Source: a virus. From it: DNA of 30,756 nt. The stretch's first letter is position 1. The number at the start of each line of letters is the position of its first letter. The DNA is taken from positions 1 to 30,756 of the IMG/VR virus record IMGVR_UViG_3300009285_001485. One strand, given 5' to 3'. Made by a program: the position numbers and the translations under genes. Of this stretch, positions 1 through 30,756 are shown in pieces. The notes beneath the pieces are model-generated. The model was given only the letters and a program-made list of their open reading frames with translations. It ran no database searches and was not told the origin of the DNA.

Positions 1-88
1 TCTACCGCAGGTTAGGAAGTCAAACTGTGTATCTATTTATCAAGGTTCAACTGCTCGGAGCTGGGGACTGACCCCCAAATCCCAGAAG
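1..88. other. Left-edge segment without recognised gene
   Basis: No start codon, ribosome site or RNA gene is recognised in these 88 bases. A short inverted repeat (GGGG, ACTGA, CCCC) lies near 63-76. A TTGACT hexamer on the minus strand at 18-23 could be a -35 element, but its -10 would fall outside the window, so it cannot be judged. Confidence 0.4.
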
Positions 89-178
89 TCAAAACAACCA
101 AATTGGTAAAAGTGCCATCAAGAACAAGAGCATCCCTAGAACTACAACCGTGAAAATAAGCATATCCTCTTGTTTCAT
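89..178 (-). CDS. Small single-span membrane protein (29 aa)
   Basis: A 29-residue reading frame whose ATG overlaps the TGA of the gene upstream as ATGA, the junction style used all through this phage. The peptide starts MKQED and is then one continuous hydrophobic stretch (residues 6-29, rich in L, V, M and F) with no charged residue after position 5, so a single transmembrane helix is expected. No family is recognised. The ATGA coupling and the clean helix are the reasons for calling it. It would be translated by reinitiation after the 78-aa gene and is the last visible gene of the leftward unit that starts at the promoter near 2038-2066. Confidence 0.5.
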   Translation of the reverse strand: MKQEDMLIFTVVVLGMLLFLMALLPIWLF

Positions 179-411
179 AATTTCCTCATCCGCTTGATAG
201 CCGATTTGGGGATACATAATTGATTGTCAATCTGGTCGGGGGTATAGGACTGGACGATAACTATTACCTCTTTACTGTCCTGCCAGACATATCCCAAAGA
301 GCGAGTGAAAAGATGTTTTTTATTCCATTCCTGATAATCGGAAGTGTCCCGCCAGCCCTCCCTACAAGAACTATCTATCCACTCAATCTCAACTTTGGTT
401 TCCTTTTTCAT
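175..411 (-). CDS. Small phage protein of unknown function (78 aa)
   Basis: Encodes 78 residues beginning MKKETKVEIEWIDSS. The layout resembles a widespread class of small uncharacterised phage proteins: a beta-strand ending in an E-W-x-D-S motif, a G-W turn, a middle strand pair, and a C-terminal I-P-K-x-x-I-K segment. No catalytic motif or membrane segment is visible. Its start overlaps the end of the DUF5664-type gene by 23 bp, and its stop overlaps the next small gene as ATGA, so it belongs to the same leftward transcript. The class assignment is from memory of the pattern and its function is unknown. Confidence 0.6.
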   Translation of the reverse strand: MKKETKVEIEWIDSSCREGWRDTSDYQEWNKKHLFTRSLGYVWQDSKEVIVIVQSYTPDQIDNQLCIPKSAIKRMRKL

Positions 412-733
412 CTCGTTCCCTCAACAATTCAAACCAATATCCCTGCAAATTAAACATACATCCAGCCAAAGCGTCCTCTATCGTTTCTCTGCCTTTCAAT
501 CCCCTGTGAAATAACCACAGGTCAAGAAAGTGTCGCCAGAAACTTTTAATATAAATATCTTTGCTCATCCCTTTTTGCCAGTTGTCTGAAGTGCGTAGTT
601 TGCCATCGGCTTGAACTTGGTGCTTTAACATATACGCCCCGAATGCTTGTAAAACTGCTGGGGAAAGATAACCCTCGTAGTCGGGTTTTCCGGTTTCATT
701 ATCTCTAGTTGCTCCACTGGATAGGTGTCTCAT
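389..733 (-). CDS. dATP/dGTP diphosphohydrolase-type (DUF5664) phage protein
   Basis: Encodes 114 residues. The N-terminal S-G-A-T-R-D and G-K-x-D-Y-E-G-Y-L-S-P motifs (residues 6-25), the S-D-N-W-Q-K-G segment near 49-55, and the helical H-x-x-D-L-W-x-x-H-R-G and E-D-A-L-A-G-C-M-F-N segments (about 67-95) are the hallmarks of the phage family annotated as dATP/dGTP diphosphohydrolase N-terminal domain (DUF5664). It is an all-helical, MazG-like fold in which conserved H, D and E residues would bind metal. The likely role is hydrolysis of purine dNTPs or pool adjustment, inferred from the family name only. The ATG lacks a clear Shine-Dalgarno and sits 11 bases after a strong hairpin (744-765). 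It follows the metallophosphoesterase gene in the same unit. Confidence 0.8.
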   Translation of the reverse strand: MRHLSSGATRDNETGKPDYEGYLSPAVLQAFGAYMLKHQVQADGKLRTSDNWQKGMSKDIYIKSFWRHFLDLWLFHRGLKGRETIEDALAGCMFNLQGYWFELLRERDEKGNQS

Positions 734-743
734 AAGAAAGGAT

Positions 744-765
744 GGGGAGCATTAAGCGGCTCCCC
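744..765 (-). other. GC-rich intergenic stem-loop
   Basis: GGGGAGC pairs with GCTCCCC (7 bp) around an 8-base loop, between the metallophosphoesterase stop and the start of the DUF5664-type gene. On the transcribed strand it is followed by ATCCTTTCTT, only a weak U-tract, and then directly by the ATG. It could be a leaky terminator, a processing or stability element, or a structure that controls translation of the next gene, which has no obvious Shine-Dalgarno. Confidence 0.5.
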
Positions 766-780
766 TACGCTTTATCGGTG

Positions 781-1929
781 TTAAACATCCAGTTCATAAG
801 CCCAAGTCACCCCTCGACGCGGATGAACGGACAGAAGCCATTGGCACTCCGAGCTTTCCAGCCCGAGCTTTTCAAGTGCGAAGTCGTCCCCCTCGACCAG
901 AGTCCCGTTGGTGAAAATCTTGATAGAGTTCCACCTAATACGGGACGAGGTGTGGAAGTGTCCCATACATAGGACATCAAAGCCCTTGAAATACTTGGTG
1001 GTCGCCCAGCGAGCTACCCGTGTCGTAATGCCGTACCATGGCAAGTTCAACTGCATTTTCACTTGGTCGCCGTGTACCAATAGGAAGTTGGTGTTTAGGA
1101 CTGAAACGATTTGCTCCCAACCTTCAGGAACCGACCAAGTCATGTGCGGTAGGTGCGAGGTGGCGATTTCCATCACTTTGTAGGTGAGGAAGTCCCAGTT
1201 CTCGTCTTCGTGAGCGTCCTTGCGGTTGCGTCCGTGGTTGCCCCTCACGCAGTAGTTATGCACCTCCGAGAAAAATCCTGCCAGAGTAGCAAGTTGTCCT
1301 GCTAATTCGGGGATGATGGACACGACCTGATTGACGGCGTGTTGCTCGACGTGGTGAACGTGAGTTGGGTAGATGTTCGTGCCGTCCACAATATCCCCCA
1401 GCCAGAAGATGTGTAGCTTCTTGATTGGGTAGGCAGTGCGGTGGATTGCCGTGATGACCATCAGGGCTTTAATCAGCTTGTTGAACCGTTCTTTCGCTAT
1501 CTCCAGAGAATAGTAACGGTTTTTCTTGCCGAAATGAAGGTCGGATAACATCAGGACTAATTCTTCCTCGTCGCCCCCTGCTTCTGGACAGACAAACTTC
1601 GGCTGGACGAACTTGAGTGGCGTTACCGCCTCTCTGATGGCCTCCAGCAGGGCTTCACGCCTTGCCTGCTCTTCTACCCCGTGTCGCTCTGCCCGTTTCC
1701 GCTGAGTAGTCAGCAGATTGAGTTTTTCTTCTTGTACCTTTTCCTCGTAGGTCTTGACAGGATTAACGGCTTCTGGCTTGTCCAGTTTAATTCTCCGCCG
1801 CTTGCCACGAACTGAATGTTCTGTAAAGGTGCGTTCGGAGGTGCTGAGTAGGTCAGCGATCTCCAAGTCGGACTTGCCCTCGGCTACATACCGAACGAGC
1901 AAGTTAATCTGGTCTACTGTCCATTTCAT
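781..1929 (-). CDS. HTH domain fused to calcineurin-like metallophosphoesterase
   Basis: Encodes 382 residues. Residues 1-50 look like a helix-turn-helix DNA-binding domain (E-I-A-D-L-L-S-T-S-E-R-T) ending in a basic R-G-K-R-R-R stretch. A charged linker helix follows (55-105). From about 123 a complete calcineurin-type phosphoesterase begins: S-D-L-H (129-132), G-D-I-V-D-G (178-183), R-G-N-H-G-R (229-234), H-G-D (286-288) and G-H-F-H (323-326). All metal ligands are present, so it should be an active phosphodiesterase or phosphatase, possibly a nuclease of the SbcD/Mre11 class. The substrate cannot be read from sequence. The start has a strong GGAGGTG site, and a near-perfect promoter lies about 110 bp upstream. 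Confidence 0.88.
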   Translation of the reverse strand: MKWTVDQINLLVRYVAEGKSDLEIADLLSTSERTFTEHSVRGKRRRIKLDKPEAVNPVKTYEEKVQEEKLNLLTTQRKRAERHGVEEQARREALLEAIREAVTPLKFVQPKFVCPEAGGDEEELVLMLSDLHFGKKNRYYSLEIAKERFNKLIKALMVITAIHRTAYPIKKLHIFWLGDIVDGTNIYPTHVHHVEQHAVNQVVSIIPELAGQLATLAGFFSEVHNYCVRGNHGRNRKDAHEDENWDFLTYKVMEIATSHLPHMTWSVPEGWEQIVSVLNTNFLLVHGDQVKMQLNLPWYGITTRVARWATTKYFKGFDVLCMGHFHTSSRIRWNSIKIFTNGTLVEGDDFALEKLGLESSECQWLLSVHPRRGVTWAYELDV

Positions 1930-2037
1930 AGGACACCTCCATACAAAAATTCCCGAAACCTTACGGTCTCAAGTATAAAAAAGTTCATTCATTCTCTTCG
2001 TTCCCATACGAAGCCCCCTTTGGTACTATCTAATTTT

Positions 2038-2066
2038 AGTATAGCACCCAGACAAATACTTGTCAA
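2038..2066 (-). promoter_or_regulatory. Sigma70-type extended -10 promoter (P1)
   Basis: On the minus strand: TTGACA (2061-2066), a 17-bp spacer, and TATACT (2038-2043) preceded by TGC, an extended -10. It points at the metallophosphoesterase gene and should drive the leftward unit down to position 89 and beyond. It shares the CTTGACAA context with other promoters of this genome. Confidence 0.9.
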
Positions 2067-2146
2067 GTTCAGGGCGATTGAGGTACAGTCCAAGTATGGA
2101 AACTCCTCTCATCGTTACCGGTAGCCTCATCCTAGTAATTGTTTTG

Positions 2147-2184
2147 GGGGCGATAGTAGTGGGGCTAATAGACCATTATCGCCC
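2147..2184. other. Stem-loop after the last gene of the late operon
   Basis: GGGCGATA (2147-2154) pairs with TATCGCCC (2177-2184), an 8-bp stem around a 22-base loop. It begins 4 bases beyond the TAA of the 775-aa gene. No U-tract follows on the minus strand, so a classical intrinsic terminator is not supported. It may be an mRNA 3'-end barrier or Rho-linked end structure. Confidence 0.45.
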
Positions 2185-2188
2185 ATAG

Positions 2189-4516
2189 TTATCTAGGGGG
2201 AAATGCTATGCCACTCAATGTTCTGCCGACCAACGGGATTTTACCCAGTCCTCGTTTTAGCATGGGGATGGGGTTGCCCCTTAACATAGTAGATAAATCA
2301 TTTACTAAATTACCAACATCTTGTGCGATTGGTCCAGCTATAAATCCTAATGTTTGTCCGTACACGCTCGACTGCCAGAGGTCATAAAATAGTCCGAATC
2401 CGCCCAGTGCGGCTACATTATCGACCAGTCTTTCTACTCCCATTGGGCGGGCCTTACCAAATAGGTTTTGTCCCTTCAATAGAGTACGTATGTCTTGTGC
2501 GAATTCCCCCCCTACACCCGGTGATGCCAAAATATATATCAAGTTGGCCGGATTATCCTTAACGGCCTTACGCAATAAACGGCTATGCCCAAAAATAAAC
2601 GTCTTGAACTGGAAAACCAACTTCCCCTCTGGCGAACTGGCCCATAGTGGGACATCAATCACCCTTCCCCTTAACTGTGTTTCGTCGGAAATGGTTTTTC
2701 CGGCCCGCAGTAGGTCGTCTTCGGTTAAATATCCACGCCTTATTGCTTGGGGCAAGTCAAGGTTCAGTCGGTCTAATGCTTTGTAATATTGCGAGCCATC
2801 TATTTTGCCACCCCCAGATATGGTTTTGGATAGTTTAGCGAAGTTTTCTCGTGCGAATGCTTTTCCGGCTTGGGTAGCAACTATACGGTTAAATTCTTCG
2901 CTAGCAGTAAACCCAGACGCCCTTAAGGCTTTGACCGTCAAATTGGACAAGTCCATACCACTGCTCAACATTTCTTGTCTAAAGGCATTCATGAGGGCAC
3001 CCGCCCGAACAGCATATTCTCTCGCCCCGGGCCCAGCTGCCACCTTAAGACCCGTTATCAATGAACGTATATTTGCTCGTAGCGGAATAGACAAAATCTG
3101 GGTTGAGTTCAATACGGCCGTAAGCGGGTTGGCAATCCCCGTTATGGTTTCAAAGTTTGCCAAGGCCCGTGCAATGTTTTTGGTTGTTTGTCGATTGGAG
3201 AAATTTTCCAAACCAACTGCCCGCCTCCATACTTCCTTGGCGTAGTACCGATCTCCCCCCTCCAGTTCAATATTCTTTAATAGCTGTTTAGCAATTTGGT
3301 CTCGATTGCCAAATTCTGATATTTCGGCCAACTTGAACCTAGCCCCCTTATAATATTTTTCAAGTGCATCAATGGTTTTTTCATATCCAGGCAAGTCCGA
3401 CTTTCGAGGGAGTTGGAGGTGACCGAATCTGGTTTCAACCCGCCCCCTCCTCAGGGTATCAATGAGGTCGTCTGCTTCGGCTATGGTCTGGGCCGTTCCA
3501 TCGTTAACCAGTTGTTGTGCTAGTTTGCCCTTACCATCAACTGTTGATATAGACTTAATAAATTCTTCGCCGTATATTCTGGGAAAGTAGTTCTTACGCG
3601 GTACAAAGGGTTGGCGCCCAGCGTCCGTCATAACTTCCACACCCGCCCTAACGGCTTGGTCGGCTAGGGTGTTAAGCTCTTGGCGCTCCATAGCCACCAG
3701 TTTTTGTACTAATTCGTTTTGTGGTGTGGCGGTACCCTCTAGTACGTCAACAAAGTTAAGCTGTTCTGCCGGAGATAATACTTTTTTATACTCTCGTAGT
3801 CTGTATGCATCTTCTCCGAATGACCGCTCTGCCTCAAAAGAGAGACGATTCAACCGTTCGATCAATTCATTGCCAGACTTACCCATAACTCGTACATTGG
3901 CATCAACACTGCTCAGACCCCGTTTAATTCCATCAAAAAAGGTTTCGGGGGCTCCATGAAAGTCTCCCAACGGTGGCAATGGCTGGGGAGCACCAAAACG
4001 AGGGGTGTATAGATTTTTAACATCATCAATCTTGATTGATTTAGTTTCGGCAATAACTTGTGTCGGGAAGCGTTTGCCGAAAAGTCCCAATTTCCCCAGA
4101 TTGCGCAATAATCCAACTTCTACTCCTGCCCCAACAAGGACATCTAGCGCTATGGCTAGACCACCTTCTATTGGAGTCTTAGCTTTTTGGTTAAGCACAT
4201 CGAACACTCCAACCATAGGAGAGTCTGGATTACCAATTTTGGCCAGTTCTTGTGCTGCCCCCCTGCCTAGTGCGGCGAACCCCGCACCCACGTTAGATAA
4301 CCGACCAGTGGGGAGATGCTCTAGGGTTCTTTCAGCTTCCCGTGCGGCTCCCCCGACCAGAGTGGACGGTAGCGATATGGTCTTGAGACCAATATCCAGT
4401 AGGCGTTCCCCCACTGCGGGTTTGAGAAATGGGTCGAGTGTACGAATAATCGACTGGCGTACTCTGCCCCCAGCCATGTCTCGCTTTTGTTTGAGTCGGT
4501 CTTGAAATACTCCCAT
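2189..4516 (-). CDS. Putative internal virion / DNA-ejection protein (775 aa)
   Basis: Encodes a 775-residue, mostly helical protein with an N-terminal basic segment, a G- and A-rich hydrophobic region (about 110-145), and a central R-K-N-Y-F-P-R-I-Y motif (about 309-317). A motif of this kind recurs in very large phage virion and polyvalent proteins. Several amphipathic or weakly hydrophobic stretches lie near the C-terminus (for example around 690-740). There are no enzyme signatures such as a lytic transglycosylase E-S/G-x-x pattern. Size, composition and position at the end of the morphogenesis operon, after adaptor, nozzle and fibre, match the ejection proteins of podoviruses such as T7 gp15/gp16. 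This is inferred from context and not from recognised homology. It starts 3 bp after the 402-aa gene. Confidence 0.55.
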   Translation of the reverse strand: MGVFQDRLKQKRDMAGGRVRQSIIRTLDPFLKPAVGERLLDIGLKTISLPSTLVGGAAREAERTLEHLPTGRLSNVGAGFAALGRGAAQELAKIGNPDSPMVGVFDVLNQKAKTPIEGGLAIALDVLVGAGVEVGLLRNLGKLGLFGKRFPTQVIAETKSIKIDDVKNLYTPRFGAPQPLPPLGDFHGAPETFFDGIKRGLSSVDANVRVMGKSGNELIERLNRLSFEAERSFGEDAYRLREYKKVLSPAEQLNFVDVLEGTATPQNELVQKLVAMERQELNTLADQAVRAGVEVMTDAGRQPFVPRKNYFPRIYGEEFIKSISTVDGKGKLAQQLVNDGTAQTIAEADDLIDTLRRGRVETRFGHLQLPRKSDLPGYEKTIDALEKYYKGARFKLAEISEFGNRDQIAKQLLKNIELEGGDRYYAKEVWRRAVGLENFSNRQTTKNIARALANFETITGIANPLTAVLNSTQILSIPLRANIRSLITGLKVAAGPGAREYAVRAGALMNAFRQEMLSSGMDLSNLTVKALRASGFTASEEFNRIVATQAGKAFARENFAKLSKTISGGGKIDGSQYYKALDRLNLDLPQAIRRGYLTEDDLLRAGKTISDETQLRGRVIDVPLWASSPEGKLVFQFKTFIFGHSRLLRKAVKDNPANLIYILASPGVGGEFAQDIRTLLKGQNLFGKARPMGVERLVDNVAALGGFGLFYDLWQSSVYGQTLGFIAGPIAQDVGNLVNDLSTMLRGNPIPMLKRGLGKIPLVGRTLSGIAFPPR

Positions 4517-4519
4517 CAG

Positions 4520-5728
4520 TTAAAATCCTTTAGGTTGGGTTCCGGCACCAAACGATAGAAACGATGTCGGCGGGAAGTATCTATCTATAATGGCGGATAC
4601 GAGCGCCTCTCCCAAGTCAGCGAACTCTTCGCTCTCAAGCAAATCGCCTATAACAGCTCTCCGCGAGGTAGTGCTTAATTGATTTCCCTCCAACTGCTGA
4701 ATTGCCTTCAGTTCTGCCAGCATAGCATTGGTGCGATTAAGCACCAAACTCCGTTGTGCTGATGGGACAGCGGTTGTCGAAATCTGACCCAACATAATTC
4801 CCGCTGCAAAATCACCCACAGTTGCAGATGCTGGGAGTTGCCCCCCGCCGACCCTGGGGGCAATGAGAGTGTCAATACTGCCATCATCATTTATTCGATA
4901 CAGGCCGCCACCCACCTCCCGCAACATTCCATCCTTCTCTTCTCGTTGAAAAGTAGCAGAGGATTTCATTTTTGCGATAGCCACATCAAAAGTATCATCT
5001 TCTAGGATATTGGCATCGGGATACTTGGCCTGCAACGCCCTCAACTCACCGGCAATTTGTCTCTCTTCGCTCCCCAGGGCATATTCTAGTTGCTTCTCTC
5101 CCCGAATGTCTGCCCTCTCGGCCAACTGCTTGTCAACGATATTAAGTTGGTTCTCAAATATCCTCTGATTGATAGAGTCCTGTCTGTCAAGGGCTTTTTG
5201 TTCTAGAGCGTCTAATCTATCGAATGAAGCCGTGTCCGCATTTAACAGAGCGGTTTGTTTGTCTCGCTGAATCTTTCTAATATCATTTTCAGCTTCGGCT
5301 TTCATCCCCTGTAAAATACCAAAGGCCACATTAGATGCGCCCAGTCCAACAGTTTTACCAAAATACGCTTCGCCAGTACCAAGGTCTCGTTCTAATTTAT
5401 CTCTACGAGTTCCAATATCTTCTTCGGCTCCCAGTTCGATCCCTTGTTTTTGGGCGGCCAATCTCTTGGCTTCCCTGTCTTCTTTTCCTTCGAGGCCAAA
5501 CGGGCTGAATGTCGGAGCAGTTATATTATCCAAAAGACTTCGGCCAGGGGTGACCGTCGGCGCACCCACCTCATTTGGGGATGGCGAAATAGACCGGGAC
5601 ACACCCGTCCCCTGATTCAGCGATGACTGGGCTTCAGAGAAACTAGAAAAAACTTTGCCAGTGTATCCTTTGCCGGGACTTGTTTGTTCTACTTGCCCAG
5701 TAGATGGGTTGATTTGATATTCCGCCAT
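4520..5728 (-). CDS. Coiled-coil virion protein, probable internal/ejection protein (402 aa)
   Basis: Encodes 402 residues. The N-terminal 80 are low-complexity, rich in S, G, P and T. Residues about 80-235 form a long highly charged helical region with heptad-like spacing of L, I and A, so an extended coiled coil is likely. An A-A-G-I-M-L-G-Q segment follows near 300, then an acidic helical stretch, and the C-terminus is G- and F-rich. No catalytic motif is seen. Its ATG overlaps the stop of the 211-aa gene by one base (TAATG), implying coupled translation. With its neighbours it forms a terminal block of three genes that I read as the ejectosome or internal core. Confidence 0.5.
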   Translation of the reverse strand: MAEYQINPSTGQVEQTSPGKGYTGKVFSSFSEAQSSLNQGTGVSRSISPSPNEVGAPTVTPGRSLLDNITAPTFSPFGLEGKEDREAKRLAAQKQGIELGAEEDIGTRRDKLERDLGTGEAYFGKTVGLGASNVAFGILQGMKAEAENDIRKIQRDKQTALLNADTASFDRLDALEQKALDRQDSINQRIFENQLNIVDKQLAERADIRGEKQLEYALGSEERQIAGELRALQAKYPDANILEDDTFDVAIAKMKSSATFQREEKDGMLREVGGGLYRINDDGSIDTLIAPRVGGGQLPASATVGDFAAGIMLGQISTTAVPSAQRSLVLNRTNAMLAELKAIQQLEGNQLSTTSRRAVIGDLLESEEFADLGEALVSAIIDRYFPPTSFLSFGAGTQPKGF

Positions 5729-6363
5729 TATATATTAGTTAATTGACTGACTACTTTATTAAATGCTTCTTGTTCTTGGGTTTTCTTTTCTTGCTCGAAG
5801 GTGTCTTGCTCCAGCGATAGATATGGGGAAGTGGCCTCCGCCATTAACGAGTCCCCCGCAAAAGCCTCGCCCGCGAGTGCTAGGTTGCCGTCTGGTAACC
5901 TATAGAATGGAGCACTTGGAAGTGGCCGATTACCCTTCTCGTCTGGGCTAGGATTGGCTCGGGCTAGATTGATTTTAGTTAATTCTGGGTCTGGATAAAA
6001 CTTTTTAACACGTTCCAGATTGGCAGGGCTCAGTTCAGCCAAATTGCCTGATCTTATCACCATATCGGCATACTGTTGATCGGCACCATTTTGTAATCCT
6101 ACATCGTCATAACCGCTAATATCGGCATACTCCTCTTGACCGCCTTGTTGGACTTTAAAGGTCTGATATGTAAAACCGCCACCAGGACTACTACCATCTG
6201 GCGACCAAGCCACTTTATGTCCCACGACTAGATCGTCTCTACCCTCCAAAGGATTAGACATTTCTCCTGGATCACCCCCAGAAAACGCACGATAACCAAG
6301 GTCTCGCAGTTTTTTCTGCATTGCTATGAACTCAGTCGAATCTGTTCTAACCCATTTTTCCAT
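5728..6363 (-). CDS. Hypothetical virion-associated protein (211 aa)
   Basis: Encodes 211 residues with no recognised domain. A charged N-terminus is followed by a G- and D-rich central part and a Q- and E-rich C-terminal helix (about 180-205). There is no signal peptide or membrane segment. Both ends overlap their neighbours by one base as TAATG, so it is translated in step with the 98-aa gene before it and the 402-aa gene after it. Position suggests a virion or ejection-complex component. The function is unknown. Confidence 0.5.
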   Translation of the reverse strand: MEKWVRTDSTEFIAMQKKLRDLGYRAFSGGDPGEMSNPLEGRDDLVVGHKVAWSPDGSSPGGGFTYQTFKVQQGGQEEYADISGYDDVGLQNGADQQYADMVIRSGNLAELSPANLERVKKFYPDPELTKINLARANPSPDEKGNRPLPSAPFYRLPDGNLALAGEAFAGDSLMAEATSPYLSLEQDTFEQEKKTQEQEAFNKVVSQLTNI

Positions 6364-6659
6364 TATTCATACCCCCTCTTACGCATCTCTATTTTCGTCC
6401 ACTCTAGGGCATCCGAGGCATTGATATTCGCCACCCCCTTTGCCTTAATGGCCTCTCTGAAAGTATCCTCTTCGGTTGGGACTTTGATTGGTTCGGTAAT
6501 TGTCAATGTCAAATCTGCGTTCACCACGATGTCCCAGTTCTTATTCGCCAGTTCGTCTTGTTCGGGAGTGAGTTCAATCAATCCTTCCCCTTCGCTGGGT
6601 GCGGAGTGAGTCCCCCACCCCATTACTTGTCTGTCTGATAAACGATAAATTAGTTTCAT
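6363..6659 (-). CDS. Small protein following tail fibre, function unknown (98 aa)
   Basis: Encodes 98 residues. The first half is beta-like (M-K-L-I-Y-R-L-S-D, then L-I-E-L-T-P-E-Q) and the second half is helical and charged. Short proteins with a T-P-E-Q segment and this size often follow fibre genes in phages and some act as fibre chaperones or caps, but no specific family is recognised here. It lies 12 bp after the 444-aa fibre gene with an AAAGGAGATAACT ribosome site. Confidence 0.45.
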   Translation of the reverse strand: MKLIYRLSDRQVMGWGTHSAPSEGEGLIELTPEQDELANKNWDIVVNADLTLTITEPIKVPTEEDTFREAIKAKGVANINASDALEWTKIEMRKRGYE

Positions 6660-6671
6660 AGTTATCTCCTT

Positions 6672-8006
6672 TTAACCAAATGCTTCCCAGATATAATCCA
6701 AACCATCGTTTGGTGCAGGATTTATAAATGTTGTAAAGTTAATGACTATATTGGTGGCATCAAGAGTGGTCAAATTACCAATAGAAATATCGTCTGGAGT
6801 GTTGTTGACAGTATGAACTATATTGCTGGCGTCTAGTACATATTCATCAACCGCAGCTCCAGTATTATAGTTATACATACATCTCTCGCTTGATGTAGTT
6901 GTAGCTGTACCAACCGAATAGGAACTTGCCGTACCAGCGTCCCGTTCCGCCCTAATTCTTATAAAGCGTGGGACTACCCCCATTCCGTGAGCGATGGTTT
7001 CATTGCCAGTTCCAGCACCGGTAGCTCGTGTACCGCTTCCCGAAGCATAAAAGTGATAATGAAGCTGGGAAGCGAGTTGTCCGCCATCGGTCAGGTCTTC
7101 TGCCTCAGTAGCGCTTATATCCGTTGACTGAAAGAATGTAGCCGCCTCGTTGAGATTCGCCATAGACCCCGTAAATGCCGTGCTCGCCAGTTGCCAGTTG
7201 CTCGCTGTAGCGATATTGGCTGTTGAATTAAATGTTTCCGCTCCTGCGTGTGTGTTAGCCCCAGCAAATGCCCAAATAGCATCTAATTCCATAAACTCAA
7301 CAGGAATGTCTCCATCAGCATCAGTTACGGGAATGATTTGGGCCGCCCCAGACGTGTTAGAGGTCAGAGCGGTAGTGATGGTGAGAGCGGCAGTGGTATC
7401 CCCAGAACCAGCTGCGGCATTGGCCGATGCTTCGGCAATAGTAGCTAGTTCGTAAATACCTTTAACGGTTGCCGTCCCGTTAGGAGCACCAGCGATAGCC
7501 AAGTCATCGGCGTATTTTTTGGTCGCAACATGTAAGTCATTGGAAATGGTCGGAGTGGCATCGAAGGTCGGGATGTTGTCTGCGTCAAGGGTCACCGTCC
7601 CGCCGTCAAGACGGAAGTTCCCAGTAAAGGTCTTCGCTCCGCTAATCGCGGCCTGGGTTCCTCCGATTGTAACCAAATCGTTCTTAAGAAAGTTGCCTGG
7701 GTTCGAGATAATGACTGTCTCGCCAGGATAGTGGACGTGCTTATTCGCAGCGATAGAGGTGTCATCTCCTTTTTCCGACAGCCCTCTAGCCAATCCTGTA
7801 ATATCCAGAGAGGAAATCCCTGTACCGTAAACATCCTCGGCGGTTGAACCGTCCGGGTTAATGGTTAGTCTAATCTTCCCTGAAGGAAAATCCGTAATAG
7901 CGATGGTTTGCCCATCGTTGGTTGTCACTGAAGCCAGACCCAGGGTGGTCTCACTTCCGCCCTCAGCGAGGGCACTTGTAATTGTGGTTTTAAATCTGCT
8001 TATCAT
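6672..8006 (-). CDS. Tail fibre protein (444 aa)
   Basis: Encodes 444 residues rich in T, A, S, N and G with short beta-strand periodicity. Fibre-type motifs include I-S-G-A-K-T-F-T-G (about 118-126), the A-T-K-K-Y-A-D-D-L motif (around 160) common in phage tail fibres, an L-H-Y-H-F segment (about 313-317) and a beta-rich C-terminal domain ending in W-E-A-F-G. It is likely a trimeric host-recognition fibre. The start overlaps the nozzle-like gene as ATGA. No peptidase-type self-cleavage or lyase motif is evident. Confidence 0.7.
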   Translation of the reverse strand: MISRFKTTITSALAEGGSETTLGLASVTTNDGQTIAITDFPSGKIRLTINPDGSTAEDVYGTGISSLDITGLARGLSEKGDDTSIAANKHVHYPGETVIISNPGNFLKNDLVTIGGTQAAISGAKTFTGNFRLDGGTVTLDADNIPTFDATPTISNDLHVATKKYADDLAIAGAPNGTATVKGIYELATIAEASANAAAGSGDTTAALTITTALTSNTSGAAQIIPVTDADGDIPVEFMELDAIWAFAGANTHAGAETFNSTANIATASNWQLASTAFTGSMANLNEAATFFQSTDISATEAEDLTDGGQLASQLHYHFYASGSGTRATGAGTGNETIAHGMGVVPRFIRIRAERDAGTASSYSVGTATTTSSERCMYNYNTGAAVDEYVLDASNIVHTVNNTPDDISIGNLTTLDATNIVINFTTFINPAPNDGLDYIWEAFG

Positions 8007-9796
8007 ATCTTTAGATGGGCTGGTATAGTTTCTTTAGACGCAACATGTGGTGCGTATTCTAGTATTTTGTATCTTGCTCCCGCGCTACCCGACTGAATGG
8101 TTAAATCAAAGTTGTATAAAGTATCAACAGCCAAATCCCAGTACACTCGGAACTTATTTAATTCACTCGCTCCAGCTACCGTTCCCGCCAGAGGTTCTGT
8201 ACCCAATTCATTGCTCCCCAAAGTGTTTGGGTCCGAGGAACTAAAGATATAGGGATTGGATTCTAGACCGTCAATAGATGTAGTGACGGTCTTGCGAATG
8301 CCCTGCTCATCATAACGAAGAGTCAGGTTGAGAGTCGTGCCAGACGAGATAAGTCCTTCCATATACAGGGTGTAGAGTTCTTTTTCTTTGGGCGATATTT
8401 CAAAATCATTCTGCCTTGTTCGCCAGATAGAGGTAATCTCTCCACCATCATCCGCATACGAGTCGTAGAGTTTATAGCAGTTCTGGTCGGCGCTCGAAGC
8501 TCCATAAAACTCGTTGCCGAAGATGGTAAATTGATTGATATACCATCCCTTATAAATCACCAATCCTCCCGTCCGAACATCATAGACAACCACTCTGTCG
8601 TTCGTGGACTGGTCCGAATCTGACTTGCACGATACATGCACCTTCTCGTCCCATATCCCAATACAAGAATCTGAATCAAATACATAGCCCTCAGTGGTGG
8701 GGCGGATATCATCGAACAGGAAGGTCGGTTTCATCGATTGCAGGGAAGCTGATGCCTCTCTCCGCAAGACCATCAGTCCTTTTTGTGAGATGTAAAATGT
8801 TCCATGCCGAGAACCGGCTATCCCCTTCTGTGAAACACACCCCTCCCTCGTTCCTATCATCAGGGGAGACAAGAACACATATTCATCAGTGGAGACATTC
8901 TGCTGGACTAATTCAAATAAAACAATGGCGTCCTCTTGGAAGACAATAATCACTCCGTCCCCCCCTGTGATTGCAGTAATTTTCCCCCCGCCAATCACAA
9001 AGTCCTGTAAGACCCCCTCATTGGGAATCCGGGGCGATGACGAGGCGAAGTTCTCGGCATTAGCAGTCTTTGAGCCAATCATGGTGGATAGTTTCCCGAT
9101 CCACATTCTTGAACCAGAGTTAACATCCGCAGAGAACAGAATAGAGCCCAGGGGGTTGGTTGCTCCAGTCAAAGATGGTTCGGAAGTCAGTTGGGTTACT
9201 CCCGCATTGTCTAATGCGGCGGGGGCGTTCGAACAACCAGTAAAGGTCGTCGATGTTTTCCCCGTATAGGTGACACTAACCGTAGTCCCTATTATCAGCG
9301 TACCCGTTGTGGTAAACTCAGATGTGCTGTCTACCGTAATTGTACCCTCACTCCCCGACAGGGCTCCGTTGAGGTGGGTTACCGCTCCGTTCCATTTAGT
9401 GTAATTGTCCGTGCCATTTGAGATATACAGGGCGTTGGCACTAGAAGTATTAAAGGGGGCGAACCCTGCGGTAAGATTGGTAGTCAGCCCAGATTTGAGT
9501 AGATTCCAAGTATCATTAACCGAGTCGTAGTATTCTAAAAGTGTAGTCCTGACCCTAACCGCCCTCTCTAGTCCCTCGCGGGTCTTGAGTGTGTAAAGTC
9601 CGGCTATTTTACCAACAGTAGTAGTTCTATTGCCCCACAATGTTCTGCCTAGCCGTGGCCCAATCCCAGACCCTGACGAGATGTCTAAATTCTGACAAAC
9701 CACTCCGGCATTCATGGGAATGTCGTTGGCTTCTTGGGTAGTAACTAGTCCCCTCCCCCACTTATCAAACGAAATTGGCTTATAGCGTTCAGTCAT
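8003..9796 (-). CDS. Nozzle / tail-stabilisation-like structural protein (597 aa)
   Basis: The ATG at 9796 gives 597 residues. A TTG four codons further upstream is possible but less likely, because ATGACTGA overlaps the end of the adaptor gene as an ordinary coupled start. The N-terminus (K-W-G-R-G-L-V-T, then C-Q-N-L-D-I-S-S-G, then G-P-R-L-G-R-T-L-W) follows the pattern of podovirus tail proteins that ring the tail below the adaptor (T7 gp12 nozzle, P22 gp10 stabilisation type). The rest is beta-rich with repeating aromatic and G-rich blades, consistent with a beta-propeller. Order after the adaptor supports the role. Specific homology is not proven. Confidence 0.65.
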   Translation of the reverse strand: MTERYKPISFDKWGRGLVTTQEANDIPMNAGVVCQNLDISSGSGIGPRLGRTLWGNRTTTVGKIAGLYTLKTREGLERAVRVRTTLLEYYDSVNDTWNLLKSGLTTNLTAGFAPFNTSSANALYISNGTDNYTKWNGAVTHLNGALSGSEGTITVDSTSEFTTTGTLIIGTTVSVTYTGKTSTTFTGCSNAPAALDNAGVTQLTSEPSLTGATNPLGSILFSADVNSGSRMWIGKLSTMIGSKTANAENFASSSPRIPNEGVLQDFVIGGGKITAITGGDGVIIVFQEDAIVLFELVQQNVSTDEYVFLSPLMIGTREGCVSQKGIAGSRHGTFYISQKGLMVLRREASASLQSMKPTFLFDDIRPTTEGYVFDSDSCIGIWDEKVHVSCKSDSDQSTNDRVVVYDVRTGGLVIYKGWYINQFTIFGNEFYGASSADQNCYKLYDSYADDGGEITSIWRTRQNDFEISPKEKELYTLYMEGLISSGTTLNLTLRYDEQGIRKTVTTSIDGLESNPYIFSSSDPNTLGSNELGTEPLAGTVAGASELNKFRVYWDLAVDTLYNFDLTIQSGSAGARYKILEYAPHVASKETIPAHLKI

Positions 9797-11033
9797 AATC
9801 CCAGTCAATGTTGGCTTTTAATTTACGAACTTCTTTCGGCAAAACATATCCCACCTGCGAGATAAGTTCTCGAAGCCCCCTTTCATATCTGCCCTCATAT
9901 TCTCTGGACTCTTCTGTGTGAGGCGAACCCTGTAGTGCAAACACCCTCGCCATAATCCCATTAACCAATACCTCTCGATAACGGTTGGGGACTAGCGTGG
10001 AATCGGTTGTAGTAGTAATTTCGGCCTGCCAAACTCCAGCAGAGGTTTGTGCCACATGCGTGGAATAGTATTTCGCCTCCATCACAATAGGGATGATAGA
10101 TTCGATATTGTTGATTCTGAAGTTTGTGGCATCTGTTTGTGAAGCAGAGTAGGAGATTCTCAACTGAAAGTACACAATAGCAGCAACATTAGGAGAACCT
10201 GTTTTAGTGGCTCCTTCCCAGTCAAACTCTATTTGATTCCAGCCGCTGACAAATGTGCCATTGTCTGCCGTGGCAGTAACCGCCTTACTCCAGTAATTAG
10301 ATTTAGTGGTTGGAGTCGAGGAAGTATCAGAACCCCAATATCCGGTAAATCCTGTAATATAAGTTGCATCGGGTATCCATACCCACTTCCGAATCTTCCC
10401 CACATCAAGGTGGTCAGTAAGGTCAATCGCGTCCATGTCTGGCACATAAATATCGGCATAGTTATTGTTCGACTGCGAGACATCGACATCGAAGTTGATG
10501 GAGGTGCCGAATACTCTGCCGACAGTCGCATCAGTAGTGATGTTCGTAGCATCTGAATTAGACGAATCAACTACCCAAGTACCATTAGAGTCGTGGTCGT
10601 CTCCGGCATGGAGTAGAGTTTGAGTGGAGGTGGTCGGATAGTTCACCCGCAAGATAGGTACCCCATCGTTGTACTCCACCGTATAAACCCACCGATTGGG
10701 GGCGACCAGATTTGACCCCAACTTCCCAGCCACTAAATCAAACTCATTAGGGGCAAGATATGTAAAGTCTTGTGTCGGGTCCCAATCGGTCCGCAGGTCT
10801 TTGATATTCTTAAAGTCGGTCAGCCCCAGTACGGCCTCGATGTTGTAATCTGGTTCATCTGGTAGATATTCAAATCGATGTGTACGTTGAGTAAAAGAGT
10901 AGTCAGCTCGTGCCTGCATATCTTGGAGCACATCATTGATAATTTGGATTTTCTTTGTTTGGTCAATCGCCCCAGATGTACTGCGACGCCGCTGGTCAAT
11001 AATGGTGGATAAAGTCGAAAAAGATATGCTCAT
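9789..11033 (-). CDS. Head-tail adaptor-like protein with inserted beta-sandwich domain (414 aa)
   Basis: Encodes 414 residues. The N-terminal part (1-135) has helices and an L-P-x-x-P-D-Y-N-I segment. The C-terminal part (about 345-400) has V-P-N-R-Y-R-E-V-L-V-N-G-I-M-A-R-V-F and a long charged helix. Together they look like the helical body of a phage head-tail adaptor. Between them, residues about 148-315 form an all-beta domain (G-T-W-V-V-D near the start, W-N-Q-I-E-F-D-W near 265-272) resembling a jelly-roll or carbohydrate-binding domain. The order portal, capsid, adaptor, nozzle agrees. The long distance from the portal is unusual. Confidence 0.6.
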   Translation of the reverse strand: MSISFSTLSTIIDQRRRSTSGAIDQTKKIQIINDVLQDMQARADYSFTQRTHRFEYLPDEPDYNIEAVLGLTDFKNIKDLRTDWDPTQDFTYLAPNEFDLVAGKLGSNLVAPNRWVYTVEYNDGVPILRVNYPTTSTQTLLHAGDDHDSNGTWVVDSSNSDATNITTDATVGRVFGTSINFDVDVSQSNNNYADIYVPDMDAIDLTDHLDVGKIRKWVWIPDATYITGFTGYWGSDTSSTPTTKSNYWSKAVTATADNGTFVSGWNQIEFDWEGATKTGSPNVAAIVYFQLRISYSASQTDATNFRINNIESIIPIVMEAKYYSTHVAQTSAGVWQAEITTTTDSTLVPNRYREVLVNGIMARVFALQGSPHTEESREYEGRYERGLRELISQVGYVLPKEVRKLKANIDWDYD

Positions 11034-11263
11034 TTTATTCTTTCCCTTATTACGGTGGATAGTTCTTTAATTGCGACTGTCAAGTCCCTATTGGAAGTTG
11101 TCTGGTGGTCAATATGGTTGGAAATGATGGTAGTCAAAATACCCTGATTTCTGCTATTGGCGTCAGTTAAATACTTAATCGCCCAAGTAATCACCACCAG
11201 AGCAATGGCCACCAGCCCCACCGCTCCGTATTGCACAACACTAGAAAGATATTGCAGTTCCAT
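11030..11263 (-). CDS. Small membrane protein, holin-like candidate (77 aa)
   Basis: Encodes 77 residues: a hydrophobic span at about 11-32 (V-Q-Y-G-A-V-G-L-V-A-I-A-L-V-V-I-T-W), then a polar, mostly helical tail that could form a coiled coil. This N-terminal span plus charged tail is the plan of BhlA/UviB-type holin-like proteins, but no family motif is certain. Its stop overlaps the adaptor start as ATGA, and its start overlaps the previous gene as TAATG. It is one of three consecutive small membrane proteins that may be the lysis cassette. Confidence 0.5.
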   Translation of the reverse strand: MELQYLSSVVQYGAVGLVAIALVVITWAIKYLTDANSRNQGILTTIISNHIDHQTTSNRDLTVAIKELSTVIRERIK

Positions 11264-11472
11264 TATGGGTGTACTGGAGGACAGGGCTTATCTATATATT
11301 TAATAATTTCGACATATTTAATAACTTCTACCGGCTTTTCGACTATTTTCTCCACCACCCTGTCAACATAAATTGTGTTGTCTGAAACGGGCCTATCTGT
11401 TGCGATTAAGGTCCAGGCCAGCACAAGCAAAACTGTGAGTAAAAAAATCCAGTTCTCTTTTATATATTTCAT
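11263..11472 (-). CDS. Small membrane-anchored protein with V-E-K repeats (69 aa)
   Basis: Encodes 69 residues: a short basic start, one transmembrane span (about 8-25), then a polar outer segment with repeats of the form V-x-K-x-V-E (V-E-K-I-V-E-K-P-V-E-V) and a terminal C-P-P. There is no lipobox, so it is not a lipoprotein. The topology would suit an inner-membrane spanin subunit or another lysis accessory, but homology is not recognised. It overlaps both neighbours (ATGA upstream, TAATG downstream). Confidence 0.45.
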   Translation of the reverse strand: MKYIKENWIFLLTVLLVLAWTLIATDRPVSDNTIYVDRVVEKIVEKPVEVIKYVEIIKYIDKPCPPVHP

Positions 11473-11603
11473 ACTTCTTCTACAACCCCAATTATTTCGG
11501 CTATAACCAATAACATAACGCCTACGGGGATACTGATAAGCAAGTATCCTAGCCCGACAATCCTGACCCCGCTTTTAACAAAACTAATAACTTGATGGTT
11601 CAT
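11469..11603 (-). CDS. Small hydrophobic membrane protein (44 aa)
   Basis: The open frame extends upstream to 11663, but the ATG at 11603 forms an ATGA overlap with the stop of the preceding structural gene, so I take this as the start, giving 44 residues. Residues about 14-40 are hydrophobic (G-L-G-Y-L-L-I-S-I-P-V-G-V-M-L-L-V-I) and the end is acidic (V-V-E-E-V). One transmembrane helix is expected. It is the first of three tandem membrane proteins. The function is unknown, and lysis or membrane remodelling is possible. Confidence 0.45.
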   Translation of the reverse strand: MNHQVISFVKSGVRIVGLGYLLISIPVGVMLLVIAEIIGVVEEV

Positions 11604-12175
11604 ATATTCGTGTCTCTGTTGTCCGCTATCGCCAACCACATCGCAGTATCGGGAGCTGACCAAATATACGAAAAGCGGTTGCTCCCCGCCCCTGTGCCGT
11701 TGATGGTTGAAGATAGGGTTAAACTACCCAAATCTTGATATACATAGTTGCCTTTTATGTACGGGACTCCGCCAGAAATCTCCGCCCGTGAATTGACTAT
11801 CGTTGTTCCCTGTTCCTCGAACACAAACCCTATCCAATAATTCCCCTTCTCCAGCCAAACTGGGTTAGTCAATGATTTGGCGGTAAAAGTGGTGGTCTCC
11901 CCCGTTGTGGAAGCGGTGGTATTGGCTACTAGAACAGCCGCTACGCCAGAGGAAGAAATCTTATCTACTTGCTGGTAAAGCCCGAACTTGTAGTCAACAT
12001 TTGGAGCACCCCCGTTCAGGTCAAAAATACATCTGTAAGTATTAAACGGCTGATCGGTATAGACATCTATCGGAATAAGATAAAGCCGAAGCGAAGTGAA
12101 CGCCGTAACACTATTGGTAGTACACTCCACGACTGGAGAGGTTTCTGTTAATCTTGAAAATGCTTGGCTAGGCAT
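11600..12175 (-). CDS. Beta-sandwich structural protein, paralogue 1 (191 aa)
   Basis: Encodes 191 residues, almost all beta. The core F-G-L-Y-Q-Q (64-69), V-L-V-A-N-T-T (81-87) and G-N-Y-W-I-G-F-V-F-E-E (111-121) matches the equivalent elements in the next two genes upstream, so the three are tandem paralogues. The layout is that of a jelly-roll or carbohydrate-binding module. A role in receptor binding or as a virion surface decoration is inferred from fold type and position among fibre genes. It overlaps its upstream neighbour by 8 bp. Confidence 0.55.
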   Translation of the reverse strand: MPSQAFSRLTETSPVVECTTNSVTAFTSLRLYLIPIDVYTDQPFNTYRCIFDLNGGAPNVDYKFGLYQQVDKISSSGVAAVLVANTTASTTGETTTFTAKSLTNPVWLEKGNYWIGFVFEEQGTTIVNSRAEISGGVPYIKGNYVYQDLGSLTLSSTINGTGAGSNRFSYIWSAPDTAMWLAIADNRDTNI

Positions 12176-12722
12176 AATTCACCTCCACCCACGGCACATC
12201 GCCGCTGTTGGTTAATTGTGATTTGGTTAAGGAAGCAGGCAAAGAACCCGATGCGGGCAAAGTCAGATATTTCTGACCGACACAGTTTGCGTCCACTATC
12301 AAAATCCCGTCTGCCGTGAAATTGCAGGAACTTCCTCCGGGCGAGGTATCATCGAACATCACGCCCACCCAGTAATCTCCGCCAGCGATAGTTACTGGGC
12401 CGAAAGCCGCACCATTGACAGTGGCAGGAACGGGAAAAGTAACCGATACCGCAAAGGAAGTACCCGGAACCAGAGTCGCTACCACATCTCCCGCCGCCGC
12501 AGTGAAAATAGATTTGGTATTGCGATATAGCCCGATACGAATAGTCCCCGCTCCCGCAAAGGGCAGAGGCAGAGCGACAAGATTGCAGTTATACTGGTTG
12601 ACCGTCGTGTCGGACGCTATGTGCTTACAAGGGATTAACTGTAAAGCCGTCACACCCTGTCCGGGCGAGAAAGTGATATTCGTCAGTTGGTCTGGGGCGT
12701 AGGTTGTAATCCGGGTAAACAT
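12168..12722 (-). CDS. Beta-sandwich structural protein, paralogue 2 (184 aa)
   Basis: Encodes 184 residues with I-R-I-G-L-Y-R (61-67), V-V-A-T-L-V-P-G-T (80-88) and G-D-Y-W-V-G-V-M-F-D-D (115-125). These elements line up with those of the genes on both sides. The rest has diverged strongly, including a C-terminal P-A-S-G-S-L-P-A-S loop. Probably a receptor-binding or decoration protein of the virion. The start follows the stop of paralogue 3 directly. Confidence 0.55.
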   Translation of the reverse strand: MFTRITTYAPDQLTNITFSPGQGVTALQLIPCKHIASDTTVNQYNCNLVALPLPFAGAGTIRIGLYRNTKSIFTAAAGDVVATLVPGTSFAVSVTFPVPATVNGAAFGPVTIAGGDYWVGVMFDDTSPGGSSCNFTADGILIVDANCVGQKYLTLPASGSLPASLTKSQLTNSGDVPWVEVNYA

Positions 12723-13295
12723 TTAATTTGCAGAGAACCAAGGGATGTTGCTTTCATCCGCTCCAAAAGTAATCGTAGAAGGCATTGCTCCGGTTATGTT
12801 GATACCGCCAGTTTTATAGAACGGGGCAGAGAATGACGCTAGAGGAGCGGAGTAAATCGTATTAGTTGATACTGAAGGAACGATACTCTCGTCTTCGAAC
12901 TTCATCGCAAAGACATACAAACCATCAAATAGAATGGCTGGAGGTTCCCCGGAGGATATAGTATCTGGGACATAGATGGTTCCCGAAGTGGGAGAACCTA
13001 TCTCTGAACCCCTTGTGATGAGAGTGGTCGAATTAGCCACTAGGTTGGCACATACTCCTGTCCCGCCCGTACCCTTCGCCACTCGGTAAACCGCGAACCT
13101 AGTCGTAAACTTCCAAGTGAACAGGGGCGGGATGGGAGAGCCAGTATAATCAATCCTGAAAGTAATACTGGATGCGTGCCAATGTTGCGTCCCCTCGACA
13201 TTGAAGGGGTGGAGATAGATAGTTTTTGAGATAGCCAGAAAACTGTCCGCTACTTTATCTACTCTGGTTGTTTCGGAAAAGTGAGTAAAACTCAT
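12723..13295 (-). CDS. Beta-sandwich structural protein, paralogue 3 (190 aa)
   Basis: Encodes 190 residues with R-F-A-V-Y-R-V (66-72), N-L-V-A-N-S-T-T (84-91) and F-D-G-L-Y-V-F-A-M-K-F-E-D (123-135), equivalent to the core of the two following genes. It overlaps the 358-aa gene by one base (TAATG). No enzyme motif is present. It is the first translated member of the tandem set, and its role is inferred as a virion surface or adhesion component. Confidence 0.55.
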   Translation of the reverse strand: MSFTHFSETTRVDKVADSFLAISKTIYLHPFNVEGTQHWHASSITFRIDYTGSPIPPLFTWKFTTRFAVYRVAKGTGGTGVCANLVANSTTLITRGSEIGSPTSGTIYVPDTISSGEPPAILFDGLYVFAMKFEDESIVPSVSTNTIYSAPLASFSAPFYKTGGINITGAMPSTITFGADESNIPWFSAN

Positions 13296-14371
13296 TAGGC
13301 GTAAGATACTGCCACTCCCTGCGAGGTAGCATCAGCTTTAATAAAGTACCATTGGTTTAATACGGAATTGCCCTTGTAGATAAACGGTGGGTCGGTGGGT
13401 AAAAGTGGTGTCCCATCTCCCGCAGTCACCCCCGAACCGCCTATCCACACCGCCTCAATATTCGTAGGCAGGGCTTTAATGCTTATCCACCTGATTTGAG
13501 TAGAAGCAGAGTTGATCTGCACGGCAGAGGTGGAAGTAGAGGTTGTCTGAATGAAAGTCGGGAAGTCCCCTGCTGGGTTGATATACATTCTCCCGTTATC
13601 CACCTGAAACGGCTCGTAGTCCCCGTCAGCTCCCGACAGGTCAATCGGAGTGGCCTTGCGGACACCGAGAGCCATCACACCAGTATCTAGTGAGGCGTGT
13701 GCGTCATCTTCTCGTTTGCCGAGATTGGTTGCTCCAAATCCAGGGATTACACTATCAGCTTGGACGGCGAATGTGCCTGCATTGGTAACGGCGTGGGAAG
13801 GGACGGAAGCGAGAGAAACTGGTTGAGTGGTCTGCCAGAAGGTTCCAGTGACGGCAATGGAGACGTTATCTACGGTCACATTGTGTCCGTCTGGAAGTTG
13901 TAAGGCAGAGGTTGCCGCACCAGTTGGGAGGGGAAGTGAGGCGGCAGAGATAGGTTGCGTTGCTTGCCAGAAGGTACCCGTCACGGCTACTGGATCAACA
14001 ATCTTTTTAATCCCATCAGTATCCTTAATTAACCCCAGAGTGACCTCGGTGGCGAAACCGGTAATCGCCGCTGGCGGGGTCAGGGTAGTTATCTGGGCGG
14101 CAGTTAGAACAACAGGCAGAGAAGCGGCGGCCAGTTGCTGACCGAGGGCGAAAGCTGAACCCCCGACTTTGGTTAAATCAACAATCCACGCCTCGGCTGA
14201 AGCGTCTTTTGCACCCTGTTGGACAACGGCCGAACTTATGCTAACGGAAACAGTTTGGTCGCTAGGCAAAACAACAGGCACCGAGTTGTTAGATGTCTGT
14301 TGCCCGAACTTGACAGCCCCCAGCCCCACGCCAGTGGTGTCGTTACGGTCTAGGTAGAGAAGTTCTCCCAT
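13295..14371 (-). CDS. Repeat-containing structural protein (358 aa)
   Basis: Encodes 358 residues. An N-terminal V-P-V-V-L-P-S-D-Q-T motif (about 31-40) and two copies of V-T-G-T-F-W-Q-x-T-Q-P-(I/V)-S (about 129-141 and 173-185) belong to a repeat found in many phage structural proteins. The C-terminal part (about 275-358) is a separate beta domain with W-I-G-G-S-G-V-T near 305. It is likely a fibre, decoration or baseplate-like element. The two repeat copies are also similar at DNA level. It is followed by the three paralogous beta-sandwich genes. Confidence 0.6.
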   Translation of the reverse strand: MGELLYLDRNDTTGVGLGAVKFGQQTSNNSVPVVLPSDQTVSVSISSAVVQQGAKDASAEAWIVDLTKVGGSAFALGQQLAAASLPVVLTAAQITTLTPPAAITGFATEVTLGLIKDTDGIKKIVDPVAVTGTFWQATQPISAASLPLPTGAATSALQLPDGHNVTVDNVSIAVTGTFWQTTQPVSLASVPSHAVTNAGTFAVQADSVIPGFGATNLGKREDDAHASLDTGVMALGVRKATPIDLSGADGDYEPFQVDNGRMYINPAGDFPTFIQTTSTSTSAVQINSASTQIRWISIKALPTNIEAVWIGGSGVTAGDGTPLLPTDPPFIYKGNSVLNQWYFIKADATSQGVAVSYA

Positions 14372-14800
14372 TTAGGATTGTCCGGCAAGTGTCACGGTAA
14401 AGTTGCCGGTGGGGGTCTCACCATCGGTCAAAGTCACCGTTACTTTTATGTAGGCGAAGTAAGTTTCTGGTGTAATAAACACAACATCAGTCCCAGCCGT
14501 GTTGCGTGTTACAGAGGCCACCCGTGTTAGTGTCTGCCCATTAGTATTGGTGGCGTTACTGATGAGCATATTGTATGCGTAGAAGTTGGTGCCATCATTA
14601 GAAATGGTCACGGTAAAGACGCCAGAACGGTTGGAGACCGTACCCCCCTCCGTGAATACCAAACTTAACCTATGAAACTCCCGCACATCAATAGCGTCAG
14701 TCGTGGTCGTGGCTGTAATCCCACTTAAGACATTGACTTCGCCATGAGCGATACCGGTCGCCCTCTCTATGGTTTGTAGAAACGGATTAGAACTTGCCAT
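14372..14800 (-). CDS. Small beta-sandwich structural protein (142 aa)
   Basis: Encodes 142 residues rich in T, V, N and S with alternating hydrophobic strands, including F-T-V-T-I-S-N-D-G-T-N-F-Y (about 63-75) and Y-F-A-Y-I-K-V-T-V-T (113-122). The pattern fits an immunoglobulin-like or jelly-roll virion protein. No family is identified. It lies 2 bp after the acidic 90-aa gene and ends directly at the start of the 358-aa gene. Confidence 0.5.
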   Translation of the reverse strand: MASSNPFLQTIERATGIAHGEVNVLSGITATTTTDAIDVREFHRLSLVFTEGGTVSNRSGVFTVTISNDGTNFYAYNMLISNATNTNGQTLTRVASVTRNTAGTDVVFITPETYFAYIKVTVTLTDGETPTGNFTVTLAGQS

Positions 14801-14802
14801 TA

Positions 14803-15075
14803 TTATTCAATTTCTGGGTCTTCTATAATGTCGGCCTCACGAGTCACTCCCGCTTCTTCGAGAGTTTCGCTTTCTGGTTCAGCGGCGACTTCGACTGTCT
14901 TATCTACCACTGCCCCATCGGGTTCCACCTCTAGGTTCGGAAAGATTTTAGTTATTTCTAGTGCGAACTCGTCAGAGGTGGCTACGGTCTCGCCCGCAGG
15001 CAGGTTGTGTATCTCACCCTCAATATTCGCACCCTCGATACCATCGGTATAGAAGTTATTAGTTATTTTTGCCAT
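14803..15075 (-). CDS. Small acidic protein (90 aa)
   Basis: The ATG at 15075 has a good AGGGGAGAT ribosome site and gives 90 residues. A longer frame to 15141 would run through a hairpin and is unlikely. The N-terminal half has a short strand and helix pattern (F-Y-T-D-G-I-E-G-A, then D-E-F-A-L-E-I-T-K-I). The C-terminal half is strongly acidic (many E and D from about 53 on) and probably disordered. The function is unknown. Confidence 0.5.
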   Translation of the reverse strand: MAKITNNFYTDGIEGANIEGEIHNLPAGETVATSDEFALEITKIFPNLEVEPDGAVVDKTVEVAAEPESETLEEAGVTREADIIEDPEIE

Positions 15076-15090
15076 TATGTTATCTCCCCT

Positions 15091-15141
15091 TATGATATAT
15101 ATGTCATATTGGGGGGCGGGAAGATGGCTCCAGCCCCCCAA
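15091..15141 (-). other. Two adjacent stem-loops before the 90-aa gene
   Basis: On the transcribed strand TTGGGGGGC (15133-15141) pairs with GCCCCCCAA (15109-15117), a 9-bp stem with a 15-base loop. Next comes TATGA / TCATA (15091-15108) and then the ribosome site of the 90-aa gene. No U-tract follows, so this is unlikely to be an intrinsic terminator. It looks like an mRNA processing, stability or translation-control element between two cistrons. Confidence 0.55.
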
Positions 15142-15146
15142 GAATG

Positions 15147-15449
15147 TTATTTGAGTAGCTCTTGTAGCTCGGTAATCAGGTCGCTCTGACTGGGAGTGGC
15201 CTCCTTGATACTGGTGACCAGCCCTTGAAGAATCTTGGACTCGCCAACGGTAAACTCAAGGTCGCTATCTTCCCACCTAAAGTTTGTGATTACCCCATCA
15301 TCGTTTTTGATTTCAATTGCATCCTCCCGTAGTTTCTTAACCACTGAGGCCGCATCGGTCAAATCTGCTAGGGAAAAGGATTTCTCCCTTCCACCCGGAA
15401 AGAATTGACCATACAAAAACACCTTATGACTTGCTTTAGAGATATTCAT
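15147..15449 (-). CDS. Hypothetical phage protein (100 aa)
   Basis: Encodes 100 residues: a beta-like first part (H-K-V-F-L-Y-G-Q-F-F-P-G-G), a helix (about 28-45) and a C-terminal leucine-rich amphipathic helix (L-I-T-E-L-Q-E-L-L). No membrane segment or catalytic motif. It lies between the 680-aa fibre-like gene and the hairpin pair, in a clear co-directional run of structural genes. The function is unknown. Confidence 0.45.
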   Translation of the reverse strand: MNISKASHKVFLYGQFFPGGREKSFSLADLTDAASVVKKLREDAIEIKNDDGVITNFRWEDSDLEFTVGESKILQGLVTSIKEATPSQSDLITELQELLK

Positions 15450-15474
15450 GTTGTTTCTCCCCTTTTAATTGTTA

Positions 15475-17517
15475 TTACGCTAGAGCCACACCAACCCAAG
15501 TTGATGCGTTTCTAACCCACAGCTTGTTGGCGTCTACCTCAAAGAAGATAGAGCCAGCCGCAGCCGCATCACTAGGTGAGGCACTAGCGTGCTGTGGGAT
15601 TACTAACCCAAACCCAGCCCCGCTACCAGTAAATGTGGTAAGCATGGCCGCCGAAGCTATGAATGTTCCAGCTCCGTAGTCAAACTTATATGTTCCACCA
15701 GTACAGGTAATGTCTAGGTTGGTATCGGTAGTGCCACCAACAACAATAGTGTCGTTGCCGGTCAGGGCATTGACTGCCAGAGTTGAGGTACCGTCGAATT
15801 CAATCTTGAATCCATCGGCAGTTGATTCGTCTCCACCAAGTTGTAGCGCAACGGCATCGGCAAGGATTAAGTCATCAGCACTTTGGTCCCACACCATAAA
15901 CTTGTTGGTGGTATCACCGAAGGCCTTGAAGTCAACGCCAGTAGCATCAACCCCAAGAGTAACATTGCCCTTGAATGTTGAAATACCCGCCTTGACCAGC
16001 AAGGCACCATTGGCTAATGCGTCAAGGGCCACCAAGTACGAACCTGCTTGAGTAGCACCTTCGTCCTCAATGTATAGCCCCTTACCCTCAATAGCGGCGG
16101 CATCTGCGCCAGTCCCCTGCATCTTAATGTAGATAACATGACCAGCTTCGGCAGTAGCGGCACCGTCTGAACGGAAGTCCAGAGCCGCTCCCTCGCCTGC
16201 AGTACCCAGCCAAGGACCAGCATCAATCTTGACGAATTGACCGGTGTGGGCATCGGTGGCATCAAACAAGATACCATCTCCAGCCGCACCGTTGGCATCG
16301 ATATGGATTTGAGTGGCACCAGACGATGTCATGTTTAAGTTGTACTCTGCCGCAGTAGTGTTCTTGGTGTCCAACAGAAGGTTAATACCACCAGTTGCGT
16401 GAGTTTCCTCAATCTCCAAGACGGCAGCAGTCCCGGTTGCGTTGTTACGCTTAATGGTATTGCCTTCGTCCGCAGTGTTGTCAATCGTCATGAACCCCAA
16501 GTCAACATCAATATCACCAGCAGTGATTTGGAGGTCACCAGCAGTGATAGTTAAGACATCGGTTGACGCTACGCCAGCAATAACTACAGCCCCATTAGTA
16601 CCTACCGTGAAGTCGTTAGCAGAACCGTCAAAACACGCAATGTATTTGCCGGTTGAGCCAATACCATCAGAGTCGAGGTAGAGCATTGAACCCGTAGACA
16701 GAGCATCGGCAGTAATCGCGAGCACCTTACCAGTAGTAACCGCGGAGCCGATAGTAATATCAGATGTAGTAGTCCCGGAGAAAGTCCATGCACCTGCGTT
16801 CTCATCGGTTGTGTCGGTCCAGTTGAATTGACCGTCAGCGATGGTGAAGTCACCAGTTGGACTGGCAGATACTAATTGGGCAAGGGTAACCGTAGTACCC
16901 ACAGTAGAGTCATAAAACTCTAGGTCTGTTCCGCTAAAGCGGATGTAGGAGTCAGTTACGCCAGATGCTCCGAACGAGAGTTGCTCATTGTCGCCATTTA
17001 ACGCCAGGTCTCCACCCGTAAGAATCACATCACCATCCGTGACCACAATATCGCCAGCGGTTATGGTTAACGCTGCGGTACCCTCGGCTTCACCAGCAAT
17101 CGTGGTGGCACCGTTGGCACCGATAGTGAACTTGGCATCAGCACCAGAATTGTCAAGACAGCGGAAGTAGATCCCGTTGGCGTCTCCATCGTCAGTGAAC
17201 TTCAGGTCAACCAGAATGGTGTCAGCAGACAGGTCGGCATCAGTGTTGCTAATCGTGAATACTGTACCCGTATCTAGTGTGGAAGTCCAAGTATTCGTAT
17301 ACCCAGCGAAGGCAATCGTGCCATTTGCGTCTGGGTCAGCGATGTCATCGTAGGCGGTGGCGGAACCGCTCGATGTCGGCAGAGTGTAAACCGTGCCCTC
17401 CTGCCGGAATCGGAATCCCGTACCCGCGACATAGCGAAGTTCGCCATTTGCATCTGGCTGGGTGGTGTTGGAATTGTCCAACCCCAAACCAGATATGTGA
17501 GTTGTTTTTTCAGCCAT
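15475..17517 (-). CDS. Large fibre-like structural protein with internal repeat (680 aa)
   Basis: Encodes 680 residues of low-complexity beta-rich sequence (G, A, T, D and I dominate). A block of about 36 residues occurs twice, near 130-165 and 303-338, each with the pattern F-T-x-G-x-N-G-A, then I-A-G, then L-T-I-T-A-G-D. The C-terminal region (about 640-680) resembles the V-P-x-x-A-x-x-x-P-x-x-A-A-A-G-S-I-F-F segment found at the ends of many phage fibres. Probably a side fibre or head fibre. The start overlaps the end of the DUF559 nuclease gene by 8 bp. Confidence 0.6.
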   Translation of the reverse strand: MAEKTTHISGLGLDNSNTTQPDANGELRYVAGTGFRFRQEGTVYTLPTSSGSATAYDDIADPDANGTIAFAGYTNTWTSTLDTGTVFTISNTDADLSADTILVDLKFTDDGDANGIYFRCLDNSGADAKFTIGANGATTIAGEAEGTAALTITAGDIVVTDGDVILTGGDLALNGDNEQLSFGASGVTDSYIRFSGTDLEFYDSTVGTTVTLAQLVSASPTGDFTIADGQFNWTDTTDENAGAWTFSGTTTSDITIGSAVTTGKVLAITADALSTGSMLYLDSDGIGSTGKYIACFDGSANDFTVGTNGAVVIAGVASTDVLTITAGDLQITAGDIDVDLGFMTIDNTADEGNTIKRNNATGTAAVLEIEETHATGGINLLLDTKNTTAAEYNLNMTSSGATQIHIDANGAAGDGILFDATDAHTGQFVKIDAGPWLGTAGEGAALDFRSDGAATAEAGHVIYIKMQGTGADAAAIEGKGLYIEDEGATQAGSYLVALDALANGALLVKAGISTFKGNVTLGVDATGVDFKAFGDTTNKFMVWDQSADDLILADAVALQLGGDESTADGFKIEFDGTSTLAVNALTGNDTIVVGGTTDTNLDITCTGGTYKFDYGAGTFIASAAMLTTFTGSGAGFGLVIPQHASASPSDAAAAGSIFFEVDANKLWVRNASTWVGVALA

Positions 17518-17794
17518 TTGTTTGTTTAATTATGGATTGTATAGTCCCTACGACCGCCCGCCTATCTTGTCTGACTTCATCGGCAGTAAATCGAACTAGG
17601 TCGTAACCTCCTTCCAAAAGGATGCGGTTTTTGGCCATATCGCCCCTTAATGAGTGATATGTTTTACCATCAACCTCCACAACCAAGTTCCCTACCAAGA
17701 AATCGACCTCACGCCCCAAAATCTCGACCCCGTACTGATATGAAATACCAGCCCGATTGAGAGCATCGGCCAAGATACGTTCAGGCCTTGTCAT
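17510..17794 (-). CDS. DUF559 / Vsr-like PD-(D/E)xK nuclease (94 aa)
   Basis: Encodes 94 residues. The core V-D-F-L-V-G-N-L-V-V-E-V-D-G-K-T-Y-H (30-47), followed by K-N-R-I-L-L-E-G-G-Y-D-L-V-R-F-T (about 55-70), is the signature of DUF559/Vsr-like endonucleases. D31, E40 and D42 are the likely metal ligands. The domain is complete. It probably cleaves DNA at a specific site or structure. It sits between the capsid gene and a fibre gene, so it may be a homing-type passenger or have a role in DNA processing. The start has an AAGGGGGACTT ribosome site. Confidence 0.78.
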   Translation of the reverse strand: MTRPERILADALNRAGISYQYGVEILGREVDFLVGNLVVEVDGKTYHSLRGDMAKNRILLEGGYDLVRFTADEVRQDRRAVVGTIQSIIKQTNG

Positions 17795-17817
17795 AAGTCC
17801 CCCTTTTTATTTTGGTC

Positions 17818-17847
17818 GGGGGTGTTTTTTATCATTGGCACACCCCC
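17818..17847 (-). other. Stem-loop after the major capsid gene
   Basis: GGGGGTGT pairs with ACACCCCC (8 bp, 14-base loop) 20 bases after the capsid stop. The loop carries an A-rich run on the transcribed strand and no U-tract follows. This is a plausible 3'-end stabiliser or partial attenuator that would let capsid mRNA exceed downstream fibre mRNA. Confidence 0.5.
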
Positions 17848-17867
17848 AAAGCCAATAGTCCTAAAGA

Positions 17868-18851
17868 TTAGGAACTGTAACCAGCCCCATCACCCTTCGA
17901 ACCCCATTGACCCCGCCAATCCTGCCATCCTTTAGCCATCCGAAAACGACCATAGATAGTAAGAATTTCGGTGTCCTCATCATAGGCATCATAGGCTTCA
18001 AATCTGTCACGGAATTTAACCGTAACTTTATTGAAGACTGGAGACTGCAAGAACCACACCGTTGCGGAACCCGCTGTCTCGCCTAGACCAGTCGCCCCGA
18101 TTTCGGCACCGAAGTACCGAGATGGGACTACCTCATAAGAGCCGAGGTAAGCATTTTTGTCGTTATCCGCAGTTCCAGACCGAAGTGTGGAACCAGTGAT
18201 AATCATCGCCTCCTTACGCAAGTCGATAGGAACGATTAACTTTATCAATCCCTCTCGCGTGCCATCACCCACAACATCCACAATCTGTCCCCGCTCATCC
18301 AGCACTTTTTCAAATGCCAAGAAAGCAGTTTCCAGATTAACTTCAGTCAGAGTAATACCAGTAGAAGATGCATTGCTTTGTACGCTACCGCCATCCTTGC
18401 GAGGATGGAGGGTTGAGAACAAAGGCTTCGCATCGCCATAACTAGTGTAAGCAGTGGAGAAGCCACTCCGCCACATGGACGTTGCAATCTTCTCCTCGCT
18501 GGTTCTCGCTCTACGCGAGATACCTTCGCGAACCCAGTCGTTCATAGAACCGTACTGTCCGTCGTCATTCAGTTCGCGGGTGACGTTAACACCCTTGCGG
18601 AATTTAAGCGCTGTGTACCGAGTCTTGTAGCCCTCCAGCATTGCGTCTTTGGCGGTGGCGGAACCTTCCGATTCCTCCGCATAATCGCCGAGACCAGCTG
18701 CATTGACTACCTCGTCATAGGCCCTGTCTGTGTCCATTACGCGCGTAATCCGAGGATACAAAGGAGCATACTCGTTGTATTGATTGTACGCGTACTCGAC
18801 CAAACCAGGGGCTATGGCCTCGGCCCAGTTGCCGCGAGTCATATTTGCCAT
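17868..18851 (-). CDS. Major capsid protein (HK97 fold)
   Basis: Encodes 327 residues, the usual size for a major head protein without a long N-terminal scaffold. Features include the N-terminal helical region, the Y-G-D-A-K-P-L-F-S-T-L-H-P segment (138-150) characteristic of Mu gpT-like and related HK97-fold capsid proteins, and a C-terminal R-D-R-F-E-A-Y-D segment. It lies directly after scaffold and decoration-type genes. The ATG has an AGGATAA ribosome site. Many copies assemble into the icosahedral shell around the scaffold. Confidence 0.88.
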   Translation of the reverse strand: MANMTRGNWAEAIAPGLVEYAYNQYNEYAPLYPRITRVMDTDRAYDEVVNAAGLGDYAEESEGSATAKDAMLEGYKTRYTALKFRKGVNVTRELNDDGQYGSMNDWVREGISRRARTSEEKIATSMWRSGFSTAYTSYGDAKPLFSTLHPRKDGGSVQSNASSTGITLTEVNLETAFLAFEKVLDERGQIVDVVGDGTREGLIKLIVPIDLRKEAMIITGSTLRSGTADNDKNAYLGSYEVVPSRYFGAEIGATGLGETAGSATVWFLQSPVFNKVTVKFRDRFEAYDAYDEDTEILTIYGRFRMAKGWQDWRGQWGSKGDGAGYSS

Positions 18852-18865
18852 TGTATTATCCTAGT

Positions 18866-19414
18866 TTAGCCGTTGTCAGCCCGTTCCACGATTTCGTAAA
18901 GACCCTTCGACGAATCATCTGGGTCAGCTCCGTGAATCATGAAAGTAGCCTTAGTAGTAACGGCAGCACTGTTGTTGTTTTCATCAATTTGAGTATCGTC
19001 AACCAAGTCGGTATAGTTTCCTTTCAAATTGGCTCCCGAAGTGGTACCGAAAGTACCATCAGTCGAGTTATTGTAGACATTGCCGTATTGAACGTAAATA
19101 TCTACCGCAATTTGCTTATCGGTCTGGTTATCGGAAGTCGCTTGATAGCGACCAACTCCAACCCCTCCGGCCGTGTAAGTACCATCGAAATCTGTAGTCG
19201 ATGTTAATTTGTCCAGAGGTATACCATCCTTGTTAACGATAGCCGCAACGATGCCATAAACATCAGCACCACCAGAGTCCTGCTCATCAGCGAACCCTGA
19301 AACTACCTTAACAGCAGAACCTACATACATATCAGCGCTATTGGTGATAGTAACACGCTCGGTAACCGCAGGGTTAAGACCGAGCTTGTTGTATTTCAAG
19401 CCAAAGCCTGCCAT
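18866..19414 (-). CDS. Probable head decoration / capsid-associated protein (182 aa)
   Basis: Encodes 182 residues, beta-rich and acidic overall, beginning G-F-G-L-K-Y-N-K. A segment V-Y-G-I-V-A-A-I-V-N-K-D-G-I-P (about 52-66) and G-V-G-R-Y-Q fit a small beta-barrel. Its place between scaffold and capsid is where decoration or capsid-stabilising proteins of many phages lie. The specific family is not recognised. The start has no clear Shine-Dalgarno. Confidence 0.6.
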   Translation of the reverse strand: MAGFGLKYNKLGLNPAVTERVTITNSADMYVGSAVKVVSGFADEQDSGGADVYGIVAAIVNKDGIPLDKLTSTTDFDGTYTAGGVGVGRYQATSDNQTDKQIAVDIYVQYGNVYNNSTDGTFGTTSGANLKGNYTDLVDDTQIDENNNSAAVTTKATFMIHGADPDDSSKGLYEIVERADNG

Positions 19415-19434
19415 AGTAGTGTAGATTTATCTTG

Positions 19435-20166
19435 TTATATTTTGCCTTGGCGACGCAACTTTCCGTTGAGATACAACTCCTCCGCCTTCTCGTGAGTCAT
19501 TTCGGGAAACATTTTATGAGCTAGGGCTTTTTCGTCCATAGTCAGCGTTTCCTTGTCCTCGCCAGTTGACATCGAAGTTGATGTCCCGCCCACATCCACC
19601 TGTTCAACCGAAGCCTGTCTGCGACCAGCGAGTTCCCTGTCTTTTAGAACAGTATCCTTGTTGGCCAACAAATAAGCATCCTCGAAGTCAGCTATTAAAG
19701 CGTCCTTCGTGGTGCCACGCCTGACACCTAGACGGGCCAGATGGTATTTAACATCCGACCACTGGGTGTTATCCGTGTCGTTTTCGGGCGACAGTTCAGG
19801 ATGCCGACGGTAAATCTCGGCAAGTGCTTCGCTCTCTGCAGATTTAATCTGCAACTTGGTACTGGCTTCAATAGCATCTACTTTCTGACGAAGTTCTTTA
19901 ACCTCTTCTATCGCTTGCGGGTCGCCGATGGGCGATGCGGGCGACTTGGGGTTAATATCCTCGTCGGAAACTAAACTGCGTCTCTCTTTGCGGGCTTTCA
20001 CCACATCTCCGAGTAAACGCTTGCTGTCTTCTTCCAGACCAGCCTTTTTTCGCTCAAGTTCCGCTACTTCACCTTCGAGGCGAGCTTTTGTCTCTTCGGG
20101 TGTTTCGCCTTGAGCAACTTTTGAGTCAGACTGCTCGGTCTGCTCTTGTGTCTCTTCGATACTCAT
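19435..20166 (-). CDS. Capsid scaffold protein (243 aa)
   Basis: Encodes 243 residues, very rich in E, K, Q, A and D. A long coiled-coil region spans about 20-120 (many heptad L, V and A positions). A flexible middle follows, then a short charged helical C-terminus (Y-L-N-G-K-L-R-R-Q-G-K-I) typical of the capsid-binding hook of scaffolds. The position between portal and capsid genes is standard. The scaffold would direct shell assembly and leave before or during packaging. The start has a strong GGAGGTAGTT ribosome site. Confidence 0.85.
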   Translation of the reverse strand: MSIEETQEQTEQSDSKVAQGETPEETKARLEGEVAELERKKAGLEEDSKRLLGDVVKARKERRSLVSDEDINPKSPASPIGDPQAIEEVKELRQKVDAIEASTKLQIKSAESEALAEIYRRHPELSPENDTDNTQWSDVKYHLARLGVRRGTTKDALIADFEDAYLLANKDTVLKDRELAGRRQASVEQVDVGGTSTSMSTGEDKETLTMDEKALAHKMFPEMTHEKAEELYLNGKLRRQGKI

Positions 20167-20328
20167 AACTACCTCCGTTTATACTCCCTTTATAACGCAG
20201 TTGGGGTCTGCGGGGAGAGTTATTGATATACCACAGGTGGCTTCCCGCCTCCTAAGTTTTTTTATTTGTCCCGTGGGACCTGGGCACCACCAGTGCCCGT
20301 GAGAGATGGGAAGAAATCTGGGGTATAA
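20167..20328 (-). other. Structured 162-bp intergenic leader before the scaffold gene
   Basis: No gene is seen. On the transcribed strand there are three small hairpins: GGGCAC/GTGCCC (20282-20298), GTCC/GGAC (20268-20279, followed by an A-rich run) and CGCAG/CTGCG (20196-20212). An unused AGGAGG (minus strand, near 20250) has no start codon at a suitable distance. No convincing promoter is present. This is the longest gap within the packaging-capsid block and may tune scaffold and capsid expression. Confidence 0.4.
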
Positions 20329-20592
20329 CTATTCTGGTTTTAGTTTCTTAACCTTTGGTTTGTCGGTACAAATAGCTTCCGCCGTCGTAAGTTGTCTCCG
20401 TAGAAGGTCAACTTTGCCGTGTAGGGAATATATTTCCCTAGTATTGAACTCTCTGTAATTGGGATGGGAGAGTTTCAATATCATTCGCTCAAATCCACCA
20501 ATAATTTCTTGTAAGTATTCTTTGACACCTGGTGTACGCCAGATGTATTTTAGGAACTCGACACTGACTTCTGTCTTTTTTATAGTATCCAT
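20329..20592 (-). CDS. Small helical protein between portal and scaffold (87 aa)
   Basis: Encodes 87 residues, mostly helical and basic, with a lysine-rich end (K-P-K-V-K-K-L-K-P-E). The ATG directly follows the TAA of the portal gene. No motif is recognised. Small helical proteins at this position are common in podoviruses and some are portal or scaffold accessory factors. The function is unknown. Confidence 0.5.
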   Translation of the reverse strand: MDTIKKTEVSVEFLKYIWRTPGVKEYLQEIIGGFERMILKLSHPNYREFNTREIYSLHGKVDLLRRQLTTAEAICTDKPKVKKLKPE

Positions 20593-22485
20593 TTAAACTC
20601 CTAGGGACTTACGGGCATTTAACATTGCTGGTACGCCCTCTCCCATTGCTTGGCCACCGCCCATCATGGCTTCGGGGGCTCCAGGGGTCGCTACGGCTCC
20701 CTCTTTGGCATAATCTTCATGAGAGCGGTTGAATTTCTCCGCTAGTTTTTTAGACATTTTGTCTTTATCGGCTAGTTCGGGATAGAGAGTTAAATACAGT
20801 TGCTGGAAAGTTGCTTCTTCATTGCGCTCAGTTGCCTTGGAGGTTCTGACTGATGAATTGGCTATGGCCCGTACTCCCACTTCAAAATCCTCTAGAGCTT
20901 CAGGAGTCAACAATATTCTTTCTGTCCCCGAGGCTGGGTCGGGCTGGACAACAATTTTATCCACCACATCCCCATATTTTTCTTTTAACTTCTGTTTGAC
21001 TTCTGGCGGCATCGATACCCGTGGCAGTTTTTCAGTAAACTCAATCACGACCGTGCCCGTCCCTTGAGATAACATATATGGCATATTATCGACTCGCAAC
21101 TTGCGATATATCGCCTTCCCGTTTTCAATCCCAATCGGTTTAGTATAGTTATCTAAAATGTTAGATACTCTAAGCATGGCCCCATTCTCAACTCCCGCCT
21201 CTTGGAATGCCAAGAATAAGGACATATTTTCCAGAGACCCTTCGCGAGCCCGTTCTACTTCGGTGGCAGTTTTGGTATTGCCCACGCCAGAAATCCCCTG
21301 TGTCACATCATCGGCAGAGGCCAGGTTCATTCCTTGAGCAAGCATTCCCATCATCTTAAATGCCGAAGAATCTGGAGAGGATATCCGAAGCTCTCTGGTC
21401 TGGCTCAAATCACCAGAAACTGGGATACGCCTACCTGGCACCATTAGCTCATCCTCTATCTCTGATAACATATTAGACAAAATGGGAGGATGAATAGCCA
21501 AGAACTGCTGGTCGAGGCTCATTCTAAGAAGTGTGTCAAAGGCATCGCTCTCGCCCTTCAGTTTATTCGGAAGCGGATTACCATAAAAGAAGTCTTCGGC
21601 TAATGGTTCAAACCTATACGCCCAGAAAGGAAGTCCCCTGCCCTTCTTAACATTCCTGCGAAAGGGTAGTTTTGTACCAGCTCTGGTTAGTAATACACCA
21701 TTCGCTAAAATATCAAATGTATCAGTAGCCTTGTTAAACCACCTAATCACCTGGACTTCATCGTCACCCGCCCTCCCATTGCTGAATTGAGTATAGAAAG
21801 TCGATTCCTTAACTAGTGCACCTGGTAAGACATATTTGGCGTTGGGAAACTTGCCCTCTGGGAATTCTTGCTTGAATACCGACCACTTGGGATAAGTCGT
21901 CCAGAAACAGTGTGCCATCTCCTGAATGTTTTGCTTTCTTAGATCGCCCGGATAAAAGTCCTCTAGCTTGACAATTTCCGAGTAAACATCATTCCAATTA
22001 TTCCATGGAACATTCTTATATCCCTCAAAGACCACCACCGTCCCCTTAACAATAGCCGCCAGCATCTGATTAAACTCTGGCATCGAATATTTCTCTTTTT
22101 CTTTGGAGACATCGTAAAGAGCTTGGATAATTTTAGTTCTAACTTTCTCTACGCTATCCTCGGCGAAGAACTCTATTTTAGTTCTCTTGGCGGATAAGCG
22201 GGACAGAAAAGCCATCACCTTATTTCTCGGCACAGAAGTAACCACCTTGGCTTGCCAATCTTCTGTATTGCGACGGGCACGCTGATAGAGATTAAATCTC
22301 TTTTGCGAGTCATCAATCAGTTTCCGCAGAGTTCGATTATTAAAATGCGGGAACCGTTGGTCTCGGTCAGATTCGGCCAATGCGAAAGCCGACCAAATGG
22401 TTCTACTGCGATCTAGTTCTTCTGTTGTGGGTTGGTAGGCATTCTCTGAAACGATTACCTCAACCCCATCCACTTTTGTTGTCAT
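20593..22485 (-). CDS. Portal protein (630 aa)
   Basis: Encodes 630 residues. The length, the alternation of helical and beta segments, and the neighbourhood (directly after the large terminase and before the scaffold) identify the dodecameric portal. Supporting features are a conserved A-x-H-P-P-I-L-S (about 355-361), a T-A-T-E-V-x-x-A-R-E-G-S (about 425-436) of the type seen in podovirus-like portals, a long helical region, and a G-, A- and M-rich C-terminal tail (about 605-625). It would form the DNA channel and the docking site for the terminase. Confidence 0.83.
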   Translation of the reverse strand: MTTKVDGVEVIVSENAYQPTTEELDRSRTIWSAFALAESDRDQRFPHFNNRTLRKLIDDSQKRFNLYQRARRNTEDWQAKVVTSVPRNKVMAFLSRLSAKRTKIEFFAEDSVEKVRTKIIQALYDVSKEKEKYSMPEFNQMLAAIVKGTVVVFEGYKNVPWNNWNDVYSEIVKLEDFYPGDLRKQNIQEMAHCFWTTYPKWSVFKQEFPEGKFPNAKYVLPGALVKESTFYTQFSNGRAGDDEVQVIRWFNKATDTFDILANGVLLTRAGTKLPFRRNVKKGRGLPFWAYRFEPLAEDFFYGNPLPNKLKGESDAFDTLLRMSLDQQFLAIHPPILSNMLSEIEDELMVPGRRIPVSGDLSQTRELRISSPDSSAFKMMGMLAQGMNLASADDVTQGISGVGNTKTATEVERAREGSLENMSLFLAFQEAGVENGAMLRVSNILDNYTKPIGIENGKAIYRKLRVDNMPYMLSQGTGTVVIEFTEKLPRVSMPPEVKQKLKEKYGDVVDKIVVQPDPASGTERILLTPEALEDFEVGVRAIANSSVRTSKATERNEEATFQQLYLTLYPELADKDKMSKKLAEKFNRSHEDYAKEGAVATPGAPEAMMGGGQAMGEGVPAMLNARKSLGV

Positions 22486-24855
22486 CTAGTAAGTAGTTGA
22501 TGAATATTCAAAATCCTCATCCATGCTTTTGATTTTTTCTGTTTGCCTACTCTTCTCGGCTTTATTGGGAAATCGGCGAGACATCACTCCAAACCGTAAA
22601 GCGTCTACGGCATGGTCTTCTCCTCTAGCGTCTAAATCCTCTTTGAACTTCCCTCCAAACTCTTGTCCCATGCCTATATCGGTGGCATAGATTTGGTTCG
22701 GAAGCGTTCTAATCAAGTTGTAACAATTAGCAAAGAACTTAATCTTGGGTTCAACGATAAACTCTCCCCGATTATCTTTCTGCCAGTGTAGGTATTCCTT
22801 CACTACGCTCCAGCCAGTCATCCTGTCGGAATTGGCCGGAGTGCATATAAGACCAGACCTACGCATAATGTCCGCCGGTGATTCCGCTCCAGCTGATTTA
22901 TTGAAAGCATCCTTGCCGATTACCGAATACTTCTCCAAACCATCGGACATTTCTATGACGGCTTTGGCGTGTTCTTCGGCGGTTCTGGAAACCAGTTGAC
23001 TGTCTGGTTCTGGGGGGTAGTATTCTTTGTAAACGATTAAATTCTTGTCTAGGTCAACCGCGAACCAAAGACATGCTAATGGTGCGGTTCTGCCATAATC
23101 AATCGCCCTAAACCTTACCCAGTCATTGGGAATATCAAAAGGATGAATAACATGGATTTCCGGGTGCCAATCCTCAAAAAACTGTCCCTCGAATACATCC
23201 CAATTCCCGTCCAGAAGTGCCTTCTTCTTATTGGGTGGCATATTCTCCAGACGCTTGACGTAGTCGGGGTCATTCTGCATCATCGTCAGGTTATCCTTCA
23301 GTTTGGCGGGGATAAATTGACGAGTCAGACCACTGGGTTGGTCAGTATAGACACTGAAAGGTTCTTTGCCATCAATAAACCGCTTTTTCAAAAAGTCGTG
23401 CCCAACATTGCCAGGGTTGCTGGCGGCTCGAACATACTTCTTGATTAACTTATCGGGAGTACGATTACGAGTCAGGAGATATTGATACTGGAATGGGGTA
23501 AAATGACTCGCTTCATCAAAGCCGATATAAGCAAATTCCGAGGACTGTCCTGTCCACATCACCCGATTCCGATAACGTATTAAAATACTGTGATAGGGTT
23601 CCACCGTCACACAATGCACCCTGCCCTTATGCGCTTGTACGGTAGTGGCACGACAGGCGGTATCGTGGGGTTTCCGCCAAAGTCCTATGTGGTACCTCCC
23701 CGCAAACTCCCCCTCGTTTTGCAAACTACACGATGGGCGATAACCCAGCTTAATCCCCAACTCATAGATATCATCTTTTAGGTGGGGAGAATTGGTTACA
23801 TACACTGCCCTTTCGGCATATCGGTGCCATGTGCCGTCTCCTTCTATCAGAGCGTTGAAAAGAAGTTCGAGGTATTCTGGGGGTAGGTTTAAGTATTCGC
23901 GAGGGATATATTTGTCATGGCTCTTACCCAGTCGCGCCAACCACCTGGCTATATGAATAGACGCGAATGAAAACCCAGTATCATTTATCCAATAGTTTAC
24001 CCCTAAGCGGTTCAGGACATTCTTAACCAGTCGCCGACCACGCTTTTTCTGTTGAGCGATGTTAATCATCCATCGCCCGTTGTTAATATCCACACATCCT
24101 TCTGAAATATACCACCCCAGAAACTCTAACCAATCATCTAAATTAAAAACATAGTTATGCGTATTACCGCTACCACCCCGGAACTCTATTGTTTTTTTCT
24201 TGGGTGGTACCCCGCGCCAACCGCTAGTTTGAGGAAATTGAGCCGTAGAGGGCAGAAACCGTGCTTCAACCCGCCTAAAAGAATGTGGTTTGCGAACCGT
24301 AGTAATGAGCATTTCATGGTTGGGCGTTACGGCAAACGACACCCCGTTCTGTTGATGTGCAGTTATCAACTGACCATCAAAATCATAAGCCCAAACCCTA
24401 GTGGCTGGTTGATACTCCATCATGCGAGTATCGGGATTCAGTGTTGCAACCGGCTGTCCTATTCGCACCTGCGCAACAGGAACAAAACCATCTTTAGTCA
24501 GAATTTCCGTATCGGGGTGAAAGCACTGAAATTTATATACGTCCTCGTCGGTGGCACAATAACCAAATTGAATAATTGCCCCAGATGGAAAAGTCCAAGT
24601 ATGCTTGGTTGAATTATAATCGCCCCCGAGCGAAGGATATAGTTCGTGAGACCTGCGAATTAAAGACATCTCCAATTCAGGAAACGTCCTACGCAGGAGT
24701 AGGGCTCTGTATTTTGGCTTATCGATCTGGCGGAGAGCTTCAACCAATAATGAGTCGCTCTTCCCCCCGCCTAATGCTCCGCCATAAAAAACCTCGTAAG
24801 CCGAACTTTTATGAAACTTCGTCTGGGGACCTGGGTGTGGTTTCCAAATCTCCAA
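22486..24855 (-). CDS. terL: Large terminase subunit interrupted by an intein (789 aa)
   Basis: Encodes 789 residues, of which 462 are terminase and 327 are an intein. The ATPase has Walker A G-G-A-L-G-G-G-K-S (25-33) and Walker B Y-I-G-F-D-E (443-448). The nuclease domain has the RNase H-like acidic residues A-I-D-Y-G (D586), G-K-D-A (D649) and H-A-V-D-A-L-R (D751). The intein is inserted between the motifs, 10 residues before the Walker B aspartate. It would package DNA into the prohead and cut at the ends. The start codon is TTG; an in-frame stop lies three codons upstream and no earlier start exists. It overlaps the metallopeptidase-like gene by 47 bp, so translation may depend on the upstream gene. 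Confidence 0.93.
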   Translation of the reverse strand: MEIWKPHPGPQTKFHKSSAYEVFYGGALGGGKSDSLLVEALRQIDKPKYRALLLRRTFPELEMSLIRRSHELYPSLGGDYNSTKHTWTFPSGAIIQFGYCATDEDVYKFQCFHPDTEILTKDGFVPVAQVRIGQPVATLNPDTRMMEYQPATRVWAYDFDGQLITAHQQNGVSFAVTPNHEMLITTVRKPHSFRRVEARFLPSTAQFPQTSGWRGVPPKKKTIEFRGGSGNTHNYVFNLDDWLEFLGWYISEGCVDINNGRWMINIAQQKKRGRRLVKNVLNRLGVNYWINDTGFSFASIHIARWLARLGKSHDKYIPREYLNLPPEYLELLFNALIEGDGTWHRYAERAVYVTNSPHLKDDIYELGIKLGYRPSCSLQNEGEFAGRYHIGLWRKPHDTACRATTVQAHKGRVHCVTVEPYHSILIRYRNRVMWTGQSSEFAYIGFDEASHFTPFQYQYLLTRNRTPDKLIKKYVRAASNPGNVGHDFLKKRFIDGKEPFSVYTDQPSGLTRQFIPAKLKDNLTMMQNDPDYVKRLENMPPNKKKALLDGNWDVFEGQFFEDWHPEIHVIHPFDIPNDWVRFRAIDYGRTAPLACLWFAVDLDKNLIVYKEYYPPEPDSQLVSRTAEEHAKAVIEMSDGLEKYSVIGKDAFNKSAGAESPADIMRRSGLICTPANSDRMTGWSVVKEYLHWQKDNRGEFIVEPKIKFFANCYNLIRTLPNQIYATDIGMGQEFGGKFKEDLDARGEDHAVDALRFGVMSRRFPNKAEKSRQTEKIKSMDEDFEYSSTTY
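23545..24525 (-). mobile_element. LAGLIDADG intein in the large terminase
   Basis: Residues 111-437 of the terminase frame. The first residue is Cys (C-F-H-P-D-T-E-I-L-T, block A). The block B motif is T-P-N-H (177-180). Two dodecapeptide motifs, L-G-W-Y-I-S-E-G (246-253) and L-F-N-A-L-I-E-G-D-G (332-341), mark a DOD/LAGLIDADG homing endonuclease. Block F is V-H-C-V-T-V-E (413-419), and the end is W-T-G-Q followed by Ser+1. The joined extein reads Y-K-F-Q then S-S-E-F, which restores an ordinary terminase. The C-terminal residue is Gln in place of the usual Asn, and the residue before it is Gly, not His. Both are known but less common variants. Confidence 0.92.
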
Positions 24856-25210
24856 TACTTTTTACAAATCTTTCTACTGTGGTCTCTAGGATACTTGTAA
24901 ATTCCGCTTCAGTTCGCCACCGATGTTCGGCGACATGCGTAAGGTCGGCCAGGGCAATATGCAATAATTCGTGCAGGATATACCGCTCCCGAGATCCCTG
25001 GTCATGTGTAAAAAATTCTGGTAGAACCGTAATAGTTGCCCGATGATATGTCGTGTCAAAAGAGGTGGTGGCCGCATAGAAGCTACTCCGGTTATCACTA
25101 GCTCCAAACTCTAGATATATACTCCAGTCCTGGAGATATAGTTTCGGCCTCCACCTGCGAATCCATCGCTGGATTATTGGTCTCCACTTGTCTATATCAT
25201 TCTTCTTCAT
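24809..25210 (-). CDS. HELLH zinc metallopeptidase-like protein (133 aa)
   Basis: The ATG at 25210, behind a GGGGGATTTTG site, gives 133 residues (a TTG one codon earlier is also open). The central R-E-R-Y-I-L-H-E-L-L-H-I-A-L (about 75-88) is an HExxH zinc motif in a helix, preceded by a D-W-S-I-Y-L-E-F strand and an A-T-I-T-V-L-P strand. This is the SprT/minimal-gluzincin-like layout seen in small phage proteins near terminase genes. A later E in the C-terminal helix (T-E-A-E-F) could be the third ligand. Whether it cleaves a virion protein or only binds DNA or protein is unknown. Confidence 0.65.
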   Translation of the reverse strand: MKKNDIDKWRPIIQRWIRRWRPKLYLQDWSIYLEFGASDNRSSFYAATTSFDTTYHRATITVLPEFFTHDQGSRERYILHELLHIALADLTHVAEHRWRTEAEFTSILETTVERFVKSIGDLETTPRSPDEVS

Positions 25211-25385
25211 CAAAATCCCCCAAAATTGATGCCCCTATACCTAGTTTCATCATCAGCCGTTTCAGCAACTTGGCCTCGTCTGGTTTCAGATTAACTCCCC
25301 CGACATCTTTCTGCATAACATGGTAGGTATCGGACGAGTCGTCCTCTTGGGTGACCACCACTCTAATTTCTTGCAACTTGAGCAT
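25197..25385 (-). CDS. Small acidic phage protein (62 aa)
   Basis: Encodes 62 residues: a beta-like start (L-Q-E-I-R-V-V-V-T), an acidic loop, an amphipathic helix (K-P-D-E-A-K-L-L-K-R-L-M-M-K-L) and a D-F-D-E-E-E tail. A perfect AGGAGG lies 6 bases before the ATG. It overlaps the previous gene by 23 bp and the metallopeptidase-like gene by 14 bp. The function is unknown. Confidence 0.55.
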   Translation of the reverse strand: MLKLQEIRVVVTQEDDSSDTYHVMQKDVGGVNLKPDEAKLLKRLMMKLGIGASILGDFDEEE

Positions 25386-25707
25386 GAGTTGCCTCCTTGA
25401 ATCGTCTTGCCGCAGCGTAATTGATTATCTGTGTCCAGTTAGCTGTATCCAAAGCCCCGGCCAAGTCAATGGTCAGCCCCATCTTTACTTGAACCTTCGT
25501 CCATTCCCCCGTCATAGCCACTTCGTTCGCCTTTGCTCGTGGCCTGAAAGTGAACAGCCCGTAGGGTCTTTTTAATTCCCGTTCAGTAAAACCATTGAAC
25601 TTGGGAATCTTTTGTCGCACACCCCTTAACACTTCCCTACGCTTCTGATTCTTAACTTTTGTGTCCCGCTTGTTGTCCCGCTTGTTGTCCCCCTTTTTCG
25701 TCCCCAT
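25363..25707 (-). CDS. Basic small protein, first gene of the main late operon (114 aa)
   Basis: Encodes 114 residues. The first 30 are very basic, with a short repeat (G-D-N-K-R-D-N-K-R-D-T-K) that is also a direct repeat in the DNA. The rest is mixed alpha and beta with R-P-Y-G-L-F-T-F-R-P-R (about 47-57). It could bind DNA. It is the first gene after the strong promoter near 25743-25771. Being upstream of the large terminase it was considered as the small terminase, but it lacks an HTH and the 138-aa gene at 29228-29644 fits better. Confidence 0.5.
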   Translation of the reverse strand: MGTKKGDNKRDNKRDTKVKNQKRREVLRGVRQKIPKFNGFTERELKRPYGLFTFRPRAKANEVAMTGEWTKVQVKMGLTIDLAGALDTANWTQIINYAAARRFKEATHAQVARN

Positions 25708-25742
25708 ATTATCCCCCCGGTTGATTACTACCCTCTATCTTA

Positions 25743-25771
25743 ATTATACCACTTTTTTTAACTTTTGTCAA
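25743..25771 (-). promoter_or_regulatory. Consensus sigma70 extended -10 promoter (P2) of the morphogenesis operon
   Basis: On the minus strand TTGACA (25766-25771), a 17-bp spacer, TGG and TATAAT (25743-25748): a full consensus match. It starts transcription about 30 bp before the 114-aa gene and should serve the operon from there to 2189. Confidence 0.93.
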
Positions 25772-25776
25772 GTAGG

Positions 25777-25929
25777 TCAAGTTTCTCGGCGCAAATCTTG
25801 AACTTTTTGCTCAAGTTCAATTATTCTCCTAATCAGTTCTTCTGGCATAATAAAGTACCCCAATGCACTATGGCGGACTTGCCAACCCAATAGCATCAAT
25901 GCTCCGGCGAGAACTTTGGTGAGTTTCAT
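25777..25929 (-). CDS. Small membrane peptide with coiled-coil tail (50 aa)
   Basis: The ATG overlaps the TGA of the HU-like gene as ATGA. The 50-residue product has a short hydrophobic N-terminus (about 3-27: V-L-A-G-A-L-M-L-L-G-W), then a charged helix (P-E-E-L-I-R-R-I-I-E-L-E-Q-K-V-Q-D-L-R-R-E-T) with heptad spacing. A membrane anchor plus coiled coil is likely. It ends just before the next promoter. No family is recognised. Confidence 0.5.
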   Translation of the reverse strand: MKLTKVLAGALMLLGWQVRHSALGYFIMPEELIRRIIELEQKVQDLRRET

Positions 25930-26168
25930 GTTGGAGCTTCCTGCTTAATGAGTCGCTTCAGAACAATGCTTGGCCTAAATCTTACCTGTCGTTTAGGTGG
26001 CACCCGCCTAATCTCGCCACTGGGCAATTTATAATCTCTGGCCGGGGCCGTCAGTACCCGCCAAACCCCAAATCCCTTAATCTCAACCACCGGATTTGTT
26101 AAGAGAGCTTCAGCGATTATCCTGCTGACAATAATGTGGACCCTAGCTTCGTCTAACTTATTTTTCAT
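25926..26168 (-). CDS. Short HU/IHF-like DNA-binding protein (80 aa)
   Basis: The ATG at 26168, after AGAAGGGGGAAT, gives 80 residues. A longer frame to 26198 would start inside the promoter -10 and is rejected. The core V-E-I-K-G-F-G-V-W-R-V (about 28-38), then A-R-D-Y-K, then P-S-G-E-I-R-R-V-P-P-K-R-Q-V-R-F-R-P-S (about 49-67), matches the beta-arm and strand core of the HU/IHF family, including the proline turn. The N-terminal helical pair is shortened relative to typical HU (about 90 aa). Probable role: bending or compacting phage DNA, perhaps at a packaging or recombination site. It has its own promoter. Confidence 0.82.
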   Translation of the reverse strand: MKNKLDEARVHIIVSRIIAEALLTNPVVEIKGFGVWRVLTAPARDYKLPSGEIRRVPPKRQVRFRPSIVLKRLIKQEAPT

Positions 26169-26186
26169 ATTCCCCCTTCTAATTTT

Positions 26187-26215
26187 ATTATACCACAAAA
26201 ACCAGAGAAAGTCAA
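26187..26215 (-). promoter_or_regulatory. Sigma70 extended -10 promoter (P3) before the HU-like gene
   Basis: Minus strand TTGACT (26210-26215), a 17-bp spacer, TGG and TATAAT (26187-26192). The start of transcription would be near 26180, leaving a 12-base leader with the ribosome site before the ATG at 26168. Confidence 0.9.
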
Positions 26216-26216
26216 T

Positions 26217-27722
26217 TTAATAAATAACCAATTTACCTCCCACTATCTCTCCTGCGTCCGTATCCACCTTCCCCACTCGCAATCTGTAGGTATGTCCATT
26301 GGTTAGAGTAATGGCCCCAGAGCGGACTAGAGTAAAACTCGTCTCATTGGTAGATACCTGCATTGCAGAACCCTCGCTCGTCAAATCATAGAGTTGAGCA
26401 TACACGGTTCCTGCAGTCGCCCGCATATACACTTCAAGATAGAAATCTGCTGTTCCCCAGTTGGCGGAAGTATAGAGAAAGGGGATACCGCAGAGAGTGT
26501 AATACAGTACATCCACTTCGGGGGCAAAGATAGTCAGGGACAGGTCAGCAGTCGGGGGGATGACATTCGTATTCCCAACCACCGTGATAGTCGGGATGTA
26601 GGAGGTCAGTCCCACTATCCCTATATCAGGAGTGATAACAGTCCCCAATACGATGGATGGGATGTCAGTTATCAACCCTAGAGGTAAAACGGTGGGAACG
26701 ACTATCTTGTTGTCCGATACCGAGATGACTGGAATGAAAGATGTCGCCGTCAACCCGCTAACTGGAACCGTCACCAAGACATTTTCGGTAATGGTGATGG
26801 TGGGGACGAACTCGGACAGAATTAGAGAGAGGGTTGGTGGGGTGACTGTCTCACCCGCACCTCCTACCGTTATGGTCGGAGCATAAGTCGTGGATGCAAG
26901 AGCCGAGGTTGACGGGACTATCACCGTCCCCAGAATGATGGAGGCGATGAAAGTTGCAGTAGCTAATGCCTTGACTGGAACGGTGACCAACTGGTTATTG
27001 GATACTGCAATGGTTGGAGAGTAGGAGGTGGTTGAAACACTCCCTGTCGGTGGGGTAACCGTGGTATCCACTGCGGGTTTCATTCCGAACAGAACACCAA
27101 TGTTAATCGCATCCGCCGCTGAAGTGGTGGTATGCGACCTCGCTCCAGTCGCCGTCCCATCCGAACTTCCCTCATAACCAAAGATCGAACCGTCTGCACC
27201 AGTTCCCGACTCCAAATCCCACCTGTTTACAAGGGCAGGGTTAGTCCCGCTGATTGACCCTGCGGTGGTGTTGTCCTCATTGTAGACCCCGATAGCAATA
27301 ACTATCCCAGTCGTTCCAGCAGGGTCGAAGGTGGCATAGGTAACCGTGTCACTGGAGGCGTTGGGACTGGTTGAAGGGGAAGTGGCATCTATCGGGCTGG
27401 CTGTATTCGCTCCCCGCCACGCAGAGATAACTCCATACCAGTTAATACCCTCCGATGCACGAGTAAAGATAAAACTCCCGTTGGAAGCAATGGCTTTTTT
27501 CCACCAAATCGAGCATCTTTGGACGGAGGTGTTGTTCACCGCCACCACCGAAGTCCAAGTCCCATCAGGGGGACTGATGGTGGTATTACTCTTGCTTAAA
27601 ATAACAGCAATGAGAATATCGTCAGCGGCACACGCCGGAGCAGTGATAGTTAAAGCGGTAGCTCCGCCACCCGTGCCCGCCGCTGCCGCGAGAGCACCAA
27701 CTGACTCGAAGGCAACTGCCAT
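26217..27722 (-). CDS. Fibre or adhesion protein with eight short repeats (501 aa)
   Basis: Encodes 501 residues in three parts. Residues 1-215 are a beta-rich domain of a type common in phage proteins (D-I-L-I-A-V-I-L-S, then P-P-D-G-T-W, then W-Y-G-V-I-S-A-W-R-G). Residues about 222-406 hold eight repeats of 21-25 residues, each opening with (T/V/I)-P-x-x and including a variant of Y/F-x-P-T-I-x-V. Residues about 410-501 are a beta-sandwich similar to a binding module (D-F-Y-L-E-V-Y, then Y-A-Q-L-Y-D). The protein could be a fibre stalk with a tip domain. It ends just before promoter P3. Confidence 0.65.
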   Translation of the reverse strand: MAVAFESVGALAAAAGTGGGATALTITAPACAADDILIAVILSKSNTTISPPDGTWTSVVAVNNTSVQRCSIWWKKAIASNGSFIFTRASEGINWYGVISAWRGANTASPIDATSPSTSPNASSDTVTYATFDPAGTTGIVIAIGVYNEDNTTAGSISGTNPALVNRWDLESGTGADGSIFGYEGSSDGTATGARSHTTTSAADAINIGVLFGMKPAVDTTVTPPTGSVSTTSYSPTIAVSNNQLVTVPVKALATATFIASIILGTVIVPSTSALASTTYAPTITVGGAGETVTPPTLSLILSEFVPTITITENVLVTVPVSGLTATSFIPVISVSDNKIVVPTVLPLGLITDIPSIVLGTVITPDIGIVGLTSYIPTITVVGNTNVIPPTADLSLTIFAPEVDVLYYTLCGIPFLYTSANWGTADFYLEVYMRATAGTVYAQLYDLTSEGSAMQVSTNETSFTLVRSGAITLTNGHTYRLRVGKVDTDAGEIVGGKLVIY

Positions 27723-27729
27723 TTAGGTA

Positions 27730-28158
27730 TTAAGCCAGAGTAAAAACCCCATTGGTATGAGCCGCCACTGTCAGGGTGTTCCCTTCGGTTGCACTCACAT
27801 CCGCAGGCGTAGTATCTAACAGGGAATAACACAACACATCTCCCGCTACCTCGTAGATGACTGCGAAACGAGCCGCAATACCCGCACTGCCCGCCGTCCA
27901 TACTGGGTCGGTGCCAATATCCACCGTAACTGTAGTAGTCCCCGCTAGGGTTAGGGTAACCGCCGCCCCACCAGCCGTATAGCCGGTGTTGGTTGTCCCG
28001 TGTTCAGCAGTTACCGCCGCCCAAGTGGTGCTTGCCGCCCCGATATTAGATCCGCTGGTATGCAGAGCCATCTTGAAAGTGTCAGTGTCAATGTCAAAAG
28101 TGCCATCGACCAACTTTGTCCTACCAACATCTGTGAATGACCAAGCTGAAGCTGCCAT
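27730..28158 (-). CDS. Small structural protein (142 aa)
   Basis: Encodes 142 residues. The opening W-S-F-T-D-V-G-R-T-K-L-V-D-G-T-F-D-I-D-T-D-T-F-K-M-A-L (6-32) follows a pattern often seen at the start of small phage virion proteins. The rest is beta-rich (A-V-T-L-T-L-A-G-T-T-T-V-T-V). No enzymatic motif. It lies between two fibre-like genes and is probably a virion component. The exact role is unknown. Confidence 0.55.
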   Translation of the reverse strand: MAASAWSFTDVGRTKLVDGTFDIDTDTFKMALHTSGSNIGAASTTWAAVTAEHGTTNTGYTAGGAAVTLTLAGTTTVTVDIGTDPVWTAGSAGIAARFAVIYEVAGDVLCYSLLDTTPADVSATEGNTLTVAAHTNGVFTLA

Positions 28159-28176
28159 AAGATTTCCTTTATTAGT

Positions 28177-28464
28177 TTATATAACTGTCAGTTCTGATAT
28201 TAAAATAATGTGAGATTCGGTAGGGTTGCCTACTCCGTCCGGGATTTGTGCGATAGGAATCGTGGCGGACCCATCTAAAGTAGCTAATCCTCCCGCCACC
28301 CCTTTCATTGCCTCTACGACAGCAGTCGTATTTATTTCTCGCTCTATCCATTCGCCACCATTGTCTACGGTGGAGAGTTTTTCAGTTTCTGGGTCATAGT
28401 AAAACTCACGCTGGTTCGGAACGGTTGGTCGTGTACCCCTAAATAGAATTATCTGTTCTGGCAT
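28177..28464 (-). CDS. Small fibre-type structural protein (95 aa)
   Basis: Encodes 95 residues. The N-terminus (L-F-R-G-T-R-P-T-V-P-N-Q-R-E-F-Y-Y-D) resembles phage proteins that begin fibres. The middle G-G-L-A-T-L-D-G-S-A-T-I-P-I-A-Q-I-P is a classic fibre shaft motif (A-x-L-D-x-x-G/T-x-I-P-x-x-Q-I/L-P). The length is short for a complete fibre, so it may be an anchor or hinge that works with the next proteins. No strong Shine-Dalgarno. It is the first gene after the non-coding region. Confidence 0.55.
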   Translation of the reverse strand: MPEQIILFRGTRPTVPNQREFYYDPETEKLSTVDNGGEWIEREINTTAVVEAMKGVAGGLATLDGSATIPIAQIPDGVGNPTESHIILISELTVI

Positions 28465-28548
28465 TGATTTTTCTCATTGGTTTTTCTGATTTTTTATTTT
28501 TTCCGACTAATCAATACGGAGTTAGGTACTTAAGGGGGTATATACTCT

Positions 28549-28577
28549 ACTACAACATAAATAACTTATTTTGTCAA
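28549..28577 (-). promoter_or_regulatory. Possible second promoter for the fibre genes (P4b)
   Basis: Minus strand TTGACA (28572-28577), a 17-bp spacer, TGT and TGTAGT (28549-28554; 4 of 6 matches). It has the same CTTGACAA context as the other promoters. The -10 is weak, so confidence is moderate. Confidence 0.5.
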
Positions 28578-28836
28578 GTGTCTAGGGGCGTCAATCTATG
28601 TTTGTCTATTTTTTCGAGTTTTTTGTCTTTTTTAATTTTTTAGACCGATATTAGTGAAATAGGGAGGATTCGGGGTATGGGTAGGAAGAGGGGAAGGAAG
28701 GGAGGTTTTGGGGGGACATACATAAAAAACCGCCAGATGGAACGTTCGGGATATATGGGGCCGCCGGTCAACCGATTACCATATAATCCGCTCCTAGATT
28801 ATTAAATACCCCTCCCAACACATACCCCACCTATTC

Positions 28837-28865
28837 AGTATAACATATTTATAGGGCTTTGTCAA
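28837..28865 (-). promoter_or_regulatory. Sigma70 extended -10 promoter (P4)
   Basis: Minus strand TTGACA (28860-28865), a 17-bp spacer, TGT and TATACT (28837-28842). It lies just after the HNH gene and would give a leader of about 365 bases before the first fibre-type gene at 28464. Confidence 0.9.
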
Positions 28866-28872
28866 GTGCCAC

Positions 28873-29187
28873 CTACGCCAATCCACAATTAACACTTAAA
28901 CGATTACACGACCTACACACTATCCTAATGTCATACAGAGTACAGCCGTCATACTTGGTATGGTGAAGTTCGGTAATCCCCCTATGGCCGCATAACTGAC
29001 ACATACTTCTGTCCCACCCCCAGTACCTAAATATCGCCCAAATATACCTATCGATGTGTTGATCGCCGTCTATGGGTTGTCGCATACCTATATTATACCT
29101 CAACCCCCCAAAATCGCTCCTGACGCACTGTAGAACCCCTACAAGCCCCTCTAGGCGGTTCACAGCTTGAGGGATGGGAACTACCAC
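28873..29187 (-). CDS. HNH-type endonuclease (up to 104 aa)
   Basis: The zinc-ribbon HNH core is visible: C-Q-L-C (C63, C66), T-E-L-H-H (H75, H76) and V-C-R-S-C-N-R-L (C91, C94). The longest frame starts at GTG 29187 (104 aa). An internal ATG at 29085 would give 70 aa and still hold the full motif, so the start is uncertain. HNH nucleases beside terminase genes assist terminase cleavage in some cos-type phages such as HK97. Here it lies 40 bp after the TerS-like gene, so that role is plausible. A free homing endonuclease is the alternative. Confidence 0.75.
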   Translation of the reverse strand: MVVPIPQAVNRLEGLVGVLQCVRSDFGGLRYNIGMRQPIDGDQHIDRYIWAIFRYWGWDRSMCQLCGHRGITELHHTKYDGCTLYDIRIVCRSCNRLSVNCGLA

Positions 29188-29227
29188 CCCGGTGTCTATC
29201 GTGCGTTCTAGGGGCTGTGGATGGCCT

Positions 29228-29644
29228 TTAGTCCTGTGGCGGTAGGAATATCCTTATCCCCTCACCCTTGCCGTCTCCCAACGGTTCAGCTTCTACCTTG
29301 TACTTCTGATTACGCCTAGCGAGCCAAAACTTGCGCGCCTGAAAATTGGCTTCCGCACTCAAGTCCTTCTCTATCATAAGCCGCTCCACCTGATCGGCTA
29401 CTTCGGCATCTAGGGCCTTCAAATCTGCATCAAACTCTGGGTACTTGTTTTTCCAATTATACGCTGTCTGAGCGGATATTCCCGTTAATTCAGCCGCCCA
29501 CGAAAGCACCCCGTAGGCCTTAATATAGTTCTGCAAAAAGAGGGGAGCGGACTTAATATACCCCCCGCTTAACTCCGATGGCTCCCTTACTGGTTCCCCG
29601 GATACTGGGTTGTCTGGTTGTGTGATAGTTGGTGTATCGGACAT
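29228..29644 (-). CDS. Terminase small subunit-like HTH protein (138 aa)
   Basis: Encodes 138 residues. After a P-, S- and E-rich N-terminus, residues about 35-75 form a helix-turn-helix (F-L-Q-N-Y, then V-L-S-W-A-A-E-L-T-G-I-S-A-Q-T-A-Y-N-W-K, then Y-P-E-F). A coiled region (76-100) follows, then A-R-K-F-W-L-A-R-R-N-Q-K-Y-K-V-E-A-E (about 103-120). This matches small terminase subunits of the type with an N-terminal HTH and a short C-terminal tail. It would recognise the packaging site. Unusually, it is separated from the large subunit by about 4.4 kb. It is transcribed from a perfect promoter, through a leader with tandem repeats. Confidence 0.72.
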   Translation of the reverse strand: MSDTPTITQPDNPVSGEPVREPSELSGGYIKSAPLFLQNYIKAYGVLSWAAELTGISAQTAYNWKNKYPEFDADLKALDAEVADQVERLMIEKDLSAEANFQARKFWLARRNQKYKVEAEPLGDGKGEGIRIFLPPQD

Positions 29645-29710
29645 AGGATGAAATCTTACCTCTTATCCCCGCTCAAACGCCGCGTGGCTCTTTTTTCTTA
29701 TATGCAGCCA

Positions 29711-29770
29711 CAGACGGACTGGATGCAACTTTATAAGCTGCAGACGGACATGATTTAACTTTATAAACTT
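29711..29770. repeat. 30-bp tandem repeat, two copies, in the terminase leader
   Basis: Two directly adjacent copies of 30 bp (29711-29740 and 29741-29770), 24 of 30 positions identical. Both begin CAGACGGAC and contain AACTTTATAA. The unit length is close to three helical turns, so both copies would face the same side of the DNA. The pair lies between the leftward promoter P5 and the TerS-like gene. It could be an operator or a terminase-binding site. Confidence 0.8.
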
Positions 29771-29809
29771 GAGCAAAATATCTGCTAGTCGGTGGGGATA
29801 ACTTTGTGC

Positions 29810-29838
29810 ATTATAACACGAAACGACCAATCTGTCAA
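29810..29838 (-). promoter_or_regulatory. Consensus sigma70 extended -10 promoter (P5), leftward
   Basis: Minus strand TTGACA (29833-29838), a 17-bp spacer, TGT and TATAAT (29810-29815), a full consensus. It is divergent from P6, with 35 bp between the two -35 boxes. It drives the TerS-like and HNH genes through a leader of about 160 bases. Confidence 0.93.
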
Positions 29839-29873
29839 ATCTATCAGGTTGAAAAAATCTTTGCAAGTTATGG

Positions 29874-29902
29874 TTGACACAATAAATATAGTGTGATACA
29901 CT
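29874..29902 (+). promoter_or_regulatory. Sigma70 extended -10 promoter (P6), rightward
   Basis: Plus strand TTGACA (29874-29879), a 17-bp spacer, TGA and TACACT (29897-29902). It is the only rightward promoter found and should drive the 86-aa gene and the ArdA-like gene. Confidence 0.85.
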
Positions 29903-29965
29903 TACCTTGCGATGGGGATAAGTGGTATTTTGACAACTAGGAGATAGGACTAATCAAAAACTATT

Positions 29966-30226
29966 ATGAAAATCATAATCGAAACCGAACAACCGATTAT
30001 CGGTTGGTGGGACGGTGGGGCAAAAAGTCGCTTTGAGTTCGAGCCAGAATACACCAAATCCGATGACGAGGGCGAATATATCAAGTGGGGTAGTTGGTCG
30101 GCAAATTACTGGTTTCATACCAGCCAGGGCAAAACCGATAAGCTATCCGCTATGTATGCCATCAGACATCTAAAGGCGGTATTCAAGCCAAAAACAACCT
30201 ATAAAATCTATTCAGTCATCGACTAA
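29966..30226 (+). CDS. Orphan early-type protein of unknown function (86 aa)
   Basis: Encodes 86 residues, soluble, with an unusual tryptophan and aromatic content (G-W-W-D-G-G, then W-G-S-W-S-A-N-Y-W-F-H), balanced charges and a basic C-terminal half (A-I-R-H-L-K-A-V-F-K-P-K). No family is recognised and no catalytic motif is evident. It is the first gene after the rightward promoter and precedes an ArdA-like antirestriction gene, so an early host-takeover or defence-evasion role is possible. It is enclosed by a 16-bp inverted repeat. There is no good ribosome site at normal spacing. Confidence 0.6.
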   Translation: MKIIIETEQPIIGWWDGGAKSRFEFEPEYTKSDDEGEYIKWGSWSANYWFHTSQGKTDKLSAMYAIRHLKAVFKPKTTYKIYSVID

Positions 30227-30230
30227 CTAT

Positions 30231-30268
30231 CAAGGGGGCTAGTCGTAGTCCCTTGATTAGGACTAGCC
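30231..30268 (+). promoter_or_regulatory. Overlapping alternative hairpins after the 86-aa gene
   Basis: Three mutually exclusive stems are possible: CAAGGG/CCCTTG (30231-30236 with 30250-30255), GGCTAGTC/GACTAGCC (30237-30244 with 30261-30268) and TAGTCC/GGACTA (30246-30251 with 30260-30265). No long U-tract follows. The overlap of stems resembles an attenuator or RNA switch more than a plain terminator. Confidence 0.5.
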
Positions 30269-30330
30269 AAATTATAACAATCAAACCTATCTCCTAGTTG
30301 TTAGGGTATCAAACCCTTATAAAAATAATC

Positions 30331-30358
30331 AGCTAAAAGTATTATTTACTTTTGGCGG
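30331..30358 (+). promoter_or_regulatory. Ribosome-site hairpin of the ArdA-like gene
   Basis: AAAAGTA and TACTTTT (7 bp, loop of 5 bases, about 30336-30354) form a hairpin immediately before the GGCGGAGAGGG ribosome site of the ArdA-like gene. It may influence initiation or mark the processed 5' end. AGGGT/ACCCT (about 30304-30318) forms another small hairpin upstream. Confidence 0.35.
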
Positions 30359-30369
30359 AGAGGGAAAAA

Positions 30370-30666
30370 ATGACAGAAGTAAAAAGCAAAGCAGAACAGA
30401 TGAGCGAAAAAAACTCGCTAGACGAGGAAGTCAATCAGGCGTATATCGACCTAGTGGGCGAGGAATACGCAACGGCTGAAGGAGCAGAGGAAGCATATCA
30501 GGGTAAATATGAATCTGACGAAGATTTTACCCAACAACTGCTTGAAGATACAGGAGATATTCCTAAAGATTTACCCGCCTATGTTAATATCGACTGGGAG
30601 GGTACGGCTAGGGATATTATGATGGACTACGGAGAGGACAGCGGATACTATTTCCGCAATCTTTAA
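30370..30666 (+). CDS. ArdA-like antirestriction protein, short form (98 aa)
   Basis: The ATG at 30370 has a GGAGAGGG ribosome site (a TTG at 30352 is rejected). The product is very acidic: 26 D/E against 7 K/R. The segment E-E-A-Y-Q-G-K-Y-E-S-D-E-D-F (40-53) and the C-terminal I-D-W-E-G-T-A-R-D-I-M-M-D-Y (74-87), then G-Y-Y-F-R-N-L, are the conserved signature of ArdA-family DNA mimics, which block type I restriction enzymes. It is shorter than classical ArdA (about 165 aa), lacking most of the N-terminal domain. It is likely expressed early to protect entering DNA. Confidence 0.82.
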   Translation: MTEVKSKAEQMSEKNSLDEEVNQAYIDLVGEEYATAEGAEEAYQGKYESDEDFTQQLLEDTGDIPKDLPAYVNIDWEGTARDIMMDYGEDSGYYFRNL

Positions 30667-30698
30667 CAATCGGCACTCCTACCCTGTCCGAGAGGTCA

Positions 30699-30756
30699 AT
30701 GAAGCCATTATGGGAGAGTATTTTTACTATCTCGGCAAAAATCTGGGGGCGACGCT
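30699..30756 (+). CDS. Start of a further rightward gene, cut by the window edge
   Basis: An ATG at 30699 lies 3 bases after GAGAGG and opens a frame that is still open at the end (M-K-P-L-W-E-S-I-F). Another frame over the same bases (N-E-A-I-M-G-E-Y-F-Y-Y-L-G-K-N) is also open and looks protein-like, so which one is real cannot be decided from this fragment. Confidence 0.35.
   Translation, partial: MKPLWESIFTISAKIWGRR

Follow-up and report, generated by a model that had tools for sequence, protein, structure and literature searches.

In this study, we found that the 5' leader of the first early transcript of an uncultured phage is predicted to pair with the intercistronic region behind its first gene through 26 unbroken pairs. 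The predicted stem encloses a gene for an 86-aa orphan protein and leaves the second gene, for an ArdA-like antirestriction protein, outside. This fold-back stem probably limits or cuts the early message. All positions refer to the window, which is the whole stretch of 30,756 nt of DNA that was analysed.

Materials and Methods

The repeat, its extension to 26 pairs, its strand asymmetry, the placement of the promoter and the predicted stability were computed. Our own scripts were used for the statistics and the folding scans (Markov simulation, control phages, codon usage, pair probabilities, repeat extension, growing transcripts and arm recurrence). RNA energies were predicted with ViennaRNA at 37 C and leave out cotranscriptional kinetics and ribosomes. 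Relatives were sought in viral contigs with the 86-aa protein, TerS, portal, capsid and the ArdA-like protein, and TerS and portal were also searched in phage records.

Results

The preliminary description had reported a perfect 16-bp inverted repeat with arms 337 bp apart, and the sequence confirmed it. The left arm, ACAACTAGGAGATAGG (29933-29948), and the right arm, CCTATCTCCTAGTTGT (30286-30301), are 16 nt long and 100% complementary, with 337 nt between them. This is the longest perfect inverted repeat of the window and the sole one of at least 12 bp with arms at most 500 bp apart; the runner-up has 11 bp. The repeat had been called unexpected by chance. Simulation agreed, as only 1 of 150 windows generated as order-2 Markov sequences contained a perfect inverted repeat of at least 16 bp inside 500 bp, but 0.9 Mb of real phage control DNA held 15 perfect inverted repeats of at least 16 bp at 20-500 bp. 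Because the window was chosen for that very repeat, a selection that inflates the significance figures, the bare 16-bp repeat is uncommon but neither unique nor by itself remarkable. Exact copies of the arm sequence turned up only in unrelated pelagiphage contigs of one lineage, which repeat a 19-mer at the left arm (29932-29950). There it spans the tail of a gene together with the SD of the gene that follows, and this recurrence is evidently due to chance. The exact right-arm sequence was absent from the genome contigs searched.

When G-U pairs were counted, the plus-strand RNA showed 26 unbroken pairs, 29923-29948 with 30286-30311, of which the 16-bp repeat is the core (Table 1). The ten-position outward extension contains five G-U wobbles in the plus transcript. 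The left arm and the reverse complement of the right arm differ at 5 of the outer ten positions; all five differences are transitions, and all turn a Watson-Crick pair into G-U on the plus RNA and into A-C on the minus strand. The arm differences may have arisen after an inverted duplication. The chance of ten further contiguous pairs, from 16 to 26, was about 4.5e-5 at the local composition, and 4 of 702 control repeats extended by 10 or more on either strand. The next-longest RNA stem in the window has 18 contiguous pairs, against 26 here, and 1.8 Mb of strands from other phages yielded one longer stem and three with 25 pairs. The strand-asymmetric wobbles point to selection on the plus-strand RNA, or at least make a function at the DNA level less likely.

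Table 1. Positions of the stem, genes and signals of the early region in the window.
Feature	Position	Strand	Basis and remarks
Sigma-70 promoter, perfect 12/12 consensus, TG before -10, divergent, serves the terminase side	29838-29810	-	Consensus scan
Promoter P+, sigma-70-like: TTGACA, 17 nt, TACACT, TG preceding the second hexamer	29874-29902	+	Consensus scan, 10/12
Leader AUGGGG, possible outward extension of the stem with 30314-30320 CCCUUAU	29912-29917	+	Pair probabilities 0.26-0.57
Left arm, 26-pair RNA stem	29923-29948	+	Repeat search, RNA folding, pair probabilities; contains the perfect arm 29933-29948
AGGAG within the left arm, 22 nt ahead of ATG (29966)	29939-29943	+	Sequence; duplex scan -7.3 kcal/mol at spacing 21
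7-bp hairpin AUUAUGA-AAA-UCAUAAU, which contains the start codon (AUG) of the 86-aa gene	29962-29978	+	RNA folding, -3.0 kcal/mol
86-aa orphan ORF, enclosed by the stem	29966-30226	+	Codon usage like phage genes, z 3.2 vs shuffles; RNA structure z -1.3
Hairpin A, AUCAAGGG.../CCCUUGAU, excluded when hairpin B forms	30229-30258	+	RNA folding, -13.9 kcal/mol
Hairpin B, 13 pairs	30237-30268 (to 30270)	+	RNA folding, about -20.5 to -20.8 kcal/mol, z -4.35
Right arm, 26-pair RNA stem	30286-30311	+	Same basis as the left arm; contains the perfect arm 30286-30301
Hairpin just ahead of the downstream SD, 10-bp stem	30332-30356	+	RNA folding; 30329-30360 z -6.6
GGAGAGGG, well-placed SD of the ArdA-like gene	30357-30364	+	SD duplex scan, RNA folding
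Second gene of the operon, an ArdA-like antirestriction ORF of 98 aa lying outside the stem	30370-30666	+	Pfam PF07275 E 2.1e-8; PHROGs 36653, 14321

The stem was predicted with a pair probability of about 1.0 and a duplex energy of -37.9 kcal/mol. The 462-nt segment of leader, ORF and intergenic region gave a folding z of -7.7, and this signal is carried by the non-coding arms, the 86-aa ORF alone giving z -1.3. The Rfam 15 models gave no hit that reached gathering score anywhere in the window, nor one at E up to 1 in 28400-30756. The stem is known from one sequence, and no relative that could confirm it was found in the collections searched.

The promoter spacing places the likely start of the early transcript near 29909, about 14 nt ahead of the stem. 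Around the two divergent promoters lie three copies of a GGGGATAA motif (29790-29801, 29910-29921 and 29663-29670), which suggests operators or RNA elements. In the minus-strand leader, the 5'-end UUAUCCCC is predicted to pair with GGGGAUAA just ahead of the SD of the terminase small subunit, and two tandem 30-bp repeats, 80% alike, occupy 29706-29765 of the leader of this operon.

The left arm contains an AGGAG that the preliminary description had noted as the only one near the start of the 86-aa gene and had proposed to be hidden when the transcript folds on itself. The motif is present, but it lies 22 nt from the ATG, outside normal SD spacing. In the folding of growing transcripts, the unpaired probability of AGGAG was 0.4-0.7 until 30298 was transcribed and 0 thereafter. 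The AUG is outside the stem, and its accessibility did not fall (about 0.3-0.5 before closure and 0.5 after). The fold-back itself is favoured, since the pairing reaches 26 pairs only on the plus transcript and is predicted with a probability of about 1. Hiding of the SD is doubtful, since the distance from AGGAG to the downstream ATG is too great, and translation may be indifferent to whether the motif is blocked.

The 86-aa product is charged and hydrophilic by sequence. No homologue of it was found in viral contigs, genome contigs, phage records, Pfam or PHROGs; its structure prediction was poor (pLDDT 55), and a fold search gave noise. Weak protelomerase matches (E 0.17) were dismissed. 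The idea of a large ornate ncRNA was also rejected, since the interior shows no unusual structure (z -1.3) and its codon usage is gene-like. A near relative of the phage was not found in the collections searched. TerL relatives did not exceed about 40% identity, and no other gene is shared between this phage and the fetched loci. In the large terminase gene (22486-24855, minus strand), an intein with a LAGLIDADG-like domain is present in frame (about residues 111-434), with matches to the profiles TIGR01445 (E 1.1e-6) and PF14528 (E 1e-5).

Overlapping hairpins had been described just inside the right arm. They are real in the prediction: hairpins A and B are mutually exclusive, and B is dominant. 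Hairpin B begins 10 nt past the stop codon of the 86-aa gene. The right arm is flanked by hairpin B and by the hairpin preceding the downstream SD. Hairpin B was considered as an intrinsic terminator and rejected because no U-run follows. When the left arm is unavailable, the right arm (CCU-A-UCUCC) is the predicted partner of GGAGAGGG.

The 98-aa ORF behind this SD shows similarity to the C-terminal region of ArdA antirestriction proteins. It has two relatives in viral contigs, with 73% identity over 59 aa and 39% identity, and neither the 86-aa gene nor the 26-pair stem was found beside either of them. The 73% relative (2869-3180 of a 106-kb viral contig) has another upstream gene, and a nearby ORF of that contig (2177-2653) is built of GNSASI-type repeats. 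A viral contig with an ArdA-like gene has a 30-pair RNA-level stem, 784-813 with 1327-1356, whose arms are 513 nt apart.

Discussion

We infer that this duplex also exists in the cell, where RNase III would cut it and translation would be affected, and that the 86-aa gene has an early pulse. The left arm would be made first and remain mostly unpaired during transcription of the gene, and the duplex would close once about 30298 has been transcribed. The closed duplex would most likely be an RNase III-type site of processing or decay, which parts the 86-aa message from the downstream message. It would also hinder further ribosome loading near the start of the 86-aa gene, leaving a brief early pulse. 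After cleavage, the two new ends could gain stability from hairpin B and from the hairpin that precedes the next SD. Trailing ribosomes might keep the arms of the stem apart. The predicted duplex of 26 bp is longer than the minimum RNase III target of about 22 nt (PMC5371410), its length is like that of pre-rRNA helices, and icaR mRNA provides a precedent. We therefore favour a duplex of leader and intercistronic region that acts as a processing or decay site and limits the 86-aa gene to a brief early pulse, and we put the chance that this reading is right at about even.

The same pairing might act without any cleavage: in the full-length mRNA, the right arm would be a remote anti-SD and silence the 86-aa gene, in the manner of the aapA and hok toxin mRNAs. 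The AGGAG of the left arm is fully paired after 30298 is transcribed, and an mRNA-inactivating 5'-3' long-distance interaction is known for aapA (PMC6733600). We consider this purely translational control unlikely, given the 22 nt between AGGAG and ATG and an AUG region that is no less open in the closed state; moreover, the 86-aa ORF is not a small hydrophobic toxin, and no antisense RNA was seen. A three-way switch, in which the right arm pairs with either the leader or the ArdA-like SD and the state of the leader decides translation of the antirestriction gene, appears distinctly unlikely. When the left arm was blocked or removed, the right arm paired with GGAGAGGG (P 0.6-0.96), and the intergenic region folded alone also showed pairing of the right arm with this SD. 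Any UCUCC, however, is able to pair with an SD, and in the leader-paired state the ArdA-like SD stays mostly paired (about 0.7), with CCCUU at 30314-30318. A clean on/off switch of ArdA is unsupported, because the predictions leave its SD mostly paired in both states. It would be a long shot to join these ideas, so that a pre-rRNA-like stalk times the cutting or shut-off of the first cistron, the right arm competes for the ArdA-like SD, and folding orders two early anti-host genes.

Chance could account for a repeat that was chosen because many windows were read for oddities. The simulated window with a comparable repeat, the similar repeats in control phages and the recurrence of the left-arm 19-mer in pelagiphages all speak for it. 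We hold it to be decidedly improbable, as neither the wobble-only extension to 26 pairs nor the position of the arms, which occupy the two non-coding gaps on either side of a single gene just past a promoter, played a part in choosing the window. The preliminary description had also offered an invertible or cassette-like segment. Perfect 16-bp inverted repeats, the proposed ends of such a mobile cassette, do border exactly one orphan gene, and the inner 16 positions are symmetric at the DNA level. Ten further positions, though, pair unbroken only as plus RNA, the leader of the 86-aa gene sits in one arm, no target-site duplication adjoins the arms, and no recombinase was recognised among the 16 ORFs scanned on this partial contig. 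The RNA-only pairing of the outer repeat speaks against the cassette, as does, within the scope of this partial contig, the lack of a recognised recombinase among those ORFs; we regard the cassette as very improbable. The post-transcriptional control device proposed at the outset is partly supported: an RNA fold-back is favoured over a DNA cassette, but the SD-hiding mechanism is weak.

If the favoured processing or decay duplex is correct, a single long RNA helix of the phage closes around a complete early cistron, an arrangement already familiar from pre-rRNA and from a small number of bacterial mRNAs. It would provide a simple means of timing early genes after infection. For uncultured phages, the strand-asymmetric wobble signature offers a cheap way to tell an RNA stem apart from an inverted repeat of the DNA.

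The layout of the predicted stem is unusual for a phage and resembles known bacterial mRNA fold-back controls. The early RNase III sites of T7 are local hairpins between genes, whereas the stem described here spans a gene. RNase III sites are listed for T7, T3 and lambda transcripts (PMC5371410), and these share with the present stem a phage transcript and a duplex between genes. The leader-trailer helices of bacterial pre-rRNA, with 25-40 bp (PMC10250234), are also long helices closed over an enclosed product, which RNase III frees by cutting; the phage stem differs in that it encloses an mRNA with an ORF (z -1.3) and not a structured RNA. In aapA/IsoA and hok/Sok, a 5'-3' fold-back likewise arises at a late stage of transcription and is able to block translation. 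The phage gene differs from these systems in the lack of a toxin-like peptide, in its unsuitable SD spacing and in the second gene after the right arm. For a type I toxin-antitoxin arrangement, no good antisense promoter was found over the 86-aa gene, where only 9/12 consensus matches occur, at chance level.

The icaR mRNA of Staphylococcus aureus, in which pairing of the 5'UTR with the 3'UTR prevents initiation and is a target of RNase III cleavage (PMC3868564), shows the same arrangement of sequence behind the ORF pairing with its own leader across the whole gene, and the paired leader has an SD-like motif in both. The stable pairing of leader and post-ORF sequence on which an icaR-type comparison turns is predicted here as well (26 pairs, P about 1.0, -37.9 kcal/mol). 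The duplex could also be an RNase III substrate, cleavage being a prediction in the case of the phage stem. The icaR pairing is centred on a 7-nt motif, covers the true SD and lies at the 3' end, whereas the phage stem has 26 unbroken pairs, is centred upstream of the AUG and lies in the middle of an operon. With these differences, icaR mRNA is the best analogue of the phage fold-back stem.
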